This document shows, piece after piece, positions 1 to 50,265 of a stretch of DNA of 50,265 bases (position 1 is its first letter; every line of letters starts with the position of its first letter). The stretch is taken from contig CAIXKI010000098.1 in the NCBI GenBank assembly GCA_903920005.1, positions 1 to 50,265 of the forward strand, read 5' to 3'. The notes under the pieces were generated by a model that made no database searches, was not told the origin of the DNA, and was given only the letters and a program-made list of their open reading frames with translations. This stretch comes from an uncultured delta proteobacterium. Its GTDB lineage: Bacteria; Bdellovibrionota_C; UBA2361; OMII01. A program made the translations under genes and the position numbers.

Positions 1-183
1 CCTGTACGGATGTGACGTTTATTCTCGTTTTGGCTCTAAGTTGCCAATAAATTAGGGGTATTAGATCGCTTTTGAGAAGCTCGTTTATGGTGCATACTGG
101 TTCTTTCGGGGAGTATTGGCCCCGCTGAGTGGTTCTCGGCCACCACATTTTTCATCACCTTTTGTATAGATAGCCCGCTTTTT

Positions 184-1407
184 ATGGCTCAACGCAGATA
201 CGCATTCATCGTACCTCGGTATTACGAAGGAATAGCAGGTGGCGCGGAGACGCTTGTGGGGAACCTCGCGCAGCACCTCAAGGCGCGTGGCGATCACGTT
301 GAGGTATGGGCTACGTGCGCAAAAGATAATCGCACGTGGGAAAATGCTTTCCCTCCAGGTGTTTCCCAAGTTGATGGACTTCCTCTCATCCGCTTCAAAG
401 TTGATAATCGCGACCTCGATACGTGGATTCCGATTCAGATCGCGATGCACCAAGGCGATGAGATCTCTCTTGATGATCAGCTCGCGTGGATGAGGGAGAG
501 TGTTAATTCGCAAGACCTCTATCGACATATCGCGCAGCATGCTTCGTCTTTCGATGCGCTCTTCTACGGGCCATATTTATTCGGCACCACGTTGTGGGGC
601 GCGCTTATCGCTCCCGAGCGAAGCATCCTTATTCCGTGCTTGCATGATGAACCGTATGCGTACCAAGAGGTTGTTGCCTCAATGTTTCGGCAGGTGAAGG
701 GGTGTCTCTTTAACGCGCATCCGGAGATGGAGCTGGCCCGCTCCATTTACGGTGACATTCCGGGAGGGGTTGTCGGGATGGGATTTAATCTCCCAAAGCC
801 AGCCGAGGTAGAGAGCCTTGAGCCGTATTTTGAAGAGCCGTTCCCTTATATCCTCTACTTGGGACGAAAAGAGACCGGTAAGAATGTTCATCTTCTCATC
901 GATAGCTTCTGTGAGGCGAAGGAAGATGGACTCATTCCGGATAACGTTAGGCTCGCCATCCTTGGAGGTGGAAGTTTTGATGACCTGCATAGACCCGAGG
1001 CACTGACCCGGGGCGACGTTATCGATCTCCCGCATGTGAGTGAGCGGGACAAACAACGGCTCCTCAAGCATGCGCTTTATCTCTGTCAGCCGTCGACAAA
1101 TGAGTCGTTCTCGATCGTCATCATGGAGTCATGGATGGTAGGAACTCCCGTAGTCGTCCATTCGAACTGCGCGGTCACTCGACACCATGTGGTTGAGTCT
1201 GGAGGGGGGCTTTACTTCAGCTCTTCACAAGATCTAGCCGGCGTGACGATATACTTTCTCTCTGATTCCGCCGCGCGCAGTCGTCACGCGCAGGCAGGGG
1301 CTCGGTATGTCGCGGACGAATACGCGTGGCCAGCCGTTTTGGAACGATTTGATAAAACTCTTGAAAATCTGTGTTCTGACCGTGCGCATGGAACAGTAGT
1401 GTCGTAG
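184..1407 (+). CDS. GT4-family glycosyltransferase
   Basis: A 407-residue protein with the two-Rossmann-fold (GT-B) layout of glycosyltransferase family 4. The N-terminal half opens with a strand followed by a glycine-rich acceptor-side loop (GIAGGAETLV, residues 18-27). The C-terminal half begins at about residue 220 with YILYLGRKETGKN, typical of the nucleotide-sugar domain. The E-x7-E motif that contacts the donor sugar is visible as E307 to E315 (ESFSIVIME). The family transfers sugars from NDP-sugars to lipids, glycans or proteins; the substrate cannot be read here. It has no signal peptide or TM segment, so it should be cytosolic or peripheral. It begins 183 bases into the window, and the preceding bases show no gene. 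No other envelope-polysaccharide gene is adjacent. The family call is firm; the role is unknown. Confidence 0.88.
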   Translation: MAQRRYAFIVPRYYEGIAGGAETLVGNLAQHLKARGDHVEVWATCAKDNRTWENAFPPGVSQVDGLPLIRFKVDNRDLDTWIPIQIAMHQGDEISLDDQLAWMRESVNSQDLYRHIAQHASSFDALFYGPYLFGTTLWGALIAPERSILIPCLHDEPYAYQEVVASMFRQVKGCLFNAHPEMELARSIYGDIPGGVVGMGFNLPKPAEVESLEPYFEEPFPYILYLGRKETGKNVHLLIDSFCEAKEDGLIPDNVRLAILGGGSFDDLHRPEALTRGDVIDLPHVSERDKQRLLKHALYLCQPSTNESFSIVIMESWMVGTPVVVHSNCAVTRHHVVESGGGLYFSSSQDLAGVTIYFLSDSAARSRHAQAGARYVADEYAWPAVLERFDKTLENLCSDRAHGTVVS

Positions 1408-1416
1408 AATATCGAC

Positions 1417-2451
1417 ATGCGTGAGGATGTTCTCCCTGAAAATTTAGACCCCAAGCAGCGGCGTCGTGAGTTACTACTATCTCTAGGTCTAGTCGCTCTG
1501 GTTTTCGCCGCGGGCACCTTGGGATACATGGTGATAGAGGGGTGGAGCGCATTCGACTCGCTTTACATGACCGTCATAACTCTTGCGACGATTGGGTATG
1601 GTGAAACTCATCCGCTCACAGATGGCGGGCGCGCGTTTACGATGCTTCTCATCGTTGTGGGCCTAGGTATAGGAACGGTGGTGTTAGGTTCCGCGTGGCG
1701 GGCAGCTGTTGAGAACCAGTTCTTCAAATTATTCGATAGGAGGCGTAAAGTGCTCGATACAATTCAGTCTCTCCAGGGACACACGATATTCTGTGGATTC
1801 AGTAGGCTTGGTCGAGTATCTGCGGATGAACTGCGCAAGAATGGCGAGACGATAGTGATCGTGGAATTCAATGAGATCCGCGCTCGTGATGCCGAGGGGT
1901 CAGGATTCCTCGTTATTCGGGGAGACGCGACGCTTGATGAAACGCTCACGGCTGCTGGGATCAAAAAAGCTGGACGTTTGATCTCTCTCTTGCCAAGGGA
2001 CTCTGACAATCTCTACGTGATCCTAACCGCTCGCGAAATTAATCCCTCGTTGTATATCGTTAGTCGCGCGGAGGATGAGGTAGGGGAGAAGCGACTTAAG
2101 CGAGCGGGGGTCGATAGACTGATATCCACGTATCGACTCGCTGCCCGGAAACTGGCGGACGGACTTCTGAGGCCCTACATTACAGACTTCTTTGACATTG
2201 CGGGAACTGGAGAAAGTGGATGGAAGATCGAGGAGATCCGGATCCCAAAGACTTCTCCAATATGTGGTAAGACACTGGGAGATCTCGCGCTCCGGCAAAA
2301 AGCAAATGTAAGTGTCGCCGCGATAATAAATCCCGAGGGGCAGCTTCAGCTCAATCCGGCAGGCGATTCTATTTTGTCGGCGGATGCGACCCTGCTCGCT
2401 ATTGGATGGGATTCGGATATTAAAACTTTAGAGAAATTAGTCATTGGATAG
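1417..2451 (+). CDS. Two-TM potassium channel with RCK (TrkA-N/TrkA-C) domains
   Basis: The 344-residue protein has a first TM helix at about residues 22-42, a pore loop with the selectivity filter TIGYGE at about 58-63, and a second TM helix at about 73-93. A Rossmann-type RCK/TrkA-N domain follows (GHTIFCGFSRLGR, about 120-132), then a TrkA-C domain from about residue 270. This is the MthK/Kch-like architecture: a homotetrameric K+ channel in the inner membrane gated by ligand binding to the cytosolic RCK ring. The filter ends in GE rather than the commoner GD. The first glycine of the RCK dinucleotide loop is GxSxxG. The gene begins nine bases after the glycosyltransferase stop, so the two may be cotranscribed. 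The ligand is not predictable. Confidence 0.9.
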   Translation: MREDVLPENLDPKQRRRELLLSLGLVALVFAAGTLGYMVIEGWSAFDSLYMTVITLATIGYGETHPLTDGGRAFTMLLIVVGLGIGTVVLGSAWRAAVENQFFKLFDRRRKVLDTIQSLQGHTIFCGFSRLGRVSADELRKNGETIVIVEFNEIRARDAEGSGFLVIRGDATLDETLTAAGIKKAGRLISLLPRDSDNLYVILTAREINPSLYIVSRAEDEVGEKRLKRAGVDRLISTYRLAARKLADGLLRPYITDFFDIAGTGESGWKIEEIRIPKTSPICGKTLGDLALRQKANVSVAAIINPEGQLQLNPAGDSILSADATLLAIGWDSDIKTLEKLVIG

Positions 2452-2457
2452 TAGGGC

Positions 2458-2486
2458 GAGCGATCGCTCTATCCGTTGCGTTTTTT
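2458..2486 (+). terminator. Possible terminator upstream of the TPP riboswitch
   Basis: A perfect 12-base palindrome, GAGCGATCGCTC (2458-2469), lies just after the channel gene stop. A run of six T follows at 2481-2486, after an 11-base gap. The gap is longer than in a classical intrinsic terminator, so termination is only suggested. It would separate the channel gene from the riboswitch-receptor transcript. Confidence 0.3.
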
Positions 2487-2511
2487 AGTTCTCTGCGATA
2501 GTCAATGCACA

Positions 2512-2601
2512 TAACCCAGGGGAGGTCGTTGTGACCTGAGACGCCTATTCGAGGCGACACCCTTAGAACCTGAGACGGATAATACCGGCGGAGGGAGAGG
2601 A
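2512..2601 (+). promoter_or_regulatory. TPP (thi-box) riboswitch
   Basis: The conserved thi-box elements occur in order. GGGG (2519-2522) pairs with CCCT at 2560-2563 (P2). AGGTC/GACCT (2523-2527/2533-2537) forms P3. CTGAGA is at 2536-2541. An extra variable hairpin CGCCT/AGGCG (2542-2546/2552-2556) corresponds to optional stem P3a. GAACCTGA precedes GGATAATACC (2577-2586), and GGAGGGA ends the core. In known TPP riboswitches these are the pyrimidine- and pyrophosphate-sensing parts. The 3' end of the aptamer is itself the Shine-Dalgarno tract (GGAGGGAGAGG, 2590-2600), four bases before the ATG at 2605. Control is therefore probably at translation: TPP binding would hide the ribosome site and shut off the receptor. 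A P1 stem is not obvious. Confidence 0.93.
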
Positions 2602-2604
2602 ACG

Positions 2605-4737
2605 ATGCATACGACGAATCTCGGGCGCCATTACTTCGCGCGCGCAAGCTCTTTTTTTACTACTACTATATATTTTTGGTGTGTCGTGGCTCCATTGCTT
2701 GGAGTCGCGGAAGCGCAGGATGAGACTACACCTCCGACGGAGCTATTCATCAACGGAGCACCATTTAAGGATTCCGTGCGTGATTCGCCGCAAAGTGTGA
2801 CCGTGGTTGGGGAGCAGCGGTTGGTCGATAAGGGGGAGACCTCTTTCCAGTACGAGATAGAGTCGATACCCAATATGACCTGGTCGGGAGGCTCCTCTCG
2901 ACCACGGTTTCTCCTGATCCGAGGAGTTGGAGAGTTGGAGCAGTATGAGGGCGCTCCAAATCCCTCCGTTGCCACTATTATTGATGATATCGACTTCAGT
3001 GGCCTTGGGATCGTTGTCCCGATGTTTGATATCTCGCAGGTGGAAGTGCTGCGAGGGCCTCAAGGAATTCGGTTTGGTTCTAGTGCCCTTGCGGGAGCGG
3101 TCAATGTTCGTTCCCAGGATCCGACCGAATACACAACTGGACAGCTTCAGGTTATGGCCGGCAACGATGAGTTGGGCGCGGGGGGATTCGCGGTCGGGGG
3201 AAGTGTTCCGGGTTCGGATGGAAAGTTGAAGTTACGCTTCTCGGCGTTCAACCAGCAAAGTAATGGATTTCGGAATAACGCGTATCTGAGTCGAGATGAC
3301 ACGAATCATAGGGATGAGTCGGTCGTGCGACTCAAGATGCGATACGATCCGACAGCAGCGTTCTTTACGGAGTTCGCGGTGTGGGGCGCTGAGTTTAATA
3401 ATGGGTACGACGCCTTCGCGGTCGATAATAGTCGTACGACTCAGTCCGATCATCCGGGCCAAGATGACACCCGTGTCGGAGCCTCGTCCTACAAGATGGG
3501 GTACAAACTTACTGATTCCTTAAAGATTGAGAATATCGGCACTCTCGCTCGAACCAAGATAGCGAACAGCTTCGATGGGGACTGGGGAAATAATCCGTTC
3601 TGGTCTCCTTACGATCCGTATGACTACTTTTCTGATTCCGGCCGCACGCGACGAAGCTATACGGAGGAGCTGCGATTCACCCATCAAGGGCCCTTCTATC
3701 AACACGGGGAATCGTGGCGTTGGGTGACCGGCATCTTTGGGCAACGTCTTACTGAGGATACAACCACCGATCAGTTTTCAAATGGGGAACAATATGACTC
3801 TCTGACGAGTGATTACCGAGCCAATACCGGTGCCGCGTTTGGAGATATTGAGATGCCTCTTGGCGCGGGGACCTCCTTCACGACTGGACTTAGGTTTGAA
3901 CAACGGAACTCCCAGTATGAGGATACACGGGACAATGATCTCTCCCCGACGTATTCAATGCTTGGAGGGAACGTGACGATACAAAAGGATATTACGGAAT
4001 CGGTTCGCTCGTATGCGACTGTCGCTCGTGGGTTTAAGGGCGGCGGTTTCAACGTAGGGCCCGCGGTGCCGGAGGATCGCAAGCAGTATGATCCAGAGTA
4101 TCTTTGGAATTACGAGGTTGGGGTAAAGGGTGATTATCTCTCTAAGCGTGTCACGAGTTCGCTCGCCGTGTTTCACGACCAGCGTCTCGATCAACAGCTT
4201 AAGTTCGCCATACAAAATGATCCCTCGGATCCGCTTTCGTTCACCTACATCACAGAGAGTGCTGCCCGGGGACAAAGCACAGGCCTTGAATTAGAAAATA
4301 CGGCTCGAGTTCTTCCGTGGCTTAATCTCTTCGCCTCAGGTTCTCTTATGCACTCAGAGTTTACGGATGTTCCACAGGAAAGTGCTGCTCTTAATGGCCG
4401 AGCATTCTCGGTTGCTCCAAATTGGATGTATTCCGCCGGATTCAGTGCCGACCTTGGGGGGGGCTTTTTTACTCGGATTGAGGAGACCGGGAAGGATGCG
4501 TTCTTCTTCGATGATAGCAATAATCAAAAGAGTGACCCGTACAACCTCTTTAACGCCTCCCTTGGATATCGCGACGCTCGATGGAAGGTGGTGGCGTGGA
4601 GCCGAAACCTCTTTAACCAGGTCTATGCTGTTAGGGGGTTCTATTTCGGTAACGAGCCGCCGAATTTTGATACTAAGGAGTATATTCAACAGGGGGATCC
4701 CCGGGCTTTCGGGGCTACGGTTACGTATACCTTTTAG
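2605..4737 (+). CDS. TonB-dependent outer-membrane receptor under TPP riboswitch control
   Basis: The 710-residue protein has an N-terminal signal sequence (hydrophobic about residues 14-32, probable cleavage after AEA). A plug domain (about 50-180) contains the typical strings DSPQSVTVVGEQ, VEVLRGPQGIRFG and AGAVNV. A 22-stranded type beta-barrel follows and ends in the C-terminal aromatic residue (VTYTF) required by the BAM machinery. Such receptors import scarce ligands across the outer membrane with energy from TonB-ExbBD. Because a TPP riboswitch overlaps its ribosome-binding site, the likely cargo is thiamine, a thiamine phosphate or a thiamine precursor; this is inference. No inner-membrane thiamine transporter or thi gene is next to it. 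Barrel length is normal for the family and the reading frame is intact. Confidence 0.93.
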   Translation: MHTTNLGRHYFARASSFFTTTIYFWCVVAPLLGVAEAQDETTPPTELFINGAPFKDSVRDSPQSVTVVGEQRLVDKGETSFQYEIESIPNMTWSGGSSRPRFLLIRGVGELEQYEGAPNPSVATIIDDIDFSGLGIVVPMFDISQVEVLRGPQGIRFGSSALAGAVNVRSQDPTEYTTGQLQVMAGNDELGAGGFAVGGSVPGSDGKLKLRFSAFNQQSNGFRNNAYLSRDDTNHRDESVVRLKMRYDPTAAFFTEFAVWGAEFNNGYDAFAVDNSRTTQSDHPGQDDTRVGASSYKMGYKLTDSLKIENIGTLARTKIANSFDGDWGNNPFWSPYDPYDYFSDSGRTRRSYTEELRFTHQGPFYQHGESWRWVTGIFGQRLTEDTTTDQFSNGEQYDSLTSDYRANTGAAFGDIEMPLGAGTSFTTGLRFEQRNSQYEDTRDNDLSPTYSMLGGNVTIQKDITESVRSYATVARGFKGGGFNVGPAVPEDRKQYDPEYLWNYEVGVKGDYLSKRVTSSLAVFHDQRLDQQLKFAIQNDPSDPLSFTYITESAARGQSTGLELENTARVLPWLNLFASGSLMHSEFTDVPQESAALNGRAFSVAPNWMYSAGFSADLGGGFFTRIEETGKDAFFFDDSNNQKSDPYNLFNASLGYRDARWKVVAWSRNLFNQVYAVRGFYFGNEPPNFDTKEYIQQGDPRAFGATVTYTF

Positions 4738-4877
4738 GTACTTGGGGCGTTGCCCGCAGAGTGGTCTTCAAGCTTTGACGAATTCCTTCCAGGCCGCATC
4801 GAATATCAGGCTCCGAGAGGCGTCTCCGTGTTTATTCTCGTTGCGGGATTAATCGTTAGTTTTTTATACTTCATCGT

Positions 4878-5348
4878 ATGTTTACGTACTCTGTCTCTCC
4901 AAAATCACTCTTGATCGCGTTTGTCGCAGTTTTTGTTTCCGGTTGCGCAGGGCTGAACGACCCGTACGACCCCTATTACGGAGGCGGAGGATCGGGAGGA
5001 GGCTATGGCGGAGGATATGGGAATCGTCAACCGCCACCACCACCCAATTACGGTGGATATTACGGTAACGGATACAACAATGGATATGGCTACGGGGATA
5101 GATACGACCGTCGAGAGCGTGAGCGCCTGGAAGAGGAGCGTCGACGGTTAGAGCGTGAACGGGAGCGTCTTGAGCAAGAGAGGCAACGACAGGATGTATA
5201 TCGTCCACCGCCTCCCCCGCCTCGGCCAGCCCCAGATAGATGCCCGCCAGGGTTCTCGCCGAGTGAGAACAAGTGCTCGAACGAAGAGCGACGGCGCGGA
5301 TGTAAGGATATACGCATGCCGAGTGGTTTGGGATGTGTGCATCGATAG
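4878..5348 (+). CDS. Gly/Tyr-rich lipoprotein with a charged helix and Pro-rich linker
   Basis: The 156-residue product has a type II signal peptide ending in the lipobox VSGC (Cys at about residue 23), so it should be acylated and membrane-anchored. The mature part is strongly biased. A Gly/Tyr/Asn-rich low-complexity stretch covers about residues 34-72. Next comes an almost purely Arg/Glu helix (about 73-105, repeats of the form RRxLExER), then a poly-Pro segment. A short Cys-containing C-terminus follows, with four cysteines after the lipid Cys. No family is recognised. The arrangement suggests an extended periplasmic or outer-membrane tether; this is inference. It lies between the receptor gene and ligA without an obvious shared operon signal. 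Confidence 0.75.
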   Translation: MFTYSVSPKSLLIAFVAVFVSGCAGLNDPYDPYYGGGGSGGGYGGGYGNRQPPPPPNYGGYYGNGYNNGYGYGDRYDRRERERLEEERRRLERERERLEQERQRQDVYRPPPPPPRPAPDRCPPGFSPSENKCSNEERRRGCKDIRMPSGLGCVHR

Positions 5349-5395
5349 CGTGCGCAAGCGGCTTACTAGAGAGGGAACCGCGTTGTCGCGGATAG

Positions 5396-7444
<2,049 letters not shown>

Positions 7445-7502
7445 AAAAATTACCACCGAAGGTGATGTGATCGCATAGCACGATGCCCCTCCATCCTCCC
7501 TC

Positions 7503-10370
7503 TTAAAATCTCGGGCACTCGTGATAGACCTCGGGGAGTCTTCTTATTACCCTTATAAATTGTCGTTGGTCTTTTTTGAATCTCTGTTTCAGCTGACGAA
7601 GCGGACCTGGAACGCGCCCGGTCACGTATTTGCTAAAGAGTGATTGAAGTCGTGGTCTAGGGAATGGTTTTACCTCGCATTGAGGTGGTGGGGATTCGCA
7701 ATAGAATACCGGAGGCCCAATTCGTTGGAGGCGATTGAATAGCGATTTGGTGACTCGCGCGCTGCGAATAGAGAATAAGTTTCGCCACCGTTGTACATCG
7801 TCTCGAGTCTCTCTATCCATGCGGGAATGAGCCAGAATTTGAATAAGTTCTTCTTCGTAGCGGCCGACACTATCGCGAGCAAACTCACGAATTTGTCTGA
7901 AAGACCGAGACGTAATCTTCCAACACTCTCCTGCTACTCCCGAGTCTGTGCACACTGGAAGCGGGAATATGAGAGGCACTTGATAGCCCAAAAGATTCCA
8001 TGTGCCAGAGTATGATGACCCATCGTAGAAATGTTCAAGTGGTGTAAAGAACGAGTTGGCGCCCGGCGCGAACAGAGTCTGAGGAATTGCTTCCCCTCCA
8101 GAATTAAACCAATTCATTCCGCTCTCAGGAATCTCAAGCGTTGATGCCGAGAAATTAACGTATCGTAAGAATACGGTTCTTTGATTTCCAACAAGCACCT
8201 CGCACTGGGACCCTCTGGCCGTGCTGGGTGATACAAGAACGACTGCCGAGATATCGATAGGATTTTGATTCTCCAGGTTAAGGCCTGTGTCTTCAATCGG
8301 ATCAAATATTACTGCTGGTTGCCCAGATTCGATGCGCACTCGGGACGCGCTTACGAACACTTTAGCGACTCTGCCGTCTTGGTCCGTGACCTCTGGCGTG
8401 CCGTTGAGCACGATCGGAACGGATGGAAGAGGAGTATCTTCTCGTTGAAGTTGTAGGATGAGCAGAGACATTTGCGTTGTCGGAGTTGAGGTAGGCGTGG
8501 TCGTTGGTGTTACGGAAGGCGTATAGGTTGGTGTCGTCGTTGGCGTAACTGTTGGTGTATTGGTGGGAGTGTTGGTGGGCGTAATCGTAGGCGTCTTACT
8601 TGGCGTGTAGGTGGGCGTTTGTGAAGGTGTCTCCGTAGGAGTTATAGTTGGTGTCTCCGTTGGGGTTTCGGTAGGAGTATCGGTCGGTGTGTTTGTTGGG
8701 GTATTTGTCGATGTTTGAGTAGGAGTGTTAGTGGGTGTTGTCGTGGGAGTTATTGTTGGGGTGTCAGTGGGTGTGCGCGTCGGCGTATTCGTTGGAGTCC
8801 TGGTGGGAGTATCAGTTGGCGTGTGCGTTGGTGTGTTTGTCGGGGTATCTGTCGGGGTATCGGTCGGTGTGTGAGTTGGCGTGTCCGTTGGCGTATCGGT
8901 TGGTGTATTCGTTGGAGTGACTGTAGGCGTGTCTGTTGGGGTGTTTGTTGGCGTATTGGTTGGTGTTTCTGTAGGAGTATCCGTTGGAGTTTGAGTCGGT
9001 GTACCCGTTGGAGTATCGGTTGAGGTCTCGGTTGGTGTGTTGGTTGGAGTAATAGTCGGTGTGTCTGTTGGGGTATTCGTTGATGTATCTGTTGGGGTGA
9101 TGGTGGGAGTATCGGTAGGAGTGTTTGTCGGAGTGATAGAGGGTGTTTCGGTGGGAGTATTAGTCGGAGTACCCGTTGGGGTGTGAGTTGGGGTATTTGA
9201 TGGCGTATGGGTTGGAGTGTCTGTTGGCGTGTGAGTCGGGGTCATTGTTGGGGTGTTAGTTGGCGATTCTGTCGCGGTGTTGGTCGGTGTGTTTGTTGAG
9301 GTGTTGGTTGGAGTTTCTGTTGGAGTATTCGTTGGTGTGACTGTCGGAGTGTCGGTCGGAGTTATAGTTGGTGTTTCTGTTGGAGTATTCGTAGGCGTCT
9401 CTGTCGGAGTGTCGGTTGGAGTTTGAGTTGGCGTTTCGGTTGGAGTTTCGGTCGGAGTATTGGTAGGGGTTTCTGTTGGTGTTTCGGTCGGAGTATTGGT
9501 TGGAGTTTCGGTAGGTGTCTCGGTCGGAGTTTGAGTTGGTGTCTCGGTTGGAGTTTCGGTAGGTGTTTCGCTCGGAGTATCGGTCGGCGTTTCAGTTGGT
9601 GTCTCGGTCGGAGTATCGGTTGGAGTTTCGGTAGGTGTCTCGGTAGGAGTTTCAGTTGGTGTCTCTGTCGGAGTCTGCGTAGGGTTTAATTGCCCCGTAA
9701 CGCCGATCTCTGCACCGAGGGAAGAACCAGGGCTATGTGCTCCTAAGACTTTCGCGAACGCTAAGGAGTTATGTGAAGAAGCCGGCGATAGGGTGTCGGG
9801 GGGGATTGTGTGATACCGGTGAGATGTAAGTGTTGCACGAGAGTTGCTCGCGTAGCTAATGAGCAGAACACTGATAGCAATTGGGGTGTTTCGATTTAAG
9901 TTACGGAAGGGGACCGTGAGGAGGAACCGAGTAGTTAGAGAGAAGTGATTGAAAATAGGTTGGAGAGATTCCGCATCTCTATGGTTTTCGAGCGCAACAA
10001 AAGTTCTTTCAAGAGTAGATAGATACCGTGCAAATGGTTTATTCGAGTGTCCCTCTGAAATCCCCCACGAATATGAAAAAACATTTGGAGGCGATTGTGC
10101 TTTTGCGATAATCTTGGGGGGGCGTGGTAGTTGTGAAGAGGTAAATGCTCCGATGATAGTCACGATAACCAAGATGATTATCGGGCAGACATACCGAAAG
10201 TTATCTCCGCCGATGGCGAGCACCTTTGCGAAGTACCTCGCTGCCGCGTTCGAGACTCGGGGAAGAAACTGTTTTGTAAACGGCGCGCTAGAGCCGTCTA
10301 CAGGAGATCCCCTGGTTCTATTTTTTGAGCAGACCTGGATCAGGCTAATTGCCCGTACGTGTAGACCCAT
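7503..10370 (-). CDS. Giant PTxT-repeat surface-type protein
   Basis: An open frame of 955 codons. A hydrophobic segment at about residues 60-80 ([14 protein letters not shown]) could be a signal anchor. A second, weaker one lies at about 165-185. Residues about 227-630 are roughly 100 tandem tetrapeptides of form P-T-x-T. The next domain (about 635-740; [13 protein letters not shown]) resembles beta-sandwich modules of the carboxypeptidase-regulatory or CNA-B kind. A Cys-containing, basic C-terminal domain of about 210 residues follows, with no recognised family. Such Thr/Pro-rich stalks are often extended and O-glycosylated, so a cell-surface or secreted role is likely; this is inference. 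The first ATG (10370) has no convincing ribosome site, and the GTG before LAIGGDNF is an alternative. The repeat and C-terminal parts are the best supported. Confidence 0.7.
8482..9690 (-). repeat. Tandem 12-base repeat array coding P-T-x-T
   Basis: About 1.2 kb of imperfect 12-base units, reading on the minus strand as ACN-CCN-ACN plus a variable codon, give about 100 units. The variable residue is mostly Glu at the protein's N-terminal end of the array, where units are most alike. Towards the C-terminal end it becomes a mix of Asn, Asp, His, Ile, Val, Ser, Arg and others. Third codon positions are varied while Pro and Thr are kept, so selection at the protein level is evident. The frame is never broken across the array. 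Confidence 0.95.
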
Positions 10371-11037
10371 CGGCGGAATAATCGGATAATTGCCCTACAT
10401 TCTTTAGAAACTGCGGCCCATATCTCCGAGAATGACCTTGGGAGCGAATGATTTTGACAAGATGGATCGCAACTGGGTAGAAGCAGTGTGCACACGCGAG
10501 GAGCTCGTATGCGAGAAACTATGAGCAATCCATTTTTACCCTAACGAGAACTCGTATCGTATCCAAGCTTCGGAGCCGGCAGGGTGGTGAGCAAATATGT
10601 AATTCCGGTCGAGCATTTCGATCGCTCTACTTGCTCCTTGGCCAAGGCTTGCGAGGATGGAGCAATCTAGTTTGAAACACTGAAAAGATTTTCCAGGTAT
10701 CGCCGAAGTCAGTCGAGTCGTGGATATATCCGCGGGTTTTTTCGTAACCTCCAGCTCGTTTCGCCTAGACTCTGAAAAAGTTCTCAACGTAAACTGGATT
10801 TACCGAACTGCGAGACCCTTTTGTCCGGAGATATCGCGCCATGTAGCAGCGGAGTCGGCGGAGTGGTTACCCCCGCCGATTCGACAGATCGGTACGCGTG
10901 TGGATCCAAGCCGCTCTTTTTGCTCGAAAAAAAGCACTACCCCCGGGCATGAGGTTGCTTTTGCCAACATGGGTGCCTGTAGTCTATAGTTCTCGCGGGT
11001 TTATCCCCTGTTTGTTTCACGAAGTAGAGAGATTCAC
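10371..11037 (+). other. 667-base stretch without a supported gene
   Basis: Several short open frames occur on both strands, but none has a plausible ribosome site combined with protein-like composition. No tRNA cloverleaf, SRP RNA tip or riboswitch core was recognised. The stretch separates the divergently oriented repeat-protein gene (minus) and gltX (plus), so it should contain promoters for both. Base composition resembles the neighbourhood. A purine-rich site (AGAGAG, about 11026-11031) just before the gltX ATG is the only element that can be named. Confidence 0.5.
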
Positions 11038-12519
11038 ATGACCGAGGTTCGGACACGTTTTGCGCCATCACCTACAGGCTTCCAGCACGTTGGAGGATTT
11101 CGTACTGCTTTTTACGCCTATCTGTTGGCCAAGCACTTTGGTGGCAAGTTCATTCTTCGAGTCGAGGATACTGACCGAGAGCGAACGGTTCCTGGCGCCA
11201 TTCGATTTGTGATTGAGGAGCTCAAGTGGTTCGGTATCGAACTCGACGAGGGGCCAAGCCGCGAAGATTTGAAAGCTTTGGGGGAGGATTGGGAAGGGGC
11301 GCCGGATATTGGAGGCCCATGTGGTCCCTACATTCAAAGCTTACGAATCTCTCGTTATAAAGAGGTCGCAGAGCAGCTCGTGGCCTCAGGGCATGCGTAC
11401 CGATGTGATTGTACGCCCGAGATGCTTGAGCGCGAGCGTAATGAGCAGATGGCCCGCAAGGAGTCTCCAGGGTACTCAGGTTATTGCCGTACAAGAAATG
11501 TACCGGCTGATAAACCGCACGTCATTCGGTTCAAGATGCCGACGAAGCGCTCCGTGAGCTTTGTCGATGCCATCCGTGGCAAGGTACAGTGGGACACCAT
11601 CCCGCTTCGCGATACCGTGCTCTTAAAGAGTGATGGGTTTCCGACATACCATCTTGCTGTTGTTGTTGATGACCATGACATGAAGATTACGCACGCGCTG
11701 CGAGGAATTGAGTGGCTCTCTTCAACGCCGATCCACCTTCTTCTCTATGAAGCTCTCGGTTGGGAGCCGGTTACCTTCGCGCATCTTCCAGTCATTAATG
11801 GAACTGATGGCAAGAAGCTTTCAAAGCGTCACAATGCTACGAATTCTAAAGAGCTTCGTGAGCAGGGGTACCTCGCCGAGGCGATCATGAATTTTGTGAC
11901 CTTAATCGGCTGGGCGCCAGGAGAGGGAAGCGACCAAGAGGTTTTTACGTGCGAGGAGTTAGTCCAGAAGTTCTCTCTAGCGGGAATAAATGAATCGAGT
12001 GGGGTGTTCGACCCTGTTAAGCTTCAATGGATGAACGGTCTCTACATCCGGAAGTTGCCGGTTGAAGAGTTCATCAAGCGCGCGCAGCCATTTCTTGAAA
12101 AAGAAGGCGTTGTCGTTCCTGCGGATCAATTTGCGGCGCTCGCGTCGCACGTTCAAGAGCGTGTGAAGACTCTGACTGAGGTTGGTGGCATGGTGGACTT
12201 CCTTATGGATAGGCCACTTGAGCGGCAGATGGATGCCATGCTTGGCAAGGGAATGGATAACGAGAAGGCTCGTCAGGTTTTGTTCCTCTCGCTTGAGCGA
12301 TTGGGCGCTCTTCCAGAGTTCACTACGGAGGTGATTGACCAAGCGTTACGAGGGGTTGCGACTGAGCTTGGGCTCAAACCGGGACCGGCGTTTGTGGCGC
12401 TCCGAATCGCGGTGACCGGTAAGACGATAACACCGCCTCTTTTTGAATCATTTGCAGTTCTTGGGAAGGATAAGGTATTATCCCGCGTCCGAGAAACGCT
12501 CGAATTGTTACCTAAGTAA
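11038..12519 (+). CDS. gltX: Glutamyl-tRNA synthetase
   Basis: The 493-residue class I synthetase carries the Rossmann signature FAPSPTGFQHVGG, with HVGG (residues 17-20) standing for HIGH. The KMSKS-type loop is KKLSKRHN at about residues 259-266. A cysteine-containing insertion at about residues 120-150 (CDC, then YCR) resembles the zinc-binding segment of many bacterial GluRS. The C-terminal anticodon-binding region is all-helical and of normal length. It charges tRNA-Glu with glutamate. Whether it also charges tRNA-Gln (non-discriminating type) cannot be decided here. efp begins 16 bases after its stop and greA follows closely, suggesting one translation/transcription operon. Confidence 0.96.
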   Translation: MTEVRTRFAPSPTGFQHVGGFRTAFYAYLLAKHFGGKFILRVEDTDRERTVPGAIRFVIEELKWFGIELDEGPSREDLKALGEDWEGAPDIGGPCGPYIQSLRISRYKEVAEQLVASGHAYRCDCTPEMLERERNEQMARKESPGYSGYCRTRNVPADKPHVIRFKMPTKRSVSFVDAIRGKVQWDTIPLRDTVLLKSDGFPTYHLAVVVDDHDMKITHALRGIEWLSSTPIHLLLYEALGWEPVTFAHLPVINGTDGKKLSKRHNATNSKELREQGYLAEAIMNFVTLIGWAPGEGSDQEVFTCEELVQKFSLAGINESSGVFDPVKLQWMNGLYIRKLPVEEFIKRAQPFLEKEGVVVPADQFAALASHVQERVKTLTEVGGMVDFLMDRPLERQMDAMLGKGMDNEKARQVLFLSLERLGALPEFTTEVIDQALRGVATELGLKPGPAFVALRIAVTGKTITPPLFESFAVLGKDKVLSRVRETLELLPK

Positions 12520-12535
12520 TGAAGTAAAGGGTCGT

Positions 12536-13090
12536 ATGAAAGCTAAAGACGTTCGTAAGGGTACGGTAATCATCTACAAGAACACACTCCACAGTGTGAT
12601 GGATTTCCACCACCACACGCCGGGTAATCTTCGGGCGATGGTTCAGATCAAGCTTCGTAACTTGGTTAACGGGACTCAGGTAGAGCACCGTTTCAGTTCA
12701 ACTGAGGATATCGAGACAGCTGACGTGTTCCAGCAAAAAGGGACCTTCCTTTACTCGGACGCAAATGGCTTTCATTTCATGAATGCGGAGACCTTCGAAG
12801 AAGTTACCATCTCGCTCGAGATGATAGGTGACGGGCAGTACTACGTAAAAGAGGGCATGGAAGTTCAGCTCTCGATGCACGATGAGAACCCGATCGGTAT
12901 TCAGCTTCCACAAACCGTTAACCTTACTATTGTTGACACTGAGCCTGGTATCAAAGGCGCTACGGCGACTAACTCACCGAAGCCAGCTAAGACTGAGACG
13001 GGGCTTCAGCTCACCGTTCCTCAGTTTATCAATGTTGGGGACGAGATAATTGTTAAGACTGAGACAGGCGAATATTTTAGCCGAGCATAA
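12536..13090 (+). CDS. efp: Elongation factor P with Asn at the usual modification site
   Basis: The 184-residue protein has the three-domain EF-P fold: an N-terminal KOW-like domain, then two OB folds. The family signature TVDTEPGIKGATA-like region is present as TIVDTEPGIKGATA near residue 140. EF-P relieves ribosomes stalled on polyproline by entering the E site. The start at 12536 is chosen by homology; a longer frame begins inside gltX. In the domain I loop, where E. coli has PGKG with Lys34, this protein reads TPGNLRA: Asn31 occupies the modified position and Arg33 is two residues on. Modification by EpmA, EarP or DHS-type enzymes would therefore not be possible at that residue. It may resemble a subgroup working without modification; this is inference. 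Confidence 0.95.
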   Translation: MKAKDVRKGTVIIYKNTLHSVMDFHHHTPGNLRAMVQIKLRNLVNGTQVEHRFSSTEDIETADVFQQKGTFLYSDANGFHFMNAETFEEVTISLEMIGDGQYYVKEGMEVQLSMHDENPIGIQLPQTVNLTIVDTEPGIKGATATNSPKPAKTETGLQLTVPQFINVGDEIIVKTETGEYFSRA

Positions 13091-13105
13091 CGTCGGAGAA
13101 TAATC

Positions 13106-13618
13106 ATGAAACGCCCTATGACCCCGCGTGGATATAACACGCTCCGATCCGAATTAATGAAGCTCAAGGCTATGCGCCCTGAGATAGCTCGCATGATCGA
13201 AGTGGCGCGGGGTCACGGCGATCTCTCAGAGAACGGCGACTATGATGCCGCGAAAGAGAAGTCAGGGATGACGGAGGCCAAGATTCGGGATATCGAAGCC
13301 CGTCTTGCGGTCGCGGAAATTATCGATCCGAGTAAGTTCGGCGGCCTGAACAGAGTTGTTTTCGGTTCAAGCGTCAAAATTGAGGACATCGATAGTGGTG
13401 AGAAAAAAGTGCTGAGCATCTACGGCGCTGAAGAGTCTGACATTGAGAAGGGGTGGATCTCGTTTGAGGCTCCCCTTGGAAAAGCTCTGATCGGAAAGGA
13501 AGAGGGGGACGTTGTAAAGGTTCCGCTTCCAGGTGGCGCGCGTGAGTATGAAGTTCTTGAGATCTTCGTAAGCTACGAGTACGCAGAGGTTGCCGTTGCG
13601 GAGGAGTCACAAGGGTAG
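13106..13618 (+). CDS. greA: Transcription elongation factor GreA
   Basis: The 170-residue protein has an N-terminal antiparallel coiled coil with the acidic tip GDLSENGDYDAAKE (from about residue 38). Its Asp and Glu place Mg2+ in the RNA polymerase active site for cleavage of backtracked RNA. The C-terminal FKBP-like domain begins at about residue 85 (VVFGSSVKIEDI). GreA rescues paused polymerase. It is 15 bases downstream of efp, and an intrinsic terminator candidate follows at 13735-13767, so gltX-efp-greA may be one transcript. The C-terminal tail is slightly longer than E. coli GreA (158 aa). Confidence 0.95.
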   Translation: MKRPMTPRGYNTLRSELMKLKAMRPEIARMIEVARGHGDLSENGDYDAAKEKSGMTEAKIRDIEARLAVAEIIDPSKFGGLNRVVFGSSVKIEDIDSGEKKVLSIYGAEESDIEKGWISFEAPLGKALIGKEEGDVVKVPLPGGAREYEVLEIFVSYEYAEVAVAEESQG

Positions 13619-13734
13619 GTCGGGAAGGCGGCGATAGGCCCCCAGCCCTATAACAGGGTGGTGGAAAATGAGTTCCTGTTGCACGTTCCGATGGTTTGCC
13701 TGCGACTCAGTTTGAACCGTCAAAAAAAATCGTT

Positions 13735-13767
13735 GGCGTATCTCACTGGGTACGCCTCCGGTTTTTT
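13735..13767 (+). terminator. Candidate intrinsic terminator after greA
   Basis: A stem GGCGTA/TACGCC (13735-13740 and 13751-13756) with a ten-base loop is followed by TCCGG and then six T (13762-13767). It lies 117 bases after the greA stop, in the gap before dnaG. The stem is short and the T run starts five bases late, so confidence is moderate. Confidence 0.42.
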
Positions 13768-13863
13768 GCCAACTTCGCCTGGTATCGCAAAAGTCGTCAA
13801 ACCGGTCACGACGAACCCTTTTTGCACCACCCCACGAGGTTCGGGCTTTTGAGGTAGTGTCGT

Positions 13864-13920
13864 CGAGAGCCAAATATCGGCTTATTTCTAGCGTTTTTCG
13901 ATAGTTGTGATAGGCTCTCG
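13864..13920 (+). promoter_or_regulatory. Inverted repeat before the dnaG start codon
   Basis: CGAGAGCC (13864-13871) and GGCTCTCG (13913-13920) are perfect eight-base complements 41 bases apart. The right arm ends two bases before the GTG start of dnaG. If transcribed, the stem would cover the ribosome-loading region. It could equally be an operator. The rest of the 304-base greA-dnaG gap shows only the terminator candidate at 13735-13767. Confidence 0.35.
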
Positions 13921-13922
13921 TC

Positions 13923-15818
13923 GTGATTTCACAAGAGAGTATCGAGCGCGTAAAGACATCCGCCAACATCGTTGAGGTCGTCTCTGAGACGGTAAAACTC
14001 CGTCGTGCTGGGATGTATTACTCGGGCTTGTGTCCCTTCCATTCCGAGCGCTCGCCCTCCTTCTTCGTGAGAGAATCGACCAACAGTTACATATGTTACG
14101 GCTGCGGCGCGTCGGGTAACGTCATCTCCTTTGTAATGGCCATGCGGGCGATGACCTTTCCTGACGCGGTTGAATATCTCGCGAGTCGTTCTGGTATAGA
14201 ACTAAAGTATGAGAATACGAAACGAGCGGGACCCTCGATTGACCGTGAGAAGCTCTTCGATGTGTGTCGCGTAGCGCACCTCTTTTTTAGGAAATCTCTG
14301 CTTGAAGTAAAGAACGGGCAGGGTGAGTTTAAGAAAGTGGGAGAGTATCTAAAGAAACGCGGGCTCACCGCTGACGCGATCAATGAATTTGGAATCGGAT
14401 ATAGTCCTAATCAACGCGGTGTATTGATCGACGTTCTCAAGCAGAACGGCGTAAACGAAGAGACGATGCTTCAATCGGGACTCGTACGTCGCAGCGCTGG
14501 AGGCGATCTCTACGAACTATTTCGAGGACGACTCCTTTTTCCGATCTTCGTTGATTCGAAACGCATCGCGGGATTTGGTGGGCGCATCGTTCCCGGCGTG
14601 ATGGAGCCGTCATATGAAGATCAGTCGCCAAAGTACGTAAACTCCCCTGAGACGCCCATATACCAAAAAAGTCGGACGATCTTCGGCCTACCCCAAGCGA
14701 TGAGCGCCATTCGTGAGCTGGGTGAAGTGTATATCGTGGAAGGGTATATGGATGTCGTTGGGCTCGGTATGCGTGGGGTTCGCAACGTTGTCGCGTGCTG
14801 TGGTACGGCTATGACGGAACAACACGTCAAGCGGCTTGCTGGGGTGTGTAATCGCGTGCATCTCCTTTTTGATGGAGACACCGCGGGCCGGGGCGCCGCG
14901 GCTAAGTCCTTTACGGTCGCGCGTAATGCTGAGGTCGATATCACCGCGTGCTTCCTCCCTGATGAGATTGACCCGGATGATTTTGCGAAACTGAATGGGG
15001 ACAAAACCACGGATGCGTTACAATCCCTTCCTAAGGCGGAGCTTATCGATGTGTATATCGACGGGCTTCTCACCCGATACGGATGTTCTGAGAACGAGAA
15101 GCCAGGACCGAACCTTTTAGGAAAAGTCTGTGATGAAGCGGCAAAGGCTCTTGCCGGTGTTGAGCGAGAGGTTGTGAAATCCGGACTTGTCACGAGGGCC
15201 GCCCGTCGGCTTGGCGTGGAAACGAAACAGCTTGAGAAGCTTATCCTCGCCTCTTCGAAGGGGAAAATCTCAGCGGTTGAATCTAAACCAATGGATACGA
15301 AACCCTCGGTAACAAGCGGACCGGCTGCCGAGCGGAAGCCAGGAGCGATGCGAGGCCTTGAGAGCCTCCCTCGAATTGATCTCGATATCTTGCGAAGCGT
15401 TATGGTTGAGAAGGAGGTTCTCCTCGTTCAGCTTCTTAAGACCCCCGAGATGTGCGAGGGGCTCCAGCCCGAGACTCTACGGTTCGCTACAGTTTTTAGT
15501 GAGCTGCTTCGGGAATCACCGGACGATGAGGAGCATCAGCGCCTGTCCACTAAGGAGCTTTTACAGTCCTTGGGGCCGGCATGGGTGTCGCTCTGGAAGG
15601 AGGCCTATAAGATGGTGGAGGCAGGCGTAAGTATGCGAGACCTGTACCAAGAAAGTCGACTTGCTCTCCGCCGGGGTAAGTTAAAAGGGCTGCTTGCGGA
15701 CTGTCAAAGGGAGCTTCTTGAAGGGGGGCTTGGGGCAGAAGAGCAGCTTCAGGTGTCCGAGCGGATAAGAACCCTAAAGAACCAGATGGATAGCGTCGGC
15801 CGGGGGGTGGACCTCTAG
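13923..15818 (+). CDS. dnaG: DNA primase DnaG
   Basis: The 631-residue protein begins with GTG. The N-terminal CHC2 zinc-binding domain shows C37, H40, C58 and C61 (CPFH and CYGC). A helical N-terminal catalytic domain follows, then the TOPRIM core with EVYIVEGYMDV at about residue 272 and LFDGDTAG at about 315. The acidic residues of the TOPRIM core hold the catalytic metals. The C-terminal helicase-interaction region is divergent but of normal length. DnaG makes RNA primers at the replication fork. The dnaG-rpoD pair downstream is the remnant of the macromolecular-synthesis operon known in many bacteria; rpsU is not seen here. Confidence 0.97.
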   Translation: MISQESIERVKTSANIVEVVSETVKLRRAGMYYSGLCPFHSERSPSFFVRESTNSYICYGCGASGNVISFVMAMRAMTFPDAVEYLASRSGIELKYENTKRAGPSIDREKLFDVCRVAHLFFRKSLLEVKNGQGEFKKVGEYLKKRGLTADAINEFGIGYSPNQRGVLIDVLKQNGVNEETMLQSGLVRRSAGGDLYELFRGRLLFPIFVDSKRIAGFGGRIVPGVMEPSYEDQSPKYVNSPETPIYQKSRTIFGLPQAMSAIRELGEVYIVEGYMDVVGLGMRGVRNVVACCGTAMTEQHVKRLAGVCNRVHLLFDGDTAGRGAAAKSFTVARNAEVDITACFLPDEIDPDDFAKLNGDKTTDALQSLPKAELIDVYIDGLLTRYGCSENEKPGPNLLGKVCDEAAKALAGVEREVVKSGLVTRAARRLGVETKQLEKLILASSKGKISAVESKPMDTKPSVTSGPAAERKPGAMRGLESLPRIDLDILRSVMVEKEVLLVQLLKTPEMCEGLQPETLRFATVFSELLRESPDDEEHQRLSTKELLQSLGPAWVSLWKEAYKMVEAGVSMRDLYQESRLALRRGKLKGLLADCQRELLEGGLGAEEQLQVSERIRTLKNQMDSVGRGVDL

Positions 15819-15961
15819 GCCCTAAATAGTTAGTATCCCACGATCCTTTCTTGTAAGTGTTGTAAGGGAAGGTGTGTCCCACGCAAAGTGTGACTGGCGA
15901 TAGTCGCGGTTGCTTGGAGTGGGAAGAGTTCAGTTTTTGATCGCGGACGCGTGCGCGCTCG

Positions 15962-18388
15962 ATGGGCCGCATGTGTATCGCACACAGAGATCGTTTCAAT
16001 ACGATCATGTCTAGTACACGTGGAGTTGCGGTGGTGGTTCGAAAGAAAAGTGGAGCAAGCCGGGGAAAAGTTCTTCGAAAAGCTGGAAGTAAGCCGAAAG
16101 CTAAAGGCGCTCTCAAAAAGGGACTCAAGAAAAATATCTCAAAGCGATTGAAGACCCGAAATGTTCGCGTGACTCTTAAGAAAGATTCGACGCTCAAGGC
16201 GGCTGCCCGTGAGCGACTAAATCGTTCTGCCGCACAGGCTCGCGGAGAGCAGGTAGCGCCGCTCCCTCCGAAGAAGGGGAAGGAAAAGGAAAAAACGATT
16301 GCGCCGATAGTCACATCTGGCTCCGCGGCAAAGAAGCTGGCTCCCGTGCCTGCAGTTGAAAAGCACATCGCGAAGCCACTTACGAAGCCGATCACAAAAC
16401 CGCTTACAAAAGAGCCCCGTAAGGGTCGTGATGGTGAGAAGGAGGGGATGGATCGAGATCTCGTTGTTGCGGATCTTGACGATGGTTTGCAGGAGTTGAC
16501 CGGGTTTGAGGTGAGCGTTGAAGCTGACCTTGGGGATATCGATAGCGCGATTGATCTTAAAGAGCGTGGAGACATCGAGAGCCGAATCAATCGTCTCCTT
16601 GAGGTTGGAAAGGAGAAGGGATACCTCACGATGGATGAGGTCAATGAAGCTCTCGCGGGAGAGGTAATGTCAGAGGACCAGGTTGATGAAGTGATCGCTA
16701 TGTTCGGCGAGCACGATATTGACATCATCGAGGCTCCCGCTGATTCGCGTGAAGATGATTCAGAAGCGCCCGCGGGAATTGAGCCACCGGCAGAGGTAAT
16801 CGACGCGGGCTCGCTAGGACGTAGTACCGATCCTGTCCGGCAATACCTTCGCGAAATGGGTAACGTGAGTCTCCTTACTCGAGAGGGTGAGGTTGAGATC
16901 GCGAAGCGAATAGAGTCCGGTCTTCTCGCCGTTCGGGAGCAGCTCCTGAAGCAGCCACTCTCTCTTGAGTACGTGGTTACTCTCTTCGACATGGTAAAGG
17001 ATGATAAGATCCGCCTACGAGATCTCTTCGCTGAGGACGACGCTGAGCCGGAGTCTGATAAGGAGGAGGAAGAGGAGGAAGAGCCGAAATTCGACGAGGA
17101 CGGTCAGGAGATCGGTCCGAAGCCCACCCCCCAAAACGAAGAAGATGAGCAGCAGAAGAAGAAGTTCCTCGCCAAAGCTACTCCATACCGTAAGTCTCTC
17201 AAGGACACCAAGACTCTTTACGAGGAGCTCATGGAGCTTCCGGTTGAGAAGCGAATGGAGTCGGATCGCGAGAAGAAGTTTCAGAAGATCTTGTCCAAGA
17301 ACGCGGTGAAGATTGAGGAGCTAAACCTCAACCAGAAGCAGTTCCACAAGATGATTCAGTTGGTGAAGGATGCGGATGAGGAGTGTCGCGCAATCCTTCG
17401 AGGGATTGATGGCGCCGCGCGAAAGCTGGGCACCACATCCGATGAGCTCGTTGATTCGTTAAGTGATCTTCTATCGCAGGACCAGGTCGCCGTTAAGCGC
17501 GCGGGTAAGCGATTGAAGCTGAAGAGCACTGAGCTTAAGCACTGGGAAGAGCCGCTTCGACGAGCCCTTGGAACAACTAAGGGGCTTGAAGAGCGAGTGA
17601 TGATGAGTCTCTCTCGATTCGGTGACAGTATCCGCATCCTCAAGGATGGAGAGGTGCGCGCTCGCTTGGCGAAGGATCAGCTGATTGAGGCGAATCTTCG
17701 TCTCGTTGTGTCGATCGCTAAGAAGTATACAAACCGCGGGCTTCAATTCCTTGACCTCATTCAGGAGGGAAACATCGGCTTGATGAAAGCGGTTGATAAG
17801 TTCGAGTATCAACGAGGGTACAAGTTCTCGACCTACGCGACGTGGTGGATTCGCCAAGCGATTACCCGTGCGATTGCGGACCAGGCGCGAATCATTCGTA
17901 TCCCCGTGCACATGATCGAGACGATCAACAAGCTCGTTCGAACATCTCGACAGCTTGTACAGGAGCTTGGTCGTGAGCCGACTCCTGAAGAGATCGCTTT
18001 GAAAATGGAGATTCCGATCGATAAGGTTCGCAAGGTCCTTAAAATCGCGAAGGAGCCAATCTCCCTTGAGACACCGATCGGAGAGGAGGAGGATTCTCAT
18101 CTCGGAGATTTCATCGAAGATAAGCGTGTCGTGTCGCCCGCTAACGCTGTAGTGAACATGAACTTGCAGGAGCAAACCCGAAAAGTTCTCGCGACCCTCA
18201 CTCCACGAGAAGAGAAGGTTCTTCGTATGCGTTTTGGAATCGGAGAGAAGAGCGATCATACTCTTGAGGAGGTGGGCCAAAACTTCGATGTTACTCGCGA
18301 GCGTATTCGACAGATCGAGGCGAAGGCTCTTAGAAAGCTCCGCCATCCGAGTCGTAGTAAGCGTCTCCGTGGTTTCATGGATAAGTAA
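15962..18388 (+). CDS. rpoD: Primary sigma factor RpoD (sigma-70)
   Basis: Up to 808 residues. A Lys-rich, Ala/Pro-containing N-terminal extension covers about residues 20-160 and includes repeats such as [13 protein letters not shown]. Region 1.1 (about 195-250) follows, then region 1.2 ([13 protein letters not shown]). An acidic non-conserved insertion comes next. Regions 2.1-2.4 (about 566-640) include [16 protein letters not shown] and [10 protein letters not shown], which read the -10 element. Regions 3 and 4.2 end with [18 protein letters not shown], which reads the -35 element. It is the housekeeping sigma. The start is uncertain: ATG 15962 and ATG 16007 have poor ribosome sites, while a GTG near 16032 has GGAG just upstream. 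Long minus-strand frames across this gene are shadows. Confidence 0.97.
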
Positions 18389-18391
18389 TAA

Positions 18392-19021
18392 ATGACTCTG
18401 AATAAGAGATCTCTTATCGCTGTAGTGGTGTTTATTTCGGGCTGTGGTCGTTTTAAGCCACCACTCCCGCCTGAGATGTTCGCGCCGAAGCCGCCTGAAG
18501 CGCTTGTGGTTACGCCAAGTTCCCAAGGTGTAGGATTTTCCTGGGTAGCCTCCGACGAGGATATGCAAGGCAAGGAGCTCAAGTATTCGGGCGGTTTTAA
18601 TGTTGAGCGTAAAACCATTGCGCAGCGGGGAGACGAGACCAATCCCGATGTTCGTTTCGAAAAGATCGGATTTATACAGGACAAACACGTCACGGTGAGA
18701 GAGGAGCTGCGTAAAGCGGCCCGCGCCGAGGGTAAGATCGGCCGAACGATTGAGGCCCCATCTTCGATGATGGATTTCGTGTACCTCGACAAGACCGTAG
18801 TGAACGGGGCTACCTATATCTACCAGATCGTTCCGGTAAATCAGAGGAACGTTGAAGGAGGTATCGCCGAGGTCATCCGAGTAATTTTCAAGGGGAGCGA
18901 GAGCGATGTTACTCGACTCTCCGCTCTGGATGTTCCTGAGGATGCCAACCAGGTGGGCAAGACTCCGGGAGCCAGCGGGCCAGTAACGGTTGGCGCGACC
19001 CCAGCGCCAAAGGTTAATTAG
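18392..19021 (+). CDS. Lipoprotein with a probable fibronectin-III-like domain
   Basis: A 209-residue product starting four bases after the rpoD stop. The signal peptide ends in the lipobox ISGC (Cys about residue 18). The mature N-terminus CGRFKPPLPPE resembles the CGxKxPPxPP start of small lipoproteins seen near lysA/dap genes in proteobacteria. A beta-rich segment (EALVVTPSSQGVGFSWVAS to YIYQIVPVN) has the strand pattern of a fibronectin type III domain. The tail is Ala/Pro/Gly-rich. The function is unknown. Position directly before dapA suggests a link to diaminopimelate and cell-wall synthesis, but that is only context. Confidence 0.8.
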   Translation: MTLNKRSLIAVVVFISGCGRFKPPLPPEMFAPKPPEALVVTPSSQGVGFSWVASDEDMQGKELKYSGGFNVERKTIAQRGDETNPDVRFEKIGFIQDKHVTVREELRKAARAEGKIGRTIEAPSSMMDFVYLDKTVVNGATYIYQIVPVNQRNVEGGIAEVIRVIFKGSESDVTRLSALDVPEDANQVGKTPGASGPVTVGATPAPKVN

Positions 19022-19114
19022 CTGGCTTGGGCTGAGACCGCTGAAAATCATGCGCGGGTCGGAGTTCCTTTGATTTTTAAAAAACGGCGCGGTACCGTTC
19101 TGATCTCGCGTTTC

Positions 19115-19134
19115 GATGCCTGTAAAAAGGCATC
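19115..19134 (+). promoter_or_regulatory. Hairpin in the dapA leader
   Basis: GATGCCT (19115-19121) and AGGCATC (19128-19134) form a perfect seven-base stem with loop GTAAAA. The hairpin ends ten bases before the dapA ribosome site AAGGA (19144-19148). No T run follows, so it is not a terminator. It is not a known lysine riboswitch, which is much longer. It may be an mRNA structure or an operator. Confidence 0.4.
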
Positions 19135-19155
19135 CGCTTGATAAGGAATCGACAC

Positions 19156-20043
19156 ATGACACCCCATTCTCTCGCTCTCAAAGGGATTTTTACAGCTCTT
19201 GTTACCCCTTTTTCAAAAGATGGCAGCGCCGTCGACTACGACTCATTGTCTCGTCTGATAGAGGCTCAGAAGTCGGCAGGAGTCGCGGGGGTGGTGGTGT
19301 GCGGTTCGACCGGGGAGGCGGCCACGTTGAGTGATGCCGAGTACGTCGAGGTGGTTCGATTTGTGAGAGAGCGCACCCAGGGGGTGTTTCCGTGTGTGGC
19401 TGGTATCTCCGTGAGCGCAACCGCTCGTGCAGTAGAGCTCGCGAAGATCTGCGCTGAGATGGGATGCGATGGTATTCTCGTGGCGACACCGCCGTACAAC
19501 AAGCCTGCCCAGGCTGGTATTGTGGCGCACTTCAGGGCCATCAGTGTAGTGAGTGAAACTCCACTTATTGCCTATAACATTCCCGGGCGGAGCGGTGTCG
19601 CGATAGCACCTGCGACGCTTGGCCAATTGAGCCGTGAAGGATTAATCGTTGGTATCAAGGAATCCTCGGGTTCAATCGATGCTCTTGCCGATACGATGGT
19701 AGCGGTAACGTCCGATTGTCGGGTCGTCTCGGGGGATGATTCTCTTCTTCTTGCGACACTTGCGTATGGTGGAACTGGCGCTATCTCCGCATGCTCTAAT
19801 GTTATGCCGAAGGAGTTCGTGGGTCTTCATCAAGCCTTCGTGAAGGGGGAGTGCTCCAAAGCGAAAGATATTCAGCTAGAGGTCCTTGGACGGATCAGGA
19901 CCCTTTTCGTTGAGTCGAATCCGGTGCCGGTCAAGGCCGTGCTTGCGCTTAAGGGCGTCATCGCGCATCCAACAGTTCGCTTGCCGTTGGTTCCTCTTGC
20001 GCCTGAAAATCTTGAGCGGGTTCGTAAGGAGTTTTCCGTATGA
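19156..20043 (+). CDS. dapA: 4-hydroxy-tetrahydrodipicolinate synthase DapA
   Basis: The 295-residue TIM-barrel protein belongs to the class I aldolase DHDPS family. It has the substrate-binding GSTGEAATL loop, catalytic Tyr140 (AYNIPGRSG) and the Schiff-base Lys168 (VGIKESSGS). It condenses pyruvate with aspartate semialdehyde in the lysine/diaminopimelate pathway. The ATG at 19156 is preferred because AAGGA lies seven bases upstream and the protein then starts at the normal place; an in-frame TTG at 19138 would add six residues. It overlaps dapB by four bases (ATGA), so the two steps are translationally coupled. Confidence 0.97.
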   Translation: MTPHSLALKGIFTALVTPFSKDGSAVDYDSLSRLIEAQKSAGVAGVVVCGSTGEAATLSDAEYVEVVRFVRERTQGVFPCVAGISVSATARAVELAKICAEMGCDGILVATPPYNKPAQAGIVAHFRAISVVSETPLIAYNIPGRSGVAIAPATLGQLSREGLIVGIKESSGSIDALADTMVAVTSDCRVVSGDDSLLLATLAYGGTGAISACSNVMPKEFVGLHQAFVKGECSKAKDIQLEVLGRIRTLFVESNPVPVKAVLALKGVIAHPTVRLPLVPLAPENLERVRKEFSV

Positions 20044-20804
20044 GGCGTATAGCGGTTGTTGGAGCAAGTGGACGGACAGGATCGAAGGTAGTTTCTACGC
20101 TCGTGTCTGACGCGCAAGGTGTTTTATCTGCCGCTATCGTTTCGCCATCATCTAAGGTGCTTGGACAAAAGGTTGATGGAAGTAGCGTCTTGTATTCTAG
20201 CGATCTTGAGATCCTTCAGGCGTGTGATGGGGTAATTGAATTTTCAACTCCAGAGGTTTCGGCTCTGGTGGCTGAAGTATGCGTGAAATACCGCAAGCCG
20301 CTCTTGATCGCGACGACCGGGCATACGATTGAGCAACGAGATACCCTTGTGGCAAGCGCTCGGAGTATTCCGCTGTGTATCGCCGCAAACACCTCGATAG
20401 GAGCCACGGCCCTCGCGATGGCGGCTCGCTACCTCAAAAAACTTCTCGGTGAAACCTTTGATGTTGAGGTGATGGAGATGCATCACCGGATGAAGAAAGA
20501 TGCCCCCTCTGGAACTGCCCAAGCGGTCTTGAAAGGACTCTCTGAGAGCTCAGATCGGATAGTTTTTGGGCGGGAAGGAGAGCGCCGTGCGGGAGAAGTG
20601 GGTGTTGTATCGTTGCGGGGTGGTGATGTGCCCGGCGACCACACTGTATATTTTCTCGGAGAAGGGGAGCGTGTAGAGGTTACCCATCGGGCCCAAAATC
20701 GGGAGATATTTGGGCGCGGCGCTGTCGTTTTGATGTGTCGTTTGCTTGAGCTTCCACCGGGGTTTTATTCTGTGCAGGAGCTTCTTTTGAGCGGCGCGGA
20801 GTAG
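20040..20804 (+). CDS. dapB: 4-hydroxy-tetrahydrodipicolinate reductase DapB
   Basis: The 254-residue protein opens with the dinucleotide-binding loop VVGASGRTGSK. The catalytic and substrate-binding motif is HHRMKKDAPSGTA, starting at H148. DapB reduces the DapA product to tetrahydrodipicolinate with NAD(P)H, the next step towards meso-diaminopimelate and lysine. The start codon overlaps the dapA stop (ATGA at 20040-20043). The C-terminal tail (GFYSVQELLLSG) is where DapB usually ends. Confidence 0.97.
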   Translation: MRRIAVVGASGRTGSKVVSTLVSDAQGVLSAAIVSPSSKVLGQKVDGSSVLYSSDLEILQACDGVIEFSTPEVSALVAEVCVKYRKPLLIATTGHTIEQRDTLVASARSIPLCIAANTSIGATALAMAARYLKKLLGETFDVEVMEMHHRMKKDAPSGTAQAVLKGLSESSDRIVFGREGERRAGEVGVVSLRGGDVPGDHTVYFLGEGERVEVTHRAQNREIFGRGAVVLMCRLLELPPGFYSVQELLLSGAE

Positions 20805-20905
20805 CTTGTGCGCTGTTCGCACCCTGTCCTTGCGCATGCGTCAATCCTATTTCTTGCAGGGTGGCGAGGACGACACGTCATTGAAAAGCTATTAAAAATA
20901 GTACG

Positions 20906-20934
20906 TTGCGTTTTGGGGATCCCCCTGTTATACA
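20906..20934 (+). promoter_or_regulatory. Sigma-70 promoter with a palindrome in the spacer
   Basis: TTGCGT (20906-20911) and TATACA (20929-20934) are separated by exactly 17 bases. TG-T directly before TATACA gives the extended -10 form. Transcription would start near 20941, leaving a leader of about 120 bases before the IclR-family gene. The spacer holds the perfect palindrome GGGGATCCCC (20915-20924), well placed for a repressor that blocks polymerase. Confidence 0.55.
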
Positions 20935-20972
20935 CGCCAAAGAGGGCTATAGAACGTCATTGTGATAACGCA

Positions 20973-20987
20973 CTTTGATTGTCAAAG
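20973..20987 (+). promoter_or_regulatory. Inverted repeat in the IclR-gene leader
   Basis: CTTTGA-TTG-TCAAAG is a perfect six-base inverted repeat with a three-base centre. It lies about 40 bases after the -10 element and 77 bases before the regulator's start codon. IclR-family dimers bind palindromes of about this size, so autoregulation is possible. This is inference from position only. Confidence 0.35.
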
Positions 20988-21063
20988 CCTCCGCTAAGGG
21001 CGATAAGGCGTTTGTTTTGCCTTCCCGGCGACAACACGATTACCAGTCAGGAATGTACACATT

Positions 21064-21930
21064 ATGAAGCGCGAGAAATCAAATTACATGATCCAGTCCG
21101 TGTCTCATGCTCTCGACGTGCTCGAGGAGCTCTGTAAGGCAGCTGGTGAGGTTGGGGTAACCGAGCTTTCGAAGCGCCTCAAGCTTCACAAGAACAACGT
21201 CTTCCGCCTTTTGGCGACCCTCGAGTTGAGGGGGTATGTTGATCAGAACCGCGAGACTGAGGACTACAGACTTGGTGTGAAGGCTCTTCAGATGGGGCAA
21301 TCGTACCTTGCTCAGAGTTCTCTGGTCGGCCGTGGATTGCCTATCGTTAAGGCCCTTTCGGAGGCTATCGGCGAGACAGTGAGTATCGCTGTGCTTCAGG
21401 CCGGAAATGTCCAGTTTCCGATCAGTATTGAGTCGAAGCGTCCAGTGAAGGCTGCTCCTCGTGTTGCGATCTCTTTCCCAGCAAAGATGAACGCAGCAGG
21501 ACGCCTCCTCACAGCGCAGCTCGCTGATACTACGTTGAATGAGATCCTTGCGGGTAACACCGTTCAGGACGTCGCTATCCGTAACCAGCTGGCCGAGCTT
21601 CGGACAGCTGGCCAGATTATCGATCGCGGCGCTATCGAAGCCGACGTGGTGTCGATCTCCAAGATCATTCGCGGAAATAATAATGAGGTAGTAGGAGCTA
21701 TCGAGGTTCTTGTTCCTCAATATCGCGCGAAGATCGACGCTATCATGCCGAAGATTGATGAGGCTGCCGCAGCGCTCTCGATGGCACTTGGCGCATCGAA
21801 GACGGGCCTTGCGACTTCGCTTGAGAAGGAGGTCGTTGCTCCGGCTCAGGGTCAGCAACCGACGACACCTCCTCCGACTGGCATCCAGCCGCAGCCGGGC
21901 GCGGGGGTGGCGACTCGGGTCATGAAGTAA
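21064..21930 (+). CDS. IclR-family transcriptional regulator
   Basis: The 288-residue protein has an N-terminal winged helix-turn-helix at about residues 10-70 (GVTELSKRLKLHKNNVFRLL). The IclR ligand-binding domain follows to about residue 245, with the typical segments FPAKMNAAGRLLTAQL and SISKIIRGNNNEVVGAIEV. A Pro/Gln-rich tail of about 30 residues follows, which most IclR proteins lack. Members act as small-molecule-responsive repressors or activators, often of acid or aromatic catabolism. It stands alone between its own promoter (20906-20934) and a strong terminator (21949-21975). The acyl-CoA dehydrogenase gene next door is a plausible target. The ligand is unknown. Confidence 0.92.
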   Translation: MKREKSNYMIQSVSHALDVLEELCKAAGEVGVTELSKRLKLHKNNVFRLLATLELRGYVDQNRETEDYRLGVKALQMGQSYLAQSSLVGRGLPIVKALSEAIGETVSIAVLQAGNVQFPISIESKRPVKAAPRVAISFPAKMNAAGRLLTAQLADTTLNEILAGNTVQDVAIRNQLAELRTAGQIIDRGAIEADVVSISKIIRGNNNEVVGAIEVLVPQYRAKIDAIMPKIDEAAAALSMALGASKTGLATSLEKEVVAPAQGQQPTTPPPTGIQPQPGAGVATRVMK

Positions 21931-21948
21931 GCTTACGCCAAGCTTAAT

Positions 21949-21975
21949 GGGCCCCTTAAAGGGGCCCTTTTATTT
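21949..21975 (+). terminator. Strong intrinsic terminator after the IclR gene
   Basis: GGGCCCC (21949-21955) and GGGGCCC (21961-21967) pair around the small loop TTAAA. TTTTATTT follows directly. This is a classical Rho-independent terminator and isolates the regulator gene from the downstream acyl-CoA dehydrogenase gene. Confidence 0.9.
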
Positions 21976-21998
21976 GTGTGAATGCGAGTTAGGTTGTT

Positions 21999-23141
21999 AT
22001 GGTTCCCTTTAGTGGTTTGACATCTGAGCAGGAGACTCTAAGAGAGATCGCCGCTCGATTTGCGGCTGACAAGATTCGTCCCGCGGCTCCTGGCTTAGAT
22101 GAGCGGGCTGAGTTCCCCACTGGGGTTATCAAGGAGGGGCACGGCCTCGGTTTGATCAATTTAACATTGCCTGCTGAGTTGGGTGGTAGTGGACTGAGCC
22201 TGTTCGACGCCTGTCTTGTCATCGAAGAGATCGCGTGGGGATGTTCTGGCTTCGCGACCTCCATGGTAGCGAACGATCTTGCGCTTACGCCGATCGCTAT
22301 AGGAGGAACGGCGGAACAGAAGAAAAAGTTTATTGAACCGATTGTCGCGGGGGGAGCGTTAGCTTCTTTCTGCCTCACTGAGCCCGGTGCCGGTTCGGAT
22401 GCTGCGGGTCTGCAGACAACTGTGGAAGACGGTGGTGATCACTGGATTGTCGATGGTTCTAAGCAATGGATTACAAACGCCGGGCACGCGTCTCAGTTTA
22501 CGGTGTTCGCTACTCACGATAGAGCGAAGCGAGCAAAGGGTATCTCCTGTATCGCTGTTCCGCGTTCCTCGGCGGGCGTTGAGGTTGGGCACCATGAGAA
22601 CAAGATGGGGCAACGGTGTTCAGACACATGTCGTGTGACATTTGATAAGGTCAGGGTTCCTAAGGGGAATATGATCGGGGCTCCGGGTGAGGGGTTCAAG
22701 ATAGCGATGCAGACACTTGACGCGAGTAGGCCACTTACCGCGGCTATCGCGGTTGGAATAGGTCGCGCCGCGTTGGAACACGCGATAGCCTACTCCAAGG
22801 AGCGTAAGCAGTTCGGTGCGGCTATCAGCACCTTTCAAGCTATTCAATTCATGATTGCGGATATGGCGACGGGTGTTGAGGCCTCGCGGTTACTCACTTG
22901 GAGGTCCGCCGCGTTGTACGATCAAGGCCATCCTTCCTCCTTAGTGTCGAGTATGGCGAAGCGCATGAGCGCGGATACCGCAATGAGCGTCGCGACGGAT
23001 GCCGTGCAGATCTTCGGCGGTTATGGCTATACGAAGGAATATCCCGTAGAGAAGCTGATGCGAGACGCAAAGCTTCTGCAGATTTATGAGGGAACGAGTC
23101 AGATTCAGCGCATCGTGATTGGACGCGAGCTGCTTAAATAA
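21999..23141 (+). CDS. Acyl-CoA dehydrogenase
   Basis: The 380-residue flavoprotein has the standard three-domain ACAD fold. Signature strings include LTEPGAGSDAAG (FAD and substrate side) and GGYGYTKEYPVEKLMRDAK. The catalytic base is Glu364 in YEGTSQIQR, the position used by short/medium-chain dehydrogenases. It oxidises acyl-CoA to trans-2-enoyl-CoA and passes electrons to ETF. Chain-length preference, or a branched-chain substrate, cannot be decided. No ETF, thiolase or hydratase gene is adjacent. The HPt gene begins 12 bases after its stop. Confidence 0.95.
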   Translation: MVPFSGLTSEQETLREIAARFAADKIRPAAPGLDERAEFPTGVIKEGHGLGLINLTLPAELGGSGLSLFDACLVIEEIAWGCSGFATSMVANDLALTPIAIGGTAEQKKKFIEPIVAGGALASFCLTEPGAGSDAAGLQTTVEDGGDHWIVDGSKQWITNAGHASQFTVFATHDRAKRAKGISCIAVPRSSAGVEVGHHENKMGQRCSDTCRVTFDKVRVPKGNMIGAPGEGFKIAMQTLDASRPLTAAIAVGIGRAALEHAIAYSKERKQFGAAISTFQAIQFMIADMATGVEASRLLTWRSAALYDQGHPSSLVSSMAKRMSADTAMSVATDAVQIFGGYGYTKEYPVEKLMRDAKLLQIYEGTSQIQRIVIGRELLK

Positions 23142-23153
23142 TAGAGACGACGT

Positions 23154-23489
23154 ATGCTTGCTACGTTTGATAAAGACGGAGCTCTCGATAGAGTTGATGG
23201 AGATAGTAAGCTCCTCAAGGAGTTAGTTCAGCTCTGCATGGCGCAGTGTCGATCAAAGATCCCGGCGATGGAAGGGATGCTTCGGAACGGGGACCGCGCT
23301 TCGATCGCCTCAAGCGCGCACATCTTGAAGGGAAGTTTGGGAAACGTCGGAGGCGAGGCCGCGTCGGACGCTGCCGCAAAGCTTGAGATTGCGGCGAAGA
23401 ACGAAGATGAGGACCTAGTATCGGACCTTTTGGCTTCGTTAATCGTTGAGGTCGAAGAGTTGTTCGAGGTGTCAGAGAAAGAGCTATAG
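23154..23489 (+). CDS. Stand-alone HPt (histidine phosphotransfer) domain protein
   Basis: A 111-residue all-helical protein consisting of one HPt domain. The phospho-accepting histidine is His56 in AHILKGSLGNVGG, the canonical AHxLKGSxxxxG pattern. HPt proteins relay phosphate between hybrid histidine kinases and response regulators in the cytosol. No kinase or receiver gene lies in the window, so partners must be elsewhere. The gene follows the acyl-CoA dehydrogenase gene by 12 bases and may share its transcript. Function beyond phosphorelay is unknown. Confidence 0.9.
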   Translation: MLATFDKDGALDRVDGDSKLLKELVQLCMAQCRSKIPAMEGMLRNGDRASIASSAHILKGSLGNVGGEAASDAAAKLEIAAKNEDEDLVSDLLASLIVEVEELFEVSEKEL

Positions 23490-23547
23490 CCGGGGAGGTG
23501 CCGTTATGGTTCCCCGACCTTCTGCCGCTTAGTTCGGCGGTATCATA

Positions 23548-23856
23548 TTACGCTGCTATCGCGGTTGAGATCTGACGGAGGGTCTGCACTCCCTGCGTGG
23601 TAATCTGCCAAATCTTTGAGGTGAAATCTCCCTCTGGGAATGGGGTTACGAGCTTTTGACCCTCAAGGATGAAGAGAAACCGTTGGGTCTCTTTCTCATC
23701 GCGAAGTCCGCTGAGTTCCGCAATCTCATTGATCTGAAGGCGGCGAGGCTCGTTAGCCAAGGGGGCTGTTTCAGGAGCGAGAGCGCTGAGGATCTGGATT
23801 TGGCTTACGGACGAAGGGGAGAGACGCTTCTTTTTTCCACCTTGAGCTGATTCCAT
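23548..23856 (-). CDS. Small winged-helix-type protein
   Basis: A 102-residue product with a basic N-terminus (GGKKKRLSPSS). Helical segments and a wing-like hairpin follow (INEIAELSGLRDEKETQRFLFILEGQKLV, then FTSKIWQITTQGVQTL). This pattern suits a winged helix-turn-helix fold of MarR/PadR type, but no family is certain. An AGGAGGTCC-like purine tract lies upstream of the ATG on the minus strand (about 23862-23870). It is divergent from the nuo operon, whose first gene starts 238 bases away, so it could regulate nuo or itself. That is inference from position. Confidence 0.65.
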   Translation of the reverse strand: MESAQGGKKKRLSPSSVSQIQILSALAPETAPLANEPRRLQINEIAELSGLRDEKETQRFLFILEGQKLVTPFPEGDFTSKIWQITTQGVQTLRQISTAIAA

Positions 23857-24094
23857 TACCGGACCTCCTATACTTCAAAATCGTGTGTGCTTGAACGGTC
23901 CTTGAGTATACGGCTCGTTCCCACAATACGCAAATTTAGTGTCAGAAGAGGATGTCCGTTTGGACTCCAGAGCTCGGCCCGCCGGCACTCCCGGGTAAAA
24001 GATGCAACTTCCCGAAATCAGGGGGCTTCGTTGCCTAAATCGAACCCTTTGTGCCGTTGCTAGTTACCCATGCATACGATACAAAAAGGGCCAT

Positions 24095-24697
24095 ATGGTT
24101 GATACGAAAGAGCAGGTTACGGAGCTTCAGGGTGCGCTATCGCAAGTCTGTGGCGCGGCAATAAAAGAAAGTAGTGTTGAGCTTGGCGATCTTATCGTTA
24201 CGGTTGCGCCAGAAGCGCTGCTGTCAGTCTTGACCTCATGTAAACAGAGCGCCGCGCTAGCATTTAATCTTTTAGTGGATATCACCGCCGTTGATTGGAT
24301 GGACCTCCGTACCGAGCGATTCGAGGTTGTCTATCAACTACTAAGCATCTCGAAGTTGTGGCGTCTGACCATCAAGGTGCAGGTCTCGGAGAATAACCCC
24401 GAAGTCGCCTCTGCGACCCCACTGTGGAAGGGGGCCAACTTCCTTGAGCGTGAAGTGTGGGACATGTTCGGTATTCGATTCGTAGGTCATCCAGACCTTC
24501 GCCGTATCCTTTTGTACGAAGAGTTTGTAGGACACCCGCTGCGAAAAGATTATCCGGTTCAGGGGAAGCAGCCCCGTATACCGTTGCGTGCTCCAGAAGT
24601 TGAAAACACCGCCCGTCGAATGATTCGCCCCGATCTTGTGACGATCCGAACGAAACAGCGCTCTCAAGCCGATGGAGAACAGGCAGTTTCGAAGTAA
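24095..24697 (+). CDS. nuoC: NADH-quinone oxidoreductase subunit C (NuoC)
   Basis: A 200-residue protein of the 30-kDa complex I subunit family. The diagnostic segment REVWDMFGIRFVGHPDLRRI is present near residue 130, followed by GHPLRKDYP. NuoC sits in the peripheral arm, next to NuoD at the quinone-binding junction. The ATG at 24095 is chosen because it gives the usual length; an upstream in-frame ATG at 24002 would add 31 unlikely residues. It is the first nuo gene here. NuoA and NuoB, which normally precede it, are absent, and the winged-helix gene is found there instead. Confidence 0.95.
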   Translation: MVDTKEQVTELQGALSQVCGAAIKESSVELGDLIVTVAPEALLSVLTSCKQSAALAFNLLVDITAVDWMDLRTERFEVVYQLLSISKLWRLTIKVQVSENNPEVASATPLWKGANFLEREVWDMFGIRFVGHPDLRRILLYEEFVGHPLRKDYPVQGKQPRIPLRAPEVENTARRMIRPDLVTIRTKQRSQADGEQAVSK

Positions 24698-24734
24698 TCG
24701 GGCCTATGGAGCCGTTAGAAAAAGAAGAAGATAT

Positions 24735-25988
24735 ATGACAAGTACGAAGCTTCTAGAGGTTGATTTCGGAGTTGGGGGTATTACCACCGACATGAGGCCG
24801 CGTCCTCTTGGGGACGATCTGCACTCCGATACCATGGTCGTTAACCTTGGTCCGGCTCACCCAGCCACTCACGGGACGATTCGAATTGTAGCCGAGATGT
24901 CGGGTGAAAAGATCGTTGATGCCGATGTTGACGTAGGCTATCTCCACCGAGGCTTCGAGAAGATGACGGAGACGGTCGATTATAATCAGGTCATGCCTTA
25001 CACCGATCGTCTTAACTATGTATCCCCGATCATTAACAACTTCGGATGGTGTCACACTATCGAGAAGCTGCTTCAGATTGAGGTTCCAAAGCGTGCGCAG
25101 TACATCCGAGTAATTCTATCGGAGATTTCCCGAGTATCCGATCACCTCACGTGCCTTGGTGCTTCCGCGATGGAGCTTGGAGCGTTCACGGTGATGCTCT
25201 ATATGATGGAAGCTCGTGAGGACCTTTGGGATCTGATCGAAGACGTCACAGGGGCGCGGCTTACGGTATCGTACGGACGAGTCGGCGGAGTAAAAGACGA
25301 TCTCACACCGGATTTCGCGCCGAAGATGCACGCCGCTTTTAAAAAGGTTCGCGACCATTTGGTGAATTGCGATCGGCTCCTTACGCGCAATCGTATCTTT
25401 ATCGATCGAATGTGCGACGTTGCGGTGATGACTGCTGACGAAGCCGTAAGTTATAGCCTCACCGGTCCGATGCTGCGAGGTTCTGGTGTTAATTACGATA
25501 TTCGTAAGGCGTTCCCGTACTCGAGTTACGAAGAGTTCGATTTTGAGGTCCCTCTCGGTTCTAAGGGCGATAACTATGATCGATTTCTCGTGCGTTTTGC
25601 CGAGATGGAGCAGTCTCTTCGTATCTGCGAACAGGCTATGGCTCGGATCCCGGATGGAGCCATCGCGGTGAGCGATCCTCACATTGTGCTCGCGCCAAAA
25701 GATGAGGTGTACAACTCGATCGATGGAATGATCAATCACTTCGAGCTGGTCATGTACGGAGTGAAGCCTCCAAAGGGTTCTGTGTATCATGCCGTTGAGG
25801 GAGCTAATGGAGAGTTGGGCTTCTACGTGGTGTCTGATGGGAGTGGGAAGCCGTATCGAGCGCACGTGCGTGCACCGAGCTTTATTCACATGGGTTCAAT
25901 GAGGAAGATGCTCCTTGGGGCGAATATATCGGACCTCGTGCCAACATTTGGAATGATCAATATGATAGGTGGTGAGTGTGACCGATAG
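24735..25988 (+). CDS. nuoD: NADH-quinone oxidoreductase subunit D (NuoD)
   Basis: A 417-residue 49-kDa subunit. It has the N-terminal LGPAHPATHG motif, whose His and neighbours line the quinone site, and GYLHRGFEKM soon after. YTDRLNYVSP and MLRGSGVNYD-like segments are also present. The start at 24735 follows a purine-rich ribosome site (AGAAGAAG). The C-terminus ends in GGECDR, comparable to the FGEVDR-like end of the family but extended by NMI. The nuoE start lies inside its last codons, so the two are probably translationally coupled. Confidence 0.96.
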   Translation: MTSTKLLEVDFGVGGITTDMRPRPLGDDLHSDTMVVNLGPAHPATHGTIRIVAEMSGEKIVDADVDVGYLHRGFEKMTETVDYNQVMPYTDRLNYVSPIINNFGWCHTIEKLLQIEVPKRAQYIRVILSEISRVSDHLTCLGASAMELGAFTVMLYMMEAREDLWDLIEDVTGARLTVSYGRVGGVKDDLTPDFAPKMHAAFKKVRDHLVNCDRLLTRNRIFIDRMCDVAVMTADEAVSYSLTGPMLRGSGVNYDIRKAFPYSSYEEFDFEVPLGSKGDNYDRFLVRFAEMEQSLRICEQAMARIPDGAIAVSDPHIVLAPKDEVYNSIDGMINHFELVMYGVKPPKGSVYHAVEGANGELGFYVVSDGSGKPYRAHVRAPSFIHMGSMRKMLLGANISDLVPTFGMINMIGGECDR

Positions 25989-26604
25989 CGCGCAAGTGTT
26001 TCATATTAGTACGCGGGCGTCTTCGGCTCGTCGTGAACCGCTAACCCTCTCGGATACCGCTGAGAAGCGTGCTCAAGAGGTGATAGTGCAATACCCTCGA
26101 AAGCGTTCTGCTGTAATGCCTCTTCTGTACATCGCTCAAGAGGAGACGAAGTATATTACGCAGCAAGCGGTAGATTGGGTTGCTTCGAAGCTCGATATGC
26201 CACCCGTACAAGTATGGGAGGTCGCGACTTTCTACACGATGTATTACAAGAAGCCGGTCGGGCGTTACCACGTCCAGATCTGCAGAACGCTTCCCTGCGC
26301 TTTGCGTGGCGCGCGAAAAGTGTCTGAGTTCTTTCATCAGCGCCTCGGACTAAATCCCGGGGAGGTTTCCGCTGATGGTATGTGGAGCTTCGAGGAAGTA
26401 GAGTGTCTCGGATCCTGCGGCACCGCGCCGATGTGTCAGATCAATGATGTGTTTTTCGAGAATCTGACTGACGAGAGGATGGAAGGTATCGTGAGTCGTA
26501 TTGAGAAAGAGCAGCCAGATCTTCGCTTCTCCACTACCCGTGATGAGTTGGGAGCAGGGCTTGCAGGGTCCCCAAAGTCTGAAATCATTCAATCAAAGAG
26601 CTAA
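25978..26604 (+). CDS. nuoE: NADH-quinone oxidoreductase subunit E (NuoE)
   Basis: A protein of about 208 residues of the 24-kDa thioredoxin-like [2Fe-2S] family. The cluster ligands appear as C-x4-C (CRTLPC) and C-x3-C (CLGSC). NuoE carries cluster N1a beside the NADH site, where its partner is NuoF. The start is uncertain: GTG at 25978 follows GGTGGTGAG, while GTG at 25972 or 25969 is also possible. All lie within the nuoD 3' end. The next gene is nuoG, six bases away, and no nuoF lies between, which is unusual because E and F work as a pair. Confidence 0.94.
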   Translation: MTDSAQVFHISTRASSARREPLTLSDTAEKRAQEVIVQYPRKRSAVMPLLYIAQEETKYITQQAVDWVASKLDMPPVQVWEVATFYTMYYKKPVGRYHVQICRTLPCALRGARKVSEFFHQRLGLNPGEVSADGMWSFEEVECLGSCGTAPMCQINDVFFENLTDERMEGIVSRIEKEQPDLRFSTTRDELGAGLAGSPKSEIIQSKS

Positions 26605-26609
26605 ACACC

Positions 26610-28304
26610 ATGTCTGACGCCGGAGCTCCTAAACAACCCGAACTTGTAAATGTCCTTATCGATGGTAAAGCCACGCAGGTGCCCAAGGGGACTAACGTGA
26701 TTGAAGCCGCTAGGACCATTGGAGTGGATATTCCGCACTACTGTTATCACCCACACCTCTCCATCGCGGGGAATTGCCGCATGTGCCAGGTCCAGGTGAA
26801 GGGGCAGCCGAAGATGACCATAGCGTGTAATACTCCGTGCGCCGAGGGCATGGATGTCGCAACACATCATTCGAGCCAGGATGTAGCGAACGCGCAAGCC
26901 GCGACGCTAGAGTTTATTCTGATCAACCATCCGCTCGATTGCACCGTGTGCGATCAAGCTGGACACTGCAAGCTCCAGGATTATCACTTCGAGTACAATG
27001 CTCGATCGAGCCGCTTCCTTGAGAACAAGGTGCACAAGGTAAAGGCTTTGCCTCTTGGTCCGACGGTAATGTTGGATGGGGAGCGGTGCATCATGTGCAC
27101 ACGGTGCATCCGTTTCTGTGATGAGATTACAGGAACCTCTGAGTTGGGGATGCTTAATCGGGGAGATCAGTCCGTTATCGCGGTAAGTCCTGGGCGAGAG
27201 TTAGACAATCCTCTCTCTGGGTCTGTTGTGGATCTCTGTCCGGTCGGAGCGTTGACTCATCGCGAGTGGCGCTTCAACACTCGCATTTGGTTTACCAAGC
27301 AGACTGAGTCGATCTGTCCTGGGTGTTCAACGGGCTGTAACGTCAAGGTCGCTGAGCGTGACAACGAGGTTGTGCACGTGAAGGGTCGACGAAACGACGC
27401 CGTTAATAAAGAGTGGATGTGTGACGAGGGGCGATACGGGTTTGGTCGATTCCTTCCCAAGAATCGAGTCGTTGAGGCCTACGCGAACACCGCGAGCGGC
27501 GAGAAACGACCAGTGCCCCTGACGGATGTCGTGTCGGGGCTTAAGAACACCCTCAAAACTTTAACGGTGCTTGTAAGCCCAGATCTGACTCTGGAAGAGT
27601 GCTATCTTTTGAAGCAACTTCTGCATCGCACTAGCTCGGTAGGACGAGTGGTGATGCCGAGTTATAAGCGAACGCTTACGAAGGTTCAGGAGATATTGGT
27701 TAGCCCTGACTACGCGAGTAACCTCGCGGGGGCCAAAGCCGTCGGTCTCGTGGGAGAAGATTCTGAAGGCGATTATCGAGATGTTCTCGGAAAGATTCGT
27801 CGTAAGGAGATCGAGAATATCCTGGTGTTAGGTGATAGAGCTATCGCGTCAAGCGATATCGATGACGCCCTCCTTGAAGGTCTTGCGGCAGCTCGAGTGT
27901 CGGTTGGTGTATTAACCGACGCTGATTCGAAGATAGCGAGCGTCATTGGCGCGGTTGCTCCGGGACGAAGCATCCTTGAGAAGTCGGGGCTTCTTGTGAA
28001 TGGCAAGCGTCGCGTTCAGTACACGCAGGCTGTTGTTCAGTTTCCAGATGGCTCGGTGCCTGATTGGAGGTTCCTGGCGCTTGTAGGAGAGGGGGCTGGA
28101 GCAAAGGTTCTCTCTGTTAATCCAAGTGTGGTGGGAGATCGTGAAGTTACTCGTTGGTATCTCGGCGCTGATCCGTTGGTATCGAGTATGGGTCTTACCA
28201 TAGCCCAGATAAAAGATGGTGGTGTGCAGCTCCCAGCGGTATCGAGAGAAGCGCGCGTAGATTCACAGTCTGTTGAGTCAGCGGGAGCGTCCCCAGCGGC
28301 GTAA
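26610..28304 (+). CDS. nuoG: NADH-quinone oxidoreductase subunit G (NuoG), short form
   Basis: A 564-residue 75-kDa-type subunit. The N-terminal ferredoxin-like [2Fe-2S] domain has CYHPHLSIAGNCRMC. A His/Cys motif for N5 (HPLDCTVCDQAGHC) and a Cys-rich segment (CIMCTRCIRFC) follow. The pattern C-x2-C-x3-C-x27-C, starting at CPGCSTGC, is exactly the motif that binds the extra cluster N7 in some bacteria. The C-terminal molybdopterin-like domain is reduced; E. coli NuoG is about 900 residues. It carries electrons from NuoF/E to NuoI. The coding frame is intact, so the shortness looks like lineage-specific trimming. Confidence 0.95.
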   Translation: MSDAGAPKQPELVNVLIDGKATQVPKGTNVIEAARTIGVDIPHYCYHPHLSIAGNCRMCQVQVKGQPKMTIACNTPCAEGMDVATHHSSQDVANAQAATLEFILINHPLDCTVCDQAGHCKLQDYHFEYNARSSRFLENKVHKVKALPLGPTVMLDGERCIMCTRCIRFCDEITGTSELGMLNRGDQSVIAVSPGRELDNPLSGSVVDLCPVGALTHREWRFNTRIWFTKQTESICPGCSTGCNVKVAERDNEVVHVKGRRNDAVNKEWMCDEGRYGFGRFLPKNRVVEAYANTASGEKRPVPLTDVVSGLKNTLKTLTVLVSPDLTLEECYLLKQLLHRTSSVGRVVMPSYKRTLTKVQEILVSPDYASNLAGAKAVGLVGEDSEGDYRDVLGKIRRKEIENILVLGDRAIASSDIDDALLEGLAAARVSVGVLTDADSKIASVIGAVAPGRSILEKSGLLVNGKRRVQYTQAVVQFPDGSVPDWRFLALVGEGAGAKVLSVNPSVVGDREVTRWYLGADPLVSSMGLTIAQIKDGGVQLPAVSREARVDSQSVESAGASPAA

Positions 28305-28310
28305 TATACT

Positions 28311-29408
28311 ATGGTTGAGCTTTTTGTTTTGATTGTGAAGGTTATCTTTGTGATGAACCTGGCACTTGGGCTCGGTTCCCTCTGCACATGGCTTGAGCGA
28401 AAGGGGTCCGCGCTTATTCAAGATCGTGTTGGCGCGAATCGAGCGGGCGCTTTCATCGTATCCGCGAATCCGGTCATAAACGTACTTCTCGCGCCGGTCC
28501 GTATGATGGGATGGCTCGGTGTGATCGGTACCTTCATGTGCGATCCTATGAAGGGCATCTGGAAGGAGGATTTCATTCCTGAAGGGGCCTCAAAGTTTCT
28601 GCACGGTCTTGCGCCGATCGTTGCCGTATTGCCTATTATGTTGGCGTTCGCGGTGCTCCCGTTGGCCCCCGATTTCTACGCATGGGGATATTACATTCAT
28701 CCTAGGGTCGCTCCGATCGACGCAGGGCTCCTTTTTGTTTTGGCAATGGGGTCTGTAGCTGTGTACGGCATAGCGATCGCGGGATGGACTGGCAATAATA
28801 CGTTCTCGCTTCTCGGTTCTCTTCGCGCCGTAGCGCAGATGATCTCTTACGAGCTTCCGATGGGAATGGTCTTTGTTGCTCTGATCGTGGTGTACGGCAC
28901 GCTCGATGTATACAACATTGTTGAGGGGCAGCAGGAGCTGCTTTGGGGAGTGATTCCGAAGTGGGGTATCGTGATGCAGCCCGTTGGCTTCGTCATCCTT
29001 CTTCTGGCGGGAATGGCTGAGACAAAGCGCGGACCATTCGACCTCCCTGAAGCCGAATCTGAGCTGACCGCTGGGTATTTCACGGAGTACTCGGGCATGA
29101 AGTTCCTTCTCTTCTGGTTAGGAGAGTTCGCGGAGATCGCGCTTTTCGCGCTCTTGCTCGCGCTTCTCTTCTTTGGCGGATGGGATATTCCATGGGTAAC
29201 CCTTCCAAAGGGAGTGTGGTGGGCCGCTCTCCTCGGGCACATGGTATTAATGGCGAAGGTCGTCTTCTTCTGTGTGTTGCAGATTGTTATTCGATGGACC
29301 TTGCCGCGATTTCGATACGATCAACTTATGAACTTGGGGTGGAAGATGTTGTTGCCAATCAGCATCGCGAATCTCGTGGTAACGGCGGTAGCCAAGGTGA
29401 TGCTATGA
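28311..29408 (+). CDS. nuoH: NADH-quinone oxidoreductase subunit H (NuoH)
   Basis: A 365-residue, eight-TM membrane subunit that forms the quinone tunnel with NuoB and NuoD. The conserved cytosolic loop RKGSALIQDRVGANRAG is present; most family members have GPNR where this one has GANR. The GPFDLPEAESELTAGYFTEY loop, important for quinone binding, is intact. It starts seven bases after nuoG. nuoJ begins with an overlapping ATGA, and nuoI, which usually stands between H and J, is not there. Confidence 0.96.
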   Translation: MVELFVLIVKVIFVMNLALGLGSLCTWLERKGSALIQDRVGANRAGAFIVSANPVINVLLAPVRMMGWLGVIGTFMCDPMKGIWKEDFIPEGASKFLHGLAPIVAVLPIMLAFAVLPLAPDFYAWGYYIHPRVAPIDAGLLFVLAMGSVAVYGIAIAGWTGNNTFSLLGSLRAVAQMISYELPMGMVFVALIVVYGTLDVYNIVEGQQELLWGVIPKWGIVMQPVGFVILLLAGMAETKRGPFDLPEAESELTAGYFTEYSGMKFLLFWLGEFAEIALFALLLALLFFGGWDIPWVTLPKGVWWAALLGHMVLMAKVVFFCVLQIVIRWTLPRFRYDQLMNLGWKMLLPISIANLVVTAVAKVML

Positions 29409-29950
29409 GTTTTATAGGTTTCGTACTTTCAGCTGTCGCGGTCGCGTCAGCGCTTGGGGTAGTGATATTCCGCAATCCTCTTACAAGCGCATTCTCGCTG
29501 ATCATTAACCTCCTTGCGATGGCGGGATTATACGCGGCAATGGGAGCGCACTTTCTCGCGGTAACTCAGGTTGTTGTGTACGCCGGGGCCATCATGGTTC
29601 TTGTGCTCTTCGTGTTAATGCTTCTGAACCTGAAGTTTGAGTCGAAGCGTAGATTCGGCATCTTCAGGACCGCTGTAGCTGTTGCGGCGGGCGTTCTCAT
29701 GTTTGCCACTATCGTTCCACCGATTATGGCGCACTTCGATACGCTCTCCACCTTCACTCTGAGTGAAAATATGACGAAGTCTGAGGGAAGCGTTAAAGCG
29801 ATTGGCACAGAGCTGTACGGCAGATACATGGTTCAGTTTGAGCTTTCGTCCCTCGTGCTCCTGATTGGAGTTGTTGGCGCGGTAATGCTCGCAAAGAGAA
29901 AGACATCGCAGATAGGCCCGCGAGATGGTGCCGCTGGAGGAGCGCAATAA
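29405..29950 (+). CDS. nuoJ: NADH-quinone oxidoreductase subunit J (NuoJ)
   Basis: A 181-residue protein with five predicted TM helices. The family segment [19 protein letters not shown] is clear; its helix carries the pi-bulge region that couples quinone chemistry to the proton pumps. The start at 29405 overlaps the nuoH stop (ATGA). A longer upstream frame runs inside nuoH and is rejected. The stop overlaps the nuoK start by one base. Confidence 0.95.
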
Positions 29951-30252
29951 TGGAACCCGTTATCTCATACATAGGTCTCTCCGCTCTGCTTTTTACCATC
30001 GGGGGGATAGGATTGTGCCTCCGGCGTAATGCGATCGTTCTCTTCATGTGCGTGGAGATGATGCTTAACGCTGTCAATCTCGCCTTCGTTACCTTCAGTA
30101 AGTTAGTGGGGAATCTTGATGGGCAGGTGGCGGTGTTTTTCGTAATGGTTATCGCCGCGGCTGAATCGGCCATCGGACTAGCGATTATCTTATCGGTTTT
30201 CCGAAGTGTCGCTTCGATCGAGACGACAGATTCGGCAGAGCTTAAGTGGTAG
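29950..30252 (+). CDS. nuoK: NADH-quinone oxidoreductase subunit K (NuoK)
   Basis: A 100-residue, three-TM subunit homologous to MrpC. The membrane glutamate in [13 protein letters not shown] corresponds to the essential Glu36 of E. coli NuoK, and a second acidic residue is in [11 protein letters not shown]. It forms part of the central hydrophilic axis of the membrane arm. It overlaps nuoJ by one base (TAATG). Confidence 0.96.
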
Positions 30253-30263
30253 GGAATAGAGAC

Positions 30264-32141
30264 ATGAATGATTCTCGTTTAGCACTCGTGGTTTTGGCTC
30301 CCTTAATCGGAGCGGTCCTGACCTACATTTTGGGAAAATCAAGCCAGAAAATTTCCGGCGTTATCGCTTCAGCTGCAGTGATTGTTTCTTTTCTCTGTGT
30401 TGGGTCGCTTTGGGCTGAGCTTCCAACGGCCGGTTCGTTTGGCGTCACGTTGAGTTCGTGGCTCTCGTTCGGTGGAATCAGCCTTCCCTTAGAATTGTAC
30501 TTTGACAAGTTATCGGCGGTAATGTGCCTCGTGGTAACTGGTATTGGCGCGCTTATTCACATCTACTCCATCGGATACATGGCTGAAGATGAGAGCCGTC
30601 CGAGATTCTTTTCATACCTAAACCTCTTCATTGCCGCGATGTTGGTGCTCGTCCTGGGCAAGTCTTTGCCTACAATCTTCATCGGATGGGAAGGGGTGGG
30701 ACTCTGTTCCTACCTTCTGATCGGCTTCTGGTATACCAACCCAGAATTCGCCTCCGCTGGTCGCAAAGCATTTGTGATGAATCGGATCGGCGACGTCGGG
30801 TTTATCGTAGCGATGGCCGTTCTCTACCACTCCTGTGGTTCGCTTGATATTACGGTTCTTGGCAAGCCTGAGATTCTGGCTCGAATTCCGGCGGAACTTG
30901 GGTTCATCGCAGGTATCGCTCTCTTTGTCGCCGCGACTGGAAAGTCCGCGCAGTTGCCGCTCTTTACATGGCTTCCGGACGCGATGGCCGGACCTACACC
31001 GGTCTCCGCGCTCATTCACGCGGCAACGATGGTTACCGCTGGTGTGTATCTCATGGCGAGGATGCACGGTGTTGTTGAACTCGATTCGGCTGTGCCAGCG
31101 GTGATCCTTTGGACCGCGCTCGCGACCTCCGCAATAGCCGCGATCATCGCGATGAGTCAGAACGACATCAAGAAGGTGTTGGCGTACTCAACGGTGAGTC
31201 AGCTCGGTTTTATGTTCATCGCGGTGGGAGTTGGGGCATACGGATTCGCGCTCTTTCACGTCGTAACACACGCGTTCTTTAAAGCGTGCCTTTTCCTCAG
31301 TGCGGGTTCCGTCATTCACGGGTGCCATCACGAGCAAGATATGCGTCGAATGGGCGGCTTGGCGAAGAGTATGCCGCTGACCTGTTTCGCGTATGGTGTG
31401 TCTACTATCGCTATCGCGGGCATCCCGCCGTTCTCAGGATACTTTTCTAAGCATGGCATTCTTGATGCTATTCCGCTGACGGGTAATTCATACCTTCAGC
31501 CGTGGCTCGGAGTGATAGGTTTGATCGCTACTGGCATCACGGTGCTTACAGCTTTCTATATGTTCCGATCCTTTATCTTGACCTTCATGGGAGAGTATCG
31601 AGGCCACGAACATCCACACGAGGCTCCGATGGTCATGACCGCGCCGGTGTTGATGCTCGCGGTGCTTGCGGTTGTTGGGGGAGCCTTTCTTAGTCCCATC
31701 TTTTTGCCGTACCTGACTGGACCTCTTCCGAAAGTTGCTCATCACGCTGCCACGCATCCAGGGATACTTGGCTATATACTCGGATCCCTTCCTGCATTGG
31801 TGGGCATAGCGGCCGCGTTCTGGCTCTTTCTTATCAGCCCGGCGGCGAAGGAGTTCTTCCGAAAGGTATTTTTGCCGGTTGGAAAGTTATCGGAAGGAAA
31901 GTTCTTTGTTGACGAAATATATGAAATTTCTGTGCTTACTCCTCTTCAAAAAGTCTCAAATGTTTCGGGTAGGATCATTGATCAGTCGTTCTTTCTAGGT
32001 GGAGGTGAGGCGCTCGGTAAGATAAGTAGAGCTCTAGGGGAGCTCACCGCGCGCGTCACAACTGGGCAAGTTGGCACGTACGTTCTTTTCATGTTTTGCG
32101 CGGCAGCGCTGTTTGTTTATTTCTTTCTCCCGGTGAGGTAG
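30264..32141 (+). CDS. nuoL: NADH-quinone oxidoreductase subunit L (NuoL)
   Basis: A 625-residue antiporter-like subunit at the far end of the membrane arm. It shows the proton_antipo core (STVSQLGFMFIAVGVGAYG, then HVVTHAFFKACLFL) with the lysines and histidines of the proton path. The entry glutamate is in FIGWEGVGLCSYLL. The long lateral helix region near the C-terminus is present. The start at 30264 follows GGGAATAGAG; an in-frame upstream start would add six residues. Four bases separate it from nuoM. Confidence 0.96.
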   Translation: MNDSRLALVVLAPLIGAVLTYILGKSSQKISGVIASAAVIVSFLCVGSLWAELPTAGSFGVTLSSWLSFGGISLPLELYFDKLSAVMCLVVTGIGALIHIYSIGYMAEDESRPRFFSYLNLFIAAMLVLVLGKSLPTIFIGWEGVGLCSYLLIGFWYTNPEFASAGRKAFVMNRIGDVGFIVAMAVLYHSCGSLDITVLGKPEILARIPAELGFIAGIALFVAATGKSAQLPLFTWLPDAMAGPTPVSALIHAATMVTAGVYLMARMHGVVELDSAVPAVILWTALATSAIAAIIAMSQNDIKKVLAYSTVSQLGFMFIAVGVGAYGFALFHVVTHAFFKACLFLSAGSVIHGCHHEQDMRRMGGLAKSMPLTCFAYGVSTIAIAGIPPFSGYFSKHGILDAIPLTGNSYLQPWLGVIGLIATGITVLTAFYMFRSFILTFMGEYRGHEHPHEAPMVMTAPVLMLAVLAVVGGAFLSPIFLPYLTGPLPKVAHHAATHPGILGYILGSLPALVGIAAAFWLFLISPAAKEFFRKVFLPVGKLSEGKFFVDEIYEISVLTPLQKVSNVSGRIIDQSFFLGGGEALGKISRALGELTARVTTGQVGTYVLFMFCAAALFVYFFLPVR

Positions 32142-32145
32142 TCCG

Positions 32146-33696
32146 ATGCCAATAGCGTGGCCTCCATTAAGCTCTTTAATCATCATCCCGGCGGTAGGTG
32201 CTTTGGGATGCTGTGCTCCGTTCTTCTCAAAGAAAATGGATCCGAACGGTAAGCTCTCTCGACTCTGGTCGATAGGTATAGCGATTCTTACCCTCGTTGT
32301 TCTCGCGGCTCTTGCTCGTGGGGCTACAATAGCGCCGGGTTCCGTGCTTGCTCTGGAGGAGGCGCGTAGTTGGATTCCGTCCCTCGGTATCTCCTATCAT
32401 CTAGAGCTTGATGGGCTCTCTTTCGCCTTCTGTCTTCTTACCGCGATTATTTCGCTTGCCGTAATTGCATGGTCAGCAAAACCGCAAAGTGCTGGGGCAG
32501 GGTGGTATTCGTTGCTTCTCCTGGGAGAGGCGCTGGTCATGGGCGCGTTTCTAGCCACAGATCTCGTGCTCTTCTATGTTTTTTTTGAGGCGATGCTCTT
32601 ACCAGTGCTTGGAGCGATGGCGTTGTGGGGCGGGCCGAAACGCTTGAATGCCGCTCTCAAGTTCTTGGTGTACACGATGGCTGGTTCGGCTCTCATGTTC
32701 CTTTCGATTTTGTACCTTGGGTGGCTCGGAAACTCATCAGCTCCAGGTGTTGTCGATGCCTTTAGTTTCGAGATTACAAACCTCGCCAGTAAGAGGCTTC
32801 TCAATAACAGTCAGGAGATGATCCTCGGTATCGCGTTTCTCTTAGCCTTCGCTATCAAAACGCCTATCGTTCCGTTTCATGGTTGGTTGCCTGATACGTA
32901 TCGTGAAGCTCCTCACGGGGTGGCTGCGTTTACCGCGGCTCTGCTCGGGAAGGTCGGTATCTACGCGATCCTTCGGTTTATGTGGCCGCTCTTTCCGACA
33001 TTCATGGTGGAGGCTGGTCCTTATATCGCGGCGCTCGGCGCGGTATCGGTAGTATTCGGAGCGCTTGTGGCGATGGCCCAGAGGGATATTCGCTCACTTC
33101 TCGCTTATTCGTCGATCTCGCATCTCGGATTCTGTGTCTTAGGTCTCGCCAGCCTCTCTTCGATGGCGATGACGGGGTCTATATTCCTCGCCTTTAGCCA
33201 CGGAATCATTACCGCGGCGCTGTTCCTTACGTTCGGCATGATTATTGATCGTCAAGGTGTCCGAGATTTCGACAGCCTCGGTGGTCTCGCGAAGGTGGTG
33301 CCCGTATCGGCATTCTTCCTGATGGTGTTCAGCGTAGCCGCGGTGGCGCTTCCCCTTACAAGTAGCTTTGTAGGCGAGTTCTTGATCCTCATGGGTTCAT
33401 GGAAGGCATTTCCACAGTGGACCTCTCTAGCGCTTATCGGAGTTGTGCTCGGCGCGGTGTATACCTTGACCGCGTATTTAAAGACCATGTTCGGCGGAAT
33501 GCGTGCGTCAACCCCAGCGCTCGGTCGTGATATCAGGGGATGCGACGCGATGATCCTTACGGCGCTCGCCGCGATCGTGGTAGCTCTTGGAGTTTTTCCA
33601 GGGAGACTTCTCGACACTATCTCCTCGGCGGTCCCCATGCAGGCCGCAGGCTCAGAGGTCGCTGATAACAATTTAGGTCAAGGATTCGTAAGGTAA
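32146..33696 (+). CDS. nuoM: NADH-quinone oxidoreductase subunit M (NuoM)
   Basis: A 516-residue antiporter-like subunit with about 14 TM helices. The essential glutamate lies in FYVFFEAMLLPV. The lysine segment FHGWLPDTYREAPHG is conserved, followed by LAYSSISHLGFCVLG. It forms one of the three proton channels of the membrane arm. The gene is separated from nuoN by five bases. Confidence 0.96.
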   Translation: MPIAWPPLSSLIIIPAVGALGCCAPFFSKKMDPNGKLSRLWSIGIAILTLVVLAALARGATIAPGSVLALEEARSWIPSLGISYHLELDGLSFAFCLLTAIISLAVIAWSAKPQSAGAGWYSLLLLGEALVMGAFLATDLVLFYVFFEAMLLPVLGAMALWGGPKRLNAALKFLVYTMAGSALMFLSILYLGWLGNSSAPGVVDAFSFEITNLASKRLLNNSQEMILGIAFLLAFAIKTPIVPFHGWLPDTYREAPHGVAAFTAALLGKVGIYAILRFMWPLFPTFMVEAGPYIAALGAVSVVFGALVAMAQRDIRSLLAYSSISHLGFCVLGLASLSSMAMTGSIFLAFSHGIITAALFLTFGMIIDRQGVRDFDSLGGLAKVVPVSAFFLMVFSVAAVALPLTSSFVGEFLILMGSWKAFPQWTSLALIGVVLGAVYTLTAYLKTMFGGMRASTPALGRDIRGCDAMILTALAAIVVALGVFPGRLLDTISSAVPMQAAGSEVADNNLGQGFVR

Positions 33697-33701
33697 TCAC
33701 C

Positions 33702-35114
33702 ATGAGTGCTCTTGCTCCATTCGCTCCGATTCTCACTCTTTCGTTGGGTAGCCTTGGGTACCTGGTGTCAGGCAAGCTCCTTGAGTCGAACAAGAGCTCT
33801 TCGCTTTTCGCGATGGCGCTCATCGGTATCGCCGCCTATTTAACCTTTGGCCTAGTTCCATCATCGATAGCGATTGAACACGGACTTATCGTTAATTCGT
33901 TTACGCGGTTCTTCGGTGCTCTCGCGTGTATCGGAGCCTTACTCAGTATCGTCGCTACGTCCGGATCTGTGGGAGGCGAGAAGATAGGGATGCTACGGGA
34001 GTATTACTTCCTGATGATCACCTCTCTGTGTGGCGCTTTGGTGATGATCTATGCTTCCGATTTTCTCACTCTCTTTATCGGAATAGAGGTCGCCTCTCTT
34101 GCCCTCTATTGTTTGTGCGGGGCGCAGGTCACCAAGAGAGCCTCGTCAGAGGCTTCTTTGAAGTACTTCCTTCTTGGATGCGTAAGCTCCGCCTTTATGT
34201 TGTACGGCATCGCCCTTTGGTACGGCGCTACGGGAACATTGATGATATCCAAGATTCCGTCATCGGCCGGAACGATAGCGATTGTTTCATTCCTTTTCAT
34301 GATTGTGGGGTTGGCGTTTAAGTTGGGATTAGCTCCCTTTCACTTCTGGGTGCCGGATGTATATCAAGGCGCTCCAACGTCAGTGACGACTTTCATGAGT
34401 TGTGTGATTAAAGTAGCGGCTTTCGCGGCGCTCTTTAAAGTGACCCTTTCGGCCTTCTTTCTTCCAAATGAGTGGTCAGTTGGAGTTCTCTGGGTTATCG
34501 CGGTGCTCGCCATGACGATAGGTAATTTGGCCGCGCTCCAGCAGAGGAGTGTTAAGCGATTACTCGCGTACTCAAGCGTCGCTCAAGCAGGATATATGAT
34601 GATAGGGTTGGTAGCTCTCCAAAACGATCCGAGCGTTCTCGCGTCGTCGGTATTCTACTTGGTGTCGTATTGCGCCATGACTATCGGCGCGTTTAGTGTG
34701 CTCTCGGCTGTCGGTCCTGATGCTGACGATCTGCAAGATCTCAAGGGGCTTGTGAAGCGAAGTCCATTCCTAGCGATATGTATGACGCTCTTCTTCCTTG
34801 GTCTTGCGGGGCTTCCTCCAAGCTTGGCTGGTTTGATGGGTAAGGTATACCTTTTCTCTGGCGCCCTTGCGTCGGGCTGTTACGGACTCGCAATTGTCGC
34901 GGTCTTAAACTCCGCTCTCGCGTGTGCGTACTACTTTCGTGTTCCGGCAGCGATGTTGTTTCAGCCGCCGGCCACGGAAATAAGGGTTTCAGTGACGCCG
35001 CAGGCCGTGGTATCGATTGCGGTGTGTGCTATTGCGGTGGTAGGGCTTGGTGTATATCCGGAGCCATTACTAAAGGCTGTGGAGGCCGTAGCAGCTGTTT
35101 TGCTAGCTCGGTAG
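33702..35114 (+). CDS. nuoN: NADH-quinone oxidoreductase subunit N (NuoN)
   Basis: A 470-residue antiporter-like subunit. Typical segments are LFIGIEVASLALYCL with the conserved Glu, APFHFWVPDVYQGAPTSVT, and LLAYSSVAQAGYMMIGL. It is the third pump channel, next to NuoK. It is the last gene of the nuo run. No terminator is clear in the 81 bases before the next gene. Confidence 0.96.
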   Translation: MSALAPFAPILTLSLGSLGYLVSGKLLESNKSSSLFAMALIGIAAYLTFGLVPSSIAIEHGLIVNSFTRFFGALACIGALLSIVATSGSVGGEKIGMLREYYFLMITSLCGALVMIYASDFLTLFIGIEVASLALYCLCGAQVTKRASSEASLKYFLLGCVSSAFMLYGIALWYGATGTLMISKIPSSAGTIAIVSFLFMIVGLAFKLGLAPFHFWVPDVYQGAPTSVTTFMSCVIKVAAFAALFKVTLSAFFLPNEWSVGVLWVIAVLAMTIGNLAALQQRSVKRLLAYSSVAQAGYMMIGLVALQNDPSVLASSVFYLVSYCAMTIGAFSVLSAVGPDADDLQDLKGLVKRSPFLAICMTLFFLGLAGLPPSLAGLMGKVYLFSGALASGCYGLAIVAVLNSALACAYYFRVPAAMLFQPPATEIRVSVTPQAVVSIAVCAIAVVGLGVYPEPLLKAVEAVAAVLLAR

Positions 35115-35195
35115 TTCCAGCCATTGTATCGAAATGCACGACGGTACTTTTTCATCGACCTGTCAGCGAACATACGCCTGTTGAAGGAGCTTTAC

Positions 35196-35522
35196 ATGTT
35201 TTCAAATACTCTTCGTGTGTGTTTTTTTATGCTAACCCTCGGCCTGATTGGATGTGGTGATGGCGGTTCCGGAGATGGACTCTGGGACGAGGAGGAGAAA
35301 AATGCGGCGATAGAGCTTTCTACCTCATGCGTTCCCACCGAAAGTAAGTATCAAGATTATCAACCTCCGGCTGGATGTGAGTGCGCTGCGAGTTGGTCGT
35401 ACCACGGATACGAATACTGTGGTGTTTGTGGAAAACCTGATTTCGACTCGCGTGGCCCGTGGTGTAAGACAAATGGCCCTTGTGGGGATAAGACTTGGGC
35501 TTACTGTACTTTACCTTCTTAA
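35196..35522 (+). CDS. Small Cys-rich lipoprotein
   Basis: A 108-residue product with a type II signal peptide ending in LIGC (Cys about residue 19), followed by a Gly/Asp-rich linker. The mature domain contains eight further cysteines, an even number that suggests four disulfides in an extracytoplasmic setting. Aromatic residues are frequent (SWSYHGYEYC, TWAYC). No family is recognised. The start at 35196 is supported by GAAGGAG at 35183-35189; an in-frame ATG at 35124 would put 24 residues before the signal peptide. It follows nuoN by 81 bases. Confidence 0.78.
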   Translation: MFSNTLRVCFFMLTLGLIGCGDGGSGDGLWDEEEKNAAIELSTSCVPTESKYQDYQPPAGCECAASWSYHGYEYCGVCGKPDFDSRGPWCKTNGPCGDKTWAYCTLPS

Positions 35523-35530
35523 TTCGGCGC

Positions 35531-35659
35531 GGACCCCACGGTCCTGACGGGTTGCGGCAAGCCGGCTAGGCCGCCGGCCCTCCAGATACGACCATTGGGG
35601 GTTAGAACGAATCGCATAATTATCGAGGGGGCGAATGGAGTGGTGGCGGCCTCGGCCGC
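35531..35659. other. GC-rich structured gap between convergent genes
   Basis: Three GC-rich inverted repeats lie between the Cys-rich lipoprotein and TPR genes. They are GGACC/GGTCC (35531-35535/35540-35544), GCCGGC/GCCGGC (35561-35566/35573-35578) and GCGGCC/GGCCGC (35646-35651/35654-35659). None has a T run on either strand, so they are not typical intrinsic terminators. They may still slow convergent transcripts. No gene is supported here. Confidence 0.4.
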
Positions 35660-35694
35660 ATGTACGACGGTCGTTGGGAACGATTTCCTCAGGA

Positions 35695-36186
35695 TTAACG
35701 CGGCTGATTGTCTGAAAGCGTTAGCCATTGGAGAACGGCCTTTCCCTCTCGAGAGAGCTGTTCTGGTGCAACGTCTTTGAGAATCTTCAAAGCAGATTCC
35801 TTATCCCCACTCAATGTATAGGTCGCCGCGAGCTCCTCTTTGACTCGCGGGTCTGTTGGTAAGAGCTCTTCCGCTTGAGTGAGGTAGTGCCGAGCGGCCG
35901 AGGCATCGCTTTTTTTAAGAAAACACCGACCAAGCAGAAGGTAGCTCTCGCCAAGGAGTTCTAATCGCGGACCTGCAAGGGTTTGTAGAGCGAGAGCTTC
36001 AGCGTATGCGCGGGCTATATTTTCACGAGCGAGCGATTCCTCCGCCAGTCGCCTGCGTCCCCCGATCCAATTGGGGAATCGTTGGATCAGGGAGAGGAGC
36101 TCGTGCTCGCTATCATGAGAACCATGAGGCCTTACAGACCAGAGAAGCTCTAGTCCTGTATTTCTAATACGTTCGAACAGTCCCAC
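35695..36186 (-). CDS. TPR-repeat protein
   Basis: A 163-residue soluble protein. Two to three tetratricopeptide repeats are readable: LLGESYLLLGRCFLKKSDASAARHYLTQAEEL and the following VKEELAATYTLSGDKESALKIL (each given from residues about 85-140). TPR arrays are protein-protein interaction scaffolds. No signal peptide is seen. The small membrane-anchored gene 36205-36480 lies 18 bases upstream on the same strand, so the two probably form a little operon and may act together at the membrane. Specific function is unknown. Confidence 0.75.
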   Translation of the reverse strand: MGLFERIRNTGLELLWSVRPHGSHDSEHELLSLIQRFPNWIGGRRRLAEESLARENIARAYAEALALQTLAGPRLELLGESYLLLGRCFLKKSDASAARHYLTQAEELLPTDPRVKEELAATYTLSGDKESALKILKDVAPEQLSREGKAVLQWLTLSDNQPR

Positions 36187-36204
36187 GCCGTATGAAGGGG
36201 CGTT

Positions 36205-36480
36205 TTAGTGAGAAGCTTCGTGAGAGTCGATGCCAGAGTTGGACTCTGCTTCGATCGTCAACGTGAGCTTCTGTCGGTCATCTGTCACACGAGAAGGGAG
36301 GGATGATTGAGCAACTCGAAGCTCTTTCATTTGCTCCGCGAATGCTTTATCGCGAGCTTGAGCACCGCCCATGACGGTGTTGTCCGCCCAAAAGAGGAAT
36401 GTGCATAGAGCAAGCGCCGCTGCCCCCGCACAAAGGAGCCATGTAATTCCGCCCTGAGCTTCGCTAGTGTTGGTTTCCAT
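36205..36480 (-). CDS. Small single-TM protein
   Basis: A 91-residue product starting at METNTSEAQ, preceded by AGGT about nine bases upstream. One TM helix spans about residues 12-32 (WLLCAGAAALALCTFLFWA). The remaining 60 residues are hydrophilic, with a short helix (AEQMKELRVAQ), so a bitopic protein is likely. Topology is not certain. It is the upstream member of a two-gene minus-strand unit with the TPR protein. No family is recognised. Confidence 0.6.
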   Translation of the reverse strand: METNTSEAQGGITWLLCAGAAALALCTFLFWADNTVMGGAQARDKAFAEQMKELRVAQSSLPSRVTDDRQKLTLTIEAESNSGIDSHEASH

Positions 36481-36754
36481 AAGTGACCTATCTTTCTGAA
36501 AGTGCACGGAGTGTATACCTCATAGTGCCGTTCCGGCAAGGCTCTTCCATGCGACGTTTTTATCCATGAAGCGAGGGGTGGCGGGCAAATAAATACTGTA
36601 AAACCAGATGCTTGGTGTTGTCTGGACAGGAGATCTGTAATCTCCTTACCAAGAAGCGTACTCTGTAGGGACACACCCTTGAGTCAGAGCCCTGGTATGC
36701 GTACTCTTATGGGCCCCCTAAAAAGGGTAGCGGTAGTATAAGGAACCTGCGCTT

Positions 36755-37324
36755 ATGATGTTATCAGATGAGGATATTAAGAATGTAATTAATCGGGGCG
36801 ATCTTAAGATTTCTCCGTATTCCTCCAAGTGGGTGCGCTCCTCCGGAATAGTCATGCACCTTGGCGCGGAGCTTTTGAAGCCCCGCGCGGGATACGTGGT
36901 TGACGTAACGAAGCCGGAGCCGCCTCCTTACGACCTTATCACTATCACCCAAGAGAAGCCGTACTTGCTTCAACCAGGAGAGTTTCTCCTCGGACACACC
37001 TATCAGAGTGTCACCGTCGGCTCAAATTTGGGATTCATGATAGAGGGTCGCAGCACGCTCGCTCGTGTTGGGCTCACGATCGTGCAAACCGCGATGATGG
37101 TGTATCCAGGACATCGGGATCGTCCAGTTACCCTGGAGCTTGCTAACCACGGTCCGAATCCGATCCTCTTGTATCCAAAGATGAAGATCGCTCGTGTGGT
37201 GCTTTTCGAGTTAAAGAGCCCGAGCAGGGAGAACTACGATGATAGGGGCAAGTATCGCATTCAACAGTCGGTAGGGTTGCCAATCTTTAATAACGAGCTC
37301 ATGAGTGACGATGAGCTTGAATAG
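36755..37324 (+). CDS. dcd: dCTP deaminase / dUTPase-family protein
   Basis: The 189-residue protein matches the trimeric Dcd/Dut beta-fold. The triphosphate-binding segment IEGRSTLARVGLTI supplies S100 and R104. The catalytic Glu128 is in VTLELANHG, the position used by Dcd. Dcd converts dCTP to dUTP for thymidylate synthesis; bifunctional relatives go straight to dUMP. The usual D-P-G-(F/Y/W) string before the catalytic Glu is YPGHRD here, so the activity may be altered. It begins 12 bases before the nucleotidyltransferase gene and may be cotranscribed with it. Confidence 0.85.
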   Translation: MMLSDEDIKNVINRGDLKISPYSSKWVRSSGIVMHLGAELLKPRAGYVVDVTKPEPPPYDLITITQEKPYLLQPGEFLLGHTYQSVTVGSNLGFMIEGRSTLARVGLTIVQTAMMVYPGHRDRPVTLELANHGPNPILLYPKMKIARVVLFELKSPSRENYDDRGKYRIQQSVGLPIFNNELMSDDELE

Positions 37325-37336
37325 GGGTCTCCGCGC

Positions 37337-38455
37337 GTGACCGACAATTCGACCGAGATAGAGGCCACGGCAGGCTACATACCTCTGCGTTCCGTCGTTG
37401 AGGTGGCTGTGCGTTTGAAGGATCACCGAAAGGAGAGGGTCTTTGTTGTTGGTGGTTTCGTTCGCGATCTTCTTCTCCATCGTGTGATAGGTGATTTCGA
37501 CGTTGATCTTGTGGTCGAGGGGGATGGTCTTGGTTTCGCCCGAGAGCTTCGTTCAGCTCTCGGTGGAGAGCTTCGTGAGCATCCAAGTTTTCTTACCGCG
37601 AAATTGATAGCCCCGTTTCATCCAGTGCGGGGAGACGCGCCGTTCTTAAGTGAGGTAGATATAGCGACATCTCGAAAAGAGGAGTACGCAAGACCAGGGG
37701 CGTTGCCCGTGGTGACGCCAACATCTATCGAGCATGACCTGTGGCGTCGAGATTTCTCCACGAATGCCCTTGCGCTTCCTCTTGAGGTGTATCGGGAATT
37801 TCTGGATGGTGTCGTGGCGCAAGAGGATCTCTCTTCTCGTATCGTCGATCCGTGCGGGGGCCTCTCCGATCTTAAGAGCAACGAGATTCGAATCCTTCAT
37901 CCGAAGAGTTTTGTGGACGATCCTACTCGCCTCTTCAGGGCGGTGCGTTATGCAGTTCGACTATCGTTTCACTTCGATAAGGGGACATTATCCGGATTTT
38001 ACGATGCGGTGCGATGTGGGGTTGTGGCGACGCTAACGCCACGTCGAATCTGGAATGAGGTTGTGGTCGCGCTCGAAGAGCCGAGTCCCTCTGAAGTTAT
38101 TCAAGAGTTTATTGAGCGTGGTTTATTGAGTCACCTTGCTATCGTCCCGGCAGACCAAGAGGATTATGTTGTGGCAGCTCTTGAGCGAATCGAGAAACAA
38201 AGGTCACTTGTGAGTCCCGGTCAATTCAGAGAAGCGGCGAAGTTGATTGTTCTCGCGGGAATGCTCCAAGGAGGGCGGGAAGATGTGGCGCAGGCTACGA
38301 GTGAGGGTGGGAAAAAGATTAAAGCGGCGGCTCGAGTCGTAGAAGCGAAGACACTTCCAGGTGTTAATCCGTCCGATGATGAGGCGCTCGCGCTCTATGG
38401 GTTTCACGGGAGCGCCGATTTCTTGCGCACCATAGATCGAAAGGTTTCGGCATGA
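37337..38455 (+). CDS. CCA-adding-enzyme / poly(A) polymerase family nucleotidyltransferase
   Basis: The 372-residue class II nucleotidyltransferase begins with GTG. Motif A is VVGGFVRDLLL (residues about 37-47) with acidic residues in GDFDVD (52-57). The tRNA nucleotidyltransferase motif RRDFSTNALAL is at about 137. The string YARPGALPVVTPTSIEHDL between them is typical of CC- or A-adding and complete CCA enzymes. The C-terminal helical part is short and no HD domain is seen. It matures tRNA 3' ends, probably with CTP/ATP; a split CC-only or A-only specificity, or poly(A) polymerase, cannot be excluded. Its stop overlaps the ArgRS-like gene start (ATGA). Confidence 0.88.
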   Translation: MTDNSTEIEATAGYIPLRSVVEVAVRLKDHRKERVFVVGGFVRDLLLHRVIGDFDVDLVVEGDGLGFARELRSALGGELREHPSFLTAKLIAPFHPVRGDAPFLSEVDIATSRKEEYARPGALPVVTPTSIEHDLWRRDFSTNALALPLEVYREFLDGVVAQEDLSSRIVDPCGGLSDLKSNEIRILHPKSFVDDPTRLFRAVRYAVRLSFHFDKGTLSGFYDAVRCGVVATLTPRRIWNEVVVALEEPSPSEVIQEFIERGLLSHLAIVPADQEDYVVAALERIEKQRSLVSPGQFREAAKLIVLAGMLQGGREDVAQATSEGGKKIKAAARVVEAKTLPGVNPSDDEALALYGFHGSADFLRTIDRKVSA

Positions 38456-39750
38456 GCTCTTTGACAACCGCTCTTCACGACGCAGCTCTACGCCTCTACC
38501 CGGAAGTTCAGCTCAGCACAAAGGCTCGCTTTTTACCGATGTTCGATTTGGGGAAGGGGGAGATAAGCTCGACGGCGGCTATCGAGGTGGCTCGAGCGCT
38601 CCGGGGCGACGCCATGGCTATCGCGCAACGACTTATCGAAGAGCTCTCGCCCCGATTCGGTGGGACATGGAAGGTGGTGGCGGGGTATATCGTACTTTCC
38701 GATGTGTCATCGGAGCTTATACTCCAAGAAGTGCGAACTGGAGACATGGCCCTACCGAAGAGAACTTCAGGACGGCCTCGGTCGGTTATCTGTCTGACCC
38801 CAGATTCGATAACGCCCGTCTACGCTCGCATGCGGTTGTTGGCGAGCTCCGCGCTCCAAGCCTTTCTGACGGTCGCGATTGAAGGACGGTGTAGGGTTGG
38901 ATTTGAGCCGAGTCCTCCGCAAGAGGTGTCTTCTCTCGGAGCTGTTGTAACGCTCTTTAGAGAGGCCGTTGAGCGAGCGCTTGCGTCGGATTCGGAGGTT
39001 CGTCGAACGGCCATAGCCACTCATCTCATGGAAGAGCAGGTGGTGGGGGCCCCAACAACTATCGTGTGGACCTCTCATCATTACCACGAGCAGCTCCCCA
39101 AGGAGGTTAAGCGATTCTTCTCGGACGCTCGACGGGAAGGACATACCCTTCTCAAGATGCCTCCAGACGGATGGCTGCTTAGTCGGGATCGAGCGCTCTC
39201 TGAGATCCTAAGTCCGGGTAGTATTGAACGGGTGATAGGACGGTTATCTACGCAGGAAGCCTGGGCTAGGTGGCTGTTTCATATGGCATCCGCCACCCCT
39301 TCAGGAGATCTTGATCCCTCTGTCGCCCTCTATGATGAATGCGCATCGCCACGTTGGAGTCTCCAAGTGTTACACGAGCGACTTGTGGCCTTGGCTTCTT
39401 CCGTCGTGACTACTCCCCGGGCCGAGCTTCTTGATCGGGTGGGGGACTCCCTAGTAGAAGATCGAGTCTTGGCGTTACGGGCACTCTTTCTTCCGATGCT
39501 TACCTCTCGAGTTATTGAGGATGGGGAGGTTTTGGGATGGATTTCGACCGTAGAGGAGTTCGCCGCTCGGGCTCACGCTCGCTTGAACGCCCCCCACTTT
39601 AGGGCCGCGCTGTCGAAGTCGCCGCTTTCGCGAGATAATGTTCAGATAATTGCTAGTCTAGTGTTTGGAATTACCAGTATACTACCGGTTGTTACGGAGG
39701 ACGTATGCGCAAGGCAACAGCAGAACAGCAATCAACGGGATCAGACGTAG
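38452..39750 (+). CDS. Degenerate arginyl-tRNA synthetase-like protein
   Basis: A 432-residue protein that aligns by eye along the whole of ArgRS (about 550-580 residues) but lacks the catalytic signatures. Residues 30-95 follow the ArgRS-specific N-terminal domain (STAAIEVARALRGDAMAIAQ, then KVVAGYIVLS). Residues 111-155 follow the first Rossmann half, but HVGH is replaced by about YARM (124-127). Residues 203-250 follow the second half, and WLLSRDRA stands where the KMSKS-type loop would be. Residues 270-316 match the helical part with AxRW and DLDPSVALYDECASPRWSLQ. The last 100 residues match the DALR anticodon-binding bundle. Aminoacylation is unlikely; a tRNA-Arg-binding role is possible. 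It overlaps the tRNA nucleotidyltransferase gene (ATGA) and the SPOR gene. Confidence 0.72.
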   Translation: MSSLTTALHDAALRLYPEVQLSTKARFLPMFDLGKGEISSTAAIEVARALRGDAMAIAQRLIEELSPRFGGTWKVVAGYIVLSDVSSELILQEVRTGDMALPKRTSGRPRSVICLTPDSITPVYARMRLLASSALQAFLTVAIEGRCRVGFEPSPPQEVSSLGAVVTLFREAVERALASDSEVRRTAIATHLMEEQVVGAPTTIVWTSHHYHEQLPKEVKRFFSDARREGHTLLKMPPDGWLLSRDRALSEILSPGSIERVIGRLSTQEAWARWLFHMASATPSGDLDPSVALYDECASPRWSLQVLHERLVALASSVVTTPRAELLDRVGDSLVEDRVLALRALFLPMLTSRVIEDGEVLGWISTVEEFAARAHARLNAPHFRAALSKSPLSRDNVQIIASLVFGITSILPVVTEDVCARQQQNSNQRDQT

Positions 39751-40814
39751 GGCAGCGGCCTGGTTACGGCCTTCGCGCCAAAAACTCCGAAGACTCCAGG
39801 AGGCCTTCAATGTCGGGCAAACGAAGTAGTAGTAGGGGATGGGAGGTGCGCCTCGGCGCGCTTCAGGTAGTCGTGTGGCTCGGGTTGGCTATCGGTGCCG
39901 TTTTCGGTTCTTACTTCATCGGGTTCTTCTCAGGCAGATACGTTGGATTTGAGACCGCTCGGGCGGCCTCGGGTGTAGACGTCGCCAAGCTCTCGATCAC
40001 TGAAGAGTTCCCCGAGAGGACGGCTCAGAGCATGTCCGGCATATATGACCAGCTCAATAGCAACGCGACCGTAGGTAAAGAGGTCAAGCTGGTAGCACCG
40101 AAAAATGGCTCTACGGATGCCAAAGTTGCAAAGACTATCGACGAGATTAAAAGTGGGAGTACTGCTGGCGCTGTGAACGCGGCGAGTGCACAAATCGCCA
40201 ACGAAAAACCTAAGGCTGCGGACGCGGATCCGTTTCTTGATGTCGATTACGCCGATGCTCCGTCTGATAAGGGATCGGTGCTGGCTCCGGCAGTAGAGGG
40301 GTCGCTGCTCGCTCCGGCGGTAGAGGACACAGGCAAAGGTGGGGAGGTTAGGCTTCTTGGCCAGCAATCCGGTGAAAAGCCAGTCGATATCTTAAAGGTC
40401 GTTCCTGACGCTCCAAAGGTGCCAGAGGTAGAAGACTCGATCAAACAGCCTGTGAAGGCATCGAAGGTGGTAGAGGCGACTGAGGCTGATGCGAAGAAGG
40501 TAGCTGGGGATACGAAGTCCACTACTGCTCCTAAGGCTCTGAAGGGAGCCACCCAGGTTACTAAGAAGGTACCCCCCGGATACTTCGTTCAGGTCGCGGC
40601 CCCTAAGACCCTCAAGGATGCCGAGGTGGTAGCTAAGAGGCTGAGAGGTTCCGGCTTTCCGGTTATGATTGAGGACTTCAGCACAGGTAAGTCCCCGTAT
40701 TTTAGGGTTCTTGTGGGTCCTGAGGATAATAAAGTTCAGGCGGAACGCCTCGTTGGACAGGTTAAGCGAGAGAGTTATATCTCGGGCAAGCCCTTCATCC
40801 GACAGTCCAAATAG
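39705..40814 (+). CDS. SPOR-domain membrane protein
   Basis: A 369-residue bitopic protein. A cytosolic N-terminus of about 50 residues is followed by a TM helix at about 53-75 (LQVVVWLGLAIGAVFGSYFI). A long Ala/Lys/Asp-rich periplasmic linker contains a short near-duplication (VLAPAVEGSLLAPAVED). The C-terminal SPOR domain is at about 285-365 (GYFVQVAAPKTLKDAEVVAKRL, then YFRVLVGP). SPOR domains bind denuded glycan strands at the division site. The start at 39705 lies 46 bases inside the ArgRS-like gene and has the good ribosome site CGGAGGA; a later in-frame ATG at 39810 is possible. Division-site localisation is inferred from the family. Confidence 0.88.
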   Translation: MRKATAEQQSTGSDVGQRPGYGLRAKNSEDSRRPSMSGKRSSSRGWEVRLGALQVVVWLGLAIGAVFGSYFIGFFSGRYVGFETARAASGVDVAKLSITEEFPERTAQSMSGIYDQLNSNATVGKEVKLVAPKNGSTDAKVAKTIDEIKSGSTAGAVNAASAQIANEKPKAADADPFLDVDYADAPSDKGSVLAPAVEGSLLAPAVEDTGKGGEVRLLGQQSGEKPVDILKVVPDAPKVPEVEDSIKQPVKASKVVEATEADAKKVAGDTKSTTAPKALKGATQVTKKVPPGYFVQVAAPKTLKDAEVVAKRLRGSGFPVMIEDFSTGKSPYFRVLVGPEDNKVQAERLVGQVKRESYISGKPFIRQSK

Positions 40815-40952
40815 TGACGCAAGAAGCTCCTAGTATTCAGTAGCTGGGGCGAAGCTCCGATAGTGACAAAAGGGGCGTTTTTGAGAAAGTATAGTGGCTG
40901 TGTGCCTCATGCTGGGCGCTGTTCCTTCCTACTGTCTATTTGAATAGTTGCG

Positions 40953-42911
40953 ATGACTCCATCCACGCAAGAAGCGGTCTTTTCGTTATCGTCGCTTACG
41001 TGTGCGGCTGGTACCGATGTCGGTATGCGTCGGGAGGAGAATCAAGACTCGTTCGGAATCATTAAAACCGATTCGTTTCAAGGATTCTTCGTCGCGGATG
41101 GAATGGGGGGAGTTAATGGAGGGGCGATAGCTTCTCGTCTCGCCATCTCTACGATCCAGGAGCTGCTGCCGGGGTTGAAGGAGCAGATGTCGCCTGAGGC
41201 GCTCCGAACAGCTGTTGCCGAAATTAATACGCGGATTTTTGAACGCGGAAGCGCGCAGCCAGGTCTTGCGGGTATGGGGACCACTCTTGTGGGCTTGGTC
41301 TTTACTGTCGGCGGAATAATTAGCCTCAACGTCGGAGACTCTCGCGCGTACCGCATAAGAGGGGATTCTATAAAGCAGCTTTCTGAGGATCACACCGTAG
41401 TTAGCGAGCTTGTTAAATCTGGAGCGATATCAAATCAGGAGGCAGAGGGACATCCCGTGTCTCATATGTTGACGAGGTCGCTCGGGCCATTGCCTGAGGT
41501 CCTCATAGAGAGTCGATTTGAACTTGAGGCCCCGGCTCATGGGGATGTGTACGTTCTCTGCTCCGATGGTTTGTATAATTTCCTAAGTAATCAAGACATT
41601 TTCGACGTTATTAAACAGAACCCTCTCGATGACGCGAATCAGATCCTGATTAATCTCGCAAATCGAAGGGGTGGAACAGACAACATCACCGTTGTTGTTA
41701 TCTCCGTTGGTGATAGGCCGGGGAAGGGGCGGGGAAGTGAATATCGGACCGCGCGGGAAGCCGCTCCTCGTAGACAGGAATTGAGCGACACAGGACCGAA
41801 GGTCACGGCGACTAGCGCCACTCAGCTAGATTTGGATCCTCCAAAAATTCCTCCACCGATTGCTGAACCGAAGGACGCTGATAGTGAGCGTGAGCGTGTT
41901 CGCAGCAAGAACAAGGGAGGTACTGTTACCGATCCAATGTTGCCTGGGTACCTTAAGTTGGTTGCCGCGGTGGTTTTTGGTCTTATTGTTGGAGACATGG
42001 GGCGCAGATCGGCCGCATTTCCAAGTGTCGCCGCGTTCATTGAATCAACGCGGGATTCTATAATCGGGAGTGGTGGCGCGGAGAGCTCTACTGGGTTGAG
42101 GCAGATTCATCAGGACCTTCGTATCTCGTCTACCACAGGGCAGAGTAGGGAGGGGATATCAGATATTGCGCGTCGAGTTAGAGGGCAGGCAGGGACAGAT
42201 GTAGAGTCTGAGGAGTCTCCGCGCTCCACGCGGGAGCGGTCGGCATCGAGCCGAAGGGTATTGGAATCTCGGCTTGCACGTCTAGAAGGAGAGCTTTCCT
42301 CCATCGGAACTTTGTCGATAGCCGAAGCTACAAAGAGTCTGCAAAGTGTGACTTCTCGGGTTGAGGAACTACAGGGACGAACGGATCAGATTGAGATGCA
42401 GATAGACGCGGCGTCTCGAAAGTTGTCTCTCTGGTTCGGTCGGAAGAAGCGCTTAGAGACGAACGACCAAGATGTATTTCAACCTGCCAATGATCTTGAG
42501 AGGGTGGGGGCCGCATCGCCCGCCGTGAAGAGCAAAATAGCCGAATGCACCGAAGCATCGTATCTCCTGCAAGCTAAGCAGGATGAGTACGAACTCTACC
42601 CGGGTAACGAAAATTTGAGGGAGCAGGTCCGACAACTTCAGGGTAGCCGCGAAAAGCTTCTCGGAGAGTTACGTAACGAGGTTGATAAGGCGGTTGATGT
42701 CGTTTTAGCCGATACCAACCGAAGTCTAGAAGAATTAAAGTTGCAGCGCGATCTCCTTGTCGCTGAGTTCGAAGGCGTTCGAGAGGAGCGGGAGTTTCTC
42801 AAGGTTTTAGTCGATCCGGATGCGGCGCAACGGGATGCTCTCAAGGCGCGTTTGGAGCGTCAACTTGAAGAGCTTCGCTCTGGGCTCTCGGATCCGACCT
42901 CGGCGAAATAG
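40953..42911 (+). CDS. PP2C-type Ser/Thr phosphatase with TM helix and coiled-coil tail
   Basis: A 652-residue protein. Residues about 15-255 form a PP2C catalytic domain with metal-binding residues in ENQDSF (D32), ADGMGG (D49), GDSRAY, SDGLYNFL and GTDNIT. A Pro-rich linker leads to one TM helix at about 331-348 (LKLVAAVVFGLIVGDMG). The C-terminal 300 residues are extracytoplasmic if topology follows charge. They are rich in heptad-like coiled coil (about 425-480 and 535-645). Bacterial PP2C enzymes reverse Hanks-type kinase phosphorylation; no kinase gene is in the window. The catalytic domain is cytosolic in this model. The long coiled-coil tail is unusual. Confidence 0.88.
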   Translation: MTPSTQEAVFSLSSLTCAAGTDVGMRREENQDSFGIIKTDSFQGFFVADGMGGVNGGAIASRLAISTIQELLPGLKEQMSPEALRTAVAEINTRIFERGSAQPGLAGMGTTLVGLVFTVGGIISLNVGDSRAYRIRGDSIKQLSEDHTVVSELVKSGAISNQEAEGHPVSHMLTRSLGPLPEVLIESRFELEAPAHGDVYVLCSDGLYNFLSNQDIFDVIKQNPLDDANQILINLANRRGGTDNITVVVISVGDRPGKGRGSEYRTAREAAPRRQELSDTGPKVTATSATQLDLDPPKIPPPIAEPKDADSERERVRSKNKGGTVTDPMLPGYLKLVAAVVFGLIVGDMGRRSAAFPSVAAFIESTRDSIIGSGGAESSTGLRQIHQDLRISSTTGQSREGISDIARRVRGQAGTDVESEESPRSTRERSASSRRVLESRLARLEGELSSIGTLSIAEATKSLQSVTSRVEELQGRTDQIEMQIDAASRKLSLWFGRKKRLETNDQDVFQPANDLERVGAASPAVKSKIAECTEASYLLQAKQDEYELYPGNENLREQVRQLQGSREKLLGELRNEVDKAVDVVLADTNRSLEELKLQRDLLVAEFEGVREEREFLKVLVDPDAAQRDALKARLERQLEELRSGLSDPTSAK

Positions 42912-43220
42912 CGCACAGAGCGATATTTCTCTGGTCGTTTTCAGCGAATCGGGCTCTTGGCAGGGTGGTAACAAAGAGTATCTCAACCGATTTTGAGGGC
43001 TTTCCGGCAACGTCGGTGGCTGCCCAGAAAAAAGTCAACCTATCACGGAAGGGACGCTAGCGGGCTCTTTAGCTACCTCGGCCTCGTACCGCTCCAACGC
43101 TGAAAAAGCTCTTCGCGGACCTCTTTCAACGCCCTGGTAGGTGGCCAATAATGATCCTCTGGAAACAAGGGGTGTGCCGGAGTATCATTTCGGCACACCA
43201 CCTTTCACGAGGCCTTCACC
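42912..43220 (+). other. purH leader region with a hairpin
   Basis: This 309-base gap contains no supported gene. Its clearest element is a perfect nine-base hairpin, GGTGTGCCG/CGGCACACC (43171-43179/43191-43199) with an 11-base loop, 21 bases before the purH ATG. No T run follows. A ZTP or purine riboswitch was considered for this purine-operon leader, but their conserved cores were not found. Confidence 0.55.
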
Positions 43221-44801
43221 ATGAAAAAGTATGCCCTTCTCAGTGTATCGGATCGGACCGGATTACCTCAACTCGCGCAGGCTTTGCACTCAGCGGGCTA
43301 CACCCTTTTGGCGACCTCGGGCACGGCGAAAGCCCTGGAGGCTGACAAGATCCCATGGACGTCGGTTGAGGAGTATACGGGCCTTGCCGAGCTTCTTGAT
43401 GGCCGGGTGAAGACGCTGCATCCGAAGATTCATGGCGGTATACTGGCTCGCCGTGATCAGTCGCATCACCTCTCCCAGATGGCGCAAGCTGATATTGGAC
43501 CTATCGATGTTGTTGTGGTCAATCTCTATCCCTTTACCGCGTACCTAGACACCGAGCGTGCGAGTGACCCAGAGCAGATGACGGAGCTTGTTGACGTGGG
43601 TGGTCCAACGATGATTCGGGCTGCCGCGAAGAATCACCGCTTTGTTCTCCCGCTTGTCGATCCGGAGGATTATGCCGAGGTTATAGCAAAGCTTAGTTCG
43701 TCGAAATCTGCCGCCGATCCGTTTCCTCTGGAATTGCGTCGTCGGTACGCGTCTAAAGTTTTTACGACATTGTCGGAGTATGATGGAGCGATCGCTGGAT
43801 ACTTTGGCGGACTCTCTCAAGGAGAGGAGACGGGGGCTAAAATGCCGGATCGTTGTTCCATTACCTTGAGTAAGGTAAGCGAGCTGCGGTACGGAGAGAA
43901 TCCGCATCAAAGCGCCGCGCTCTACAAGGCTAGCTCAGGCCAGTTAAAGCTTTTCAATGGGCCAACGTGGACTCAGCACGGCGGAAAGGAGCTGTCGTAC
44001 AATAACATGCTCGATCTCGACGCCGGAATAAGGATTCTTTCCGATCTCCCTCAGGAGACAACGACGGTGGCCATCTTAAAGCACCTCAATCCGTGTGGAG
44101 TCGCTCGGGGCGCTACTGTAACTGAGGCCGTACAACGAGCGAAGGAGTGTGACCCTCGCAGCCATTTTGGTGGAGTGTTGGTTAGTAATCGTCCTGTCGA
44201 CAAGAGTGCGGCTGAGGAGATTCGGGGTGACTTCGCGGAGCTTGTAATTGCTCCAGGTTTTACGCCCGACGGACTCGAAACTCTACAGGTGAGCAAGAAT
44301 TTGCGCATCCTAAAGGTCGACGTGTCTCTCATGGAAGGGTTTGACGCGCGAACGATCGCTGGCGGCATACTCGTGCAGCAGCCAGACATTAATCGCTCTC
44401 GGATAGCGCATGCGACCCTTGTTTCGTCCCGTACCCCTTCGGATGAAGAGCTCTCAGACCTTGAATTGGCGTGGCGAATAGTCGGACATGTTAAATCAAA
44501 CGCGATCGTGCTGGTAAGGGATGGGCTCCTGATCGGTGTTGGTGCAGGTCAGATGAGTCGCATCGACTCGGTGGAGCTCGCTATTCGTAAGGCGAAGTTG
44601 CATGGACATCTTCTAAACGGCGCGGTCGCGGCCTCTGACGCGTTCTTCCCGTTCCCTGATTCGGTAGAGACGCTCAGCGCGGAGGGGATTACATGTATCG
44701 TTGCTCCTGCTGGCGCGCGAAGGGATGACGATGTGAAGGCAGTCGCGAATGAGCGTGGAGTCTCGTTGTTCTTCGCGAGCGATAGACACTTTAGACATTA
44801 A
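43221..44801 (+). CDS. purH: Bifunctional AICAR transformylase / IMP cyclohydrolase PurH
   Basis: The 526-residue protein has the N-terminal MGS-like IMP cyclohydrolase domain (ALLSVSDRTGL; DGRVKTLHPKIHGGILARRD; VVVNLYPF). The C-terminal AICAR transformylase domain contains LRYGENPHQSAALY and the KHLNPCGVA segment. It performs the last two steps of IMP synthesis, formylating AICAR with 10-formyl-THF and closing the ring. Length and order of domains are canonical. purD begins 17 bases downstream, so the genes are in one operon. Confidence 0.98.
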   Translation: MKKYALLSVSDRTGLPQLAQALHSAGYTLLATSGTAKALEADKIPWTSVEEYTGLAELLDGRVKTLHPKIHGGILARRDQSHHLSQMAQADIGPIDVVVVNLYPFTAYLDTERASDPEQMTELVDVGGPTMIRAAAKNHRFVLPLVDPEDYAEVIAKLSSSKSAADPFPLELRRRYASKVFTTLSEYDGAIAGYFGGLSQGEETGAKMPDRCSITLSKVSELRYGENPHQSAALYKASSGQLKLFNGPTWTQHGGKELSYNNMLDLDAGIRILSDLPQETTTVAILKHLNPCGVARGATVTEAVQRAKECDPRSHFGGVLVSNRPVDKSAAEEIRGDFAELVIAPGFTPDGLETLQVSKNLRILKVDVSLMEGFDARTIAGGILVQQPDINRSRIAHATLVSSRTPSDEELSDLELAWRIVGHVKSNAIVLVRDGLLIGVGAGQMSRIDSVELAIRKAKLHGHLLNGAVAASDAFFPFPDSVETLSAEGITCIVAPAGARRDDDVKAVANERGVSLFFASDRHFRH

Positions 44802-44818
44802 TTGCGAGTGGCATAGAT

Positions 44819-46084
44819 ATGAAAATTCTTGTTGTTGGAAGTGGCGCTCGGGAACATGCGTTGTGTTGGAGACTCGCGCGCTCTCCAGGTGTTACCGAGG
44901 TGCTTTGCGCGCCCGGCAATGCGGGAATTGCGGCGTGCGCTGAGATCGTGATGATAGCGCCAACTGCCGTTGGCGATCTTCTCTCTCTCGCGAAGGAGCG
45001 TGGCGTTGCGCTTACAATAGTCGGGCCTGAGGTGGCGCTTGAAGCGGGGATCGTTGATCTCTTTGAAGCACACAAGATGCCGATAGCGGGACCATCCAAG
45101 GCTGCCGCCATGCTGGAGACCTCAAAGTCTTTCGCGAAGGAGGTCATGGTTGCCGCTGGAGTTCCGACCGCGACGTATGAGGTGTTTACTTCAGAGGCTC
45201 CATTACGTGAGTACTGTAAGAGGCAGGGGGCTCCACTCGTGCTTAAAGCTGACGGATTGGCATCGGGAAAGGGGGTCTTCGTCATTCAGCACGAGCAGGA
45301 TTTCGAGGATGCCTTCGCGAGTTTATTCGGGTCACTCAAAGCGGAGAGAGTCGTTGTGGAGGAGTTCCTCGCCGGAGTGGAGGTGAGTTGCATTTTCGCC
45401 TCTAATGGAGAGGACTTGATTCCGCTCGCTCCGGCGCATGATTACAAGCGCCTCATGGATGAAGACCTGGGACCTAACACAGGTGGAATGGGCTCGGTTT
45501 GTCCCTCCCCGCGAATCTCTGGAGCTGAGTTAGAGTGGATTCAGGAGCGATGCGCCGCGCCGATTCTCAAGGAGATGAAGAAGCGCGGGACGCCATTTAA
45601 AGGTTTTCTGTACGCTGGTCTCATGGTGCCCACTGACCCCGCGCAGCGCCCAGAGGGGATTCGAGTACTTGAATACAACACCCGCCTTGGGGACCCCGAA
45701 TGTCAGTCGATCCTTGTGCGGCTCGCTAGCGCGCCGGTAGAATTGTTTGAGTGGATCGCGGGAGTCCGTGGCGAGAAACCAACTGTACAATGGAGTAACC
45801 TCACGAGTGTCTGTGTGGTTGTCGCGTCCAACGGCTATCCAGAGAACGTGATCACGGGTGATGAAATTGTGGGTGCGGAGCTCGCCTCTCTTGTGCCTGG
45901 GGTTGTTGTATTCCATGCAGCTACCGTTCGAAATGAGCGGGGGGCGCTTGTGTGCGCCGGAGGACGAACGTTAAGTATTGTCGGTATCGGTGAATCCCGA
46001 GAGAGCGCTCGTCGGTCGGCATACAAAGCTGTGGATATGATACAACTCAGGGGAAATAGAACGAGGCGGGATATTGGATCATAG
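44819..46084 (+). CDS. purD: Phosphoribosylamine-glycine ligase PurD
   Basis: A 421-residue ATP-grasp enzyme. The N-terminus has MKILVVGSGAREHAL. The ATP-binding loop is LKADGLASGKGV, and the metal/ATP site includes DEDLGPNTGGMG. YNTRLGDPECQ closes the active site. It forms glycinamide ribonucleotide (GAR) from phosphoribosylamine, glycine and ATP. It lies 17 bases after purH. The next gene begins eight bases after its stop. Confidence 0.98.
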   Translation: MKILVVGSGAREHALCWRLARSPGVTEVLCAPGNAGIAACAEIVMIAPTAVGDLLSLAKERGVALTIVGPEVALEAGIVDLFEAHKMPIAGPSKAAAMLETSKSFAKEVMVAAGVPTATYEVFTSEAPLREYCKRQGAPLVLKADGLASGKGVFVIQHEQDFEDAFASLFGSLKAERVVVEEFLAGVEVSCIFASNGEDLIPLAPAHDYKRLMDEDLGPNTGGMGSVCPSPRISGAELEWIQERCAAPILKEMKKRGTPFKGFLYAGLMVPTDPAQRPEGIRVLEYNTRLGDPECQSILVRLASAPVELFEWIAGVRGEKPTVQWSNLTSVCVVVASNGYPENVITGDEIVGAELASLVPGVVVFHAATVRNERGALVCAGGRTLSIVGIGESRESARRSAYKAVDMIQLRGNRTRRDIGS

Positions 46085-46091
46085 GGAACTC

Positions 46092-46406
46092 ATGTCTAAA
46101 ATATTTTTATGTACCTCCGTAGCGGTATTGTTCGGAGCTGTCTCGGGATACGCGGTGGAGCTTCGGATAGTTGATAGTGTCGGACTCTCCCGGGCGGTAA
46201 AGGTGGTGGACGATTCGTCATCGGTGATCCTTATGGTTGAGAATCCCAAGGAAGCGGGGGAAGAGTGCGTGCTTTCAAACGTGGACGGTCTCGCCTCGGA
46301 GCGCCGTGAAAGGATCTCACCTTCAGGTGAATGCGTTTTTAAAGATATCGCGGCTGGTACATGGCAGGTTGGATTCCCGCGCACAGTACGATGGAAGGTA
46401 AAGTAA
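46092..46406 (+). CDS. Small exported protein
   Basis: A 104-residue product with a cleavable signal peptide (hydrophobic residues about 4-18, cleavage near GYA). The mature part is about 80 residues, beta-rich, with two cysteines that could form one disulfide (GEECVLS, SGECVFK). ATG 46092 is chosen because AGGGA lies seven bases upstream; an in-frame TTG at 46074 is inside purD. It is immediately followed by the FAD oxidoreductase gene with no gap. No family is recognised, and its place in a purine operon gives no clear hint. Confidence 0.65.
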   Translation: MSKIFLCTSVAVLFGAVSGYAVELRIVDSVGLSRAVKVVDDSSSVILMVENPKEAGEECVLSNVDGLASERRERISPSGECVFKDIAAGTWQVGFPRTVRWKVK

Positions 46407-47915
46407 ATGAGTAGTTCGTTCGTTTCTCTTTATCCAACGGAGCTTGAGCCATCCAACACTGACGATGGACCGTTTGCGACGCTCTTGAACCGTGACGCGA
46501 TCTTCAAGAAGCTTGGCGCACGAACGTCTCTTGATGTTCTCGTTATCGGTGGCGGTGGGGTTGGGGCGCTCGTCGCGCGTGACGCCGCCTTACGCGGGTT
46601 GCGAGTGCTTGTTGTGGAGCGGGGATTCTTCGGTGATCGCGCTGAGCGTTGGCGAGGAAGATTCTCTCTCGCTGTCCGTTCGGAAGTAGGGCGGATGCTG
46701 GGCTCGGCTTTTAGGATAAGGTCCCTCTCTCGAAGGATCTTGGGGGATCTCACTGAGATTACGCCGACTGATCCAGGGCTTAAACTGGGCAGATGTCGGT
46801 CCATGGCAGTTGGTATTCTAGGCAGGTTTTGGGGGGCTTCGTCCCCTGCGAGGGGCGCTTTAGGCGTTCCCGATCTTGACGAGCGAATCCTAACCCGTGA
46901 GCTTATACTCGCGGCTCGACAGGAGGGCGCTTTCGTACTGTCAAATGCTGAAGCTGCTTTTGTTGAGCGGGTTGCGGATAATGGATCTTTCCGGATAGGA
47001 GTAAGAGACCTGCTCTCGGATGAACTTCAAGAAGTTACCGTGAAAGCTGTAGTTGTTACTCCCGCGCAGGGCTCTCCGGTGGTTACTCGTTTGGGAACGC
47101 CCCTGCTTCCCAATCAAAATCAGGAGACCCCCGTCGTTATCTCTGTGTGCGCGGTCAATCCAAGAAATATTCGCTCCGGAGAACCTCTTCTTTCTCTCGA
47201 GCTTTCAGATGGTTCTCTGGCGGTGGTTGAGAAGATAGCGGAGGGGCTAGTCGAGGTCTCCCTGCATTTCGCGGGAGTAGTGCCAGAGGAGGTGGATCTC
47301 TCTGTGCTCATAGAAGAGGCTTGTCGCGAGGCTGGATGGAATGTTCAGCAGGAAGTGAGTCGTACGAAAACTGGGCGTCGACGTGCGTCGCGTACATCCG
47401 TGACTGAAAAGAAGGGGCTCGTCATTATTCAAGAAAAGTATCCGTGGGATATGGAGTCGATATCGCTCGCGGCGCAGAAGCATATTACTACCCATCTTGG
47501 CGAGGCTTCTGCCGGTACCTCTGCGCGGGTTTCGCGAGACTTGCCAGGTTCCGAGAGGGCCTGTGAGATTAGCGCGTTTAGGGCTCTCGCGCGGACCAAC
47601 GGAGTGAGGGAGGGTACTATTGAGCTCGTGGTGAAACGATGGCGTGGTCGTGTGCGGTATCTGGATAGCTTTGAGGATGGTTTTAAAGAGGTATGTCCAG
47701 GCGTGCTTAAAGGAGAGATCGCCCTTGCTCTCGCAAGTGATCAGGTTGCAAGTCTTGAAGACCTACTCTTCGGATCTCTTCAACTACACTACCTTCCCAA
47801 CTGGCGTGGTAGTATTCCGGCGATCGTTCAAGCCGCATCGGTATTTCGAAGCATCCCCGCGTCGGCGGAGGATGTTAAGCGAGCGATCTCTCGAGTTGCG
47901 CCGCCTACGGCTTAA
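46407..47915 (+). CDS. Divergent GlpD-like FAD oxidoreductase
   Basis: The 502-residue protein opens its Rossmann fold with VLVIGGGGVGALVARDAALRGLRVLVVERG, given here as residues about 46-75. That is the GlpD pattern GGGxxGxxxARDAALRGL. The C-terminal region (GEIALALASDQVASLEDLLFG, about 435-455) corresponds to the GlpD C-terminal domain motif E-x-A-x-(S/T)-L-x-D-x-L. The substrate-side SSRSSKLIHGGLRYL segment of true glycerol-3-phosphate dehydrogenases is absent; ERWRGRFSLAVRSE takes its place. FAD binding is therefore likely, but glycerol-3-phosphate oxidation is doubtful. It abuts the exported-protein gene and overlaps the convergent dehydrogenase gene by 11 bases. Confidence 0.78.
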   Translation: MSSSFVSLYPTELEPSNTDDGPFATLLNRDAIFKKLGARTSLDVLVIGGGGVGALVARDAALRGLRVLVVERGFFGDRAERWRGRFSLAVRSEVGRMLGSAFRIRSLSRRILGDLTEITPTDPGLKLGRCRSMAVGILGRFWGASSPARGALGVPDLDERILTRELILAARQEGAFVLSNAEAAFVERVADNGSFRIGVRDLLSDELQEVTVKAVVVTPAQGSPVVTRLGTPLLPNQNQETPVVISVCAVNPRNIRSGEPLLSLELSDGSLAVVEKIAEGLVEVSLHFAGVVPEEVDLSVLIEEACREAGWNVQQEVSRTKTGRRRASRTSVTEKKGLVIIQEKYPWDMESISLAAQKHITTHLGEASAGTSARVSRDLPGSERACEISAFRALARTNGVREGTIELVVKRWRGRVRYLDSFEDGFKEVCPGVLKGEIALALASDQVASLEDLLFGSLQLHYLPNWRGSIPAIVQAASVFRSIPASAEDVKRAISRVAPPTA

Positions 47916-48936
47916 GAATGATCTTTCCAAACTGATGGCCCTCTTCCAGACGCTTAATCATAGTAAGACCGTCAGAGAGTGGTGCCACTGAATCGATCGG
48001 AATTCTGATCTTGTTTTGGAAGATGAACTCCATCGCCTCGGTAAAGTCAGAACGGCTACCCATCGTTGAGCCGATCAGAGAAACCTGCTTTGTGAAGAGG
48101 AGTCGATTGTCAAAGGATAACTCGTATCCTTTTGTATTTCCGACCGTAACTATTCGCCCCCCGCGAGCCACGGCTCGTAAGCTCTTGGAGAATGTTTTAG
48201 CGCCTACATTGTCGATCACCACATCGACTCCGCGGCCCTTGGTGAGTTTGAGAACTTCGGTTGGCCAATCCTGGTGCTGCGTGTAGTCAATGACTGAGTT
48301 GGCGCCGAGTTGACGGGCTTTTTCGATCTTATCAGGAGAGGAAGAGAGCGCGATAACTGAGGCTCCAGCCGCTTTTGAAAGAAGGATAGAGAGAGAGTTT
48401 ACTCCTCCCCCAGCTCCTACGACGAGGACGCTCTCACCGGGACGTAGTTGAGATCTCTTAAAGAGCATCCTCCAGCATGTCAGTCCTACTAACAGAGGAG
48501 CTGCGCCCTCCTCGAATGATATCGAGTCTGGAAGTCGATAGAGGTTACTGGCCGGAACGCAGACGTATTCAGCGAGCCCACCCTTTACTTGCTCTCCTAG
48601 GATTTTAAAGCCCGGACTCAAGCTGTCTTCCCCTTTGCGGGTCCACTCATCATCGTGCGTTATGATTCCAGGATTGACGATCACGCGAGTGCCCGGTGAC
48701 CACGTTGTGCCCGGGCTGTTTACAGCGACTACTTCGCCGGCCACGTCGGAACCGGTGATGTGAGGCATGTCTAGGTTAAGACCCTTCCATCCCCGACGGA
48801 CCCAGATATCGAGGTGATTGAGCGCGACCGCGCGTACACGGACGAGTGCCTCTCCGAGTCTAGGCTCAGGTTGCGGGAGCTCCGCATATTTTAGGGTATT
48901 AATCTCACCGTGTTGTTCGAAGAATATCGCTTTCAT
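47905..48936 (-). CDS. MDR-family zinc-type alcohol dehydrogenase / quinone reductase
   Basis: A 343-residue medium-chain dehydrogenase/reductase. The GroES-like half has ALNHLDIWVRRG and GSDVAGEVVAV. The Rossmann half has LVVGAGGGVNSLSILLSKAAG for NAD(P)H. After NPGIITHDDEWTRKGEDSLS the structural-zinc cysteines that related enzymes carry (C-x2-C-x2-C-x7-C) are all missing, while the flanking FKILGEQVKGGLAEYV is well conserved. It should thus lack the structural zinc. The substrate is unknown. ATG 48936 fits homology; an upstream in-frame ATG at 49026 would add 30 residues. Confidence 0.88.
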   Translation of the reverse strand: MKAIFFEQHGEINTLKYAELPQPEPRLGEALVRVRAVALNHLDIWVRRGWKGLNLDMPHITGSDVAGEVVAVNSPGTTWSPGTRVIVNPGIITHDDEWTRKGEDSLSPGFKILGEQVKGGLAEYVCVPASNLYRLPDSISFEEGAAPLLVGLTCWRMLFKRSQLRPGESVLVVGAGGGVNSLSILLSKAAGASVIALSSSPDKIEKARQLGANSVIDYTQHQDWPTEVLKLTKGRGVDVVIDNVGAKTFSKSLRAVARGGRIVTVGNTKGYELSFDNRLLFTKQVSLIGSTMGSRSDFTEAMEFIFQNKIRIPIDSVAPLSDGLTMIKRLEEGHQFGKIILKP

Positions 48937-49230
48937 ACGTGTATCGTTTCGGGTAGGCGCCAACTGTCGAAGCGCATGAGCTTGCTTCTTCCCTCTAGAT
49001 AACCACTCCATTGGCGACCCAGGCAAGAAGAAAGAGAGGTCTGCGCGGTACGGGAGCTCAAAGGGGAGTTTCTTGGTGCATATATAGGCTGGGTTTACGG
49101 GGCGTGTTCATGGGGCTAGGGGTTCCCTCTCGATTCTGGGAAGCGCCGCGCTCTATTTTTTTGACCGGGAAGGACTCAGATGTGTTCGGATTATGGGAGC
49201 TCTATCGCCGGATTTTTTGCATCCGAAGAG

Positions 49231-50082
49231 TTACGGGTGGGTAAGAACAACGCAGTGCCATCCGTTATCACTGCGCTCTGAGACTACGCTCCACCCGTGT
49301 TTCTCAGAATATTCGTCGATCACAACGTCTCGTACGAGCTCGGTAATACCCGAAAGAATAGTTGTGCAGCCTGGTAAGGCGAGCCGTGTTATGTGAGGTG
49401 CCATCTGAACAAGAACTTCGCCATAGATGTTCGCGATTATCAAGTTTGCGGGAGTCGCTACGTCCTCTATCGGCATTGTGTTTGGGGTGATGAGGTGTGA
49501 TAGCTCGTTGAGCTTCACGTTGTCTACGGCGTTCGCGATTGCGTACCCGTCGTTATCGATCGCTTCAACCGTAGTGTTAAAGAGTTTCGCCGCGGCGATA
49601 GCAAGGATACCGCTTCCTGTTCCTATATCGATGATTGAGAGTTTATGGTTTGAGAGATCTGCCGCGCGAGCGCTTAATTCCTCTACAATCATTCGAGTGG
49701 TTGGATGGTGGCCCGTCCCAAATCCCTGGCCGGGGATAATAAGGAGCGTTGATGGGTCAGAGGGGTGGTTGGAGTGTAGCGACTGAACCGGGACGATGCG
49801 GAGATGCCCGGCGATTACGGGCTCCCAAAGTTCGGAGCAGTTCTCCGACCAATTCTCCTCCGCGACCTCTTCGTCTGATAGTAAGGAGCATAGAGCTCTC
49901 GTCGCGCATTCAATAACGGGTTCGATCTCGGACGTTGCGGTGTCGATGTAGCACACAATGCGACCGGTTTGATCGATGTGGGCCCCACCGGCTCCGATAG
50001 AGATAAACTCACAGCATAGGGCGTCCACATCGTCTGTGGAGCAGGAGGAGGGAGGAGCGAAGGTGAGCTGTCGCCACGTCAT
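49231..50082 (-). CDS. prmA: Ribosomal protein L11 methyltransferase PrmA
   Basis: A 283-residue SAM-dependent methyltransferase. An N-terminal substrate-recognition domain is followed by the linker motif PGQGFGTGHHPTT and the SAM loop DIGTGSGILAIAAAKLF. The NPPY-like position is IANIYGEVL, as is typical of PrmA (ANI). PrmA trimethylates L11 at several residues. The N-terminal domain is divergent in sequence. The 294 bases on its downstream side (48937-49230) carry no supported gene. It lies downstream of the trxA terminator, so it needs its own promoter. Confidence 0.93.
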   Translation of the reverse strand: MTWRQLTFAPPSSCSTDDVDALCCEFISIGAGGAHIDQTGRIVCYIDTATSEIEPVIECATRALCSLLSDEEVAEENWSENCSELWEPVIAGHLRIVPVQSLHSNHPSDPSTLLIIPGQGFGTGHHPTTRMIVEELSARAADLSNHKLSIIDIGTGSGILAIAAAKLFNTTVEAIDNDGYAIANAVDNVKLNELSHLITPNTMPIEDVATPANLIIANIYGEVLVQMAPHITRLALPGCTTILSGITELVRDVVIDEYSEKHGWSVVSERSDNGWHCVVLTHP

Positions 50083-50093
50083 AGGGCCTCACG

Positions 50094-50139
50094 AAAAAGC
50101 CCCGTGGGAGTCCGTCTTGGGACGGCTACCCATCGGGGC
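50094..50139 (-). terminator. Intrinsic terminator after trxA
   Basis: Read on the minus strand, GCCCCG (50139-50134) pairs with CGGGGC (50104-50099), and further GC pairing extends the stem inwards through GGG/CCC. TTTTT (50098-50094) follows directly. It lies 27 bases after the trxA stop codon, as expected for a Rho-independent terminator. Confidence 0.85.
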
Positions 50140-50165
50140 GGTGGGAATAACACCCAGCGTGGATA

Positions 50166-50265
50166 CTAGAGGGCCTTCTTGATGGTTGCGATAAGCTGAT
50201 CCTTAGGAACAGCACCAACGACACGATCTACCTCAGCTCCACCCTTGAAAATGATGAGGTTAGGA
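50166..50265 (-). CDS. trxA: Thioredoxin, C-terminal part (runs off the window)
   Basis: The last 32 codons and stop of a thioredoxin. The readable protein begins [20 protein letters not shown] and ends ATIKKAL. It contains the cis-Pro region (PN/PT-L-x-x-F-K-x-G) and the VGAVPK segment of TrxA. The CxxC active site lies outside the window. Thioredoxin is the cytosolic disulfide reductant. The gene is partial only because of the window edge; a terminator follows it. Confidence 0.92.

Follow-up and report, generated by a model that had tools for sequence, protein, structure and literature searches.

A decatalyzed arginyl-tRNA synthetase homolog, putatively tRNA(Arg)-binding, encoded beside a tRNA nucleotidyltransferase in uncultured "Deltaproteobacteria"

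Results

The ArgL locus

The window, that is, the whole 50,265-nt stretch of DNA analyzed here, spans the full length of contig C98 in a 257-contig genome of 3.33 Mb whose completeness is estimated at 91%. On its plus strand, an uninterrupted ORF runs from an ATG at 38452 to a stop at 39750 and encodes a 432-residue protein that we call ArgL, identified by an AlphaFold2 model, Foldseek, and hhalign as a catalytically dead homolog of arginyl-tRNA synthetase (ArgRS). Its neighbors lie on the same strand. Upstream, a gene for a 372-residue class II tRNA nucleotidyltransferase (37337–38455), A-adding-like by its best NCBIfam match and by its Foldseek match to 4wc2, shares a 4-nt overlap (ATGA) between its stop and the ArgL start. 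Downstream, the 3′ end of ArgL overlaps a gene for a SPOR-domain protein (39705–40814; PF05036, E 2e-11), by synteny the usual downstream gene of ArgL in the phylum, and a PP2C-type phosphatase gene (40953–42911), labeled from sequence, is by synteny the next gene of the conserved block. In the genus, this block starts with the dCTP deaminase gene dcd (36755–37324; TIGR02274, E 5e-36, and synteny). The first-pass annotation had described an intact gene that overlaps a CCA-type nucleotidyltransferase gene and is followed by a SPOR gene, and all of this was confirmed.

Across the phylum, ArgL almost always lies between the genes for the tRNA nucleotidyltransferase and the SPOR protein. Its start overlaps the nucleotidyltransferase stop, or lies no more than 15 nt from it, at 27 of the 30 loci compared, implying that the two proteins are probably co-translated. 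In family f6 (L075, G016:C112), an ArgL–SPOR–PP2C block lies apart from the nucleotidyltransferase gene, with a P-type ATPase gene upstream instead.

Distribution and selection

A protein search of 192 genomes found ArgL orthologs in all 11 other genomes of the genus, at 42 to 62% identity, and weak matches in six other families of the order. The genus copies are mostly intact; one (G010) is split over two contig ends. Ten independently deposited metagenome-assembled contigs carry ArgL (genus alignment A1), which shows that it is not an assembly artifact. A search with an order profile of 21 ArgL sequences (A3) found the gene in ten families of the window's order. Weak matches in genomes of the class sat right beside the nucleotidyltransferase gene that also flanks ArgL, and the genes read between the nucleotidyltransferase and SPOR genes there gave a class profile (A6). 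With this profile, ArgL was found in 14 of 17 genomes of other orders, in which it measures about 320 to 370 residues and has almost no catalytic core. A match between the order and class forms (E 6e-9) links the two sets, which also have a gene slot in common.

Our phylum sample comprises 46 genomes of uncultured "Deltaproteobacteria", a group at the level of a phylum, and covers 24 families, 20 of which have ArgL. Profile searches did not find it in families f3, f4, f11, and f14; the f11 contig stops at the nucleotidyltransferase gene, and in f3 and f4, nothing now separates the nucleotidyltransferase gene from the SPOR gene, a clean loss. Having been lost cleanly in two families and not being found in two more, ArgL is dispensable. 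Identity between families is about 20%. Within the genus, pairwise dN is 0.23 to 0.47 and dN/dS is 0.12 to 0.25, ratios that are rough, with synonymous sites near saturation. ArgL evolves fast, yet it is under purifying selection. Together, the genus orthologs, the ten independent contigs, and the dN/dS values rule out that it is an assembly artifact or a pseudogene. One genome, G025, has two similar ArgL copies (L069 on C120 and L072 on C251); its bin contamination is 9%, and the pair could be a strain mixture.

Domains kept and lost

ArgL starts with the N-terminal, D-loop/A20-binding domain of ArgRS (residues 1–95; 38452–38736), which is recognized by Pfam Arg_tRNA_synt_N (PF03485) in 12 of 21 order members and by profile searches against PDB sequences, and which is modeled with a pLDDT mostly of 78 to 95. 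In the alignment, the equivalent of the A20 motif is G78-Y-I-V81 (38683–38694), opposite G-Y77-x-N79 of Thermus thermophilus. A remnant of the Rossmann catalytic domain follows (residues 108–265; 38773–39246), from which, by alignment and model, the CP1 and KMSKS regions are missing. The LDxD/(N/S)P region and the DALR anticodon-binding bundle come next (residues 273–409; 39268–39678; hhalign E 1.8e-10). In the class forms, next to nothing remains between the N-domain and the LDxD/(N)P–DALR region.

The degenerate HIGH position is PVYARMR (residues 122–128; 38815–38835). In the joint alignment, PDSITPVYARMRLLASS lies opposite the canonical HIGH segment, and both HIGH histidines are gone; the HVGH position falls at about V123–R126 or Y124–M127, that is, VYAR or YARM. 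R128, next after the degenerate HIGH, is invariant in all 21 order members, and invariant ArgL residues fall on ArgRS-conserved positions. The joint alignment also shows that little is left of the Rossmann domain's second half. In all, HIGH, KMSKS, CP1, and about 150 or more residues of the catalytic core are gone, and ArgL measures 432 residues versus about 570 to 720 for the ArgRSs of the phylum. A protein shorter than ArgRS, with about YARM in place of HIGH and no KMSKS-like loop, had been read from the window sequence beforehand; the comparison agrees on each point, the KMSKS segment being absent from the alignment. Compared with a functional ArgRS, ArgL possesses the N-domain and the DALR domain and lacks HIGH, KMSKS, and a complete class I catalytic domain. 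In family f9, ArgL (L013:1426–2634) has LHLGM where HIGH would stand, perhaps a vestige of that motif.

Homology to ArgRS

Searches with the single ArgL sequence were nearly blank: Pfam and phmmer against the PDB gave no match, and the NCBIfam arginine--tRNA ligase model gave a weak hint (E 0.039). The kinship with ArgRS was thus revealed only by alignments and structure. An AlphaFold2 model, with the window ArgL and ten named contigs as input, has a pLDDT of 79 and a pTM of 0.82. Foldseek ranks 1 to 21 for this model are all ArgRS, the best being the Escherichia coli enzyme 5b63 (E 3e-6); TM-scores to ArgRS are modest (about 0.4), which the absence of much of the catalytic domain would lead one to expect.

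Profile comparisons gave the same answer. In hhalign, the order profile matched canonical ArgRS with a score of 88 (E 1.8e-10) at the DALR end (canonical residues 444–588), and the class profile matched it with a score of 79 (E 1.1e-9) in the N-domain; unrelated, reversed, and column-shuffled control profiles scored no more than 21.5. With hmmsearch against PDB sequences, the class profile retrieved human ArgRS (6e-7) and the E. coli DALR domain (0.0025), and the order profile retrieved Pyrococcus horikoshii ArgRS (3.7e-7) and T. thermophilus 1iq0 (1.9e-4). The PDB matches of both profiles are almost exclusively ArgRS, the others having E >1. The class profile was also searched against 61 genomes outside the phylum and found ArgRS genes of about 550 to 840 residues, with N-domain and DALR domain collinear, and no short ArgL. 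In Pfam, PF03485 also matched 7 of 13 class members, with at least one member above the gathering score, and it is the sole family matched by the order alignment. The DALR family PF05746 matched weakly (2 of 13 class members, E about 0.03), and PF00750 had no match in the window ArgL or in the scanned order and class members. These results make it almost certain that ArgL is a decatalyzed ArgRS, running from the N-domain through the DALR bundle as first proposed.

The ArgRS enzymes in use

A search of the genome for another argS found a separate gene on contig C180, cut to 192 residues by the contig end, in which the HIGH-type motif (NTHKSFHVGH) is intact. Other members of the genus carry full-length ArgRS genes. 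A TIGR00456 search of 38 phylum genomes gave a match in 37, above the curated cut-off in 34, and most of the ArgRSs retrieved have an intact HIGH-type motif. These enzymes are of several unrelated types and form three or more clades, all distinct from the canonical KMSKR clade; two types coexist within the window's genus, alongside ArgL. ArgRS has apparently been exchanged several times within the phylum, even within this genus. The motifs seen among these types are NIAKPFHVGH, NTHKSFHVGH/KMSSRKG, NxGKSLHVGHLG, NPNKAAHIGH, NTNKPLHLGH, and LHAGH. A type of about 700 to 720 residues (ArgRS loci L047, L048, L049, L051–L054, L257, and L258) has a PF01588-like insert inside the catalytic domain. 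This insert, which resembles the EMAPII/Trbp111 tRNA-binding domain, spans residues 206 to 302 in L048 (E 1.2e-7) and is weak in L049.

Outside the phylum, a SPOR gene lies directly downstream of argS at 8 of 40 loci, a convenience sample, and 7 of these 8 belong to the canonical clade; inside the phylum, none of 18 argS loci adjoins a SPOR gene. The argS–SPOR adjacency that the first-pass annotation had mentioned is therefore real. In hhalign against ArgRS alignments of somewhat unequal depth, the order profile scored 88 with canonical ArgRS versus 49 and 43 with the in-phylum types, and the class profile scored 79 versus 38 and 30. A recent duplication of the ArgRS in use is disfavored, because both in-phylum types score well below the canonical one. 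An ancestral nucleotidyltransferase–argS pair was also considered, and the 40 outside loci contain none. Because ArgL sits in the argS–SPOR slot and its profiles are nearest the canonical clade, it is probably the original canonical ArgRS of the lineage, decayed in place. ArgL is too divergent for placement in an ArgRS tree, so this reading rests on synteny and profile scores.

Predicted tRNA(Arg) binding

An Asn residue, N84 in E. coli and N79 in T. thermophilus, is central to recognition of A20 (PMC8975779). This Asn is present in 13 of 13 class forms and in seven of ten order families. All 11 genus sequences have Val or Ile in its place and keep the aromatic neighbor, Y79, so that tRNA binding in the window's genus may have been altered. 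The four tRNA-Arg genes recovered from the genome have GGA in the D-loop, consistent with A20. Since the tRNA-contacting domains are retained, with the A20-recognizing Asn in most families, we think it fairly likely that ArgL binds tRNA(Arg), and such binding would be its most economical function.

Discussion

We favor, with moderate confidence, the explanation that ArgL is a relic of the native argS that decayed in place and was kept as a noncatalytic tRNA(Arg)-binding adaptor or chaperone. Foreign ArgRSs likely displaced the native enzyme more than once. The old argS would then have been stripped of its catalytic core, in part in the window's order and almost wholly in the other orders, and its two tRNA-binding domains, the N-domain for the D-loop and the DALR domain for the anticodon, were likely retained. 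ArgL may since have been kept for binding tRNA(Arg) by the elbow and the anticodon arm. Its client is more speculative, and might be the co-translated nucleotidyltransferase, to which it would present tRNA(Arg) for 3′-end addition or repair, or the resident ArgRS. Several observations weigh against this explanation: the window's genus lacks the A20-recognizing Asn, ArgL is dispensable, the f6 gene adjoins SPOR and not the nucleotidyltransferase gene, and none of the 40 outside loci shows a nucleotidyltransferase–argS pair. The idea of a retired ArgRS, first raised for the window gene alone, has gained from finding ArgL in most families of the phylum with profiles nearer to canonical, SPOR-linked ArgRS than to the ArgRSs in use. 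The locus seems to record the displacement of an essential enzyme, with the old gene still at its place in the operon and unrelated ArgRS types installed elsewhere. Catalysis is lost and tRNA-binding parts are kept, with graded intermediates across the families of one phylum. Testable questions follow, namely, of what use a non-charging synthetase is and whether 3′-end addition can be specific for tRNA identity.

Both the nucleotidyltransferase and the resident ArgRS are plausible partners, neither of them a probable one taken singly. The window nucleotidyltransferase has an A-adding enzyme as its best NCBIfam model (139.5 bits, below the cut-off), as do three members in all, and the best PDB match of its structure model is 4wc2 (Foldseek E 1e-15), with full-length alignment to single-chain enzymes. 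We take 4wc2 and 1vfg to be the A-adding enzyme of Aquifex aeolicus, which, like class II enzymes, shares its full-length fold with the neighbor of ArgL. To our knowledge, no ArgRS-like partner has been described for A-adding or class II tRNA nucleotidyltransferases. Each genome encodes three nucleotidyltransferases: the A-adding-like enzyme beside ArgL (37337–38455), an HD-domain enzyme (L244:1345–2733), and a PcnB-like enzyme (L245:988–2268). The HD-domain enzyme has a shortened flexible-loop region and is possibly CC-adding.

ArgL could be a dedicated subunit or specificity factor of this nucleotidyltransferase, delivering tRNA(Arg) for A-addition or repair much as DALRD3 serves METTL2. The overlapping or near-abutting genes across the phylum, the resemblance to A-adding enzymes in best model and 4wc2 fold, and the lack of encoded CCA in two of the four recovered tRNA-Arg genes all fit. 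However, 10 of 32 tRNAs in the genome lack encoded CCA, so the need is not that of tRNA-Arg alone; the enzyme survives the loss of ArgL with its length much the same; and it aligns full length with single-chain structures, with no part visibly missing. We consider this role possible though unlikely. We also considered that ArgL might provide in trans a C-terminal body missing from the nucleotidyltransferase, and rejected the idea, both because the model is full length relative to single-chain enzymes of similar size and because that length is unchanged where ArgL has been lost. The wider proposal, that a decatalyzed native ArgRS acts across the phylum as a tRNA(Arg)-specific adaptor for the 3′-end nucleotidyltransferase, a bacterial counterpart of DALRD3 of independent origin, is likewise tentative. 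If true, such an adaptor would link CCA completion or quality control to tRNA(Arg) identity, in a lineage whose working ArgRS has been replaced time and again.

About as tentative is a role as trans partner of the acquired ArgRS, in which ArgL would bind either tRNA(Arg) or the enzyme itself and enhance charging, a task passed in some lineages to a cis tRNA-binding insert of another ArgRS type. All four ArgL-less families (f3, f4, f11, and f14) carry an ArgRS of the ~700-residue clade, which among ArgL-bearing families occurs only in half of the genus of f1; the counts of 4 of 4 versus 1 of 20 families give an exact one-sided p of about 5e-4, by a hand count uncorrected for shared ancestry. 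Members of this clade also hold the PF01588 tRNA-binding insert (L048 and, weakly, L049). Against it, the f14 ArgRS has no PF01588 match, other ArgRS types serve in some f4 genomes, ArgL occurs together with both types within the genus, and the acquired ArgRSs have N and DALR domains of their own.

Less likely still is that ArgL is a pseudo-enzyme in slow decay, devoid of any RNA function and retained only as a structural protein or operon spacer, or moonlighting in the cell-envelope block (SPOR, PP2C). The fast divergence, to about 20% identity between families, the repeated losses, and the disappearance of the A20-recognizing Asn in one genus would suit such a protein, but dN/dS well below 1, intact ORFs in 20 families, and invariant residues on ArgRS-conserved positions speak against it. 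Last, an origin outside ArgRS, by convergence or from an unrelated fold, would account for the nearly blank single-sequence searches, but it is opposed by the AlphaFold/Foldseek, hhalign, PDB profile, outside-genome, and Pfam results and is extremely improbable.

Comparison with known systems

With canonical bacterial ArgRS (PF03485 + PF00750 + PF05746), ArgL has in common both tRNA-binding ends, their order, the overall fold, and the position upstream of SPOR found at 8 of the 40 outside loci. It differs in lacking HIGH, KMSKS, CP1, and at least 150 catalytic residues, and in the presence of another ArgRS. ArgL would be a tRNA(Arg)-binding relic beside separate working synthetases. The full-text literature searched, a scope that leaves out most subscription journals, holds no description of an ArgRS-like or truncated ArgRS protein of this kind.

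In most bacterial aminoacyl-tRNA synthetase (aaRS)-like proteins known to us, the catalytic domain survives and the parts that bind tRNA are gone. HisZ retains the fold of the catalytic domain and has no known tRNA role; EpmA/PoxA and GluQ-RS are still catalytic and have lost their tRNA-binding domains. HisZ, the HisRS-like regulatory subunit of HisG, is aaRS-derived and has no adenylation activity, and EpmA/PoxA and GluQ-RS (YadB) are aaRS paralogs repurposed in bacteria (PMC9437257). HisZ and ArgL are thus both non-adenylating aaRS derivatives with another job, but the domain loss is reversed: the ArgL catalytic domain is mostly gone, and its neighbors are tRNA and cell-envelope genes. EpmA and GluQ-RS keep catalysis, whereas ArgL keeps the tRNA-binding domains. 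A 2022 review, confined to genes that retain the catalytic domain, reports duplicates with characterized functions in 15 of the 21 aaRS families (PMC9437257). Of the three analogies drawn in the first-pass annotation, the one with DALRD3 fits best; the other two concern HisZ and EpmA, which keep the catalytic fold, the part whose core ArgL has lost.

DALRD3 is a vertebrate protein with an ArgRS-type DALR domain and no synthetase motif that is reported to bind tRNA-Arg and select it for METTL2; its N-terminal part has no recognizable motif, and it is reported from vertebrates only (PMC7237682). ArgL likewise combines a DALR domain with the absence of a recognizable catalytic motif. In contrast to the motif-less N-terminal half of DALRD3, the ArgL N terminus is an ArgRS N-domain, and the hosts differ. 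The partner of DALRD3 is the m3C methyltransferase METTL2, and no gene for such an enzyme was noticed in the conserved block around ArgL. By analogy, DALRD3 is the nearest functional idea for ArgL, which is itself not of the DALRD3 family.
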